Below, one piece after another: positions 1-47,596 of a stretch of 47,596 bases of DNA. The stretch is taken from IMG/VR virus record IMGVR_UViG_3300022682_000034, positions 1 to 47,596 of that record. The stretch is one strand, 5' to 3'. The DNA comes from a virus. Each line of letters starts with the position of its first letter. The stretch's first letter is position 1. The notes under the pieces were generated by a model. The model was not told the DNA's origin. It worked only from the letters and a program-made list of their open reading frames with translations, and did no database searches. The position numbers and the translations under genes are program-made.

Positions 1-15
1 CGTTTTGTCCCGGCG
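1..15. repeat. Terminal direct repeat (left copy)
   Basis: The first 15 bases are identical to the last 15 (47582-47596). When the ends are joined, the repeat lies between GGGCG on its left and CGCCC on its right, giving local dyad symmetry just upstream of the terminase genes. This is where lambda-like phages have their cos site. It may be a cohesive end or simply the overlap left by closing a circular assembly; the sequence alone cannot tell which. Confidence 0.8.
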
Positions 16-46
16 CCCGTTCTTTCGGACCTCATTCTCGAAAAAA

Positions 47-61
47 TACAGTGTAACTGTA
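47..61. promoter_or_regulatory. Perfect inverted repeat, operator-like
   Basis: TACAGT-GTA-ACTGTA is a perfect 6-base dyad around a 3-base centre, about 30 bases upstream of the predicted -35 of the terminase promoter. It could be an operator or part of a terminase binding region. No binding protein can be assigned. Confidence 0.4.
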
Positions 62-89
62 CGGCAAATCGTCCCTGGGAATAATTTGT

Positions 90-118
90 TTCAAAGGCCC
101 CTAACCTCGTGATATAAT
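90..118 (+). promoter_or_regulatory. Putative sigma70 promoter for the head genes
   Basis: TTCAAA (90-95) is separated by 17 bases from a perfect TATAAT (113-118). The predicted transcription start falls at about base 125, which is the A of the terminase small-subunit ATG. No Shine-Dalgarno lies before that ATG, so a leaderless transcript is suggested. Confidence 0.5.
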
Positions 119-124
119 AAAAAC

Positions 125-805
125 ATGGAGCCCAAAAAAGAGATTAAATTTCCGAGATACTTGAAGAAATCACATTTTGCCCGTAAGATCGGTGTCTCCG
201 CATCCGCCATAACTAACGCAATAAAGGAAAAAAAGCTGTCGGTGACTAGGGATGGATTGATCGATACTCGCCATCCCAAAAATGCAGCGTACGCCGAGAA
301 TGCCCGCCATAGAAAGGCATACGATGAGAAGGGCCAGGCAGAGGTGAGGGAGCAGAAAAAGCGGGAGGCGAAGGAGAGGATTCAGGCCGCGGCGTCAGGT
401 GGGAAAGCCGAAGACTCCCACAGAAATCTGGCGGATAGAGATATGCTTGAGGAGATGATGGGGGCGCTCGAGGCGTCCGATGCAATTGAGGCTGACCTTA
501 AACGCGAGAAGGTAAGACAACAAACCTACAAGCTCAAAATCGACAACGAGCACAAGCTTAGGCGCCTAATCGACCGTGGTTTTGTGGATGCTGTGATCGG
601 TCGCATTGGTACAGTCCTCGCAAGCCACATGCTGACGATGGGCGACCGCATTTCAGCGGATTTGGTCGCTGCCTGTGGTGTTAGCGGATCCGAATTTAAG
701 ATAAAGGTAAAACAGATTATAGACAAAGATGTTAGTCGCTCTGTCAATGCACTAAAACAGGAAATACAAAGTAGGTACGAAGACAAGGTGGACGAAGATG
801 TATAA
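125..805 (+). CDS. Terminase small subunit (Nu1-like)
   Basis: This is a 226-residue basic, charged protein whose N-terminal region (about residues 15-45, around ARKIGVSASAITNAIKEKKL) looks like a winged helix-turn-helix. That is the DNA-recognition fold of Nu1-type small terminase subunits. A long charged, probably helical middle follows. The stop overlaps the start of the large terminase gene by 8 bases, the usual arrangement. Its role would be to recognise the packaging site and load the large subunit. The ATG lacks a ribosome-binding site and sits where the upstream promoter would start transcription. The assignment rests on the HTH pattern and on position. Confidence 0.75.
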   Translation: MEPKKEIKFPRYLKKSHFARKIGVSASAITNAIKEKKLSVTRDGLIDTRHPKNAAYAENARHRKAYDEKGQAEVREQKKREAKERIQAAASGGKAEDSHRNLADRDMLEEMMGALEASDAIEADLKREKVRQQTYKLKIDNEHKLRRLIDRGFVDAVIGRIGTVLASHMLTMGDRISADLVAACGVSGSEFKIKVKQIIDKDVSRSVNALKQEIQSRYEDKVDEDV

Positions 806-2795
806 TGAATTTCAATGTTCATTTGTACCACAAGACTCTAAAAACGACATGGTTAAATACCTACTTAGGCGCATTGACCGCCTGCCTTCTGATGTGCCGA
901 CGATTGCAGTTTCTGATTACGCCGAGCAAAAGCGTGTATTGCCGCTAAATACACCATTTCCCGGCCCATGGCAAAACGAGCGGACGCCGTATTTAACTGA
1001 GATTATGGATAATATGAGCGTTATCACTCCAATACAGCGCACGGTTGTGCTCAAGGGCGCTCAAATCGGCATGACAGCCGCGGCGGAGAATTGTGTTGTG
1101 TATTGGATTGACGTCGTCCCCGCTGAAATTTTATTCATTTCCGCGACCGATGACCTCTTGACGAAATGGGCAATGAAGCGACTCGAGCCGGCAATCGATT
1201 CGTGTGGGTGCCGTGACAAAATCTTCGCTCAGTCGACAGGGAAGGGATCGCGGCGGACGGGTGACAAGGTCATGAGCAAAGAATTTGTTGGGGGTGCGCT
1301 CGATATGGCAAGCGCGCAATCCGCGCCATCTTTGCGATCTGACTCGAAACGCGTTTTGATTCGGGATGAGATCGACGGAGCGCCCCGGAATCTCAAAACG
1401 GGAGAGGGCGACTGGCTCGAAGTTTCGTACGTGCGAACGAACGCATACGACGACCGGCGAAAGGTTTTGGATTTTTCGACACCGACAACGATAGAAGATT
1501 CTTCTGTATATCCTGAGTACCTGCTTGGGGACCAGCGGAAGTTTCACGTTCCCTGCCCGCATTGCGGCGGATTCCAAGAGCTCCGGTGGGCGTGGAACGA
1601 CTCAGCCGAGTATGGGTTGAAACCCGTGCTCAAAGACGGACGTCTTGTTGATGCGTACTATCAATGTGAGCATTGCGCGGGAGAAATCTACAATAACGAT
1701 AAATCATTCATGTTACGAAATGGACACTGGGAACCGACGGCCGTCTCTAGCTCGCCTTATATGAGATCATATCATATATCGTCTTTGTATTCCCCAGTTG
1801 GGATGCTGTCATGGCTTTCGATCTACGAAAAGTATCTCAGGGCAAAGGACACGCCGGACGGGATGCGCTCTTTTGTGAATCTATACCTCGGCGAACCATA
1901 TCGCGAGACGGGATCGCGGCCGGAGCTCGATCAGGTGATTGAGCTTCGGGGCAGGTACAAATCAAAAACGGTCCCAGACGGCGTTTTGTTCTTGACAGCT
2001 GGCGTGGATATTCAGCGTGGTTCGAAGAACAACCCTGACAATCCTGCACGTATCGAGCTTGAGATCTGCGGCCACGGGAAAAGATTCCGATCGTGGTCAA
2101 TTGATTATATCGTGCTTGAGGGGTCGACAGACGACCACGGGGACGGGGCGTGGGCATTGCTCGCCGAGCTCATCGCCTCCGGTGGGTGGTCGTTCAAACG
2201 CGACGACGGCCGAGTTTTCCAGGTTCAAATCGCGCTCATTGACTCCGGTGACGGGCCAAATACTGACCAGGTGCTCAGTTTTACAAAGGGATATCGAAAC
2301 ATTTTTCCATCGAAAGGTCGTCAAATGCTCAAGGCTGACCCGCAAAAGCGCAAAGTGGATTCAATGGAGGCGTTCAACCTCAAACGATACCAGGCGATGG
2401 TTTCGGGGCGTGGTGCTGATTATGGCGGGTATGTGATCGCAACCAATTACTACAAACACCACACATACAACAACCTCAATAACACATATCGGAATCTTGA
2501 CGACAGGGAGCGCCCGGGTTTCTGCGAATTCCCAGAAGACTACCCGGCGTCGTACTTCGAGATGTTGACCGCCGAGGAGAGGCGCAAAGATGGGTCTTTC
2601 CATCAGGGGTCTAAGCGAAACGAGGCGCTAGACTGTCGGGTGATGAATCTATGCGCTGCGGATATTTATCTTGATTCGATGGTAAAAGACTTGCAAGCAA
2701 CCGCAAAATCCGGTGGCGCGTCAAGAAAGGACATCGAGACCGTTAACCATGCCTACGTGCTGTCTCTGCTTGAGCGGGACACTTCGAAAAAATAA
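798..2795 (+). CDS. Terminase large subunit, GpA family
   Basis: This 665-residue protein is the packaging motor and nuclease. A Walker A-like KGAQIGMT lies at residues 86-93, the acidic pair of a Walker B motif (VLIRDEID) at about 186-192, and two CxxC pairs at C253/C256 and C290/C293 that could hold a zinc ion in the linker between ATPase and nuclease. The length fits lambda gpA (about 640). It overlaps the small subunit by 8 bases. GpA-type enzymes usually package from cos sites, which fits the short repeated ends of this genome. Confidence 0.93.
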   Translation: MYNEFQCSFVPQDSKNDMVKYLLRRIDRLPSDVPTIAVSDYAEQKRVLPLNTPFPGPWQNERTPYLTEIMDNMSVITPIQRTVVLKGAQIGMTAAAENCVVYWIDVVPAEILFISATDDLLTKWAMKRLEPAIDSCGCRDKIFAQSTGKGSRRTGDKVMSKEFVGGALDMASAQSAPSLRSDSKRVLIRDEIDGAPRNLKTGEGDWLEVSYVRTNAYDDRRKVLDFSTPTTIEDSSVYPEYLLGDQRKFHVPCPHCGGFQELRWAWNDSAEYGLKPVLKDGRLVDAYYQCEHCAGEIYNNDKSFMLRNGHWEPTAVSSSPYMRSYHISSLYSPVGMLSWLSIYEKYLRAKDTPDGMRSFVNLYLGEPYRETGSRPELDQVIELRGRYKSKTVPDGVLFLTAGVDIQRGSKNNPDNPARIELEICGHGKRFRSWSIDYIVLEGSTDDHGDGAWALLAELIASGGWSFKRDDGRVFQVQIALIDSGDGPNTDQVLSFTKGYRNIFPSKGRQMLKADPQKRKVDSMEAFNLKRYQAMVSGRGADYGGYVIATNYYKHHTYNNLNNTYRNLDDRERPGFCEFPEDYPASYFEMLTAEERRKDGSFHQGSKRNEALDCRVMNLCAADIYLDSMVKDLQATAKSGGASRKDIETVNHAYVLSLLERDTSKK

Positions 2796-2858
2796 CATCC
2801 GGCGAAAAAGATCAGATTTCCTGTTGACTTTGTATCGGATTTATGCGCATTTTGTTTT

Positions 2859-3149
2859 ATGTCTTGCGTATCGTCCACATACAGGGCCGAGCTGGTAGAA
2901 CGTCTTACGAAGAAAAAGGCGCAGCTCGAATCCGTTCAAGACGCGATCGACGATTTGATCGGCGAGAACGTCGAAGAGTATCAGCTCAACACCGGTGATA
3001 TGATGCAACGTGCGCGGAGGCGCAAACTGAAAGACCTGCAAGAATTTCAATCAACGCTCGAGGCCGAGATCGACTCGCTCACAAGGCGGCTAGCGTCATG
3101 CGGAGTAGTTAATATCAATTTGAGACGGAAACGGGGTTCATATGTCTAA
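2859..3149 (+). CDS. Small helical protein, gpW/DUF6148-like
   Basis: This 96-residue protein is almost entirely charged helix, with likely coiled coil at residues 9-36 and 50-78, then a basic tail. It sits between terminase and portal, where lambda-type head modules carry the head-tail joining protein gpW and where small DUF6148 proteins are found. The GDMMQRARRRKLKDL stretch resembles the middle of that family. Its 3' end overlaps the portal start by 8 bases. The start used has no clear ribosome-binding site and could be wrong. The joining role comes mostly from position. Confidence 0.5.
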   Translation: MSCVSSTYRAELVERLTKKKAQLESVQDAIDDLIGENVEEYQLNTGDMMQRARRRKLKDLQEFQSTLEAEIDSLTRRLASCGVVNINLRRKRGSYV

Positions 3150-4758
3150 GGTCGGGGATTTTTTCGCTAATCTGTTTGGGCGAGGAACAACCCCGCAAGT
3201 GATCGAGACGATGCACGTCCCACGTGGGTCAATGCTCGGGACAACGTTTGATCTCGGGTCTTCTGATGGCTCGAAGTGGGATCTTGGTCTTTCGACATCC
3301 GGAGCGGCACCGAAAATTGACCACAATCGAGCTCGTCGCAACGCGAGATCCGCATATCTCGACTCAATCCAGACGCATTCGATCGTCAATCGGATGTCGG
3401 ATTCTGTCGTCGATCAAGGGCTCCGCCTTAAATGCTCGCCGATGGCTGACACGATCGGAGTCTCTGAAGAGCGCGCGGCCCGGTGGGCCCGTAACGTCGA
3501 GCACAGGTTCCATTTGTGGGCGAAAGATCGCAAGGGCAACCGTCAAGAGATCGTCAATTTCTATCAGTTTCAGCGGCTGATTTTCACGTCTCAACTTCGA
3601 GACGGCGAATACTTCGTGCGGCTGTACTACAATAACCGCCGAGACCTCCAAAATCCGCTCCAATTCCGCGCGGTCGACCCGGGCCTTGTGCGGTGCTCTG
3701 GATTCACAGACACGAGCGGCTATCAATTCCTCGAAGACGGGATCGAGCGGGACGCGGCCGGGCGGGAGATTGCCTATCATATCATGAGCCGAAAGGCTGA
3801 CGGCCTCTACGAAGAGATACGGATCCCAGCGGTCGGGTCGACGGGTCGACGGGTCATGCTCCATGGATTCCGGCCGGACTGGCCGGAACAAATCCGGGGT
3901 TATCCGCAATATTTCCACGCGCTCCAAGAATTTGAAAACGTCACGGACTTTTCTCTCGCCCATGTCAAAAAGGCGATAAATCAGTCCATGATCACGATGT
4001 ATGTCAAGCCGAATTCGGACAATCCCGCGTCGAATCCGCTTGCGAATGTGTCAGTGAGCAATCCAGTGGCCCCGATCGATACAACGTTGATCGAAGAATC
4101 CGATCACATTACCGCAGAGCCGCGCCTTTCGTATGTGCCAATTCCAGAGGCGACCTTTAATGCACCTGGCTCCGTCGGCGTTTTCAATCTGATGGAGGGC
4201 GAAGATCTCAAGCCCTTCAACGACTCCGCGCCGGTCCAGGAATTCGGAAATTTTGTGAATGCGTTCACTTCACACCTCGCGGCGTCGATGTCGATACCGC
4301 TCGAGGTCGTTTTGATGCAATTCAATGCGAATTATTCGGCGTCAAGGGCAGCCTTGATTTTGTTCTGGCGGGTGGCGCAGATTTGGCGCGCCGAGCTCGC
4401 GAGCGATCTGCTGAATCCGGTTTTCGAGTCTTGGCTTTCCGGAGAGATCGCCTCCGGTCGCGTTATCGCGCCCGGTTGGAGCGACCCGCGGATTCGTAAC
4501 GCCTGGTTACACTCCACTTGGAGCGGCGTCCCAATGCCGAACATCGACCCGCAGAAGACCGCGAAAGCGGATCAACTATACGTCGAAATGGGTGCCCAAA
4601 CGTTGCAAGACGTCGCTCAAAATCTCAACGGCTCGGAGATCGAAACGAATAAATCACAGCTCGCTCGTGAGCTCGAGAACCTTCCGACGCCCCCTTGGGG
4701 CAAACGGACGGAATCCGCCGAGACGAGCGCAATCCCCGAAGATTCGGAGGACGAGTAA
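3142..4758 (+). CDS. Portal protein, lambda gpB family
   Basis: This 538-residue protein would form the dodecameric ring at the capsid vertex through which DNA passes. It contains the family-typical stretch FNANYSASRAAL around residue 394, preceded by SIPLEVVLMQ, seen in lambda-type portals. Length matches gpB (about 530). It overlaps the preceding small gene and is followed closely by protease and scaffold genes, as in lambda. The C-terminal about 30 residues are acidic and probably disordered. Confidence 0.93.
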   Translation: MSKVGDFFANLFGRGTTPQVIETMHVPRGSMLGTTFDLGSSDGSKWDLGLSTSGAAPKIDHNRARRNARSAYLDSIQTHSIVNRMSDSVVDQGLRLKCSPMADTIGVSEERAARWARNVEHRFHLWAKDRKGNRQEIVNFYQFQRLIFTSQLRDGEYFVRLYYNNRRDLQNPLQFRAVDPGLVRCSGFTDTSGYQFLEDGIERDAAGREIAYHIMSRKADGLYEEIRIPAVGSTGRRVMLHGFRPDWPEQIRGYPQYFHALQEFENVTDFSLAHVKKAINQSMITMYVKPNSDNPASNPLANVSVSNPVAPIDTTLIEESDHITAEPRLSYVPIPEATFNAPGSVGVFNLMEGEDLKPFNDSAPVQEFGNFVNAFTSHLAASMSIPLEVVLMQFNANYSASRAALILFWRVAQIWRAELASDLLNPVFESWLSGEIASGRVIAPGWSDPRIRNAWLHSTWSGVPMPNIDPQKTAKADQLYVEMGAQTLQDVAQNLNGSEIETNKSQLARELENLPTPPWGKRTESAETSAIPEDSEDE

Positions 4759-4759
4759 A

Positions 4760-4879
4760 ATGGCCGATCCGGCATTGAAAACAGTTACTGAGGACACTTG
4801 GACGAAGGTCGCGACTTCCGTTTTAACAACTCAAGTGAATATTGTCGGAATGAGAACAATGCTATGGAGTGCCGTGTAG
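4760..4879 (+). CDS. 39-residue protein, possibly a truncated virion protein
   Basis: A strong ribosome-binding site (GGAGG at 4746-4750) precedes an ATG encoding 39 residues that begin MADPALKTVTEDTWTKVAT. This resembles the N-terminus of small phage virion proteins that normally run to about 100 residues. Here the frame closes with TAG three bases before the protease start. It is either a genuine micro-protein or a shortened gene kept for coupling to the protease. Confidence 0.55.
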   Translation: MADPALKTVTEDTWTKVATSVLTTQVNIVGMRTMLWSAV

Positions 4880-4881
4880 CC

Positions 4882-6108
4882 ATGAATAAAATTTGGGCAA
4901 TGGACGAAAGATTTTTGGTGGATTACCTCGAAAAAACCTCGTCAGAATTTTACATTTCCCCCGAGGCGGAGACGCTCGTTTTCGACAGTATGAATTCGGT
5001 CGAGATCATGACAGTTTCTGACGGAGTCGCGACCGTCGAGGTACGTGGCCCACTGTCGAAAATCGGGCCGAATATTTTCGATATGCTGTTCGGTTTTGGT
5101 GGCACGGCTTACGGGGATATCGTCGACGCGCTCAACGCGGCGGAATCCCGCGACGACGTCGAGAGAATTGTTCTCGATATGGACACTCCCGGCGGCGAGG
5201 TCAACGGAGTCGATGAGGTCTGGCAAACTGTCTCCGGCACGAAAAAGCCGGTTATGGCTGTTAACTCCGGCCTTTTGGCATCGGCCGGATATTGGATTGC
5301 CTCGGCGGCGGACGAGATCGCGGCGGCGTCCCCCTCGGTCGAAACGGGGTCGATCGGTGTGGTGATTACCGCGCTCGATACCTCGAAGCGCGACGAATCC
5401 GCCGGTTACAAGAGAGTGAAAATCATTTCTCGCAACGCTCCAAACAAGAATCCGGACGTTGCGACCGACGACGGGATCGTCGAACTCCAACGGCGCGCCG
5501 ACGCAATCGAGCGGATTTTTATTGATAGGGTTGCGGCTGGTCGCGGCGTGTCTCCCGAAACAGTGGTTTCGGAGTATGGCAAAGGATCCGTTTTTGTCGC
5601 GAACGACCCCGATCAGAATGAACCGGACGCGATGAAAAACGGAATGATCGACAAACTACTTTACACGAAACAAACGAACGTGATAGATTTGGGCAATAAA
5701 TCCGCCAAGATTGCGGCGGTCATTGACCCCCAGGAGGAACCGGAAATGGAAGAAGAAATCAAGAAATTGACTTCCGAGCTTTCTGCAATCAAGGCGGAAA
5801 AAGAAGAGCTTGAAGCGCGGATCGCGAAAGCATCCCCATATCTGGCAAGCTCGAGTTATCCTGAGCATATACGCGCGCTAGCCGTCGCAGTGCTCGAGGG
5901 TGCCGAAGAGCCGGCCGCGCTCAAGGGCGCGGTTGTTGCATTCGACGCGATGACCGAGCAGAAAAAGGCGGTGAAAGCCGAGGAAGAAACCGAAACGACT
6001 CCAGAAGTGATCGCGCAGAAAGGCGAGGCACTCCCCGAAGGCGTTGTCTCGGCGGATAACTATCAGGAATACATCGCGAAAAAGCGCGAATCCCTCGGGA
6101 TCGCGTAA
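4882..6108 (+). CDS. Head maturation protease, S49 (SppA/gpC-like), with C-terminal scaffold region
   Basis: This 408-residue protein starts MNKIWAMDERF, typical of phage S49 peptidases, with GGAG 12 bases upstream; an upstream in-frame ATG at 4798 is less likely. The ClpP/SppA-like core spans about residues 45-240. The probable nucleophile is S134 in LLASAGYWIAS, with DTPGGEVNGV at 101-110 forming the oxyanion region. The C-terminal third has a coiled coil (about 290-315) and low-complexity acidic residues, as in scaffold domains. In lambda, gpC and the nested Nu3 act together in prohead assembly; the same plan appears here. Confidence 0.9.
   Translation: MNKIWAMDERFLVDYLEKTSSEFYISPEAETLVFDSMNSVEIMTVSDGVATVEVRGPLSKIGPNIFDMLFGFGGTAYGDIVDALNAAESRDDVERIVLDMDTPGGEVNGVDEVWQTVSGTKKPVMAVNSGLLASAGYWIASAADEIAAASPSVETGSIGVVITALDTSKRDESAGYKRVKIISRNAPNKNPDVATDDGIVELQRRADAIERIFIDRVAAGRGVSPETVVSEYGKGSVFVANDPDQNEPDAMKNGMIDKLLYTKQTNVIDLGNKSAKIAAVIDPQEEPEMEEEIKKLTSELSAIKAEKEELEARIAKASPYLASSSYPEHIRALAVAVLEGAEEPAALKGAVVAFDAMTEQKKAVKAEEETETTPEVIAQKGEALPEGVVSADNYQEYIAKKRESLGIA
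5746..6108 (+). CDS. Nested scaffolding protein (Nu3-like), internal in-frame start
   Basis: Inside the protease gene, in the same frame, a perfect AGGAGG (5732-5737) lies 8 bases before an ATG at codon 289. Translation from it gives a 120-residue acidic protein starting MEEEIKKLTSEL, with a coiled coil at its N-terminus, the usual make-up of a scaffold. Lambda Nu3 is made the same way from within gene C. The ribosome-binding site is stronger than that of the full-length gene, so the scaffold would be made in excess over the protease. Confidence 0.78.
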   Translation: MEEEIKKLTSELSAIKAEKEELEARIAKASPYLASSSYPEHIRALAVAVLEGAEEPAALKGAVVAFDAMTEQKKAVKAEEETETTPEVIAQKGEALPEGVVSADNYQEYIAKKRESLGIA

Positions 6109-6118
6109 GAGGTGAAAA

Positions 6119-6934
6119 ATGGCTTTTTTGACTGATACCCAACACACAAATATTCCGTTTGAGATCGGCGGATCTGCGTACACCGATCCGTCGGGCACTT
6201 TCGCCCAGGATGCAACCCGGACCGCGGCAGTTGCGGTTTACACGGTTTTATCGAAAACCGCCGCTGGCAAGTGGCAGACCTTGACCGACGTCTCGGCGCC
6301 TCTGATGACTCCCGCGATTTTGCAGTGTGGTGCAAACGGGGCGAATCTCGCTGGTTGGCAGGCGGTTTCGGACGGCGAATTCGCGATCACTGTCAATGGG
6401 ACAGCGATGGATATCACCGCTTTGGATTTTTCCGAGATCACGACTCTCGAAGAGATCACCGATACGGTCAACTACGCCGCCGCTGGTCGCTTCACCGCGA
6501 TCTATGACAGCAAAGCTGATTCTTTCAAATTCTTGAGCCCCGAGGCGGGCGCCGGACAGACGATCACAGTCATGTCGGCCGTTTCCGGTGGTTCCGGAAC
6601 AGACATCACCGGATCTGGATTTTTCGACGGTGACACAGCTGGCGCAACAGTGACCGCGGCCACAGGTTCACCGGTTACCGGGATTCCGGCCGGTATTCTT
6701 GTTCGCAATCTCACCGCGACGCAGGTTGCCGCGGCGGACGTCGCGAACGTGCCGGTCATTGTCGGCGGGCAAGGGCTCGTAGTCGACAAGAATCAGATCG
6801 TCCTCGAGAACAGCCTTGCATTGACGGATATCGTCTACGCAGGCGATAAACACAAATCGATTGCCGATTGCTTGAAAGAGCTGGGAATCTTCATCTCGAA
6901 CGCCGTTGACATCGACGGTTTTGAGAATAGCTAA
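6119..6934 (+). CDS. Head decoration protein, gpD-like with an inserted beta domain
   Basis: This 271-residue protein lies directly before the major capsid gene, with an AGAGGTG ribosome-binding site. The N-terminal part (about 1-75) and C-terminal part (about 185-240) resemble gpD-type decoration proteins (about 110 residues in lambda). Between them, about residues 78-185 (GWQAVSDGEFAITVNGTAMD onward) match a beta domain commonly seen in DUF3383-type phage tail proteins. It probably trimerises on the capsid and displays the extra domain outside. The DUF3383 comparison is from recognition, not a search. Confidence 0.72.
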   Translation: MAFLTDTQHTNIPFEIGGSAYTDPSGTFAQDATRTAAVAVYTVLSKTAAGKWQTLTDVSAPLMTPAILQCGANGANLAGWQAVSDGEFAITVNGTAMDITALDFSEITTLEEITDTVNYAAAGRFTAIYDSKADSFKFLSPEAGAGQTITVMSAVSGGSGTDITGSGFFDGDTAGATVTAATGSPVTGIPAGILVRNLTATQVAAADVANVPVIVGGQGLVVDKNQIVLENSLALTDIVYAGDKHKSIADCLKELGIFISNAVDIDGFENS

Positions 6935-6945
6935 GAGGTGAAACC

Positions 6946-8157
6946 ATGAGTTTTCCGACAACTCCCGTGACCGTTGGGCTCTATCATCGAATGATGATGG
7001 ACCTTTTCAACGAAAAAGAGATTATCGGCGTCCCGACTGGCTTTCAAGCGATGTTCGGTCGGATCGAAAACGGATCGAAGACGATTATGTCACCGGATTC
7101 TCTCGAGATTGACCTCGACATCGTTCGAGGGAATGAGAAGATCGCGGCCTTGATTCCGCGCGGCACACTGAGCCGTCCGGTCGAGTCTTTCAAAGACACC
7201 CGGAAGGAAAAATTCACCGAGCGGAATCTGATTTTCCCACTCGCCGAGGAGCACGGTAGCATTTCCGCGAACGAACTCTACTATCGTTCGGTCGGTGAAA
7301 ACCCGTACGCCGCGAGATCGCAGATTGAGCGGCTTCGCGATAAAGCGCGCGACTACCACAAAGAGCACGTTCGCCGATTTGTTCGTACGAACGAGTTACT
7401 CGCGGCTACAGTTGTCAAGACTGGCAAAATGCCAGGGATCGTGGGAACTACAGACACCAATCTGATTTACGATTTCAAGCGTAAATCCACGCATACGACC
7501 ACCGCGGCGGCTTCTTGGGCGACGGCTGGGACGGATATCCTGACAGATATCGACACCCTGTGCGAGCTCGTTCGTCAAGATGCACATGTCACGCCTGACA
7601 TCGCGATCGCCGGATCTACCGCGATGTCAGGGATTATGAACAACACCGCGATTAAGGCACAGCTCGACAACCGTTCGATTGACGCGGGTTTGATTCAGGT
7701 CGGCTACGATCTCCCGCAACGGCTCGCGCACATGCCGGCGAACGGATTCATTCCTCGCGGATTGCTGACCACAACCAAGGGCCATACGCTGTACCTGTTC
7801 ACATATTTGGACGGATACGACAACTCCGCCGGCACTTACACACAGTACGTTTCCGCTACGGATTTCATCGTCACGAGCTCCATGGCTCGCATGGATCGCG
7901 CTTTTGGCCCGGGTGAGCGTCTCCCGATGCTGCCGCAAGAGGAAGAGTTCTTCGCTCAAATGTTCGGATTCTCGACGACCGCCGGCCCGATGCCCGAGAA
8001 TTCACCGAACATTTCTGGGATCGTCGATCCCCGAATGTTCTTCAACGACGTGTTGATCGGTGAAGACCGAAAGGCTGTCACAATCCGGACGCAACATGCA
8101 CCGCTGTTCATACCGACGATGGTTGACGCTGTCGCGTTCATGGATGTGACTCCGTAG
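6946..8157 (+). CDS. Major capsid protein, lambda gpE family
   Basis: This 403-residue protein follows the decoration gene with an AAGAGGTGA ribosome-binding site. The sequence (PRGTLSRPVES near residue 70, long acidic-basic helix with YHKEHVRRF around 140, IAIAGSTAMSGIMNN around 220) is typical of the major capsid protein E family, an HK97-fold shell protein somewhat longer than lambda gpE (341). It forms the icosahedral shell and is assembled on the nested scaffold product. Confidence 0.92.
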   Translation: MSFPTTPVTVGLYHRMMMDLFNEKEIIGVPTGFQAMFGRIENGSKTIMSPDSLEIDLDIVRGNEKIAALIPRGTLSRPVESFKDTRKEKFTERNLIFPLAEEHGSISANELYYRSVGENPYAARSQIERLRDKARDYHKEHVRRFVRTNELLAATVVKTGKMPGIVGTTDTNLIYDFKRKSTHTTTAAASWATAGTDILTDIDTLCELVRQDAHVTPDIAIAGSTAMSGIMNNTAIKAQLDNRSIDAGLIQVGYDLPQRLAHMPANGFIPRGLLTTTKGHTLYLFTYLDGYDNSAGTYTQYVSATDFIVTSSMARMDRAFGPGERLPMLPQEEEFFAQMFGFSTTAGPMPENSPNISGIVDPRMFFNDVLIGEDRKAVTIRTQHAPLFIPTMVDAVAFMDVTP

Positions 8158-8159
8158 TC

Positions 8160-8402
8160 ATGCTGATTTGGGCAACAAAAACGCCCGTTTTGCCTATCGG
8201 TGATCGGATCGTCCAAAAGGGCGATCCGATTCCCGACGGCGTTTTGTCCGACGAGACCATCTCGGCGTATATCGAAAAAGGATATATCGAGACGGTTATC
8301 ATCGAGACCATCAAAGACGCTGAGCTCGAGCTTGAGCCGAAACCGGAGCCGGAGCCCGAGCCGAAGAAAAAACGGGGCAGGAAGAAAAAGGTTGACAAAT
8401 GA
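8160..8402 (+). CDS. Small head protein with Pro-Glu tail and basic C-terminus
   Basis: This 80-residue protein starts two bases after the capsid stop. The first about 50 residues look folded. They are followed by an alternating Glu-Pro segment (EPKPEPEPEP) and a very basic end (KKKRGRKKK). Similar short proteins follow capsid genes in many phages and are often head-tail connector components, but function is not known. Its stop overlaps the next start (ATGA). Confidence 0.65.
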   Translation: MLIWATKTPVLPIGDRIVQKGDPIPDGVLSDETISAYIEKGYIETVIIETIKDAELELEPKPEPEPEPKKKRGRKKKVDK

Positions 8403-8542
8403 AAATCCCCGAAAACGTGACGATCTACATCGGTGGGAAAAAGTACACCAAAGTGATTCCAGACGAGGTCGTTCCGCCTGAGTTACTTGAGAAATTCGGC
8501 AAAAAACCGGCTGAAACCGAGGCCAAAAAGGCGAAAAAGTGA
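8399..8542 (+). CDS. 47-residue hypothetical protein
   Basis: A small gene tightly packed between two others: its ATG overlaps the previous stop, and its TGA overlaps the next ATG. The product starts MKIPENVTIYIGGKKYTKV and ends in a Lys/Ala-rich tail. The family is not recognised. Coupled overlaps on both sides support real expression. Confidence 0.6.
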   Translation: MKIPENVTIYIGGKKYTKVIPDEVVPPELLEKFGKKPAETEAKKAKK

Positions 8543-8913
8543 TGACAAACCTAAGGGAACTCGCAGAGTCTGATTTGGCGACATCGCTCGAAAGCTCAAA
8601 AGATTTTGCGCTTCCCGTGGTTTTGACTTCGCCGGACGGGGCGACTGAAACGGCTTGGGGCCAGGTTGGCTATGACACTCGGGATTACGATCCGGAGTCC
8701 GGCGCGGAAATCATTGTCAACCGGCCTTTTGTCGTTCTTCGCCGTTCGACGCTCTCCCGGGTGCCGGCCGATGGTGAAAAATGGTCCGTCCGGATCCCCG
8801 TTTCCCCATCCGCTTCGGCGCCCACTGAAACCTATCTACTCGAGCGCCCAGTTGAGCACGGTCGCTCCATCGGATTCATAAACCTTTATCTTATGAAAGC
8901 ATCGCAGTCATGA
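8542..8913 (+). CDS. Head-tail joining protein, lambda FII-like barrel
   Basis: This protein of about 123 residues sits after the head genes and before the tail genes. The start LRELAESDLATSLESS, followed by beta-rich sequence (ALPVVLTSPDG, RPFVVLRRSTLSRVP), resembles the FII-like barrel proteins that connect head and tail. ATG 8542 is chosen because it overlaps the preceding stop; a GTG at 8539 is the alternative. The 3' end overlaps the next gene by ATGA. Confidence 0.55.
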   Translation: MTNLRELAESDLATSLESSKDFALPVVLTSPDGATETAWGQVGYDTRDYDPESGAEIIVNRPFVVLRRSTLSRVPADGEKWSVRIPVSPSASAPTETYLLERPVEHGRSIGFINLYLMKASQS

Positions 8914-9554
8914 ACTTTCAGACGATAAAGGCAAACATCGTATCAATTCTCGGCACAGCCGCCGCTGGGCGCTATCGAGTAGTAGGTTATCAACAGCAGG
9001 GCGTTTCAGCCGACGAGATTGTCGACACGAGCCGCCTCGTTCAAGTTTTCTATGTTGCTGGAAACTTCCCGAAATCCGGGGCATCGCTCCGCGGTCCAAT
9101 TCGCCATGAGATGACCTTTCGGGTGCAACTTATGGCCAGCAAGGCGGCAAGCGTCGATCTTTCGGTGCTCGAGAGTTCGACGTCAACCGAAGCGGAAAAA
9201 GCGGCGGCTCTCGCTGCGACTTCCGAGGCTGCTTCGCTTGCCGATGCCTCAATTGACGAGATGTTTTCGGCAGTGTATGGCGTGATGATGGACAACAGCG
9301 ATCTCGACCTCGGAATGGACCCTCCGGCGGGGTCGCGGTGGGTATCCGGATTCCAGAAAAATCCGCCACATCCTATTGGGGAGTATGTCACGATCACGGG
9401 ATCTTTTGACGTCGAATGTGTGTACTATGAGACTCTTTCTGGTGTAGAGGCGTTGAACGAGATTGGAGTCGCGACGGTTATCGACGTGGATATCGAAAAC
9501 AACGACGATAACGCAACAAAACAGGGTGTAACCGTGTCAAATGAGGGTCCCTAG
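8910..9554 (+). CDS. Putative tail terminator / neck protein
   Basis: This 214-residue protein is coupled to the FII-like gene (ATGA overlap). An internal Ala/Glu-rich segment (about residues 85-118) suggests a helical insertion in an otherwise mixed fold. Its position between head-tail joiner and sheath is where contractile-tailed phages encode their tail terminator or completion protein. The family is not firmly recognised from sequence. Confidence 0.5.
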   Translation: MNFQTIKANIVSILGTAAAGRYRVVGYQQQGVSADEIVDTSRLVQVFYVAGNFPKSGASLRGPIRHEMTFRVQLMASKAASVDLSVLESSTSTEAEKAAALAATSEAASLADASIDEMFSAVYGVMMDNSDLDLGMDPPAGSRWVSGFQKNPPHPIGEYVTITGSFDVECVYYETLSGVEALNEIGVATVIDVDIENNDDNATKQGVTVSNEGP

Positions 9555-9556
9555 TG

Positions 9557-9991
9557 ATGTATTTTGACGTTCTTCTTGACAGTCTCCCCGATCCGATCGA
9601 TCCAGCGGATCCGCCCGAGGACACCCAAGGGCTTTGGGATTCTCAAAACCCGCTCGCCGAAAATGGGATTTACGCGATCGTCGAGGTACCGTACAAAGAC
9701 AACAATAAAAACAAGTTTTTCTATCATTGCCAAATGACACAAGAGCAGCTTGATTATTGGCTTGCCGATGGCTCTAAGGTCCTGAAATCCGCTAGGAAAG
9801 CAGACAAAAAGTGGTTCAAGGAGCTCGAGAAGGACGACGGGGAAACCGACATAGTTCCTCTTCACGTTTTCGGAGATCACATGGTGGATTTTGAGGCCGG
9901 CGAGATTATATATCCTAACACGAAACCAAATGAAAATACCAGTACCGCCCGACGGCGGGGAGGTGATTTAAATGACACTCAGCGCGAGTAG
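9557..9991 (+). CDS. Hypothetical protein before the tail sheath
   Basis: A 144-residue acidic protein with an N-terminal Asp/Pro-rich segment (DSLPDPIDPADPPED). ATG 9557 is preferred, with GAGGG 9 bases upstream; the GTG at 9554 overlaps the previous stop. The 3' end overlaps the sheath gene by 20 bases. The family is not recognised; a tail-completion role is possible from position alone. Confidence 0.5.
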   Translation: MYFDVLLDSLPDPIDPADPPEDTQGLWDSQNPLAENGIYAIVEVPYKDNNKNKFFYHCQMTQEQLDYWLADGSKVLKSARKADKKWFKELEKDDGETDIVPLHVFGDHMVDFEAGEIIYPNTKPNENTSTARRRGGDLNDTQRE

Positions 9992-11525
9992 CTTAGCCGC
10001 CGCAGTCGGGGCAAGCATCAAAAATGTGCAATTTACGCCAACGGCGGAAAACGTGCCGAGAAAGATCTTGATTCTCGGCACCTATGATGCCTCGAAATCC
10101 GGGATCGCCGACGAGACTCCGCAGCTCTTGACCAGCCCTGAGGATGCAGGCAACCGCTACGGATTCGGGTCGATGCTTCATCGATTGGCGAAGCAAGTCT
10201 ACGCCGGATCGAACGGTGTCGAGATGTGGGCTTGCCCGCAAGCTGAGGCAGGTGGAGCCGCCGCGGCCGCGGGTGACATCACGTTTACTGGCGCCGCGAC
10301 AGAATCCGCAACTCTGAATCTCTACATTGCAGGCGTCAAGGTCCCGGTGACGGTGACGACCGGCGACGCGGTTGGAGATATCGCAACTGCAACCGCAGCG
10401 GCCGTCACTGCCGATCCCGATCTTCCTGTCACCGCGGCTGCAACCCTCGGAGTGGTTGATTTCACAGCGAAATCAAAGGGCCCCTGGGGCAATGGCATCT
10501 CGATCACGCTAAACGAGGGATTCAACGAGACGACCCCGGCAGGTGTGACCACAGCTGTCACTGGCATGGCGAGCGGCGCAGGGGTCCCGACGGTCTCTGA
10601 TGCTCTCGACGGTCTTGGGACTGGCGACGACGCGAACGAAGATTTTTTCACCGATGTCGTGCATGGATATCTCCAAGACACGACGACTCTTGACGCGATC
10701 TCGGCGTATGTCGGCGCTGGCAACACGGCAACGGGATTGTATGACAAGCTGGTTCACAGGCCCTTCCGCGTTCTCACCGGTGACGTTGTCGCCGGGTCTT
10801 CGGGATTGTCTGACCTGACGACCCTCGGAGGAAATCGGAAATCCGACCGCGCGAATGGCGTTATAGCGGTTCCCGGGTCTCCGAACCATCCTAGCGAGAT
10901 CGCAGCGGTTGCGATCGGCGTTATGGCGCGGATCAACAACGATCGCGCGGCACAGTCGTACATCGGGCAGGCGTTGCCGGGCATCATTCCCGGATCGGCC
11001 TCGGACCGCTGGACTTCGAGCTATGATAGCCGCGACACTGCGGTCAAGGCTGGGATCTCGCCAACGATCGTCAAATCCGGAGCGGTCGTCCTTCAAAATG
11101 TCATGACGTTTTATCACCCGGACGACGTGCCGCGGAGCTCGAATTTGTATGCGAGTATGCGAAACATCTCAATCGTCCAGAACATTTTGTACAACGTCGC
11201 GGTAAATTTCTCCCAAGAAAAGTGGCAGGGGATTTCGATCGTCTCTGATGTGACGAAGGTCACAAATGCGATCGACGCCCAAAAAGCTCGAGACATCGAG
11301 GCAGTGATTGATGACCTCGTCGCGCTGTCGACTTCGTTCGAGGGTCGCGCGTGGATCTACACATCCGCGTTCACAATCTCGAAATTGCAAGCCGGCGGAC
11401 TGGTTTCCATCCGATCGGGCGGGACAGGATTTGATTGTCAACTCCCGATTCTGATTTCTGGCGAGGGCGCGATCATTGACACAGAGGTGCAGGCCGACAC
11501 GAGCCTAGCGGTTTTGCTGGGCTAA
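9972..11525 (+). CDS. Contractile tail sheath protein, Mu gpL-like
   Basis: This 517-residue protein has a strong GGGGAGGTGA ribosome-binding site. The start (NVPRKILILGTYDASKSG) and the C-terminal region (NVAVNFSQEKWQGISIVSDV, then DLVALSTSFEGRAWIYTS) fit Mu-type tail sheaths. Residues of about 93-185 form an Ala/Thr-rich beta insertion typical of sheath proteins exposed on the outside. Together with the tube gene that follows, it shows the tail is contractile. Confidence 0.87.
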   Translation: MTLSASSLAAAVGASIKNVQFTPTAENVPRKILILGTYDASKSGIADETPQLLTSPEDAGNRYGFGSMLHRLAKQVYAGSNGVEMWACPQAEAGGAAAAAGDITFTGAATESATLNLYIAGVKVPVTVTTGDAVGDIATATAAAVTADPDLPVTAAATLGVVDFTAKSKGPWGNGISITLNEGFNETTPAGVTTAVTGMASGAGVPTVSDALDGLGTGDDANEDFFTDVVHGYLQDTTTLDAISAYVGAGNTATGLYDKLVHRPFRVLTGDVVAGSSGLSDLTTLGGNRKSDRANGVIAVPGSPNHPSEIAAVAIGVMARINNDRAAQSYIGQALPGIIPGSASDRWTSSYDSRDTAVKAGISPTIVKSGAVVLQNVMTFYHPDDVPRSSNLYASMRNISIVQNILYNVAVNFSQEKWQGISIVSDVTKVTNAIDAQKARDIEAVIDDLVALSTSFEGRAWIYTSAFTISKLQAGGLVSIRSGGTGFDCQLPILISGEGAIIDTEVQADTSLAVLLG

Positions 11526-11537
11526 TGAGGTGATACT

Positions 11538-11909
11538 ATGACGGCAGTAGCAGGAAGTATTCGGAAATTCACGATCGAGGGCGTCTCTTTTGACGTTGCC
11601 GCCGATGCGAATTTTTCCGAGATTTTCACCCAATGGGAAAACAGCATGGTTCCGACATCCGGCCGGGCGATGCGGAAAATGATGAAACGGATTCCATCGG
11701 TCGAAGGCGTGGTTCTGGTCACTGACAAAGATCAGCGCCTAGTGCTCAAGGACTTCGCCGAAGGGCTCGACGATCTCAAGATCACATACAAAAACGCGGC
11801 CGGGGATTCCTACCGCGGAGAAGGTACTATTGAGATAGAGAACAACGAAACAGAGGAAAACCGAACGTCTTGCACAATTCACCCGCGTGGTGATTGGACG
11901 GCGTTCTAA
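11538..11909 (+). CDS. Tail tube protein, Mu gpM-like
   Basis: This 123-residue protein directly follows the sheath, as in Mu-like phages, with a GAGGTGA ribosome-binding site. It is beta-rich (FTIEGVSFDVAADANFSEIF) with a C-terminal GTIEIENNETEENRTSCTIH stretch like Mu-type tube proteins. It would form stacked hexamers making the inner tube around the tape measure. Confidence 0.83.
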   Translation: MTAVAGSIRKFTIEGVSFDVAADANFSEIFTQWENSMVPTSGRAMRKMMKRIPSVEGVVLVTDKDQRLVLKDFAEGLDDLKITYKNAAGDSYRGEGTIEIENNETEENRTSCTIHPRGDWTAF

Positions 11910-11929
11910 TCAATTACAGCGAGGGAAAA

Positions 11930-12337
11930 ATGAACGGCGAAAACATCCTTTCCGAAGAATCCGCACTCGAGAATTTCCAAAAATTCGTTGACTTTTATGA
12001 TGTCGATGAAAAGGACTTAGAAGACGAGACGATCAAGAAATTCATTGGCGGAATAATCCGCGCGATCCGTAGGGGTCGTCTTGAATTCGAAGACACCGAA
12101 GACGGGCTCGTGATTCACCAAAACCTCGTTCGTTCAGTCGGTGGTGTGTCTAGGATTACGTATTCGCAATTCAACGGCGCGGCGAAAAAAGCGATCGACA
12201 CCCAAAAAGGTGAAGTTGCGAAAATCCATGCGATGATGGCGAAGCTATCGAGAGAATCCATGGGGTTCATCGAGAAGCTGATCGGGCCGGATTACTCGAC
12301 TATGGAGAGTCTCGCGGTCCTTTTTTCCGTAGCGTAG
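11930..12337 (+). CDS. Tail assembly chaperone, short form
   Basis: This acidic, mainly helical protein of 135 residues lies between the tube and tape measure genes, where tail assembly chaperones lie. ATG 11930 is chosen over the in-frame ATG at 11894 because GAGGG is at 11921-11925. The frame ends at 12335-12337, just after a run of six T. An open frame without its own early start continues downstream in the -1 frame (see the frameshift product). Confidence 0.75.
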   Translation: MNGENILSEESALENFQKFVDFYDVDEKDLEDETIKKFIGGIIRAIRRGRLEFEDTEDGLVIHQNLVRSVGGVSRITYSQFNGAAKKAIDTQKGEVAKIHAMMAKLSRESMGFIEKLIGPDYSTMESLAVLFSVA

Positions 12338-12510
12338 CGCCGAGAGCTACGCAAAAACAAGGCGAATTGTTCTCGAGTGGTAACGTTTCGCCTTCTGAAC
12401 TTGACAAAATGGATTGGGTTAGTCTATCCTATTGGCATGACTGGCATAAGGCGATTTCCGCTAAGGAAAAATCGGAAATCGATAAAGCCAAAACTAAAAA
12501 ACGCCGATAG
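11930..12510 (+). CDS. Tail assembly chaperone, -1 frameshifted long form
   Basis: A -1 shift in CC-TTTTTT-CC (12319-12328) joins the chaperone to an overlapping frame that has no stop until TAG at 12508-12510, giving about 193 residues. The added 62 or so residues are Trp/Lys-rich (DKMDWVSLSYWHDWHKAISA) and end KAKTKKRR. The -1 frame is open from about 12214 and has no ATG until 12409, so it is probably reached only by slippage. Lambda G/GT and many other phages make a short and a long chaperone in this way. Confidence 0.65.
12319..12328 (+). promoter_or_regulatory. Candidate slippery site for programmed -1 frameshift
   Basis: In the zero frame the codons are CTT TTT TCC GTA GCG TAG; in the -1 frame they are CCT TTT TTC CGT. 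The T6 run allows a Phe tRNA on TTT to slip back perfectly. The site lies 7-16 bases before the zero-frame stop. Confidence 0.55.
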
Positions 12511-12518
12511 GTGATTCC

Positions 12519-14558
12519 ATGGCCGATCGCGCCGTCTCAATAGCATTTCTCGCGAAAGATAAAGTTTCAGTCGTATTGGATCGCCTTGGTAATAAATCCA
12601 TGACGGCTGGGAAGCGAATCAAAGCGGGGATCGAACGGGCGAACGCTTCGTTTGCGAAACTTTCGGCGATGGGTAGGGGCGGCGGCGTTTTTGGGGGCGT
12701 TCTTGGCGGAATGGTGGTTTCGCGCGGGATCTTCGAAATGGCGTCGGGGGTGCGCACCGTTACCGAGGAGTTTGTCGGGCTTGACGGTGCCCTAACCTCC
12801 GCGGCGGCAAAATTCGGGGGGATCGCGCGTGGATCAAAAGAGTTCGAGGCCCTTGAGGCAGCGGCGCGATCTGTCGGCGCAACTACGCAGTTCACAAGCC
12901 GCGAAGCCGGCGAAGGACTCGAGTTTCTTGCTATGGCAGGATTCAACGCGCAACAATCCGTAGCTGCCCTGCCTCCACTCGTCGACCTCGCTACAGCCTC
13001 AAACATGGATCTAGCCCGGGCTTCGGATATCGCCTCCGATGCGCTCGGAGCATTCAAACTAATGTCTAAAGATTCCGCGGTGTTAACTGGGAACATGACG
13101 CGGATCAATGATGTGTTTGCCGCGACTGTGACAAGCGCTAACGTTGACATGGAAAATCTTTTCGAGACCATGAAAGACGGTGGTCCGGTGCTTACGACTG
13201 CCGGGCAATCCCTCGAGACGTTTGCTGCATTGACGGGCGTTATGGGTTCAGCGGGCATCAAGGGCTCGAAGGCCGGCACGACTCTAAAAAATATGACGCT
13301 AAAATTGACGAGCGCGACCGGAAAGGGCGCGGCCACTCTCAGACGTCTTGGGATTAGCGTCAAAGATTCCTCGGGCAATATGCGAGATATGCTCGACATT
13401 CTCGACGATCTTTCGGCCGCTACAAGCAAAATGGGCAACGTCGAGAGGTCTGCTGCGCTTGACACGATATTCGGAAAACGGGCGATTGCGGGGCTTGGGG
13501 TTGTGCTAGATGGTGGTGTTGATAAGGTCCGGGATTTCCGCGATCAGCTCAACGGCGCGGCTGGCGCATCAAAAAAAATGGCGGCCGATATGCGGAAGTC
13601 CCTCGGGAATCGGCTTAAGATCCTAAAATCAGGATTGATAGACATCGGCTTCAAATTCATCGAAGCGTTCCAAGAAAAATTTCCAGGCGCCATTAATTCC
13701 GCGATCGAGGCGGTACAGGGGTTCGACGTGGCTCCAATCGTAGATGGGGTCAAAACCTTCATTGATTACGTCAAGATCGGTAAGGACATTTTCGTCGAAT
13801 GGTGGCCGGTGATCGGTGCGATCACTTCCGCATTCATGGCTCTTCGAATTGCGACCCTTGCGGCCGCAGCGGCACAAGTGGTTTTGAACTTTATCACAGC
13901 TCTTAATCCTTTCATGCTCTTGATCATGGCGATCGGTGCCGCGGTTTTCGCGTTGTGGTACTATTGGGATGAAATCCAAATTTGGGCTGAGGGAGTTGTT
14001 GGGGCATTTTTTGATATGACGGATTCCATCGCTGTAACGATGGGTGAAGTTGCGGTAGGAATCCGCAATTTCTTCGTAAACATTTTCAATAACGCTATGG
14101 ACCTTGCGGCGGATATGATGAAGGGCATCGTCGATCTTTTGGCAAAGACGCCTTTGATTGGGAAAAAAGAGAGTATTGTTTTGCGTGCTTCTGTTGATGC
14201 GGCTGTAGACAGGCAAAAATACGACTGGCTAGAAGCTCCTACAAAAGAAAAGATCCGGCGCGAGCGCATGGGTGGTATGGGCCTTCCTTTCCAGTCATAC
14301 GATGATGAGAGATCGCAACTCGACAGAAATACCCGAGAAATCAAGGGGCGTGGCGGGCGTGCGGGGCAATTTGAGGCGATGATAGATCCCCAAAAACTCC
14401 AAGGCATGATGCAACAAACGACCGACGTGAATCTCGACGTAGGCTTCAAGGGATTTCCTGATTGGATGCAAGATATGATGTCTGTGCAATCCACTGCGAC
14501 GAGCTCCAATCCTAACGCGCAAACGAAGGTAAACCGAAGCCGGGCGGGGGCGAACTAA
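12519..14558 (+). CDS. Tail tape measure protein
   Basis: This 679-residue protein has the tape-measure pattern: a start with DKVSVVLDRLGNKSM, the conserved helical region at about residues 105-185 (VGATTQFTSREAGEGLEFLA), and hydrophobic segments at about 425-490 that include probable membrane-inserting helices (FMLLIMAIGAAVFALWYYW). It sets tail length; at about 0.15 nm per residue the tail would be roughly 100 nm. An AGGTGA ribosome-binding site precedes it. Its stop overlaps the next start (TAATG). Confidence 0.92.
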   Translation: MADRAVSIAFLAKDKVSVVLDRLGNKSMTAGKRIKAGIERANASFAKLSAMGRGGGVFGGVLGGMVVSRGIFEMASGVRTVTEEFVGLDGALTSAAAKFGGIARGSKEFEALEAAARSVGATTQFTSREAGEGLEFLAMAGFNAQQSVAALPPLVDLATASNMDLARASDIASDALGAFKLMSKDSAVLTGNMTRINDVFAATVTSANVDMENLFETMKDGGPVLTTAGQSLETFAALTGVMGSAGIKGSKAGTTLKNMTLKLTSATGKGAATLRRLGISVKDSSGNMRDMLDILDDLSAATSKMGNVERSAALDTIFGKRAIAGLGVVLDGGVDKVRDFRDQLNGAAGASKKMAADMRKSLGNRLKILKSGLIDIGFKFIEAFQEKFPGAINSAIEAVQGFDVAPIVDGVKTFIDYVKIGKDIFVEWWPVIGAITSAFMALRIATLAAAAAQVVLNFITALNPFMLLIMAIGAAVFALWYYWDEIQIWAEGVVGAFFDMTDSIAVTMGEVAVGIRNFFVNIFNNAMDLAADMMKGIVDLLAKTPLIGKKESIVLRASVDAAVDRQKYDWLEAPTKEKIRRERMGGMGLPFQSYDDERSQLDRNTREIKGRGGRAGQFEAMIDPQKLQGMMQQTTDVNLDVGFKGFPDWMQDMMSVQSTATSSNPNAQTKVNRSRAGAN

Positions 14559-15871
14559 TGGGATTGCTTGACCAAATCAAAGACATCCTTTTGAACGGCC
14601 CGGACGATTGGCGTTCCAGGCTTCGGGAGACTGTCGAGCTTACTTCTCCCGAAGGGAACTCGTTTTCGGCCAAATGGCAATCTGGTCCGAGGTCTATCGA
14701 GAAAAAGCTAGGGATTTTCCTTTATCCGAAGGTCAAAGGGAACATCGTTCAAGACCTCGATATAAACAGCGCCCGCTATACCATCAATCTGTTTTTTGAG
14801 GGTTCCGACCATGACAAAACCGCGGCGGATTTTTTCCGCGCTTGCGGTGAGCGGGGGACGTGGACTGTGATCCACCCTGTCCACGGTTTTGTGGACTTGC
14901 AACTTGTCTCTGCGAAAGAGGTTAACGATCCGATTCGTTCTGCGAATATCACCGAGTTTCAAACCGACTGGATCGAGTCGATCGATCCGCTCACATTGAA
15001 AACGAAAGCGGAGCTCATCGCGGAGATTGAAGAGAAGGTTAAGGACCTCAACGTGTCGGCGGCGCAGCAATTCGCCGACAATCTCAACCAAAACGCGAAC
15101 GAATTCTCGAGGGCTGTGCAATCCGCCACAGAAAAAGCGGTACTCATCTCCGACGTTGCGACAAAGCCCCTTTTCGACTCCATCGACGCGCTCGACACTA
15201 CGATCACCGCGATACAATCCGCGATCAACGACACGATCACACAAACGACGATCTTGACCGATGGGCTCGCGGGCCAATTGCAGCAGTTGACGCAGCTCCC
15301 CGCGCTCGGGAATGGTGACGCTCGTTCGAAATTCAATGCTTTTGACGATCTCGTTGATTCGGCGGCGGACATTCTGCCGGCGACCGTGACGAAACCACAG
15401 ATTGCGAAAAACGAGGCGTCGGTTGCTGAGCTCTCAATGGTGTCGGCGATCGGTTCAATCGCTATTTCTGCTGTCCAATCAACCCTGGGAACGCGCGTCG
15501 AGGCCGTTTCGCTAGCCGAATTCGCAACGGATTTTCTCGACAAAGTGACAGAGACGCTTGACAACTCACAAGCGGATTTCCAAGACACGGATTTCGTCGA
15601 TCAATACTTCTCTCAAACGCAATCTTTTGACCAGGCGGTAAATCTGATCGCGACGGTAAACACGTACCTCCGGACAGTCGCACCTTCACTCCGTGTCGAG
15701 AAGAGATTCACGATCGACAGGCCGAGGTCACCGATTGAGATCACGATCACAGAGTACGGCGATCTTGGGGATAACGACTCGAATTTTGATTTGTTCATTG
15801 ATACGAACGGTCTGAAGGGCGATCAGATTCTCTTGCTCGACCGGAACACTGAGGTTGTGATCTATGCCTAA
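14558..15871 (+). CDS. Mu gpN-like tail / DNA circulation protein
   Basis: This 437-residue protein follows the tape measure. The N-terminal about 150 residues (LTSPEGNSFSAKWQSGPRSI, then AADFFRACGERGTWTVIHP) match the N-terminal domain of the Mu 'DNA circularization' family. In Mu the product is a baseplate component that joins the tail tube end to the hub. The middle is a long helix-rich segment (about 165-360). The last residues overlap the next gene by 8 bases. Confidence 0.8.
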   Translation: MGLLDQIKDILLNGPDDWRSRLRETVELTSPEGNSFSAKWQSGPRSIEKKLGIFLYPKVKGNIVQDLDINSARYTINLFFEGSDHDKTAADFFRACGERGTWTVIHPVHGFVDLQLVSAKEVNDPIRSANITEFQTDWIESIDPLTLKTKAELIAEIEEKVKDLNVSAAQQFADNLNQNANEFSRAVQSATEKAVLISDVATKPLFDSIDALDTTITAIQSAINDTITQTTILTDGLAGQLQQLTQLPALGNGDARSKFNAFDDLVDSAADILPATVTKPQIAKNEASVAELSMVSAIGSIAISAVQSTLGTRVEAVSLAEFATDFLDKVTETLDNSQADFQDTDFVDQYFSQTQSFDQAVNLIATVNTYLRTVAPSLRVEKRFTIDRPRSPIEITITEYGDLGDNDSNFDLFIDTNGLKGDQILLLDRNTEVVIYA

Positions 15872-17114
15872 GCCGACGCCGGGCCGTCAGTACACGATCG
15901 TAAAAGGCGATAATCTCTCGCATATCGCCCGGGCGGCATATGGTGTCCCTAGCGAGTGGCGGCGGATTTGGAAAGCGAACAAGACCACGCTTCGGTCTGG
16001 TGATCCAAACCTGATTTTCCCCGGGGAGGTGATTATCATCCCTGGCGATCCGCCAGAGATTGAGAAGCTCAAAAAGGTCGAAGCGGAGCTTCCTGGAAAA
16101 GATCCGGATGACTTCACCGTCGTGATCGAGGGGAAAGAGATTCCGGTTAAGGGCGGCCAAGCTGTGCGAACAGCCGACACAGCCGCGGACGGGTGGGTTG
16201 CTTCTATCGCTCGCGACACGTCAGACGACGATCTAACTGAACTCCTTCGTCCATATAAGTACCGCGAGGCAGCGGTCTATCTCGGTGGTAAGCTCGTGGT
16301 TAACGGGCGACTGTATGGGGTTCAGCATACGATCACTGAAAACGGTGGCGTGGTCTGTGATCTTGAGGGATGGTCATATACCGCCGATATGATTGACTCT
16401 ACGTTAAAAGCACCATACGAAGCAAACAAAATCAACCTCGAAACAAGGGCTCGCGATCTCGTCGAACCGTTAGGGATTTCCGTACTGTTCGAAGTCGACG
16501 ACGATCCGCCCTTCGACCGCGTTACCGCTGACAAAACGGACACGATATTTGATCATTTGTTGTCCCTCGCGAAACAACGTGGCGTGCTCGTCACGAGCAC
16601 GAATCAAGGTGAGCTCCTGTTCACCAAAGCTCAATCCGGCGATCCTGTCGGCACGATCGAGGAAGGTGTGCCGCCCTTTGTCAACGTTTCTGCGAAGTTC
16701 GACGGGCGCGCGAGATTCAACCGATATAAGGCGGTTGGACAATCCCCGAAAAAGAACGCGAAAACCGCGACTGCGGCTGATGATCGCGTTCCATCTTCTA
16801 GATTCTTGACTTTTCAGGCCGACGAATCAACGGGTGGGGACATCCAAAAAGCGGCGGATTGGAGACGGTCGAAACAGATCGCCGACGCGCTTACAATCCG
16901 TTTGCCTGTGCCGAGCTGGTACGCCCCGAATGGCGAATTGTGGCAACCGAACACGCTTGTGACGATCAAGTCGCCGACTATCTACCTCGAAGATGGATTC
17001 AATTTTTTGATCCGAGAGGTTGAATATGAATTTCGAGACGACGGAACGACGGCGAACCTATCACTGGTAACACCCGAGACGTATTCGGGGGAGAGCATTG
17101 TTGAACCATGGTAG
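15864..17114 (+). CDS. Baseplate hub (Mu gp44 / P2 gpD-like) with N-terminal LysM
   Basis: This 416-residue protein begins with a LysM domain (about residues 8-55: YTIVKGDNLSHIARAAYGV to NLIFPGEVIIIPG). The rest (about 70-416) resembles Mu gp44/P2 gpD hub proteins, with a FDHLLSLAKQRGVLV stretch and the late YKAVGQSPKK region. In P2 the LysM protein gpX and the hub gpD are separate; here they appear fused. The hub caps the tube, holds the spike and may bind peptidoglycan. Confidence 0.75.
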   Translation: MPKPTPGRQYTIVKGDNLSHIARAAYGVPSEWRRIWKANKTTLRSGDPNLIFPGEVIIIPGDPPEIEKLKKVEAELPGKDPDDFTVVIEGKEIPVKGGQAVRTADTAADGWVASIARDTSDDDLTELLRPYKYREAAVYLGGKLVVNGRLYGVQHTITENGGVVCDLEGWSYTADMIDSTLKAPYEANKINLETRARDLVEPLGISVLFEVDDDPPFDRVTADKTDTIFDHLLSLAKQRGVLVTSTNQGELLFTKAQSGDPVGTIEEGVPPFVNVSAKFDGRARFNRYKAVGQSPKKNAKTATAADDRVPSSRFLTFQADESTGGDIQKAADWRRSKQIADALTIRLPVPSWYAPNGELWQPNTLVTIKSPTIYLEDGFNFLIREVEYEFRDDGTTANLSLVTPETYSGESIVEPW

Positions 17115-17677
17115 CACAAATCGGCCGGGTTACTGGACGCGATGTCAAGAAAAATCGAGATTCTGCTAGCAATTCCCTACTTTTGCAAGCGGAGATTTCC
17201 GACGAAGACGACGTGCAAACGGTTGAAGTGTTTCGAGGGCCCGGCATCGATGCGAATCCACCCGACAACGCCCGAGCGGTTGTCCTCCCGGTTGGCAAGG
17301 CGTGGCAGATCGCGGTTGCGATTGACGACGGCGTGGCACCCGACGATACCGTTGACCAGGGGGAAATTGAAATCTATTCGAGCGCGAGCGGATCACGGGT
17401 GGCGACGATCCGCCTTGACGACTCGGGAAACATCAAAATCGATGCTGATACCGAGATTATTTTGAACTCCGGTACGGACTACGCGGTTGCATATGAGGAT
17501 CTAAAGACCGCGTTCGATCAATTGAAATCAGATTTTGACACGTTCGTTTCTACAATTTTCAATTTGCACAATCATCCGACGGCTGCAACCGGCCCGGTGT
17601 CCGTGCCGTCTGTAACGGGCTCAGCGTCAACTGCTGACATGAGCGGAGCGAAGATCGATACAGTGAGGGTGCCATGA
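17108..17677 (+). CDS. Baseplate spike protein, Mu gp45-like
   Basis: This 189-residue protein has an N-terminal OB-like region followed by repeated beta strands ending in a short helix-forming segment. The motif NLHNHPTAATGPV near residues 154-166 contains HxH, which in spike tips of this class (P2 gpV, phi92 gp138) binds iron at the apex. It would form the membrane-piercing trimer below the hub. It overlaps the hub gene by 7 bases and the next gene by 4. Confidence 0.83.
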   Translation: MVAQIGRVTGRDVKKNRDSASNSLLLQAEISDEDDVQTVEVFRGPGIDANPPDNARAVVLPVGKAWQIAVAIDDGVAPDDTVDQGEIEIYSSASGSRVATIRLDDSGNIKIDADTEIILNSGTDYAVAYEDLKTAFDQLKSDFDTFVSTIFNLHNHPTAATGPVSVPSVTGSASTADMSGAKIDTVRVP

Positions 17678-18126
17678 TTACCGAACGCTATCAGGGCGAT
17701 CCGCGGATCACGATCGACCAAGACGGAGCGGATCTCGTGTTCCGTGCTGGTCAGCCGGTCATGGATCGCGGCATTGAAAACGCTGTTTTGATCTCGCTTT
17801 TGACAGAGCCAGGTTGGCCCGGAAATGTGCTCGCTGATACCCCAAGCCAAAAGATCGGCGGGAGATTTCTGGAAGCGACTCGACAACCAATCACGGCGAC
17901 GGCATTGACGGATGTTCGAAGCGCGATACTCTCCGATCTCAAGTGGATGGTCGACGATGGACTAGTCGAGGAGATTGATGCCGAGGTGACAAACCCCGAG
18001 GCGAAAAAACTCCAAGTCGTGATCGCCGTCAAGCCCCCAGGATCGGATTTGCAAGCGTTTTTATTGACGAATAACGGCCTTTTGTGGACAAATCAATTGA
18101 TTGATCCGGCTAACGAAAGAGTGTAA
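17674..18126 (+). CDS. Baseplate wedge protein, Mu gp46-like
   Basis: This 150-residue protein starts just before the spike stop (ATGA overlap). The sequence (AVLISLLTEPGWPGNVLAD near 42-60, LSDLKWMVDDGLVEEIDAEV near 96-115) fits the GP46 family, related to T4 gp25 and P2 gpW, which starts sheath polymerisation on the baseplate. Gene order 45-46-47-48 is the same as in Mu. Confidence 0.85.
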   Translation: MITERYQGDPRITIDQDGADLVFRAGQPVMDRGIENAVLISLLTEPGWPGNVLADTPSQKIGGRFLEATRQPITATALTDVRSAILSDLKWMVDDGLVEEIDAEVTNPEAKKLQVVIAVKPPGSDLQAFLLTNNGLLWTNQLIDPANERV

Positions 18127-18129
18127 ATT

Positions 18130-19329
18130 ATGGCTCTAACGTTACAGACAACGAAACAAGTTTTCGACTCCATTCTCTCGAATCTTGAGACGAAGATCGG
18201 GCAGACGTCGCCGCTCGCAGACAAATCATTTTTGCGGGTGCTCGCGGGCGTCGTGTCGCTGGCGTTTACATCACTGTACAAATTGACAGTAGAGCGAACG
18301 CAGCAAAATCTCGCCGAGACCGCCACGGGTGACGATCTCGATTTGATCGGCTCGAACTATGGGGTAAACCGCCGCTCGGCGGTCTCGGCGGTCGTCGAGA
18401 TCACGATCACGGGGACAAACGGCACGGATGTAAATCCGACCATGACGTTCATCGCGGATAACACCGGGATCCGCTACGTCCCAACGGAGACGGTTACGGT
18501 CGCCGCTGGCACCGCGACTTTCCTTGCACAGTCCCAGACTTCCGGCGAGTCAGGAAACTTGAGCTCGGGTGATACTTTCACGATAGAAAGTCAGGTCGCC
18601 GGATTATCTTCGGCGGCGACATATAACGACAGCCCTACAGGTGACGTCGTTACCGGCGTCGACCGCGAGGATGACGAGACATATCGCCGGCGAGTCTTGA
18701 CCGAAATCAGAACGGTTGGGGGAGGCGGAAACCTCGCGGATTATCGTACTTGGGCTGAGGAGACAAGCGGCGTCCAGGCGGCATTTCCGTATTCCGGGAG
18801 ACCGGCGTCTGAAGGCACAGACCAACCTGGAGATCGTACGATATACGTTCAGGGCGATCCGGATGTGTACTCAGACGGGATCCCCGATTCGGCGCTTTTG
18901 AGCGACGTTAGAGACACGATCAACACGGACCCAGACACAGGATTGTCTAGGCCCCCGCTTGGGCACACCGACGATACGTTATTCGTTGAGGCGATCACGG
19001 TGACGACTCTGTATGTGGAGATCTTCGATCTCGATGCACCAACGGGCACCGAAGCGGCCGTCCAATCTCAAGCCGAAGATGCTGTTGAAGCGTATTTCGA
19101 TTCGGTCTATCCATGGATTTCCGGCCTCGATCTCGAGTCAGAGGTAAACGATACTGTGACCGCTGTGAGTATTTCGAACGCGATACAATCCGTTTTCGCT
19201 GTGACCGGGTCGTCGGCGACGAAGGTATTGCTTTCGACTTCGGCTGGCTCGGGTTACATCACATCGTACCCGGTTGGCGAGGGTGAGCTCGTGAAACTGG
19301 GCGCGGTCAGTTGGGAGACGACCCCATGA
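18130..19329 (+). CDS. Baseplate J-like wedge protein, Mu gp47-like
   Basis: This 399-residue protein has the baseplate J pattern, including DDLDLIGSNYGVNRRSAVSA near residue 65, DREDDETYRRRVLTEIRTVG near 178-197 and the Ala-rich C-terminal region. It forms the wedge that links hub and tail fibres. The stop overlaps the next ATG (ATGA). Confidence 0.9.
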   Translation: MALTLQTTKQVFDSILSNLETKIGQTSPLADKSFLRVLAGVVSLAFTSLYKLTVERTQQNLAETATGDDLDLIGSNYGVNRRSAVSAVVEITITGTNGTDVNPTMTFIADNTGIRYVPTETVTVAAGTATFLAQSQTSGESGNLSSGDTFTIESQVAGLSSAATYNDSPTGDVVTGVDREDDETYRRRVLTEIRTVGGGGNLADYRTWAEETSGVQAAFPYSGRPASEGTDQPGDRTIYVQGDPDVYSDGIPDSALLSDVRDTINTDPDTGLSRPPLGHTDDTLFVEAITVTTLYVEIFDLDAPTGTEAAVQSQAEDAVEAYFDSVYPWISGLDLESEVNDTVTAVSISNAIQSVFAVTGSSATKVLLSTSAGSGYITSYPVGEGELVKLGAVSWETTP

Positions 19330-22300
19330 GCGTAGATTTTAAAACGTTCCTCGAGACGCTTTTACCCGCTGGCTCGGCGTGGCTCGCGAAATCCGCGGGA
19401 TCTCTGGAAGGGCTAATCGATGGGCTTGGGGACTCTGTATCGGATGTTCGCGACCATCTCGTCAAATTCGCACGGATTAGAGACCCAGAACAAACGCCGA
19501 TTTTGTCGGATCTCGAGCACGAATACGGCGTGGTTCCAAACCCCGGGTTGACGGAGGCTGAGCGGAGAGAGTTGCTCAATGGCGTCGTGTACGCAAAGCC
19601 GGATTTTGGTGTGGATTATCTCCAATCGAAGCTTGATGCCGCCGGGTTTACCGAGCTTACCGTCTATCAGAATGAAGGCCCAGAAGACCCGGATTTTTAC
19701 GTCACTGGGAGGTATGCTTGTGTGTGCGGTAACACCGTCGCATACTGTGGATCTTCTGAGGCATATTGTGGATATCGCTCCGGCGGCGGATACCTTCTGA
19801 TCAACGACAACGACGATGATTCCTTAAAATCCGTCCCTGCTACGGACGACACTTGGCACCTCGTATTTTTTATCGGCGGCGACAAATCCAGCCCTTCGGT
19901 GGGGTGGTTTTTGGTGGTCGACGGCGATATGGAGGAGACTGGCGTATCGGATTGGACCGCAGGAAACAACGCCAGTTTGAGCAAAGACACCATCGAGTAC
20001 ACCGAGGGCGCCCAATCTATGGAGGTTGCGCCTGGTGATGCAACTGTCGACGCTGACGAGTATTTCGCCGATCAGGATGTCGGCCCGGACACTCTCGACA
20101 AGGGGTGCACACTCGCTCACCGTATGCAGGATAACGGCGATAATGTGCTATACGATACGGCGTTTGAGTGGACTGACAAAACCAGGAAGAACGGTGAAAA
20201 TGGAGATTTGAGCAACACACTAGGTTTGGGTGTGTTGCAGCCAGGCACGAACAATTCGACAAAAGTTGCTCTAGATTTTAACGGATCTGATGAAATGGCC
20301 TGGGGTATCCAAGAAGTTGAATCCGACGGCCACATGTCAACATGGTTCAACGTGTCGGACTCCTCGCGAGATCCCTGGTTTGATTTGGCCCCTGAGGAGG
20401 CCGGCGGATACAAGGACTTGCCAACGGATTTGACAATCAACGGAACGACCGTCGGTGCGACGTTTGTGTATCGTGGCGAAGACGCCGACGCGACGAGTTG
20501 GGATGCGTATATCGGCGACGATCTCCCTATCGCCGGAACTGGCGCGGACCCAACGGTGGACGAGCAAGCGCCTGGGATTGGGGGTAGTAGGGTTGGTTTT
20601 AAGGGTGGGAGATATTATCAGGCAGCGTCTTCAGCATTTGCAGATGTATCAACGGATGATTTTGTTGTTGAAGCCGTTGTCAAAATCGAAGACGAATCAG
20701 CTCTTATTCTGTCAAAGTACGCTAGTGGATCGGCTCAATTTGAGCTAGTGACTGATGCGACTAACAACGCAATACAAGTTATCCTTAACGGCACTGTCTT
20801 CCAGTACGCCAACATAGTTGGTGAATGGGTGCATTTTATCGGGTTTGGTGATAGAAGTGGGTCTCTTGTTGGGTACGTTAATGGGGTTCCAGGAACTCCT
20901 ACCTCTATATCTGCGTTATCTGCTTCGAGTCTTGGCGATGGTAATGCGCTCACACTAGGTGCGAGGACTAGCGGTATTAATCCCACGTCTTCCAGCGTTT
21001 CGTATTGCGCAATGTGGCACTCCCCAGCATGGCTAGATACGCACCTACAGGCCGGTCTTGCTAAAGAGCGATTCGCGCGGGTGTGTGGCGTCTACCCTGA
21101 GATAGCGCAGGATATTGACGTCATAGCTGACGGGGATATGGAAGCATCTGGCACAAGTGCGTGGACGGTGGAGAATAGTGGAGTCCTCACAAAAGAAACC
21201 ACTGACCCACACAGTGGTAGCCAAAACTTGAGGGTCACATACGCGGCTCCGGGTTCTGCCGCGTTTCAGTCGATTCTGTCCGTTGGTGGTGTGTACCAGG
21301 TTAGCGGGTGGTTTCGTGGTGACGGGACAAGGGCCCCTCAGGTACAGCAGCACACGACCGTAATCCGAGGGACGTCAAGCACAACTTGGCAGTATTTTGA
21401 CGAAGTGATCACAACACTCGTTTCGTCAAAATTGTTTTTTAATATGGTGTCGACTGGCGCCGGTTACGTCGAATTTGATGGTGTGACGGTGACTGGTTCG
21501 GGGGCTATCCCCAAGGCCCTGTCACGGTCAACGATGGCATATCTTGAAAAAGTCCCAAGCACAGATGACCAGACGTACCTGATCCCTGTTGGCGCAAATT
21601 GGATGCGCACAGACCGATTTTTCAATGCGGATGCTTCCGAGATTGAGCAGGGGTATCGAGTCGAAGGCGCAGTCACAAATCAGTTTTTGTATTCTGAGGA
21701 CCTGACGGACGCCACGTGGACGAAAACAGCGTGCGCGATTACGGGGGACGCGTCTACGGGTGTCGGTGAGCAGGCGTTCGACGCGATCGTTTCCGACGGA
21801 ACTGACGTATTCCACAAGGTAAGCCAATCGATTACAGTTTCGACCGGTCTGAACACCATTTCAGTGTATGTTCAGGCAGGCGATAAAGACATTATAAAGG
21901 TTGACAATACATCGGAAACGAATGCGCATTGCTATTTCGACTTGACGAATCTCACGACCTCGGCAGGTGCGGGCGCTTCGGAGCCACGGATTGAAGTGAA
22001 AGGCAACGGGGATTTCCGGATTGCGTTTTCGTATACCGCAACGGGGACTACAGCCGCTTTCGAGGCTGGCCCTGTGGCGGCATTCGGGACCGACAATTTC
22101 ACGGGGGATTCTGTGACTGAGGATGCCTATTTCTTCGGGTTCCAGCATGAATCTGGGAACCCGTTCCCACGATCGTATGTCAAAACCGAGGCGGCTACCG
22201 CATCGAAAACCGCGGATCAGTTGCAATTTTGGGCCGCGGAGAACGTAGGTGGTCAGGATCCAAGCGTAGTAGAGACGCGGGTGCGGTGCTATGCTTCCGA

Positions 22301-24266
22301 AACATCAACCTCGGTTGTTTCAGCACTTGCAGACATGAATGACTCAACAAACTCTAACCGGCATGTGGCATTGTCAAACGGGGTTAATACGTTAGAGGCA
22401 AATACATTAACAGCGGGCGCTTCCGTTAGTTCAATCACGGCTTCCGGGTCTGCGGTATATACAGGGGGGAACGTCACGTCGGAATCTTCGTTGAAAACTG
22501 ACGACTTCCGATTGTACTATAGCCGAGGTAGTGTTGGAACTCCGGACACATCCGGGGCTACTCCGACAGGGCTGGTAGATTTGGATATCGGCATGGATTA
22601 TACGAGCTCAGCCCATTTCAACGGCTTGATTCAGAGGATTACGATCAGCCCATACGGTCTCACGAATCCGCGCGGAATCTTTTGCTCTCAGGGTGCCGCA
22701 GGCCCGAAGGCTCTGATCGCATACGATGAAGTCGACCCCGTCACCGGCGAATTCGAGATCCTGGCGACGTCAAATCTATCTGGTGTAACGACACTAAACG
22801 GCGGGTCGCTCTATCCAAACACCTGGAATCATGTTGCGCTGCTGTGGGCCAAAAGTGGAAGCAGCAACGAAGAGAACCTCTATATTGATGGTGTTGAGGT
22901 TGATTCGAGCACATCCACGTTTTCTGACCCGGCAGAATTGAACACGATCATTTCGTACGGGGTTGGCGCTGTGATCAATGGTCTGAGTCCCTATCTTTGC
23001 TTTGGGGCTGTATCTATATCTGATCCGAAACTTTTCAACGAGTACCCTGGGACGGCCGACGAGCTGGCGTGGCTTGAAGCAGAATACAATAAAGGGGTGT
23101 ATGAGGAGATTGACGGTCTAGTCTCCGCGATCACTGGGAGAATGACAGACGGCACATTGATTCATGGAAAATTTGTTGATGTGGTGGGTGGCCTTGACCT
23201 CGAGACTGATACAAGTACGTTCGATGATGTAAAAGTCCGCGTGTCCACTGAGGCAGGTATGGCTATCCGATTCTCGGGATCGACGGACATGATCAACGCA
23301 CTTGAGTACTCGGATCACCCGTTTTTCACTGAAGACGATCACTCGTTTGAATGCTGGGCAAAAATCGGCGGATCAGTAGATCAGACGATATTCTCGAACA
23401 ACGGAACAACAGGGTACTATCAATCACTCGTTTATGACGTGTCGTCCGGCGAACTCGTTTTCACCTCGGCGATCAACGGATCCGATGAAACAGTCTCCGC
23501 CGCAATCGAGCTAAACAGGCTGTACCATGTGATGGTCACTCGGGATTATGACTCCGGAGCCGGCAACACGACAATCCGAATTTACATCGATGGGGCACTT
23601 GAAGGGTCACGCGTTGTGACTGGTGCTCCCTCAACCTCCGCGTCTTACGATGATTTAACGATAGGGCACGATGGATCGGGAGGTGACCAGCTCACAGGGT
23701 CCCTGCAAGGGATCAGATTCTACGATGCCGCGGTCAGCTCCGCGGGCGTCTCGACGAGATACACTGAGGGGCAGACGCGGATTGAGAATGGTCCGTATGC
23801 AACACAGACGATTACACCAACGAGCCTGCCGACGACGGTGAGCGGGTACGGGTTCATCGAGCAGAGTGGTGTTGCATACGACAAAGAATACGAATATGGA
23901 TATCCTGTTGTCCTGTATCGTAGAACGTCAGGCGACCCGCTCCGTGCTCTTTTCGTTGGTGGATGTAACAGCGACCGAGACGCAACCACCGGGTGGGAGA
24001 ATGACTGGATAGCGTTTTCTGAAAGTGTTGAATCTGTGTACGAAATACGCCTTGTTGCGAAAAATACAGCATATACACGCATATTCGGCGATTCTGGGAC
24101 GGTAGGGGCGGTCAACTTCGATGACATATCAGGTGGCGATGACCCCGGGGACTCTCAGATCGCGTTTGTTGATGTGCCAGCGGACAAACGGCAAGCGCTC
24201 GAAAATATTATAATGCGTTCAAAACCACTTCACACCTGGGCTGCAATGGTGGTAAGGTACGTTTAA
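19326..24266 (+). CDS. Baseplate gp48-like domain fused to a giant adhesin with LamG-like domains
   Basis: A 1646-residue protein; start at 19326 by ATGA overlap with gp47. Residues 1 to about 195 match the Mu gp48 wedge family, ending with the Cys-rich CGNTVAYCGSSEAYCGYRSG stretch and YLLIN. The remainder is beta-rich, with two carbohydrate-binding-like segments starting (V/I)xDGDMExxG (about 200 and 605) and at least two concanavalin A/LamG-like domains (about 425-575 and 1310-1480). These should bind host surface glycans. The last about 150 residues may be a separate tip domain. Fusion of wedge and receptor-binding fibre fixes the adhesin directly to the baseplate. Confidence 0.78.
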   Translation: MSVDFKTFLETLLPAGSAWLAKSAGSLEGLIDGLGDSVSDVRDHLVKFARIRDPEQTPILSDLEHEYGVVPNPGLTEAERRELLNGVVYAKPDFGVDYLQSKLDAAGFTELTVYQNEGPEDPDFYVTGRYACVCGNTVAYCGSSEAYCGYRSGGGYLLINDNDDDSLKSVPATDDTWHLVFFIGGDKSSPSVGWFLVVDGDMEETGVSDWTAGNNASLSKDTIEYTEGAQSMEVAPGDATVDADEYFADQDVGPDTLDKGCTLAHRMQDNGDNVLYDTAFEWTDKTRKNGENGDLSNTLGLGVLQPGTNNSTKVALDFNGSDEMAWGIQEVESDGHMSTWFNVSDSSRDPWFDLAPEEAGGYKDLPTDLTINGTTVGATFVYRGEDADATSWDAYIGDDLPIAGTGADPTVDEQAPGIGGSRVGFKGGRYYQAASSAFADVSTDDFVVEAVVKIEDESALILSKYASGSAQFELVTDATNNAIQVILNGTVFQYANIVGEWVHFIGFGDRSGSLVGYVNGVPGTPTSISALSASSLGDGNALTLGARTSGINPTSSSVSYCAMWHSPAWLDTHLQAGLAKERFARVCGVYPEIAQDIDVIADGDMEASGTSAWTVENSGVLTKETTDPHSGSQNLRVTYAAPGSAAFQSILSVGGVYQVSGWFRGDGTRAPQVQQHTTVIRGTSSTTWQYFDEVITTLVSSKLFFNMVSTGAGYVEFDGVTVTGSGAIPKALSRSTMAYLEKVPSTDDQTYLIPVGANWMRTDRFFNADASEIEQGYRVEGAVTNQFLYSEDLTDATWTKTACAITGDASTGVGEQAFDAIVSDGTDVFHKVSQSITVSTGLNTISVYVQAGDKDIIKVDNTSETNAHCYFDLTNLTTSAGAGASEPRIEVKGNGDFRIAFSYTATGTTAAFEAGPVAAFGTDNFTGDSVTEDAYFFGFQHESGNPFPRSYVKTEAATASKTADQLQFWAAENVGGQDPSVVETRVRCYASETSTSVVSALADMNDSTNSNRHVALSNGVNTLEANTLTAGASVSSITASGSAVYTGGNVTSESSLKTDDFRLYYSRGSVGTPDTSGATPTGLVDLDIGMDYTSSAHFNGLIQRITISPYGLTNPRGIFCSQGAAGPKALIAYDEVDPVTGEFEILATSNLSGVTTLNGGSLYPNTWNHVALLWAKSGSSNEENLYIDGVEVDSSTSTFSDPAELNTIISYGVGAVINGLSPYLCFGAVSISDPKLFNEYPGTADELAWLEAEYNKGVYEEIDGLVSAITGRMTDGTLIHGKFVDVVGGLDLETDTSTFDDVKVRVSTEAGMAIRFSGSTDMINALEYSDHPFFTEDDHSFECWAKIGGSVDQTIFSNNGTTGYYQSLVYDVSSGELVFTSAINGSDETVSAAIELNRLYHVMVTRDYDSGAGNTTIRIYIDGALEGSRVVTGAPSTSASYDDLTIGHDGSGGDQLTGSLQGIRFYDAAVSSAGVSTRYTEGQTRIENGPYATQTITPTSLPTTVSGYGFIEQSGVAYDKEYEYGYPVVLYRRTSGDPLRALFVGGCNSDRDATTGWENDWIAFSESVESVYEIRLVAKNTAYTRIFGDSGTVGAVNFDDISGGDDPGDSQIAFVDVPADKRQALENIIMRSKPLHTWAAMVVRYV

Positions 24267-24281
24267 CGAAGGGATTGTGTG

Positions 24282-25175
24282 ATGAAAGACTTTGCGAACG
24301 TCGACAATATCACGGGGACTTTCCCCGACGTGGTTCCACAGGACTCCACGGGGCCCGCGACAGAGGATGGTACGCCTTTAACGGCTGCATGGCTCGCAGA
24401 CGTGTGGGGAGCGTTCCAGGCTATTTTGGATTTCGCGGGCGTGACACCGAACGGCGATTCCGAAAAGCCTTTGGACCCATCGGCGTCAGAATATTCACAG
24501 ATCCTAGACGCAATCCTTAGGTCCTCCGGTGGACCCGGTGAGATTGTGATGGTTGCTGCGCCGGCCGGATCTGTCGCCAGTTACCCGGGCAGATTGTTGC
24601 AGCTAGCAGGGCAAGTTGTCGATATATCGACGTCCAGTGATTACTACACTCTCGGGCAATTGGTGTATTGCGGAGACGCGAAAAACGCGACGGCGTCGGC
24701 ATTCTATAAAACATCGGATGCGGGTGGCACAACCCGATCAACATCAGGTACATATATGGTACTACCTGATTGTCGCGGGTTATTTCTTCGGTCTCTCGGC
24801 GCGTCGATTTTTGACAATGATAGAGAAGGCGCTGGTACAGAGGAGGACCCTGGAAGCCTTCAGGTGTATCAACCTGGGAATCATACTCACTATGTCGGCT
24901 GGGAGGATACGAGCGGAACTCCTGTAACTCGCGCTCTAAATCTCAGTACGATATACGCGTTTCTTGGCAATCCGGGCACGGTTGGCGGACAGGCAGGGAC
25001 GGCATTTAGCATTTTCTCACCGATCCTAGGATCAGATATCAAAAGCGTAGACGGCGTGTGCCTAACGGGCCGTGGAGGGTATGGCGGCGCGCCCGCCGAC
25101 AACACCGACGGTACTTATGGGGATTACGAAACCCGCCCATATAATATTGGATTTTTCACGATGATCCGGTACTAG
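24282..25175 (+). CDS. Tail fibre with phage collar domain
   Basis: A protein of 297 residues from ATG 24282, with GAAGGG a few bases upstream. The C-terminal half (PAGSVASYPGRLLQ, then PDCRGLFLRSLG, HTHYVGW, and ETRPYNIGFFTMIRY at the end) matches the tail-collar domain of short fibres related to T4 gp12. It would act as a second receptor-binding fibre alongside the giant adhesin. Confidence 0.78.
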   Translation: MKDFANVDNITGTFPDVVPQDSTGPATEDGTPLTAAWLADVWGAFQAILDFAGVTPNGDSEKPLDPSASEYSQILDAILRSSGGPGEIVMVAAPAGSVASYPGRLLQLAGQVVDISTSSDYYTLGQLVYCGDAKNATASAFYKTSDAGGTTRSTSGTYMVLPDCRGLFLRSLGASIFDNDREGAGTEEDPGSLQVYQPGNHTHYVGWEDTSGTPVTRALNLSTIYAFLGNPGTVGGQAGTAFSIFSPILGSDIKSVDGVCLTGRGGYGGAPADNTDGTYGDYETRPYNIGFFTMIRY

Positions 25176-25179
25176 GGCG

Positions 25180-25821
25180 ATGAAATCCATTCGCACCAAA
25201 GAGATCGACGGCTATGACGTGATTTTAGGGCTTTCTGAGCCAGTCCTTGATCACGCTGCGACTCTGCGACGGGCGGTGTCGGAGCTCGTCAAAGCCGAGG
25301 AGCCCGTCACGCCCTCGGCGATCTCTTCCGAGATGCAAAAGAATCCAGTATATTTTGATGTCGTAAAAGGTCATGAAAATGTCACAGACGAAGATGCCGA
25401 CGAGATTTCTGTTAAACTTCAGGCACTTAGCAAGTTTGAGAAGCTGACTATCGGGGGGTTGATTGTCTCTGATTTCCGTGGCCGGCGCTGGTTCGTGTAT
25501 CGATGCGGACGCTGGCAACCCGGACAGATTTTGAAAATCGGTGAATTGCTCCCAGAGGGGGCGATTTGGGGCGAAGATTTGACACCCGAGCAACGGTCAC
25601 AAATCCACAATCAGGAAGATAGTGATAGAATTGAGGGGTTGGGGGAGGAAGAGCGGGAATTGGAGGCCAACGCCGCGATAAGATCGGCGATGGGGGACGC
25701 GGTACGGATGCGTTCTGAGTTGGAAATCATGGGTGATCCGGGGGCCCTCGAGAAATCGAAGGAAAATTATGCAAGGCGCTGTCACGAAATCCGAAAAAAA
25801 TACAAACTACTTGCGGATTAG
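25180..25821 (+). CDS. Putative tail-fibre accessory protein
   Basis: This 213-residue protein, directly downstream of a collar fibre, is in the position of a tail-fibre assembly chaperone. The N-terminal part is mixed; the C-terminal about 80 residues are strongly charged and helical (EERELEANAAIRSAMGD). The family is not recognised with confidence. Confidence 0.4.
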   Translation: MKSIRTKEIDGYDVILGLSEPVLDHAATLRRAVSELVKAEEPVTPSAISSEMQKNPVYFDVVKGHENVTDEDADEISVKLQALSKFEKLTIGGLIVSDFRGRRWFVYRCGRWQPGQILKIGELLPEGAIWGEDLTPEQRSQIHNQEDSDRIEGLGEEERELEANAAIRSAMGDAVRMRSELEIMGDPGALEKSKENYARRCHEIRKKYKLLAD

Positions 25822-25825
25822 GAAC

Positions 25826-26176
25826 ATGGCAAAAGACATACGAGACAGCTCGCAGCATATGGTCGCACATGAACTACTTGAACACGAACTTGTCGACTTG
25901 AAAAACACCATAACGCGTTCACTCTCGGAGCAGTCCTCCGCGATCAAATCGATCGCGGTACCAGTGACGAAATTACAGCTTGACATTGCCGTTATTTCAG
26001 AAAAACTGAAGCACTCGGCGACGAATGATGATATATCGTCAGCAATTGCGCGGTGCCAGAGCAAGCACCCGCAATCATACCACCCACCGAACTATAAGGC
26101 GATCGGCGCCATGATCGCCGCGGTGATCGCCGCTGTTGGTGCCGCGATCGCCTCCGCGGCCGGCGCTTTCAACTGA
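25826..26176 (+). CDS. Holin-like or XhlA-like membrane protein
   Basis: A 116-residue protein from ATG 25826 with AGGA before it; an in-frame ATG at 25733 would overlap the previous gene. The first about 85 residues are an amphipathic helix pair; residues of about 90-113 form one hydrophobic Ala/Ile-rich segment (IGAMIAAVIAAVGAAIASAA). This layout is seen in XhlA-type lysis proteins and some holins. It ends the late operon and overlaps the convergent gene by 8 bases. Confidence 0.5.
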   Translation: MAKDIRDSSQHMVAHELLEHELVDLKNTITRSLSEQSSAIKSIAVPVTKLQLDIAVISEKLKHSATNDDISSAIARCQSKHPQSYHPPNYKAIGAMIAAVIAAVGAAIASAAGAFN

Positions 26177-26510
26177 ATCGCTTCTGAAGCCTTTCTTTAA
26201 GGAGATTGACGGAATACCGGTATATCCGGTAACGCCGGGCCCACGGCTCGACGTCGAGGTTTCCTTTTCGGACGTGGTAGATCACACCCTGCGTTGTGAT
26301 CCCAAGCTCCTCAGCCACTTCGGAGGTGCTCAGCGTCTCGGCGAACATCGCCAAGACGCCGGCCACGAAATCAGCAGGGATGAACATCTTGCCGGCGATG
26401 TCCACCGATGGGATATCGCCGTTCCTTGCCCACCTCATGACCGAAGCGGGGAATGTCTCGAGCGCGTCAGCTGTTTGGCGGACGGTTAGGAGGTCTCTGT
26501 CATCTGTCAC
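26169..26510 (-). CDS. Tandem helix-turn-helix DNA-binding protein
   Basis: A 113-residue protein. GTG 26510 is chosen because it overlaps the preceding stop (GTGA) and has GGAAAGG 9 bases upstream; a GTG at 26540 is possible. Residues of about 8-50 (LTVRQTADALETFPASVMRW) look like an excisionase/MerR-type winged helix, and about 62-105 (LSTSEVAEELGITTQGVIYH) like a second one. It could be a regulator. It is the last gene of the minus-strand block and converges with the late operon, overlapping it by 8 bases. Confidence 0.6.
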   Translation of the reverse strand: MTDDRDLLTVRQTADALETFPASVMRWARNGDIPSVDIAGKMFIPADFVAGVLAMFAETLSTSEVAEELGITTQGVIYHVRKGNLDVEPWARRYRIYRYSVNLLKERLQKRFS

Positions 26511-27037
26511 AGTTTTGGCCTTTCCGTCGTGGCGATCCACAGACCGAGGTTTCTCCCGGCAACTGACACTTGATCGTCAATCTCGGCAAGGATTTTTTCT
26601 TTTTGCCTGTCGATCTCCTCTTCGAGATCGAAGTCTTCGTCTTTGGTCTCAATTGCGATCTGATCGGCCAGATTCCTGGCGCCTTCTTCGATCCTGTCTT
26701 TCAGGATTTTCGACGGTTTTTCGCCTTCGAGAAGGATGAACACCCCGCCGTCATTGTTGTACTCGAGAATGCAAATGGTTCCCGGCTCGACGTACCACTC
26801 TCGGCGCGAATTGTGCCATTGTGCGATCGAATCATCATCGAATGCGACAACGATATCATCGTCGCGCTCCTCATAGAGGCAGGGTGCCGGTATCCCCCTG
26901 ATGCCCACGTGCCAATACTCGGCGTATTCCCAGAGCTTGAGCTCGTCGATCTCAGACGCGGACAACTCTTCACCACCTTCGTTGTACCGAAATTCGTTTA
27001 CGTACTCGCAGAAACTCTCGGATTTTGTTTTCGACAT
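26507..27037 (-). CDS. Hypothetical acidic protein
   Basis: A 176-residue acidic protein starting MSKTKSESFCEYVNEFRYN. ATG 27037 is preferred over 27082 because AAGGGAAG lies 6-13 bases upstream. The C-terminal about 75 residues are a long charged helix (EDFDLEEEIDRQKEKILAEI). The family is not recognised. It has its own promoter at 27088-27116. Confidence 0.55.
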   Translation of the reverse strand: MSKTKSESFCEYVNEFRYNEGGEELSASEIDELKLWEYAEYWHVGIRGIPAPCLYEERDDDIVVAFDDDSIAQWHNSRREWYVEPGTICILEYNNDGGVFILLEGEKPSKILKDRIEEGARNLADQIAIETKDEDFDLEEEIDRQKEKILAEIDDQVSVAGRNLGLWIATTERPKL

Positions 27038-27087
27038 TGTTCTTCCCTTTCGTGGTTTGCGGCAACCCCTCGCCGCCCTCACTGAAT

Positions 27088-27116
27088 AATTTAATGTCCC
27101 GAGACGCTAATGTCAA
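27088..27116 (-). promoter_or_regulatory. Sigma70-like promoter (minus strand)
   Basis: Reading the minus strand: TTGACA (27116-27111), 17-base spacer, TAAATT (27093-27088), 51 bases before the ATG at 27037. The -35 is a perfect match. The sequence after it (TTAGC and TTAAATTATT) resembles the promoter at 41648-41676. Confidence 0.6.
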
Positions 27117-27143
27117 GAAAATTTTTTAACTAAAGGGGAAAGG

Positions 27144-27665
27144 CTAGATAAGTCTGTGTTTTTGTTGGTGTTTTAGGTATGAGATAACGCGCTCGGCCCC
27201 GTGCTCGTCATCGATATCGCATTGCAAAACGCGGATGTATCGAGACAAATCTGACATCAAAACGTCATACATAGAGAGATAATCGTGTGCGTTTCGCACT
27301 ACGCGCGCGGTGTCTGCATCGTCGAGCGCCGTCCCGTTGCTCTCGGGCCGGATGCGGTGCACCGGACCGGAGCAATGCACTATCGTGCTGACATTGCACG
27401 CGCGGATCTCGGATAGGATTCTGTCGAATGTCTCCCCACCGTTGTCTCTGTAGATGTGTTCCGAGATTGGAGCGAATCGGTCATAGACGATAGGGACTCC
27501 TGGTTCAATCGCCAATTGATAGTTAATTTTGCATCGGTCTGCGTACTCCCGGCGTCCGATCGGGCGGTCTCGGTGTGTGGCGTACGAGTATCCGAGTGTT
27601 TTCCGAATTTTTCGGCAAAGGGTTGTTTTTCCGGTCCCGTCGAATCCCTCAACTACAACATTCAT
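27144..27665 (-). CDS. P-loop nucleotide kinase, thymidylate kinase-like
   Basis: This 173-residue protein has a Walker A loop GFDGTGKTT at residues 7-15, close to the thymidylate kinase consensus, and a YDRFAPISEHIYRD segment near 63-76 that fits the substrate-binding DR motif. It would phosphorylate a deoxynucleoside monophosphate for phage DNA synthesis. It overlaps the helicase gene by 4 bases. With ThyX it suggests the phage supplements the thymidine nucleotide pool. Substrate cannot be read from sequence. Confidence 0.75.
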   Translation of the reverse strand: MNVVVEGFDGTGKTTLCRKIRKTLGYSYATHRDRPIGRREYADRCKINYQLAIEPGVPIVYDRFAPISEHIYRDNGGETFDRILSEIRACNVSTIVHCSGPVHRIRPESNGTALDDADTARVVRNAHDYLSMYDVLMSDLSRYIRVLQCDIDDEHGAERVISYLKHQQKHRLI

Positions 27666-29047
27666 TGTTTCCCCTCACGATACGCTCGAAGCGCGTCTAA
27701 GAGCGAGCTTTGCCGCTCGGATTTCGTTTGCAGGCGTTTCAAGACCATTTCGTCTACCGTGCCGTTTGCAATCAAATGGTAGATAAAAACGGTTGACGTC
27801 ACACCTTGCCGCATGATCCGCCGATTGGTTTGCTCATATGCCTCGGGGTCGTCAGTGAGTGAGTACCAAACGATGTGACGACCAGATCCATATTGGAGAT
27901 TCAGCCCGTGCGAAACGCTCGCAGGGTGGACGAGCAATACTGGGATTTTGTCGTCGTTCCACTCCCTTACAATCCGGTCGCCGTCCGACGCCGAGACGCC
28001 CCCGCCGATGTAGGGGACACCCACAAACCGGCTTCGTAGGGCACTTTGTAGGCGCTTGAGTTCGTGGCGATATGAGTAGGCCACTATCGCCGGTTTGCCC
28101 CCCAGCTCGTCGAGTAGGTCAAGCAAGGCGTCGACCTTCGCCGAGTGGATTTCCTTCGAATTTCTTGGCCCTTCTGTCGGGTCCTCCTCGAGATAGACCT
28201 CTCCCCCGGCGATCTGCCTACAGGCACCATAGCTAGCCGCGGACGAGACCGGGGAGACGACGTCGCCACCGTCTAGCTCGGCGAATAGCTGTTTTTCTAC
28301 GTCTCGATACACCGCTCGAGCCTTCGGCTGGAGGTCGACTCGAATCGATGTAACGTGCATTTCAGGCAGCTCGAGGAGCTCGTCACCGTCGAGGCGCAGG
28401 CACCAAGGCGCGATCCGGTCTTCGATTGCCTCTTTTGCCCCCGGGTTAATCTCCCATTTGTATCGATTCCAATCAATCGGATGAAAATACTTCTCTTTGA
28501 ATCGGACGATTGACCGTCCGAACGCTTCGCCGTCGTCGATCAAATACTGCTGAGAGAAAATGTCCAACAGAGAATTCGGCGCAGGTGTGCCGGTCATGAT
28601 GTAGCGAAAATCAAAATGCTTCGCGTGGCGCTTGAGAATCTTCGTTCGCTTCGCGGTCCAGTTTTTGAATTTCGACGACTCATCGACCACAAGACACCGG
28701 GGCCGGATTTTGCGGAATTGTTCAAGCGCCCGCTCTATGCCCTCGGGATTGACAACATAAACGTCGTTATCCGGGTTGATTTCTTTGGTCTTGCCGTGCA
28801 AAATTTGACATCGAAGGTGTGAGAACTGATCCCACTGTTCAATTTCCGGAGGCCAAGTGGATCGCATCGGGCGGAGGGGTGCGATCACGAGCATTTTGAG
28901 GCTCGGGTAGAAAACGCGGAGCGCGCAAAAAGTTGCGAGGATGATCGCCGTTTTACCGAGACCGGGATCGGCAAAAAGGGCCGCGGATCTTCTCGCGACG
29001 AGAAACCGGATCGCCTCGCGCTGATAGCCGTGGGGCTCGAATTTCAT
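27662..29047 (-). CDS. SNF2/DEAD-like superfamily 2 helicase
   Basis: A 461-residue protein starting MKFEPHGYQREAIRFL. ATG 29047 is preferred because it overlaps the preceding stop (ATGA); an in-frame ATG at 29083 exists. Walker A is ADPGLGKTAI (26-35), Walker B VVDESSKFKN (about 120-129), motif III MTGTPAPNS (151-159), and the C-terminal lobe carries the arginine-finger-like QTNRRIMRQG. This short SNF2-type helicase is common beside VRR-NUC nucleases in phage replication modules and probably remodels DNA during replication or recombination. Confidence 0.87.
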   Translation of the reverse strand: MKFEPHGYQREAIRFLVARRSAALFADPGLGKTAIILATFCALRVFYPSLKMLVIAPLRPMRSTWPPEIEQWDQFSHLRCQILHGKTKEINPDNDVYVVNPEGIERALEQFRKIRPRCLVVDESSKFKNWTAKRTKILKRHAKHFDFRYIMTGTPAPNSLLDIFSQQYLIDDGEAFGRSIVRFKEKYFHPIDWNRYKWEINPGAKEAIEDRIAPWCLRLDGDELLELPEMHVTSIRVDLQPKARAVYRDVEKQLFAELDGGDVVSPVSSAASYGACRQIAGGEVYLEEDPTEGPRNSKEIHSAKVDALLDLLDELGGKPAIVAYSYRHELKRLQSALRSRFVGVPYIGGGVSASDGDRIVREWNDDKIPVLLVHPASVSHGLNLQYGSGRHIVWYSLTDDPEAYEQTNRRIMRQGVTSTVFIYHLIANGTVDEMVLKRLQTKSERQSSLLDALRAYREGKQ

Positions 29048-29289
29048 CGATCCGGATCTGTCCACAATCGGCAATCGTAACATCGAAGAAATCCGCGGAT
29101 ATCACCGCCCTCTGTGTACGATTTTTCGAGTTGTGTGCCTATGTACGCGTCTGGATTTTCATCGAAAAGCTGGCATTCGGAATTGCACCCGTTCAAAAAT
29201 CGACAAAGTTTCCACTCGGTTAGAAAATCATCACCACATATGTCACCAAAAAACACGAAATCAACTGGTTGTGCTCTACATTTTGACAC
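29044..29289 (-). CDS. Small Cys-rich protein
   Basis: An 81-residue protein. GTG 29289 is chosen because GGGAGG lies 9 bases upstream; a TTG at 29298 is too close to it. It contains seven cysteines, including LCRFLNGCNSEC and a final CYDC, so it may bind zinc or an iron-sulfur cluster. It is coupled to genes on both sides (14-base and 4-base overlaps). The family is not recognised. Confidence 0.5.
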   Translation of the reverse strand: MSKCRAQPVDFVFFGDICGDDFLTEWKLCRFLNGCNSECQLFDENPDAYIGTQLEKSYTEGGDIRGFLRCYDCRLWTDPDR

Positions 29290-29578
29290 GGCTTGCAACC
29301 TCCCGGATCTCCATCTCGTACTCTAACATAGTACGAAATTCATCAAAAGAATCGATTACGAATACATCAAAACCCCGATCTCTGAGCTTTCGGATCGTGC
29401 GCTTTTGGTCTTTCCTTGGCGTTTCACCCGGTTTTTTGAACTCAACAAGGATTATGTCATGTGTACCGGGGAAGACAATCAACCGGTCAGGGTAGCTCCT
29501 TCGTTGCACCTTAAAACACAGGCACCCGACCTTTTCTGCGTGATTAACACATTTTCTTTCGATTGCCGACTCAAGCAT
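29276..29578 (-). CDS. VRR-NUC domain nuclease
   Basis: This 100-residue protein is a stand-alone VRR-NUC domain. The catalytic pattern is D31 (YPDRLIVFPG), E46 and K48 (LVEFKKPGETPRKDQ), followed by Q58. These PD-(D/E)XK enzymes cut branched or flap DNA. Its place next to the SNF2-type helicase is the usual phage arrangement. AGGAGTGGG precedes the ATG. It overlaps both neighbours. Confidence 0.87.
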   Translation of the reverse strand: MLESAIERKCVNHAEKVGCLCFKVQRRSYPDRLIVFPGTHDIILVEFKKPGETPRKDQKRTIRKLRDRGFDVFVIDSFDEFRTMLEYEMEIREVASRVKM

Positions 29579-29903
29579 TTTTCACCCACTCCTCGGCTAG
29601 TGCATTTAGTAGGGCACTGTGCGCGATTGCACCCTCCTCACCGTGGATTCCGAGGAGAGTGTTGTCATACGCTCTCACTTCGCACCCATCCACGAACGTA
29701 AAAGGCTTCCTTTTCCTCGCAAACAGCCCAGAGACCGATGATCCATCAAAGAAATCGATTGCCATTTTAGGGATTCTCCATTGAGTCCCCCGCTCTTTTC
29801 TCGCTCCCGGGAAAACGCCGTGCCGGCAGTAAAGGCGCAGTGATGCCGGTGTCAATCCGAGGGCTTCAGATGCCTCGCGAACGCTCAAAAAATCAGATTG
29901 CAT
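29571..29903 (-). CDS. Helix-turn-helix protein, excisionase-like
   Basis: This 110-residue protein starts MQSDFLSVREASEALGLTPA; ATG 29903 is chosen for the AAGGA about 8 bases upstream. Residues of about 6-50 form a MerR/Xis-type winged helix; the C-terminal half (residues 60-110) is of unknown fold. It may be a transcription factor for the early operon. It overlaps both neighbours. Confidence 0.6.
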   Translation of the reverse strand: MQSDFLSVREASEALGLTPASLRLYCRHGVFPGARKERGTQWRIPKMAIDFFDGSSVSGLFARKRKPFTFVDGCEVRAYDNTLLGIHGEEGAIAHSALLNALAEEWVKNA

Positions 29904-30447
29904 TTTCGTAATCCTTCCACATATCAATACGTCTCTGAACGATCTTTTTTACCTTTTTCGTCGGGGGTATGCAGCCACCACAAGCGTAAGCCGAGACCGC
30001 GTCGGGCCAATTTTTGCACATTTGCAGGGACACAGAGAGCCACCGAGCACCACATTGTAGTTGCCCGTGCCGGGTGCTCAGATCGCAACCTCTTGCTGCC
30101 AAACCATGCACTTGAGTCAGCCCCTTCTCGCCGATCTTGCCTTCTGCTGTTGTTCTAAAAGACGATTCTTTGAAGGATATTACCGTTAAAAGGATTGGGG
30201 GCACGTTGTAAATTCTCGCGGCGTTGACGATGTCAGCTGACAATTCCAAGCGGGCTTCTCGGCTCTTCGATAGCTTGCGGCCGGGCGCCTCGGCCATGAG
30301 GTCCGCGATCACTGATTCGACTTTTGATACATCTGGATCGAGTGTTTCTGCTGCACCCGCCGGTAGGCTACAAAGCACGCCGTAGGCCATCGCCCAGAGC
30401 ACCATCATAGAACTGATTTCGCTAAGGATTTTCTTCGTTTTTGTCAT
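29893..30447 (-). CDS. Endolysin: secreted lytic transglycosylase (SLT-like)
   Basis: A 184-residue protein from ATG 30447. A signal or signal-anchor segment covers residues of about 8-32 (SSMMVLWAMAYGVLCSLPAGA). The SLT fold follows, with the probable catalytic E94 in SFKESSF, GLTQVHGLAARGC downstream, and a Cys-rich end. It would cut peptidoglycan glycan strands in the periplasm. The signal means export could occur through the host Sec system. Overlap by 4 bases with the two-TM gene supports a lysis cassette. Confidence 0.8.
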   Translation of the reverse strand: MTKTKKILSEISSMMVLWAMAYGVLCSLPAGAAETLDPDVSKVESVIADLMAEAPGRKLSKSREARLELSADIVNAARIYNVPPILLTVISFKESSFRTTAEGKIGEKGLTQVHGLAARGCDLSTRHGQLQCGARWLSVSLQMCKNWPDAVSAYACGGCIPPTKKVKKIVQRRIDMWKDYENAI

Positions 30448-30923
30448 CTTGCTACCCCTATTAACACTCCGCCGAGGACGATCGCAGCGCCCCCGGCGAT
30501 ACTGGTGAGCCAAAGTAAAACTTTTGATTTCGCTCGCTCTTTTTCGATATCAGATTGCAGACTCCGCGCGTGAAGCATCGAGTCGTTTTGTGATGTAATC
30601 AGTTCGTTTTTGTACCTAACGAGATTGTCAATCCTCAGCTCGAGTAGAAACTCTTGCTGTTTGTATTGCTCGACGAGCGGATAGATCGAGTGATAGTGCA
30701 ATACGAGCTCGCCCATTTTTGCCCACTCCGGCGCATCGAAGCACTGGTACGACGTGCCGTTAATCGTCTTGATCGTTCCGATCGGCTCCTCCCGGTGCGG
30801 GCCAATATCCGGCAATTCTCCGCCTTTCGCGAGCCTCGGTAAGAGCCCGATTAGTATCAGTAATAGAAGCGTTATCAGAAATATCGATAGATCGCGCCGA
30901 TTTCTCGGATCTCTCAATAGCAT
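30444..30923 (-). CDS. Two-TM membrane protein of the lysis cassette
   Basis: A 159-residue protein with two hydrophobic segments: about residues 12-30 (LSIFLITLLLLILIGLLP) and 136-157 (VLLWLTSIAGGAAIVLGGVL), separated by a charged helical region with coiled-coil character. GAGAGG lies 6 bases before the ATG. It could be a holin, antiholin or unusual spanin. It overlaps the upstream gene by 164 bases in another frame. Confidence 0.55.
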   Translation of the reverse strand: MLLRDPRNRRDLSIFLITLLLLILIGLLPRLAKGGELPDIGPHREEPIGTIKTINGTSYQCFDAPEWAKMGELVLHYHSIYPLVEQYKQQEFLLELRIDNLVRYKNELITSQNDSMLHARSLQSDIEKERAKSKVLLWLTSIAGGAAIVLGGVLIGVAR

Positions 30924-31119
30924 CGGAAACCTCTCTTTGTTTGCCTTCTAGATTCTGGTCGGTTGTCTCACGAGTGGTTGACCTCGGCGGAGGCGGCACT
31001 GGAAGCCTGGTTGCTGATTTCCGAAACAGGCTGAAAAACATAATGACCGCGCCGACGACACCAGAGAAAAAGAGGATAATCCAGATCGCCGCACGCTTAT
31101 ACCATGGTTGATTTTTCAT
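30760..31119 (-). CDS. Spanin-like inner-membrane protein
   Basis: A 119-residue protein with one N-terminal TM (about residues 10-31), a Pro-rich stretch (RLPVPPPPR) and a charged helical periplasmic-type region, the plan of an inner-membrane spanin (Rz-like). Its last 164 bases are shared out of frame with the next gene; Rz/Rz1 pairs also overlap, but the partner here lacks a lipobox. AAGGTGG precedes the ATG. Confidence 0.5.
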   Translation of the reverse strand: MKNQPWYKRAAIWIILFFSGVVGAVIMFFSLFRKSATRLPVPPPPRSTTRETTDQNLEGKQREVSDAIERSEKSARSIDISDNASITDTNRALTEARERRRIAGYWPAPGGADRNDQDD

Positions 31120-31457
31120 CGGACCACCTTCACAACGTTTTCAAAACCGAATTGTTTTAGCAGCAACGGAACACGGAAGTTTTCACAGGTCAAAATGCTA
31201 TCCGTTTTTTCATCCAATTTGACGCAAAGACAGACGTCAAACATTGCATTGTGTTTTGCACCTTGTGCTATCACATCTGCTTCCTGAGAGAAAATGTCTA
31301 AGTCACTATCGATGTAAGTTGGACATTTTGCATTTGAAGCGTCGGCGCACAGGTCAACGCGAAAGTTGAAAATCCTGTCCAAATTGTTGAAAATGTCGTC
31401 GGGAGTCTCCCAGTTTTCACGTCGTGTGTCAGTATGATTCGCCTGGTTTTTGCTCAT
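31116..31457 (-). CDS. Truncated Dam-like protein (N-terminal part of phage N6-adenine methyltransferase)
   Basis: A 113-residue protein. Residues 16-55 (ENWETPDDIFNNLDRIFNFR, then VDLCADASNAKCPTY) match the start of the phage Dam family, normally about 170 residues. After about residue 60 the match stops: there is no DPPY/NPPY catalytic motif and the remaining sequence is unrelated. It starts by ATGA overlap with the polymerase stop, with GGAGAG upstream. It is probably catalytically dead, perhaps a binding remnant. Confidence 0.6.
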   Translation of the reverse strand: MSKNQANHTDTRRENWETPDDIFNNLDRIFNFRVDLCADASNAKCPTYIDSDLDIFSQEADVIAQGAKHNAMFDVCLCVKLDEKTDSILTCENFRVPLLLKQFGFENVVKVVR

Positions 31458-33418
31458 TTTTTGTATCTCTCCATTATGTCCGCTTTGGCCCCAATCGGCC
31501 AATGAGACGCCCACGGTGAAGCATTGCACATTGCCGATTCGAGATCTCGTTCTGAGACGGATCCGATAGGCACCTCAACCACAATCTCGTCGTGTGTGTG
31601 CATGACGATGGGCCATCCGAGGGCATCAACAGCAAGGATTGCGTCGGCTTGCAACTCGCGAGCGGTGCTTTGCACGTAATTTTCTGTCAGTTTTCCACCG
31701 TACGTCGACGTCCGTTTCCATTTCCTGGTTTCAGAGTCAATCTCTTCGTAAGTGATCGCTTGCGCCGGTTTGCCAAATTTCTCGACTTGATCGATCCGCG
31801 CGTTGATGTACCAACGTTCGGAGCCGTTCGGAAGTTTGAGGACGAGCGCGCTTAGGAGGTCATCCCAACGAAACATCGAATTTTCGCGACGATCTCGGAT
31901 GGTCTCCAAAGCTTGCCCTTCGATCCATTTCCAAAATCTTTTGACAGTGGGGTTCGTCGAGCGGTAGATATCAACGACGTTTTGCGCGAATTCGAGGGAG
32001 ATCGGGTGCCTGTATTTCTCGCACGTCTCCGCGAATTTCTTCGCCCCCATGCCGTAGCCGAGCCCAAGGATTGCTTGTTTGCCAAAAAATCTTTCCTCTG
32101 AATCTTTGCCGATTTGCTCGTACGGGACCTTGAAGATCCTCGACCCCATTGTTTTGTATGGGTCTCGACCTCTGCGGAAATCCTCGAGTAATGGCTCGTT
32201 TTTGGCCACCACGGCCAAGACACGCGCCTCAATTGAAGAGTAGTCGCAAACGATCAAAATCTTTCCATCTTCGGCCAGAATGGACGACCGAACGACAGAC
32301 GCCAGCGCGTCGACCGGATCGCCGAACGTGAATGACAATCCTCCGACGCTTCGATCCATGATCATGTTGATCGCGATCTCTATCTTCTCCGTGTCGCTGA
32401 AACCACGGGCAATGTTTTGTGTCTGGAACCGTTGCCCGCTCCAACGGCGCGTTCGGCCCGCGCCACTGTACGCGAGGTGATCGCGGATCCGGTTGTCTTC
32501 GCACACGCCGGCAATGATCGCGGGATACTTTTTGACCGCTGCCCTGCCGAGAGATTGTCGGAGCTCGAGCACCCGACGAACAACCGGGTCGATATCGTCG
32601 AGTTTCAGCGCAGCTTCGACGTCATCTTTCGTACACCCTGACATTGGCACGCCACGGGCCATCGCGAATTTTTGGATCGTGCCGGTCTGGTTTGTCGTGT
32701 GGATTTTGCCGCGCGTGATGTCCACGAGCTCGGCGTTCGCTTCGACTTGGCAAAGGTCAAAAACTTCAATCGCAGAACGCACAAAACCAAGGTCGATCGG
32801 CGCCCCGCGCTTATTGATTTTCTGGTCTACTGTGAAAATCTTGTGTTCGTGGGCACTCAGTGGAGGGAGTTGCTTCGAGACCTCGCGCTCGACGATCACA
32901 TCTTGTTTGCAGTATTCGCCGAGGCGCTCGAGGTCCGCGCGGGCCGTGCATTCAAATTCTGTTTGATATGCCCCAGGCTTCAAGACACAGATTTTCTTCA
33001 TTAGATCGTGACCGGCAAGATCCTTTTGCTCCCGCAATCCAAGGATTTTGGCGACACCGTCTAAGCTCGCTGTAAGGGAAACCGCGCGCGCCTGGGCTTG
33101 TGTGCAATGCCACTGACCATCGGCTACTGGTGGCGCCCCGAATTTCGGCACAAGTTGCTCAGACCATATCGACGATTCGAAAGATGCGTTGAACGCATGT
33201 AGTTCATTACCCGCTTCGACGAGCGCGAACAGATCACACATTTTCCTCTGCGATTCGTTGCCGGGGATCGTCGGAAACCAAATGTCAGGATTGCCGTCAT
33301 CGACAGCCCAAGCCACACATAGCACTTTAGTGCTTTCGTGCTGTGCGTACCGATGCGGCCCAGATTTCTTAAGGTCACAAGCGGATCGCGTCTCGAGATC
33401 AATATGGATTCTATGCAC
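31454..33418 (-). CDS. Family A DNA polymerase with 3'-5' exonuclease domain
   Basis: A 654-residue protein from GTG 33418 (VHRIHIDLETRS). An in-frame ATG at 33565 would add 49 residues encoded by a strongly hairpin-forming segment, so it is less likely. The exonuclease domain starts with HIDLETRS (DxE). Polymerase motif A is VCDYSSIEARVLA (about residue 391), motif B KQAILGLGYGMG (about 446), motif C HTHDEIVVEVP (about 609). This replicative polymerase type often occurs with DUF2815 and DUF2800 proteins, both encoded just upstream. Confidence 0.93.
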   Translation of the reverse strand: MHRIHIDLETRSACDLKKSGPHRYAQHESTKVLCVAWAVDDGNPDIWFPTIPGNESQRKMCDLFALVEAGNELHAFNASFESSIWSEQLVPKFGAPPVADGQWHCTQAQARAVSLTASLDGVAKILGLREQKDLAGHDLMKKICVLKPGAYQTEFECTARADLERLGEYCKQDVIVEREVSKQLPPLSAHEHKIFTVDQKINKRGAPIDLGFVRSAIEVFDLCQVEANAELVDITRGKIHTTNQTGTIQKFAMARGVPMSGCTKDDVEAALKLDDIDPVVRRVLELRQSLGRAAVKKYPAIIAGVCEDNRIRDHLAYSGAGRTRRWSGQRFQTQNIARGFSDTEKIEIAINMIMDRSVGGLSFTFGDPVDALASVVRSSILAEDGKILIVCDYSSIEARVLAVVAKNEPLLEDFRRGRDPYKTMGSRIFKVPYEQIGKDSEERFFGKQAILGLGYGMGAKKFAETCEKYRHPISLEFAQNVVDIYRSTNPTVKRFWKWIEGQALETIRDRRENSMFRWDDLLSALVLKLPNGSERWYINARIDQVEKFGKPAQAITYEEIDSETRKWKRTSTYGGKLTENYVQSTARELQADAILAVDALGWPIVMHTHDEIVVEVPIGSVSERDLESAMCNASPWASHWPIGAKADIMERYKK

Positions 33419-33463
33419 GTTTCCGTCTTTCCAGGCCGTTTGGTTTCCTCTAGTCTTGCGCTT

Positions 33464-33559
33464 TTGCCGGGCCCCCGGTTCCGATGCTTTTCGGACTGTC
33501 GAAGAATCACTGGGGGTTGTAAGGGGTTTCACGAAGGGGTGAAACCGGGAGCCCGGCAA
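33464..33559 (-). ncRNA. Structured leader / candidate RNA element upstream of the DNA polymerase
   Basis: Two 17-base arms (33464-33480 and 33543-33559) pair with 16 of 17 matches, enclosing 62 bases. Inside are GGTTTCAC...GTGAAACC (33525-33546), which competes with the base of the outer stem, and a small hairpin CCGA-6-TCGG (33481-33494). A further AGGG/CCCT pair lies at 33559-33574. It sits between the ssDNA-binding gene (ends 33596) and the polymerase start (33418). Class unknown; roles could be a regulatory leader, terminator, origin or small RNA. Confidence 0.5.
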
Positions 33560-33595
33560 GGGCACAAGGCCCCTACCACGAAAAACTCACACTAC

Positions 33596-34309
33596 TCAGT
33601 ATCCTGGATCTTGGTTCGGGTCCCAAGGCTCCTGACCATAGTTGTGTCCAGAGCTCTGACCCGACGTGCTACCTCCTGTGGGATTTTGGGTGTTGTGCCC
33701 ACCCAGGCTGAAAGGCTGACCCGAACCATTCGGATCAAAATCTGTCGCGGCTCCGAATTCGTCAGCCGCATCTGGACGACGACCGCCAAACGGCTCGCCG
33801 TCCGCGAGCTTTTGTAGGTTGTTAAGGTATACACCTACACCCTTATTTCCACTTGTATCATAGGCGAAAAAACTTACTGTCGCTCTTGCATAACAACCCG
33901 AATAAAAACCAGGTTGGTCTAATTCGGTGAGAGGCTGCCGGTCCGGTCCGACGATTTGAGGCGCAAATTTTGTCCAGGATCTGATAAAAATTGTCCCTGG
34001 GAACCCATCAGAATCGGGGAACATATTACCGTCCAGCAGCGGGCTTTTTACGTTGGCAGGAAGATCGTAGTTCTGTGAATCTGGGATTTTTGAACCCCAT
34101 TTTTCGCGCGCTGCTTTGAAAACCATCACCTTGATGGATCGAATATCCACTGTTCTATCAAACAACATCGTTAACTTGTACTTTGGAAATGCATCGTCGT
34201 CTTTCATCTGCTCAGGATGGAAAACCGACGCGAATGCTGCCCGGAACCAGGGGGTTATCGCGGTCCTCTCGTTTAGCATTTTCGCCTGATTGTATTGTTG
34301 AACTGTCAT
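33596..34309 (-). CDS. ssDNA-binding protein, DUF2815 family
   Basis: This 237-residue protein resembles DUF2815 proteins (RTAITPWFRAAFASVFHPEQ near the start, YKLTMLFDR, then GCYARATVSFFAYD). These are thought to be phage single-stranded DNA-binding proteins. The C-terminal about 65 residues are Gly/Asn/Gln-rich and acidic, ending DPNQDPGY, as in SSB tails. It lies directly before the polymerase and has a promoter upstream (34319-34347). Confidence 0.82.
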   Translation of the reverse strand: MTVQQYNQAKMLNERTAITPWFRAAFASVFHPEQMKDDDAFPKYKLTMLFDRTVDIRSIKVMVFKAAREKWGSKIPDSQNYDLPANVKSPLLDGNMFPDSDGFPGTIFIRSWTKFAPQIVGPDRQPLTELDQPGFYSGCYARATVSFFAYDTSGNKGVGVYLNNLQKLADGEPFGGRRPDAADEFGAATDFDPNGSGQPFSLGGHNTQNPTGGSTSGQSSGHNYGQEPWDPNQDPGY

Positions 34310-34318
34310 AGTAAACCC

Positions 34319-34347
34319 TTTCTAAATCGATTGACCTTGAAGGTCAA
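34319..34347 (-). promoter_or_regulatory. Promoter overlapped by a 17-base palindrome
   Basis: Minus strand: TTGACC (34347-34342), 17 bases, TAGAAA (34324-34319). The -35 box lies inside TTGACCTTGAAGGTCAA (34331-34347), a perfect 8-base dyad around one central base. This looks like an operator for a dimeric repressor controlling the ssDNA-binding and polymerase genes. The repressor is unknown. Confidence 0.55.
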
Positions 34348-34368
34348 GAAAAAAACGTAAAAATCAGT

Positions 34369-34746
34369 TTATTTGATTGCCCATTTCGCATTGAAGCGAT
34401 CCCCGATTTTCGTGATTGTGTCGGATTTGACCAATGTGGCAAGCGCTCTGGTAACAACCTGCATTTCCTCGCCCAAATCCTCGGACATCTCACGCGCTGG
34501 CACAGGGGCGTTGATTGCACGGAGGTAGTGCTCAATCCTGCGATGAAGAGAGAGGACCTCTTCTTTCGTCCTTCGTTTTTGTTTCCCTTTTATCGCAAAC
34601 AGCAATTCGTCAATCGTCAGGTCACCGAGACCGACAGAGCACAAATCCTCGATCTTCGTGTCTTTGTTGCACCGGCTCCGGATGTAATCACGCCGCACCT
34701 TCTCAATTCCGCCTAGTTTTTTGGTCGCGTATTCTGAAAAGTCCAT
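34369..34746 (-). CDS. Hypothetical protein with C-terminal winged helix
   Basis: A 125-residue basic protein from ATG 34746 (MDFSEYATKKLGG), with AAGGAAGGGG upstream; longer in-frame starts lack one. The C-terminal about 55 residues (HYLRAINAPVPAREMSEDLG, then VVTRALATLVKSDTITKIG) fit a winged helix-turn-helix. A DNA-binding role is likely; the target is unknown. Confidence 0.55.
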   Translation of the reverse strand: MDFSEYATKKLGGIEKVRRDYIRSRCNKDTKIEDLCSVGLGDLTIDELLFAIKGKQKRRTKEEVLSLHRRIEHYLRAINAPVPAREMSEDLGEEMQVVTRALATLVKSDTITKIGDRFNAKWAIK

Positions 34747-34765
34747 TATTCCCCTTCCTTTCCTT

Positions 34766-34987
34766 TCATTCGTCGTCAATCTCGACATCCTCTTCGTGTA
34801 TCTCGACAAAAACACTTGCCGGATCTTGGCCCCTCCCCCATAGATATACGTCAATGCCCTGTGGGATTGCTTCCAAGATCGCTTCTACTGCCAGGTTGTC
34901 ACATACTACCTTATCCGATGCAGTTTCTTCCGGCAGATCAACAGTAAACAAAATTTCAGCTTTTCCGTGAACTCTTTTGACTCCCAT
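34766..34987 (-). CDS. Hypothetical small acidic protein
   Basis: A 73-residue protein starting MGVKRVHGKAEILFTVDLPE, with GAAAGGG before the ATG. Acidic C-terminal end (EIHEEDVEIDDE). It sits between the winged-helix gene and the DUF2800 gene. The family is not recognised. Confidence 0.5.
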   Translation of the reverse strand: MGVKRVHGKAEILFTVDLPEETASDKVVCDNLAVEAILEAIPQGIDVYLWGRGQDPASVFVEIHEEDVEIDDE

Positions 34988-34999
34988 ATCGTATCCCTT

Positions 35000-36175
35000 T
35001 CAATCTTCGAATTGTTTTTCCGCTGATTGGACATCGATCGCAGGCCGTTTGTCTTTTTCTGGTACGAGCACCGGGCCTTTATCCGCTCGGGTAATGTGCT
35101 TCGAAACCCAATCCTTATCGAGGATTTTCTCGAGTTTGCTTGGGCTCTTCAGCTTCTTCTCGAAATATTGGTCTTGCTTGAGTTTCTGTCCACGAAGTTT
35201 TTTGACCATCGTTTTTTCGTCGTGTGCCCACTGCCGATTCCCATAGGCGTTGACGAGTTTGAATCCCTGGATCGTCTCGCCTTGCAGCGCGGATTCTGTC
35301 AATTTTTTGTGAGCAGCCGCGAGAAAGCTTTTTATGACTTTCTCGTGGCTCACGATCCGAACGAGCTCATCAATCGGAGCGCGCTTGGCGATCTCCTCGA
35401 TTTCCTCTTTGGTCGGATCGTCGGAAAACTGGTCAACCGCTGCGACCATAAGATCGTCTTTGACTTTCGGGCACTCGAGCCGATCGAGGCAATATAGGCA
35501 ATGATCGCCGGAAACGCGGGGTGGATTGTCGGAGATCAGACACTCGACGATTGCATCCTCGAATCGTTTCGTCCATTGCGCCGCGAATTCTTCCGGCGAC
35601 TCCTCGACAATCCACGAGTCGACAGCCGGGCCACTGGTACGGGGCTGGAAGACGTGGATCTGGACCTCGGTCACAACGACGCCGATTTCTTCAAGATGAT
35701 TGAGCACACCGAGCGCGTACGCAGCGAGTTGTGGATTGTCCTCGGCACGTACTTCGTTGAACCCATATTTCAAATCAACGACGTGAAGCGTTCCAAAGCT
35801 CTCGTAGCAAACGAAATCAGCAGTCCCCCAAAAACTGATATGACCGGGGATTTTAAATCGCCCCTCAACGATTGTATCTGATGCATTGGCCGAGATGCTT
35901 TTGCAAAATGAGACATATTTCAGGAGGTGCTCGGCCATATCTTGGCTCAAAAACTGCTTTTCGGCGTATCCGGCCAAATCTATGGGGATCCCAACAATCT
36001 CCATCGGGTCCGTGTTGTTACTGAGGCACCATTCCGCGAAAGCATGAGCAAGCGAACCCTCGCGTGATGCTTCGCTCCCTTCAGATTTTTTACCTTGCTC
36101 CGCGGCCCACGATCCGGAACATGCAATCCACCGGTGCGCGGCCGAGGGGCTGAATTGTGCATGTTTTTCGGTCAT
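35000..36175 (-). CDS. DUF2800 family protein (RecB-like PD-(D/E)XK fold)
   Basis: This 391-residue protein starts with the family-typical HAQFSPSAAHRWIACSGSWA. The nuclease-like core is GTADFVCYESFGTLHVVDLK (residues of about 116-135), with DLKYG holding the D/E-x-K element. A Cys-containing patch (CLYCLDRLECP) near residue 248 could bind an iron-sulfur cluster, as in related AddB/Cas4-like nucleases. Often encoded with DUF2815 and a family A polymerase. It overlaps the next upstream gene by ATGA. Confidence 0.82.
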   Translation of the reverse strand: MTEKHAQFSPSAAHRWIACSGSWAAEQGKKSEGSEASREGSLAHAFAEWCLSNNTDPMEIVGIPIDLAGYAEKQFLSQDMAEHLLKYVSFCKSISANASDTIVEGRFKIPGHISFWGTADFVCYESFGTLHVVDLKYGFNEVRAEDNPQLAAYALGVLNHLEEIGVVVTEVQIHVFQPRTSGPAVDSWIVEESPEEFAAQWTKRFEDAIVECLISDNPPRVSGDHCLYCLDRLECPKVKDDLMVAAVDQFSDDPTKEEIEEIAKRAPIDELVRIVSHEKVIKSFLAAAHKKLTESALQGETIQGFKLVNAYGNRQWAHDEKTMVKKLRGQKLKQDQYFEKKLKSPSKLEKILDKDWVSKHITRADKGPVLVPEKDKRPAIDVQSAEKQFED

Positions 36176-36540
36176 TGCCCCAACCCCAACTCGACAAGAA
36201 AATCCGGGTAATGCTTCGGATCAACGTCAATCAGCTTTTTGACGCCGCGGCTCTTTATCGCTGCGATCACAAGCTGATTGCGTGTTGCCGGGTCTTGCCG
36301 TGCCCAGGCATCAACTTTCGTGTGAAAATCCACAGCGGTCATCTCGTGTTGTGCCGGGGCCGTGACGTATTTCGGTTTGGCCTTCGGCTCATGCTTCGGC
36401 TCAGGCTCCGGCTCAGGCTTTGGCTCGGCCTTCGGTTCGGCCTCTACCGAGTAAAATTTCTCTCGCGGTTTGGAATCCCACCAGTCCGCAAAATCCCGAA
36501 GCTCGTTTGCGTTTTGGAATGTAATCGTGCATTGAATCAT
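36172..36540 (-). CDS. Hypothetical protein with Glu-Pro-Lys linker
   Basis: A 122-residue protein: a small N-terminal domain (about 1-30), an alternating acidic/Pro linker (PKAEPKPEPEPEPKHEPKAK), and a C-terminal helical domain (about 67-122). AAAGGAT precedes the ATG. The linker resembles that of the small head protein at 8160. Function unknown. Confidence 0.55.
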   Translation of the reverse strand: MIQCTITFQNANELRDFADWWDSKPREKFYSVEAEPKAEPKPEPEPEPKHEPKAKPKYVTAPAQHEMTAVDFHTKVDAWARQDPATRNQLVIAAIKSRGVKKLIDVDPKHYPDFLVELGLGQ

Positions 36541-36589
36541 TTCAGTATCCTTTCAGTTTTCAGGTTAATTGACGTTCTGTCCTGCATAA

Positions 36590-37099
36590 CTACGCATTAT
36601 CAGCCTCCATCCTCTCGACAATCAGTCGGAGCTGCCACGCGAGTTCTGTGGACCCGGCGGCGCAATAGACGGAGTACCAGGCGGCGGCGGACCCGGCGGC
36701 GGCGCAATAGGCGGCGGAATCCGCTGCGTAATCGGCGGAGGACAAGGAGGAGGACCGGGCGGCTGACCAGGCGGCGCGCAGGTCATCATATGTCCTATCG
36801 CCGTCGGCGTACAGCCTGGACGTGATTATTGCATCCCAAGACCGCGGGTCAGTCGACCCGCCAGCGTCAACGACCCTTTTGAGCGAGCGCTCGGCGCAAT
36901 CGCAGGCAAAAAGCCGGACGGTGCGCGACGTGACCAGCCTGGTCAGTGCCCAGATCCGATCCTCGGGCGGGATGTCAAGAGCTGCTATCTCTCGTGCAGA
37001 CAGGGACTCACGCCCTGCCCAGAGCGCGGAAACGCGCCAACGGGGGTAATCCTCACACGGATCGAGGCTCATTATATCTTCGACTGTGTAAACACTCAT
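36590..37099 (-). CDS. Imm5-like 'putative immunity protein' paralogue A
   Basis: A 169-residue protein. Residues 1-110 contain the family pattern: LWAGRESLSAREIAALDIPP, DRIWALTRLVTSR, RLFACDCAERSLKRV, DPRSWDAIITSRLYADGDRT. It then turns into an Ala/Ser/Tyr-rich repeat (about 110-150) and ends VERMEADNA. This is the architecture of the Ala-rich 'putative immunity protein' (Imm5-like) family seen near bacterial toxin loci. It is the last of three tandem paralogues. Role in a phage is unknown. Confidence 0.65.
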   Translation of the reverse strand: MSVYTVEDIMSLDPCEDYPRWRVSALWAGRESLSAREIAALDIPPEDRIWALTRLVTSRTVRLFACDCAERSLKRVVDAGGSTDPRSWDAIITSRLYADGDRTYDDLRAAWSAARSSSLSSADYAADSAAYCAAAGSAAAWYSVYCAAGSTELAWQLRLIVERMEADNA

Positions 37100-37575
37100 T
37101 TTCCAACCTCAATTCGCTCTACAAGGCGGTTTAGTTTCCATTCGGCCTCCGTGTCCGTGACTGGCAGAGAGGTGGATCTAACGGCAGGCCAAGCCGCTCC
37201 CATGACCGCATACCGTGCGGCGGCAATGTCCAACATGTTAAAATCGGCTGAGCGTAGATCATCCTCCGTCGCCTTACCGTCCGCATACAGCCTCGAAACA
37301 ATAATAGCATTCCTGGTCCGCCAATCGATCACATCACCACTTACAAGGTGTGCCTGGATGTCTCGTTCAGCGCAGTCACACGCAAAAATACGTGCTGCGC
37401 GTGGGGTAGCCAATTCGCACAACGCCCAAATGCGATCCCAGATAGGGATGTCGAGTTCCGCAATCTCCCTCACAGACAGGGACTCACGACCGGCCCAGAG
37501 TTTTTCCACGCGCTCACGGGGGTAACCCTCGCACGGGTTGAGTTTCATAATGTCACAAACTGTGTATCTATGCAT
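37096..37575 (-). CDS. Imm5-like 'putative immunity protein' paralogue B
   Basis: A 159-residue paralogue of its neighbours: LWAGRESLSVREIAELDIPI, DRIWALCELATPRAAR, IFACDCAERDIQAHL. The Ala-rich repeat is short here (about residues 114-130), so it has lost or never expanded the repeat. The start overlaps the previous paralogue's stop by 8 bases and its stop overlaps the next start by 4. It is the most diverged of the three. Confidence 0.65.
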   Translation of the reverse strand: MHRYTVCDIMKLNPCEGYPRERVEKLWAGRESLSVREIAELDIPIWDRIWALCELATPRAARIFACDCAERDIQAHLVSGDVIDWRTRNAIIVSRLYADGKATEDDLRSADFNMLDIAAARYAVMGAAWPAVRSTSLPVTDTEAEWKLNRLVERIEVGK

Positions 37576-38155
37576 TATCGGCCTCCATTCGCTCTACCAA
37601 ATGACCTAATTGCCAGTTTTGCTCGGCGGCGTAATCGGAGGACCAGTCTGCGGACAAGGCGGCGTAATCGGCGGCGGAACAGGCGGCGGAACAGGCGGCG
37701 GAATAGGCGGCGGCGGCGTACCTGGCGGTGGACCTGGCGGCGGCGGCGGTGAACTTGGCGGCGGCGACGGCTGGCCAGGCGGCGGAATCGAAGGCGGAAT
37801 CGGCGACGTAATATGCGGCGAACGCGGCGGCGCGCAGATCATTTTCGGTCCTATCGCCGTCGGCGTACAAACGGGACGTGATTACTGCGTCCCAAGACCG
37901 CGGGTCAGTCGATCCACCATTGTCGACGACACGCTGGAGCGCGCGCTCGGCGCAATCACATGAAAACAGCCTAGCCGTGCGATGAGTGGCAAGCCCAGTC
38001 AGGGCCCAGATGCGATCCTTGACCGGGATGTCAAGAGCTGCGATCTCGCGCGCCGTCAGCGCTTCGCGACCAGACCAAAGTGCGGCCACGCGCTCACGTG
38101 TGTAGCCCTCGCACGGATCGAGACTCATTATATCGTCAACTGTGTATCTATGCAT
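37568..38155 (-). CDS. Imm5-like 'putative immunity protein' paralogue C
   Basis: A 195-residue paralogue, the longest. The N-terminal 110 residues closely match paralogue A (LWSGREALTAREIAALDIPV, DRIWALTGLATHRTARLFSC, DPRSWDAVITSRLYADGDRT). Its Ala-rich tract (about 113-180) is expanded, with repeated AAYSAACSAACSAADYAA-like units. It ends VERMEADNA like paralogue A. The first gene of the tandem array, directly downstream of the caspase-like gene. Confidence 0.65.
   Translation of the reverse strand: MHRYTVDDIMSLDPCEGYTRERVAALWSGREALTAREIAALDIPVKDRIWALTGLATHRTARLFSCDCAERALQRVVDNGGSTDPRSWDAVITSRLYADGDRTENDLRAAAFAAYYVADSAFDSAAWPAVAAAKFTAAAARSTARYAAAAYSAACSAACSAADYAALSADWSSDYAAEQNWQLGHLVERMEADNA
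37622..37830 (+). repeat. G-rich GGCGGCGG repeat tract (coding for the Ala-rich region)
   Basis: The plus strand carries many GGCGG-type units separated by 3-6 bases over about 200 bases; the minus strand encodes the Ala-rich segment of paralogue C. A shorter version lies at about 36656-36780 in paralogue A. The tract can expand or contract by slippage and could form G-quadruplexes on the non-template strand. Confidence 0.7.
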
Positions 38156-38766
38156 TATCGGCCTCCATCTCCATCAAAAATGAAAGGCAACGTCAGGCGA
38201 TACTCTTGATCTTCTCGTAATCTTTTTCGGAAAGCGCGCCAAGTGTCCCACCCATCACAACCCGGATCGACGGCGCGTTCAGTTTGGACTCCTTCGGAAA
38301 GCGACCAATAGAATCTTGCCTTCGGGTTCCAAGACGTGTGACCCGCGGTCTCATGCCCGAAAACTTGCATGAGATGGCCGAGACTGTGTGCGGACTCTGC
38401 GATCCATCGCGCATAGCATCCGTGGGGGTGAGATTCCTGAGCGGCTGAACATGCGAACAGGTTAAGGAACTTGATTCCGAATTTTTCGCAGTCCCGCGCG
38501 ACTGTTTCCGCGCCAGATTGGTTTCGCTCGAGGAGTTCCACCCCTAGCGGCCACCCGTGACAGAATACCGAAAGCGACTCGACATTTCGCAACCCATCAA
38601 GAGCATGATCGAGTCGAGTCATCCTTGAGATGCCTTCTGAAACGACGTTTTCGCCCCGCGATTGCAAAATCCGCTCAAGGGCTTTCGCCTCGGGGATAAA
38701 TGCTCCGGTGGCGTCTTTTTTGCCCGTTCTGTCCTTATTTTTGTAGAGGATAGCGTGCATTTTCAT
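38155..38766 (-). CDS. Small protein with caspase-like (clan CD) His-Gly / Ala-Cys pattern
   Basis: A 203-residue protein. Hydrophobic residues then H70-G71 (SLSVFCHGWP), and 36 residues later hydrophobic residues then A105-C106 (FLNLFACSAA), match the catalytic pattern of clan CD cysteine peptidases (caspase, CHAT, C80 types). FGHETAGHTSWNPKARFY (137-154) is a conserved-looking block after it. No recognisable separate sensor domain is present. It is coupled to the clamp-like gene (ATGA overlap), and its stop adjoins the first Imm5-like gene. An alpha/beta hydrolase or non-catalytic caspase fold is an alternative. Confidence 0.5.
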   Translation of the reverse strand: MKMHAILYKNKDRTGKKDATGAFIPEAKALERILQSRGENVVSEGISRMTRLDHALDGLRNVESLSVFCHGWPLGVELLERNQSGAETVARDCEKFGIKFLNLFACSAAQESHPHGCYARWIAESAHSLGHLMQVFGHETAGHTSWNPKARFYWSLSEGVQTERAVDPGCDGWDTWRAFRKRLREDQEYRLTLPFIFDGDGGR

Positions 38767-39479
38767 TCACCCCTAAAAGGCATAATGACCGCTCGGACGT
38801 AGCCGTATTTGAGCATGACCGGGCCACTGTTAATCGAAGGGTGAATAGCAACCCAGTGACATCGAAAATCCTTGATTGCTTTTTTTAACATTTTCGCCGG
38901 GACTTTGAATCCGAAGGGCTCAAGGGAATCATTTCTTTTTATGTCAATAGCCACAACGATTCGCAAGTTGTTAATTGGCCTGGATTCCAGCACAAGGGCG
39001 GGGACGTCGTTGCAGTACATAGAGTCTTGGGACACCGAGAACGAAATCACCCCAGAGCTCGGAAGTCTCCGGATGAAGCTTCTAGACGTCTCCAAATCAA
39101 CAAAAACCCCCGGGTGCTCGGCGCATACGGAAAAAACGTCTTCTGGGTTCGGGTAGTCCGGATAGGTGATTTCAAGCGAATGATAGGCGTGTATATCCGT
39201 CGTCTGCAAATGCAAATACTTAATTTTCAACATATTGTCAGTGATGTCGACGGAGTCATATGGATGGTCATTACATACTTTCTTGACGTCTTTGAAGACG
39301 CCTAATGGAATGTCACAATCCGGCAAACTTGCTGGGGCAGAATGCAAAACACTTTTGCCAGCCCCATACGCCACACCGTTTCGGATGTGAATCCGTGCGA
39401 GGTCCAGGTCCCCCTTTGCCTCGATCGCGTTCGCCGGGTGCTGTAGCGCCTGAACAAAATCCTTTAATAGCATTTTCAT
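38763..39479 (-). CDS. Sliding-clamp-like protein, copy 2
   Basis: This 238-residue protein may have the DNA clamp fold. The C-terminal part (FKVPAKMLKKAIKDF, then PVMLKYGYVRAVIMPFRGE) resembles the last domain of the bacterial beta clamp, which ends with a similar IMPxR motif. The N-terminal part (IPLGVFKDVKKV, DSVDITDNMLKIKY) resembles T4 gp45/PCNA-type repeats. Length fits a two-domain, PCNA-size clamp. It is a duplicate of the next upstream gene. It starts by ATGA overlap. Confidence 0.5.
   Translation of the reverse strand: MKMLLKDFVQALQHPANAIEAKGDLDLARIHIRNGVAYGAGKSVLHSAPASLPDCDIPLGVFKDVKKVCNDHPYDSVDITDNMLKIKYLHLQTTDIHAYHSLEITYPDYPNPEDVFSVCAEHPGVFVDLETSRSFIRRLPSSGVISFSVSQDSMYCNDVPALVLESRPINNLRIVVAIDIKRNDSLEPFGFKVPAKMLKKAIKDFRCHWVAIHPSINSGPVMLKYGYVRAVIMPFRGE
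39318..39478. repeat. Direct repeat, copy 2 (5' half of duplicated clamp-like genes)
   Basis: About 160 bases here are nearly identical to 40024-40183, covering the first about 54 codons of both clamp-like genes. The 3' halves have diverged much more. This suggests a duplication followed by selection or gene conversion at the 5' end. A shorter repeat with CACCCCTAAAAGGCAT lies at the 3' end of both genes. Confidence 0.85.
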
Positions 39480-40183
39480 TCACCCCTAAAAGGCATGATA
39501 GCCGCCCGATAATCACCGGCCTTGAACATCATTGGACAACCGCTGAGATTCGGGTAGATCTCAAGTGGGTCTCCGACCATGTGCTGTATAGCGCGCTTCA
39601 AGTGCTTCGAAAAGATTTTACACCCGAACGGCATAAACGTTTCCTGTTCGTACAGATTTTGGCTAAATGTATATTTTGCAGTGTGCGAACCGCCAACTCG
39701 CAAAACTACACGGGGGTAGTCGTCATCACACTCGATGTCATCTTGAGACACCGACAAATCTACAATTTGATTTGGCGGGAGTTTTTTGACAAGGCGATAG
39801 AACGTCTGTATCTCAACAGTTGCACAGCGCAATTTGCAAACGGACCTAAAGACTTCGTCCGGGTTCGGAAAAATCGGATAGGTGATTTCAAGCGAATGAT
39901 AGGTGTGTATATCCGTCGTCTGCAAATACCTAATTTTCAACGAACGCCCTGTAATGTCAACGGAGTCGTACGGGTGTGTCTTCGTGGACGCTTCGACATC
40001 CTTAAGAACCTCTAATGGGATGTCACAATCCGGCAAACTTGCTGGGGCGGAGTGCAAAACACTTTTGCTAGCCCCATATGCCACACCGTTTCGGATGTGA
40101 ATCCGTGCGAGGTCCAGGTCCCCCTTTGCCTCGATCGCGTTCGCCGGGTGCTGTAGCGCCTGAACAAATTCCTTCAGTAGCAT
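39476..40183 (-). CDS. Sliding-clamp-like protein, copy 1
   Basis: A 235-residue paralogue of the gene at 38763. ATG 40183 is chosen for GAAAGGGG upstream; an in-frame start at 40246 would lie inside the promoter. The N-terminal 50 residues are almost identical to copy 2, the C-terminal half differs but keeps the (Y/D)xRAxIMPFRGE end. If the products are clamps they may form a mixed ring for the family A polymerase. A direct promoter lies at 40218-40246. Confidence 0.5.
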   Translation of the reverse strand: MLLKEFVQALQHPANAIEAKGDLDLARIHIRNGVAYGASKSVLHSAPASLPDCDIPLEVLKDVEASTKTHPYDSVDITGRSLKIRYLQTTDIHTYHSLEITYPIFPNPDEVFRSVCKLRCATVEIQTFYRLVKKLPPNQIVDLSVSQDDIECDDDYPRVVLRVGGSHTAKYTFSQNLYEQETFMPFGCKIFSKHLKRAIQHMVGDPLEIYPNLSGCPMMFKAGDYRAAIMPFRGE

Positions 40184-40217
40184 TTTAAATCCCCTTTCGT
40201 GTCCATGTGATTGAGCT

Positions 40218-40246
40218 TTTTTACACTGTAGGCGAGAGCGTGTCAA
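40218..40246 (-). promoter_or_regulatory. Sigma70-like promoter (minus strand)
   Basis: Minus strand: TTGACA (40246-40241), 17-base spacer, TAAAAA (40223-40218), 35 bases before the clamp-like ATG at 40183. The lipoprotein gene ends 31 bases upstream. Confidence 0.6.
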
Positions 40247-40276
40247 ATAAAAGTTTTTCGATTTTTATCTTTTTAT

Positions 40277-40903
40277 CTAACAGTCCGGATCGCGCTCAGA
40301 TTCCAGGTCAATCGGCCCCTCGTATCGCTCAAAACGGATGTTCACAAACTCCAAACCGCCGCCGCAGTCCTTGAGGCTCAAAAATTGCTCATGCTCGATC
40401 TGGAAAGGTGACACGTCGAGCTCACACCCGCCGACCCAATCCCGCGGGCCAGGCTCGAGTTGCCAGTCTGTTACAACGAGCGTCCAGGTGTCCGACGTCC
40501 ACTCGACCGCCGTCATCGCGGAAGTGTGGTCGTCCCATCGCGGCTCGAAAGTGTTGAGGTCACACGACGCCGATCGCCCCATGACATCTCCGCCCCGGTA
40601 GACCGTGGCGACTGGATCGGGCAACCAGTCCTCGGTGTCATTTGTGATCGTGCTGATTTGAGCGTCGATAACGACGAGCCAGTATCGCGCGATGCCATCA
40701 TCTGGCGGTTCGGTGTCGGTGCCAGTGTCGGTGTCTTCGAACCATGCATCATCATCATCGAGGTCTGAATCCCCAACTGTCTGGCACCCTGAAAACAAAA
40801 GCGCGGCCAGGGCGGCTAGTGTGAACAGTCCGACAGTGGCCAGCGTCATCATCCAGGCAACGATAAGATGAAAAAGTATCGCGTTTTGCATTTTCCGTTT
40901 CAT
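40277..40903 (-). CDS. Secreted lipoprotein with C2-like domain
   Basis: A 208-residue protein. A hydrophobic signal (residues 9-39) ends in the lipobox LFSGC, so C40 would be lipidated. An Asp/Thr-rich linker follows (SDLDDDDAWFEDTDTGTDTE). The C-terminal domain (about 70-205) has a C2-like layout (WLVVIDAQIS, PDPVATVYRGG, EPRWDDHTS). Asp+2 after the cysteine is not present (Q), which would favour outer-membrane sorting. Possible roles are superinfection exclusion or an outer-membrane spanin. GGGGGAG precedes the start. Confidence 0.7.
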   Translation of the reverse strand: MKRKMQNAILFHLIVAWMMTLATVGLFTLAALAALLFSGCQTVGDSDLDDDDAWFEDTDTGTDTEPPDDGIARYWLVVIDAQISTITNDTEDWLPDPVATVYRGGDVMGRSASCDLNTFEPRWDDHTSAMTAVEWTSDTWTLVVTDWQLEPGPRDWVGGCELDVSPFQIEHEQFLSLKDCGGGLEFVNIRFERYEGPIDLESERDPDC

Positions 40904-41071
40904 TTTGTCTCCCCCTTAAGTTGCTCTACGAGCTGTTCGAGCTGTTCGATTTTTTTTCAAAAGTCTTCTCTCGCGCTCTTGTATTGCTTGCAGGCTGTCC
41001 CGCAGTCGCAGGATTGCACGTGCGCAAACAGAGTCGAAAGATCCGCTTGTATCTGACCATTCGGATCCCAT
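40900..41071 (-). pseudogene. Coiled-coil protein gene broken (or recoded) at an A8 tract
   Basis: From ATG 41071 the frame reads MGSEWSDTSGSFDSVCARAI and then a coiled coil (LRLRDSLQAIQERERRLLKK). At an A8 run (40950-40957) this frame turns into basic low-complexity sequence, while the +1 frame continues as a good coiled coil (IEQLEQLVEQLKGETK) and ends at TGA overlapping the lipoprotein ATG (ATGA). The expected intact product is about 56 residues. The cause is a mutation, an assembly error, or slippage. Confidence 0.55.
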
Positions 41072-41074
41072 GGC

Positions 41075-41275
41075 TCAACCCCACAGGTGGTAGGCCGTCA
41101 CGGTCTCCACATGCGCCAAGTCGATTTCGAGCGGGTCGACGGCGCCGGAGTGCATCGCCCCAAACGCTATCACCGCAAAATACTCGTCGATCTGCTCGAC
41201 GCTCTCGAAATCGGCCACGGCACGCTCCCCAAGGTATTTTTCGATCAGGGTGTAGTCTACTGTTTGGTTCTTCAT
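41075..41275 (-). CDS. Hypothetical 66-residue protein
   Basis: Starts MKNQTVDYTLIEKYLGERAV, with CGAAAGGGACGGAACA before the ATG, the leader type repeated at several early genes here. Compact, probably helical. The family is not recognised. Confidence 0.6.
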   Translation of the reverse strand: MKNQTVDYTLIEKYLGERAVADFESVEQIDEYFAVIAFGAMHSGAVDPLEIDLAHVETVTAYHLWG

Positions 41276-41340
41276 TGTTCCGTCCCTTTCGTGTGTTGTC
41301 GGCTTGCCTCGTCAGCGCGGTGGGGGCCACCCGACCGCGG

Positions 41341-41355
41341 ACGCCCAGGGGGCGT
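41341..41355. other. Short GC-rich hairpin between small early genes
   Basis: ACGCCC-AGG-GGGCGT forms a perfect 6-base stem 6 bases past the 3' end of the gene at 41361 on the minus strand. There is no T run on that side, so it is not a standard intrinsic terminator; it may slow RNA decay or transcription. Confidence 0.3.
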
Positions 41356-41360
41356 TTCGG

Positions 41361-41606
41361 CTATTTGGCCAGAGAGTGGAAGAGCCAATTCACCAGCTCC
41401 GCTTTCGCCTCTTTGTTCGATTTCAGTGTGTTGTAGAATTCGCTACGAGCTTTCAATTCGATTGTCATATATCCGACAATCGTGTCCAAAAAAGTTTGTT
41501 CATCCAACGAAACAAGTTTGTCAGCGTTGAGGCCATCACGGAACATTCTGTCTATAACGGCTTTGGCGAGGTTTTCGAGGTCTTTCATTTCGACTTGATT
41601 GGTCAT
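41361..41606 (-). CDS. Hypothetical helical protein (81 residues)
   Basis: Starts MTNQVEMKDLENLAKAVIDR and is helical throughout. CGAAAGGGAAAAACA precedes the ATG. Promoter at 41648-41676 lies directly upstream. It resembles in style the helical proteins at 42356 and 42732. Function unknown. Confidence 0.6.
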   Translation of the reverse strand: MTNQVEMKDLENLAKAVIDRMFRDGLNADKLVSLDEQTFLDTIVGYMTIELKARSEFYNTLKSNKEAKAELVNWLFHSLAK

Positions 41607-41647
41607 TGTTTTTCCCTTTCGTTTGTTCCGTGCCCCTTACATCTAAT

Positions 41648-41676
41648 AACTTAACCCTATGATTGGCTAGTGTCAA
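41648..41676 (-). promoter_or_regulatory. Sigma70-like promoter (minus strand)
   Basis: Minus strand: TTGACA (41676-41671), 17 bases, TAAGTT (41653-41648). The flanks (TTGACAyTAGC and TTAArTTATT) repeat in the promoter at 27088-27116. It would drive the small genes at 41606 and 41275. Confidence 0.5.
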
Positions 41677-41712
41677 GATAAAAAAGGAGTAAAACGAAAG
41701 GGAAGTTCTTTT

Positions 41713-42384
41713 TTACAGGTCTTCGACCCTGATCCTGGGGCTATCGGGCGAGTAGTCGGCAGGGTATGCCGCCTCTTTGATAGCTGGCACGAGGTTTGCA
41801 ACTATATCACGCGCGCTTGAAATACAACTCCTTATAATAGGGTGAGCCTTGTCGCTCGTCCGGAGCCCGAAAATGTGCAACCATTCGCGCAGGTCCGCAC
41901 TGATAGCGATTCTCGTCTTGACGCCGATCGGCAAAACAGACCGGGCGATCTCGGGCGACACACCGAGCAACCGGAGTCCACGATAACTCGCCTCGGCGCG
42001 CTCCATCGCCACTGCCCACACCTCATATTCTGGCGTGCCGGGCTCGATGCCAGGTTGCTCGATTACCGTGATCTCGCCCCCATGTTTCCCGGCGACGAGG
42101 TCCACATATCGTGTTGACTCTTGCGCATATGTCGCCGCGCGATGCCTAACGAGCTCGTGAGACATGCCCCGATCGCACTCGAAAACGGCAGTGCACTGAA
42201 CAAATTCGAGCATTGATAGATGCCCACGGCGAATCAGGCTCTTGACAAACTTCCCCGAGTCGGCGCCCGCTGCCTCGCTCCGGTAGCATATCCTAGCATA
42301 GTGCTCAATCGCCTCGGCAGCAGTCCCGAATCCGTCGGGCACCGACAACCGGACGTCAACGACTCTCGGTTTTTGTGTCTTCAT
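41713..42384 (-). CDS. thyX: FAD-dependent thymidylate synthase
   Basis: A 223-residue protein with the ThyX signature RHRAATYAQESTRY at residues 80-93. The family makes dTMP from dUMP with methylene-tetrahydrofolate and reduced FAD, as a homotetramer. A further conserved region lies at LPIGVKTRIAISADLREWLH (about 151-170). AAAGGA precedes the ATG. The first 29 bases overlap the upstream gene in another frame. It works with the nucleotide kinase to raise dTTP supply. Confidence 0.93.
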   Translation of the reverse strand: MKTQKPRVVDVRLSVPDGFGTAAEAIEHYARICYRSEAAGADSGKFVKSLIRRGHLSMLEFVQCTAVFECDRGMSHELVRHRAATYAQESTRYVDLVAGKHGGEITVIEQPGIEPGTPEYEVWAVAMERAEASYRGLRLLGVSPEIARSVLPIGVKTRIAISADLREWLHIFGLRTSDKAHPIIRSCISSARDIVANLVPAIKEAAYPADYSPDSPRIRVEDL

Positions 42385-42715
42385 TTGCAGTCCTTTCGAT
42401 TTGCTCTTGGATCACTTTTTCGTCTTTATCAAGCGCCTCGCGGATGTCGTCGGGCAAAATGGTGTCCCCAGTTGTCAGCTCTCGAGCTTGACGAAACATC
42501 GTGAGTAGCCCTTCACCGAAAAGTGGCGTCATAGCCGAATAGAAAAGGATATTCACAATCTCATTTCGGATCCCACGGTAAATTTGGATGTTCTGGTCAC
42601 TGAACCCGGATACCTCCTCAATGTTCGGATCCTGATACTTAGCTTCCAGTTTCATTTCCATTTCTTCTAGGTCCTTACAGTTTTGTTTGTCTAAATACTC
42701 TACGGGGCTTGTCAT
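42356..42715 (-). CDS. Hypothetical helical protein (119 residues)
   Basis: Starts MTSPVEYLDKQNCKDLEEME. Likely coiled coil near the start and a charged C-terminal helix. GGAAGGTGAACA precedes the ATG. Its 3' end overlaps thyX by 29 bases. The family is not recognised. Confidence 0.6.
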   Translation of the reverse strand: MTSPVEYLDKQNCKDLEEMEMKLEAKYQDPNIEEVSGFSDQNIQIYRGIRNEIVNILFYSAMTPLFGEGLLTMFRQARELTTGDTILPDDIREALDKDEKVIQEQIERTANEDTKTESR

Positions 42716-42731
42716 TGTTCACCTTCCTTTT

Positions 42732-43013
42732 TCATCTCTCGTCTCTAAGCTCAAGCAGATTATTGACATCGTCCTCCGCACTGGATAATACAAAGTCTAT
42801 ATATCTATCCAATTCCGCTTTCGCCTCCAATGGCTCCATTTTCCCATTTTTCGATGGCAGGTCGTCCGCGATTCTTTGGAGCTCGTCTTGCGCGGCTTTA
42901 AAGCCTAGTGCCAACAATAGTGGATTTTCGCGCGCCAACACCCCAAAAAGCGTGTTGACGATCGCCGTCAAGGCGTAGCCGTTCGTGTTCATGATACTTT
43001 TCATCCCATACAT
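42732..43013 (-). CDS. Hypothetical helical protein (93 residues)
   Basis: Starts MYGMKSIMNTNGYALTAIVN. A hydrophobic segment at residues 12-38 and a charged C-terminal helix. Preceded by GGAAGGTGAACA, the same leader as the next gene. Overlaps the upstream gene by 13 bases. Function unknown. Confidence 0.58.
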   Translation of the reverse strand: MYGMKSIMNTNGYALTAIVNTLFGVLARENPLLLALGFKAAQDELQRIADDLPSKNGKMEPLEAKAELDRYIDFVLSSAEDDVNNLLELRDER

Positions 43014-43384
43014 TGTTCACCTTCCTTTTTGAAAACTCCGTTGAAGACTTCTATCAATCTTTCTCTGCAATATTGCGGTTTTGAGTACTCAAGATACAGG
43101 TACGGATTCAAAAAGATCCGAGCTTTACAGTAGAAATTGTCTCCATAGAAAGCAAAAACACCCCTCGTCCCTTTCCTACCAATCTCTATATCTATGTAGT
43201 CCCGCGGGTGTTTGTACTCTAAAATTACAGCCTCAGCCTTCATGTCACTTTCGTCCACCCACCTGACGATCTCATCGGCCAATCTGCGGCCTTCGGCAAT
43301 GTTGGCACACTTTCGCAAATCTTCGACAATCCCGAGGCATGTCACCTCAATGTTGTCGACAATCTTTTCGATGTTCACATTCAT
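43001..43384 (-). CDS. Hypothetical protein (127 residues)
   Basis: ATG 43384 (MNVNIEKIVDNIEV) is chosen for GAAAGGG 9 bases upstream; a GTG at 43393 is the alternative. Mixed fold with Cys residues (CLGIVEDLRKCAN, NFYCKARIF). It follows the primase-helicase gene directly. The family is not recognised. Confidence 0.57.
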   Translation of the reverse strand: MNVNIEKIVDNIEVTCLGIVEDLRKCANIAEGRRLADEIVRWVDESDMKAEAVILEYKHPRDYIDIEIGRKGTRGVFAFYGDNFYCKARIFLNPYLYLEYSKPQYCRERLIEVFNGVFKKEGEQCMG

Positions 43385-43389
43385 TTTAT

Positions 43390-45921
43390 TCACCCTTTCA
43401 TTTCGTCTTCAAATTCAATCCCCTTGATACTCTCAATTCCCTTCACACTGCGATAGTCGATCTCAATCCCAGCTTGTCCGAGGAGCTCACGGAACCTCCG
43501 AAATGCCTCCGGGTATCGCTCTCCACAGCGTGCACAAAATTGCACGTAATCAGAGTACAGCTCAGCAGAGGGGCTCTTTTTGCCTTCCACCGTTTTGCAC
43601 CCAAATTCCAAAAAGGCGGCGACGTTGTTCGTCTCACGAAAAAACTTCGATTTCTCCTCTTGAAGATAGGGGGGTGGGTCAAAATGGCCCCTGGCTCTCA
43701 TGCGCCGCAACCCGTCAAGAGCGTGGTTCAGAATCCCAGGCATTTCGTCCGATTTCGCGATCTGAGGAAGCTCGGATTTCCGGTGCGGGGTGAGGTCCGT
43801 CAAAAACGGCAGGACATCCATCCGACGCTTGAGACCCTTCGACAAATCGCGAATGATCGGCATACCATTTGTCAACAAAAGTGGCGTTACGTTGCACCGG
43901 ATGTTATACGTCGGTTTGTTCTTCGGGTTGATCTCGATCTGTTTCGTCTCGCTGTACTTTTTGAGCAATCCGTCAGAGAGACGGGCGTCGGATTGCATGT
44001 CGTCGTCAATCAGCAAAAGCTTGCCCTCAAGGCTCGCGCTCGCGTGATTGTTTCCACCGTTCCCGAACTCGTGGATTTTAGCAGGCAAAACGCCGTCTTG
44101 CCCGATGAGCCTAGCAAGGAAATCCGCAATGGTCGTCTTTCCATTATACCCACTCCCGTACCAAAACATGATCAACGGGATGTCCTTCGTTGGTTGCATC
44201 GCGTAGCCGATGAGCTCCCAAAAATGTCGAATCACGGCGTCGAGTTGCTCCAGTGGTATGTGTGCAAAAACTTGCCATAGCATGGTAGAAAATGCAGGAC
44301 AATCAACCCCGGGCGAGTACTCCACAGGAATCTGAGTCGTGAGATAATCCGCCGGGTTGTGCGGCTTGATCTCATGCTCACCCGTTTTTTGGTCAATGTG
44401 TATCGTCCCGTTTTTCAGATTGATTAGACACTTACTTTCGTCTTTGTAGTACAACTCCTGTGACGTAGTGTAGACTTCTGAACGTATGAGCGCCTCGGTT
44501 TTTGACACCGCGCTAGACCGCTCGATTGTGTCAATGCCGTGCGCCTTTAATGTCTTGTTCAGCGCCACAAGCGAAAGGCTCCTAACGTGCTCCTCACCAA
44601 CTTTTGACCACTGGCCGGCTGTATAAATGTAATACTGCCCGTTTGGCGCTCTTGTGATGTAACGCCCTGTGTCCCGAAGTGCTGTGACAGTAAGATCGGC
44701 GGCCTCTTGTATAATTGCCGCGACCGGCGGTTTTTTGTCTTTCTCTTTTTTGGACTTTTTGACCTCGCGCCGCTGCTCATTAAAAATCGGGTCGATTTGG
44801 CGTTGTGGTATCCCGAGATCGGTAGCGAGCTGCTTTTTCATTCTGGCTTCGAACGTCACATCCCCGAGCTCGACGATATCCCGCACAATCGACTCAACCT
44901 CGTATCCCGGGGCGCCAGGTGATACGTGGTCAATCTTTTGTTCGATCTCAGAAAACTGAGCCGCAGCCATTTTGTGCCGAACACGAGCGGCGGCCAATCG
45001 GCCCGGCTCGCCTCCGAGCGTCTCGGCGTCGTGCAGCAGGGTGCCCACCGTCGCTGGGTGCGGGTGCGGGCTGTCGAACGTCGGCCAACGGCGGCGCACC
45101 TCACGCTCGGCATCGGCCGCATAGCGCGGATCCCGAGCGCTCCACTCGATTGCAAGCTCGAGACCATCGCCCCCCGTCGCGTGATGTATCGCCGCGAGCC
45201 GTCGAATCCACATGTCATAGTCTGACAGTTCTGCCGGGTCGATGGTCGCCAGGAGCCCGGCACACTCGTTTATGGTCAATGCGCCTATCTGAGCGGCTGT
45301 GGAATCGCTGTAAACGGTTGACCATTGGTTACCCCCTTGCTTGGGGCTTGCGGCGGCTCTAGGGGCCATTTGAGGCGATCTGAGAAGGGTTATCAGTTTT
45401 TCCGGCGCGGGGCTCGGCGCACTCGGCCACGTGGAGCTGGGCACTGGCCAGTACTTGAGGCCGCTCGGGTGCGTCGATCCGGCAATCACGACCTGCGAGG
45501 CCCCAGTTTTCGCGTCGATCCCAGTGTATCGCGGGTCAATTGAGGACATCGGGCCGTTTTTGATTTCGGCCTCGGCTGGCCGGGAGAAATACCAATGCTC
45601 TCCACCACCACCAGTGGCCACGACGGGAGTCGTCTCGAGTAGCTCGTATCGCGTGATGCCCATGAGCTCTAGGAGGGCGTTGGCGCCATCCTGGCCGCCG
45701 TTGCGAGGGTCGACATCAATCACGAGGTGGTCAGGCCCTACGCACCAGCCAAGATTGCGGCCCGCACGCGACCACGCGTCGGCGTCGTCGTAGGGCACCG
45801 GTGTGTGTTGCCAGCCCCTATCGAGGGGGCGTTTGCCAGCATCGTGGCCGGTCGCCGCGATGCGGATTAAGTGGAGGTTGTGGGTTTGATAATAGTTGAC
45901 AAATGCGGACGGCTCGTCCAT
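43390..45921 (-). CDS. Prim-pol / D5-like primase-helicase
   Basis: An 843-residue replication protein. ATG 45921 is chosen for AAAGGAG 8 bases upstream; an in-frame ATG at 45987 has a weaker GGGG. The N-terminal region (about 10-200) is a bifunctional primase-polymerase with VIDVDPRNGG (about 62-72). A middle helical region precedes a D5-type helicase domain: Walker A YGSGYNGKTT (about 584-594), Walker B LLLIDDDM (about 623). It would unwind DNA and prime replication. It is the first gene of the minus-strand block. Confidence 0.88.
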   Translation of the reverse strand: MDEPSAFVNYYQTHNLHLIRIAATGHDAGKRPLDRGWQHTPVPYDDADAWSRAGRNLGWCVGPDHLVIDVDPRNGGQDGANALLELMGITRYELLETTPVVATGGGGEHWYFSRPAEAEIKNGPMSSIDPRYTGIDAKTGASQVVIAGSTHPSGLKYWPVPSSTWPSAPSPAPEKLITLLRSPQMAPRAAASPKQGGNQWSTVYSDSTAAQIGALTINECAGLLATIDPAELSDYDMWIRRLAAIHHATGGDGLELAIEWSARDPRYAADAEREVRRRWPTFDSPHPHPATVGTLLHDAETLGGEPGRLAAARVRHKMAAAQFSEIEQKIDHVSPGAPGYEVESIVRDIVELGDVTFEARMKKQLATDLGIPQRQIDPIFNEQRREVKKSKKEKDKKPPVAAIIQEAADLTVTALRDTGRYITRAPNGQYYIYTAGQWSKVGEEHVRSLSLVALNKTLKAHGIDTIERSSAVSKTEALIRSEVYTTSQELYYKDESKCLINLKNGTIHIDQKTGEHEIKPHNPADYLTTQIPVEYSPGVDCPAFSTMLWQVFAHIPLEQLDAVIRHFWELIGYAMQPTKDIPLIMFWYGSGYNGKTTIADFLARLIGQDGVLPAKIHEFGNGGNNHASASLEGKLLLIDDDMQSDARLSDGLLKKYSETKQIEINPKNKPTYNIRCNVTPLLLTNGMPIIRDLSKGLKRRMDVLPFLTDLTPHRKSELPQIAKSDEMPGILNHALDGLRRMRARGHFDPPPYLQEEKSKFFRETNNVAAFLEFGCKTVEGKKSPSAELYSDYVQFCARCGERYPEAFRRFRELLGQAGIEIDYRSVKGIESIKGIEFEDEMKG

Positions 45922-45999
45922 GCTATTCGCTCCTTTCGAACTCGTTTTTGCTCTCTGTGGGCGGTGCGGTCGGGAGGTCACATTCATTGTTCCCCAGGC

Positions 46000-46029
46000 A
46001 AAAGGGCGGCTCTAGCGGGCCGCCCTTTT
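46000..46029. terminator. Bidirectional Rho-independent terminator or attenuator
   Basis: AAAAGGGCGGC (46000-46010), 8-base loop, GCCGCCCTTTT (46019-46029): a perfect 11-base stem with T4 on the plus strand and T4 on the minus strand. It lies 78 bases before the primase-helicase ATG, so minus-strand transcripts from the intergenic region would pass through it. This suggests attenuation or anti-termination control. Confidence 0.75.
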
Positions 46030-46237
46030 CCATTTGGCACGTAGCCGCAGGGTTTCCCTCCGACCACACCACACACAAAAAGAGCACGTTTTCAGCTATC
46101 CTTGGGATAGACCGCGAACCATAGCACCCGGCCCGCGAACCGTCCAGAAGATAAAAAAATTACACTGCCTGTGTAGGCCAGGTTTTTGGCCCCACGCCCC
46201 GGGGCCAGCACCGCGGGAGCGGCCCCTAGAATCCTTT

Positions 46238-46563
46238 CGCAAAATTTGCGAATTCGATATCCTGAGAGTAGTAATTTGATTTATACCATATTTTGATGCT
46301 TTGGGGTTTCCAGCTATAGCTTCCCATATCGCTTTTTGTGTGCCAGTTTTATCCTACATGCCTTTTATGTAATAATAATCAGGCGTTATACAACGCGAGG
46401 CAAGTTTTATCAATATTCTAATGTAGGATATATACATACAATACTGGCGCACAAAACGCAATATAGAGAGCTAATAGCTGGAGAGTGGCGTACAGACCGC
46501 GCTCGCAAATTTTGCGACAGACCCGATATTTTACCGATTGATGCCCTTCTCGCAAAATTTGCG
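46238..46563. repeat. Repeated CGCAAAATTTGCG palindromes (iteron or operator-like)
   Basis: Three copies: CGCAAAATTTGCG at 46238-46250 and 46551-46563 (both followed by AATTC), and the reverse-complement CGCAAATTTTGCG at 46504-46516. Related partial copies with AAATTTTG occur at 47471-47498 near the other end. Each is a near-perfect palindrome centred on A or T. They could bind a replication initiator or repressor. Confidence 0.65.
46351..46429. repeat. Nested inverted repeat
   Basis: ATCCTACAT (46351-46359) pairs perfectly with ATGTAGGAT (46421-46429) across 61 bases. Within the loop GCGTT-ATAC-AACGC (46383-46396) is another inverted repeat. AGTTTTATC occurs as a direct repeat at 46345 and about 46403. 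Confidence 0.55.
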
Positions 46564-46656
46564 AATTCTGCAATTTGGCCGTTTTTGCGCCTCCCGGCGC
46601 GTGCTTTTTCGGGGGTGATGGGGATCGTGTGTTATGGTGTGATAGGAGGTGCCCAA

Positions 46657-47394
46657 ATGGCAGGGAGATATTTTACCGCCGATGTCGTCGAGATGAAACG
46701 GCTCGGTCGTCAGCTCAAGCGCGGCGGTGCCCGTATGGCAAAATATGCCATGAGTGAGTTTCTGAATTCGCTCGTGTTCCGGATGAGGAGGCATTACATC
46801 ACGTACATGCCCACGGTGATGACCGTGAGAAACCAGGCGTTCATGCGCAAATCATTTCGCGCGTCTCGTGCGCGCCCGTCGATGTTGTCCGCGAGTGTGT
46901 ATAGCCAGGCCCTCGACCGCTCGAGTGGCTGGACGGAGCAACAGAGGGGCACCAAGGCCGATCGGCACGTGGCCACCCTCCGGGCTAGGGGTGGTAATAG
47001 GCAGCGTTCTATGCGCCGTGGGGCGCGTCTGAGGGCAGGCAGGATCCTGCATATCAACCGTACGCCTGGTGGCAGTAAGCGCCAGAAGTTCGCTCGGCTC
47101 GTCAAGGGGGCGCGCATGAAGGGCCGGGGCACTGTGTTCATCGCCGGAGGTGTGCCCGTCAAGAATGGGCTGTTGCCCTGGGGATTGTGGCAGGTTGGCA
47201 ACCTATCGAAGGGCAACCCCGATCATCCCGAATACCGCAAGATCCATATGCTACAGCGGTTCAACGACCCACCGGGACAACAGCCGAGGCGCATGGATTG
47301 GGCAGGCAAGGGCGCCGAGTATGGTCTAAAAAAAGAGGATCTGCCCAGCATGTGGAACCAGGCATTCAACAAGATGTGGAGCCAATCAAGGTAA
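46657..47394 (+). CDS. Putative virion morphogenesis / minor tail protein (GpZ-like)
   Basis: A 245-residue very basic protein. ATG 46657 has AGGAGG at 46644-46649; the longer in-frame start at 46336 has none. Residues of about 20-95 (AMSEFLNSLVFRMRRHYITY, then RKSFRASRARPSMLSASVYS) resemble phage proteins of the 'virion morphogenesis' or GpZ type, where a helix is followed by a T-L-x-S-hydrophobic segment and short strands. The Arg-rich middle may bind DNA. It is the first plus-strand gene after the intergenic region, upstream of terminase on the circle. Confidence 0.5.
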   Translation: MAGRYFTADVVEMKRLGRQLKRGGARMAKYAMSEFLNSLVFRMRRHYITYMPTVMTVRNQAFMRKSFRASRARPSMLSASVYSQALDRSSGWTEQQRGTKADRHVATLRARGGNRQRSMRRGARLRAGRILHINRTPGGSKRQKFARLVKGARMKGRGTVFIAGGVPVKNGLLPWGLWQVGNLSKGNPDHPEYRKIHMLQRFNDPPGQQPRRMDWAGKGAEYGLKKEDLPSMWNQAFNKMWSQSR

Positions 47395-47596
47395 TAAAAT
47401 GAATACTTGAAAGTTTTTTATTGGTATCCTCATACCCGGCCCCGTCTTGTTGTCTTCCCCAAGAATTCTTCGCAAATTTTGAGGATCACAAATTTTGCAT
47501 AAAGGTCTCACCTTGTCCTACCTATCACACATGGTATGCAAAGATAAGGTACTGTGGCACCCCCTACCCCTATACGTCGGGCGTTTTGTCCCGGCG
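47395..47596. other. Intergenic end region before the terminase (packaging-site candidate)
   Basis: No gene is seen. It contains two AAATTTTG-type half-sites (47471-47481, 47489-47498), AAGAATTCTT (47461-47470), an AT-rich T run after the morphogenesis gene, and the 15-base terminal repeat at its end. Joined to bases 1-124, this is about 325 bases of non-coding DNA directly before the small terminase gene, the usual place of cos. Confidence 0.5.
47582..47596. repeat. Terminal direct repeat (right copy)
   Basis: Identical to bases 1-15. Preceded by GG, making GGGCG...CGCCC symmetry across the joined ends. Confidence 0.8.

Follow-up and report, generated by a model that had tools for sequence, protein, structure and literature searches.

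A large structured element behind the single-stranded DNA-binding protein gene of a tailed phage is a candidate operon-stoichiometry hairpin

The window analysed here is a whole virus record of 47,596 bases and belongs to a tailed phage. On its minus strand, an Enc34-type (DUF2815, T7 gp2.5-like) ssDNA-binding protein (SSB) is encoded at 33596..34309 (PF10991, E 5.7e-39; phrog_112, E 6.8e-41). A family A DNA polymerase follows downstream at 31454..33418, when read from a GTG at 33418 that stands at the homologous start position (VHRIHIDLETRS) and has an SD energy of -3.5 kcal/mol. An exonuclease-like DUF2800 gene at 35000-36175 is read leftward, as are SSB and the polymerase. If the polymerase starts at GTG 33418, as would usually be expected, 177 nt (33419-33595) separate it from the SSB gene. 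An initial annotation had located a structured element between the ssDNA-binding gene and the polymerase GTG; this placement is right, with the correction that both genes lie on the minus strand. In the same leftward operon, a type II hammerhead ribozyme at 41297-41362 on the minus strand (Rfam RF02276, 41.4 bits, over threshold) has its first position at the stop codon of a small gene, and approximately 20 nt remain between its end and the ATG that follows. Three tandem paralogous genes (MHRYTVDDIMSLDPCEGY...) occupy 36590-38155 on the minus strand; for one of them, an Imm5-like immunity protein was matched weakly and below threshold. Between divergent modules, a 180-nt imperfect palindrome (46306-46484) and three perfect TCGCAAAWTTTGCGA palindromes (46237, 46503 and 46550) in the same inter-module region are origin or operator candidates.

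The structured element at the boundary between the SSB stop and the polymerase is 114 nt long (33455..33568, minus strand) and begins 27 nt past the SSB stop. In sense orientation, its 5' arm CUUGUGCCCUUGCCGGGCUCCCGGUU (33543..33568, minus strand) and its 3' arm AACCGGGGGCCCGGCAAAAGCGCAAG (33455..33480, minus strand) form an inverted repeat of 26 nt per arm, in which 22 of 26 positions are complementary and pair probabilities are approximately 1 at most positions of the 5' arm. The 17-base arms with one mismatch that were described initially (33464-33480 and 33543-33559, pairing at 16 of 17 positions) are extendable to these 26 nt. The repeat is the strongest among those listed for the window. 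An ungapped repeat of equal quality arises somewhere in approximately 6% of Markov-resampled windows; window-wide, the arm repeat is moderately unusual, and it is much more so given its location in the 177-nt gap. The minus (sense) strand of the element has an MFE of -56.0 kcal/mol (z -6.8) and the plus strand reaches -58.8 kcal/mol (z -4.8), with 0 of 200 shuffles as good on either strand, and both z-scores overstate the effect, since the boundaries were picked from the arms; the conservative figure is that of the unselected 177-nt gap, with z -2.3 on the minus strand and -1.2 on the plus strand. Judged by their arms, the two strands are equivalent, with 2 G-U and 2 A-C on each, so the arms alone cannot tell the strand.

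The interior of the element is 62 nt long and multi-hairpin, and is larger than in most homologues. The internal hairpin reported earlier is present (GGUUUCAC-CCCUUC-GUGAAACC, 33525..33546, minus strand), with GGTTTCAC at 33525-33532 pairing with GTGAAACC at 33539-33546 over 8 bp (-10.8 kcal/mol), as is the further small hairpin of 5 bp, UCCGA-AAAGCA-UCGGA, at 33480..33495 on the minus strand in the fold of the 114-nt element. The GGUU of the inner hairpin (33543-33546) can alternatively pair with AACC of the 3' arm, and its pair probabilities are approximately 0.5-0.9. To this extent the stems do compete, but the overlap is 4 nt only and the stems coexist in one fold. A riboswitch or leader switch needs two mutually exclusive folds of comparable energy; because only 4 nt are shared and the pair probabilities place the long stem and the inner hairpin in the same fold, the switch proposed initially is unsupported. 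The large hairpin structure after SSB is real.

The class of the element had been left unrecognised, and searches of Rfam, promoters and terminators, which gave no match, leave it so. Rfam gave no family for the element at gathering thresholds, and a permissively filtered search to E 10 added only a chance microRNA hairpin; the element matches no covariance model of a known ribozyme class, and a self-cleaving ribozyme of any Rfam class was rejected. The element has no sense-strand U-tract, its tails being AAAAGCGCAAG and CCUUACAACC, and an intrinsic (Rho-independent) terminator is unsupported on this ground; a search of the minus strand for terminators across 33300-34400 also found none. No sigma-70-type promoter was found at the element in a search whose coverage was that type of promoter, which argues, weakly since other types fall outside that coverage, against the small RNA that had been suggested. 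Within the window there is no second copy of the element or of the operator-like GGTTTCAC-N6-GTGAAACC, and the arm patterns matched nothing in public viral and genome contigs; with no copies in the window or in the other genomes searched, a dispersed inverted-repeat element (REP or MITE type) was rejected. A nucleotide search of phage genomes with the element gave no match, and searches of viral and genome contigs for relatives by polymerase, SSB and a degenerate motif found none above approximately 37% identity.

As no near relative offered covariation of the window's own pairs, the main weakness of the case, homologous loci were compared by place and not by sequence. The set comprised 80 loci from viral contigs, each with a related polymerase, together with eight phage genomes, and 75 SSB ends were located, that of the window included. 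The 110 nt past the SSB stop gave z < -2 at 55% of these ends, compared to 14% of other gene ends and 7% inside SSB; approximately half of the SSB ends are without significant structure. A fairer control is provided by genes in the same loci that have a 30-250 nt gap behind them. Here, z < -2 was obtained after 53% of gapped SSB ends and after 15% of other gapped genes (p 1.4e-5; related loci are not fully independent, so p-values here and below are upper bounds on confidence). In addition, strong hairpins occur upstream of the polymerase in 41% of the loci whose SSB lies at a distance of 30-180 nt, compared to 14% of those with SSB elsewhere. These frequencies point to an association of the hairpin with the SSB end, not with a polymerase leader, and because polymerases with a distant SSB lack the hairpin, we assign the element to the 3' side of SSB. 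The earlier suggestion of a leader controlling the polymerase is therefore kept in part: a structured control element does appear to lie at the SSB-polymerase boundary, where SSB ends are hairpin hot spots and stems are replaced while the hairpin is kept, but it would belong to the SSB 3' side.

This replacement of stems is seen in an SSB clade of 66-78% identity, in which the stems are swapped (for example GCGGCCC/GGGCCGC, GCGACCC/GGGUCGC and CGGGCGGC/GCCGCCCG) and the hairpin is kept 20-45 nt past the stop. It is missing in 1 of 15 clade loci (L140), several of the 15 being near-identical to one another or repeats of loci already used. A three-sequence SSB alignment was usable for collecting homologues, other SSB alignments being too diverse. 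T-runs come after many of the clade hairpins and, counting over all 75 SSB ends, after at least 14; in the annotation of Pseudomonas phage PaMx28, SSB is followed by a terminator. On the sense strand, the homologous stems carry G-U pairs over A-C mismatches by 24 to 10 (p 0.024), compared to 48 and 42 in the control. Because sense-strand G-U exceeds A-C in these stems, action at the RNA level is indicated.

Several homologous loci carry a hairpin with an invariant UUGGAAGUC loop approximately 20-50 nt past the SSB stop. Nine of them (L020, L022, L029, L031, L033, L038, L039, L050 and L091) came from the polymerase search, and approximately 35 more, among L096-L135, came from a scan for the loop pattern. 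The upstream frame was SSB in 43 of 43 cases where a reading frame was identifiable, and since most loci came from the loop-pattern scan, this linkage was tested mostly on loci unselected by gene. The stems covary, with 28 cells changed on both sides, where 11 were expected (sd 2.4) and slid structures gave 0-13. The hairpin is absent from Rfam at its thresholds, and represents a candidate RNA family absent from that collection. It shares with the window element its place, approximately 20-50 nt past the stop of the same SSB family, but it is a small single hairpin with a conserved loop, to which the window has no match. The stem behind SSB in the window has no apical UUGGAAGUC loop and the best hit (E 0.14) lies elsewhere in the window, and membership of the element in this family was rejected.

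In the 19 loci where SSB and the polymerase are directly adjacent, the opening 102 nt of the polymerase are more structured than synonymous-codon shuffles, which keep protein and codon usage: z averages -2.5 and is below -2 in 13 of the loci. At 50% identity these loci fall into eight clusters, and the effect is seen in six of the eight. The corresponding fraction below z -2 is 5% for polymerases with a gap to SSB, 12% for those with SSB elsewhere, and 0-21% further along the polymerase gene. Hairpins beyond the synonymous-codon expectation lie in the first ~130 nt of the polymerase in L024, L037, L040, L046, L048, L056, L057, L073, L075, L082, L085 and L086. The shuffles argue that this structure exceeds the demand of the protein motif KSGVYxYxxSPDF, and so argue against the view that the early-codon hairpins are a by-product of the motif. 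Structure is apparently kept within polymerase codons when the gap is absent, which makes RNA selection separable from protein selection.

SSB is generally needed in excess over polymerase. We favour reading the element as an operon-stoichiometry hairpin placed at the SSB 3' boundary, one that raises SSB relative to polymerase output, with a probability of approximately 0.5. The element is a stable stem-loop between SSB and its downstream neighbour, and unrelated hairpins recur at the same place in homologous phages; the keeping of a hairpin at the SSB boundary holds for the homologous loci as a group, the window sequence itself being without close relatives. From structure, place and recurrence we infer action on RNA. 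The element would fold co-transcriptionally on the leftward (minus-strand) replication transcript, directly past the SSB stop, and the folded element would lower intact polymerase message relative to SSB message. This direction of effect could come about by decay, if the upstream SSB segment were protected from 3'-to-5' degradation after cleavage, by attenuation, if some RNA polymerases were halted at the element, or by both. The element may additionally hinder ribosomes initiating on the polymerase.

The nearest rival is translational control, in which the fold would hide the polymerase start and ribosomes finishing SSB, or the SSB protein, would open it. Such an arrangement is plainly seen in L072, where a 21-bp stem (~3890-3997) immediately before the polymerase ATG contains its SD GGGAGGU, but we consider it unlikely for the window element, since most homologous hairpins leave the polymerase start free or sit inside the reading frame. 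The window offers two candidates for the start codon. GTG 33565 is inside the outer helix with a pair probability of 1.0; for GTG 33418, the weak SD region pairs with sequence just past the SSB stop and 33425-33431 are largely paired, although this long-range pairing is based on one sequence. The same two candidates bear on plain coding, in which the polymerase would begin at GTG 33565 with a basic N-terminal extension of 49 codons (33419..33565, minus strand) and the palindrome would be a by-product. The SD energy at GTG 33565 is -6.0 kcal/mol, stronger than at GTG 33418 (genome median -7.0), the frame is open, and a gap of approximately 30 nt is commoner than one of 177 nt, so that SD strength and spacing would favour GTG 33565. 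Position would favour GTG 33418, because homologous polymerases usually have their start only a few residues from the IDFETRS motif, an arrangement that this GTG shares. Codon scores are ambiguous: the log-likelihood of the extension falls under the 1st percentile for segments of real genes, yet exceeds that of most wrong frames. Even when read as coding from GTG 33565, the element folds better than synonymous-codon shuffles (z -2.7, 2 of 200), and we regard plain coding as quite unlikely. Since several homologues have such hairpins within the polymerase frame, the element would stand even if the polymerase began at 33565, and because these in-frame hairpins, with the window's among them if it is read from that GTG, exceed synonymous shuffles, the start-codon question does not decide its importance.

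An element acting as DNA, whether a replication structure, an operator or an inserted inverted-repeat element, would agree with the equal quality of the arms on both strands and with the resemblance of GGTTTCAC-N6-GTGAAACC to an operator. We find it improbable, given the lack of copies in the window and of arm matches in public contigs and the preference of homologous hairpins for G-U on the sense strand. The origin structure that had been considered is also made less likely by better origin-like features at 46.2-46.6 kb, where palindromes mark the boundary between the divergent modules. An unrecognised self-cleaving ribozyme, or another catalytic or ligand-binding RNA, could cut the transcript between SSB and the polymerase, and the hammerhead between two genes of the same operon indicates that this phage does use an intercistronic ribozyme. 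However, no hammerhead core is seen in the element sequence, and together with the Rfam result this makes such an RNA very improbable here.

For the operon-stoichiometry hairpin, a wider proposal can be put forward, which we hold tentatively. Phages with DUF2815-type SSBs may share a conserved point of RNA control at the SSB end, in several unrelated forms (UUGGAAGUC-loop, terminator-like, long-arm, and in the polymerase frame via synonymous codon choice), perhaps bound by SSB for feedback, of which the window element would be a large member. An operon-stoichiometry hairpin at this place would give a rule for how unequal protein amounts are obtained from co-transcribed genes in compact phage replication operons.

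Operon-stoichiometry hairpins are already known in bacteria, and on our preferred reading the window element is of such a kind, without a U-tract. The type II hammerhead between phage genes (PMC3088659), of which the one at 41297-41362 is an example, is likewise an intercistronic structured RNA in a phage operon, but the SSB-polymerase element fits no ribozyme model. Among the bacterial examples, internal intrinsic terminators that are poor in U and have long GC-rich stems fix the stoichiometry of operons (Wu et al. 2022, PMC9045158). Like the window element, they are stem-loops right behind a gene whose product is required in excess, with long GC-rich stems and poor U-tracts; in contrast to them, the window element has no U-tract at all and has a 62-nt structured interior, and termination here is only putative. 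Protective hairpins, generally within coding regions, reshape operons through differential decay (Dar and Sorek 2018, PMC5927463). Those structures were described by RNA-seq in E. coli chromosomal operons, whereas the window element belongs to a phage, is tied to SSB alone and is known from sequence only. The likeness is that of a hairpin located between the genes of a single operon or within one of them, frequently conserved and set in coding sequence, that divides an abundant from a scarce message segment.
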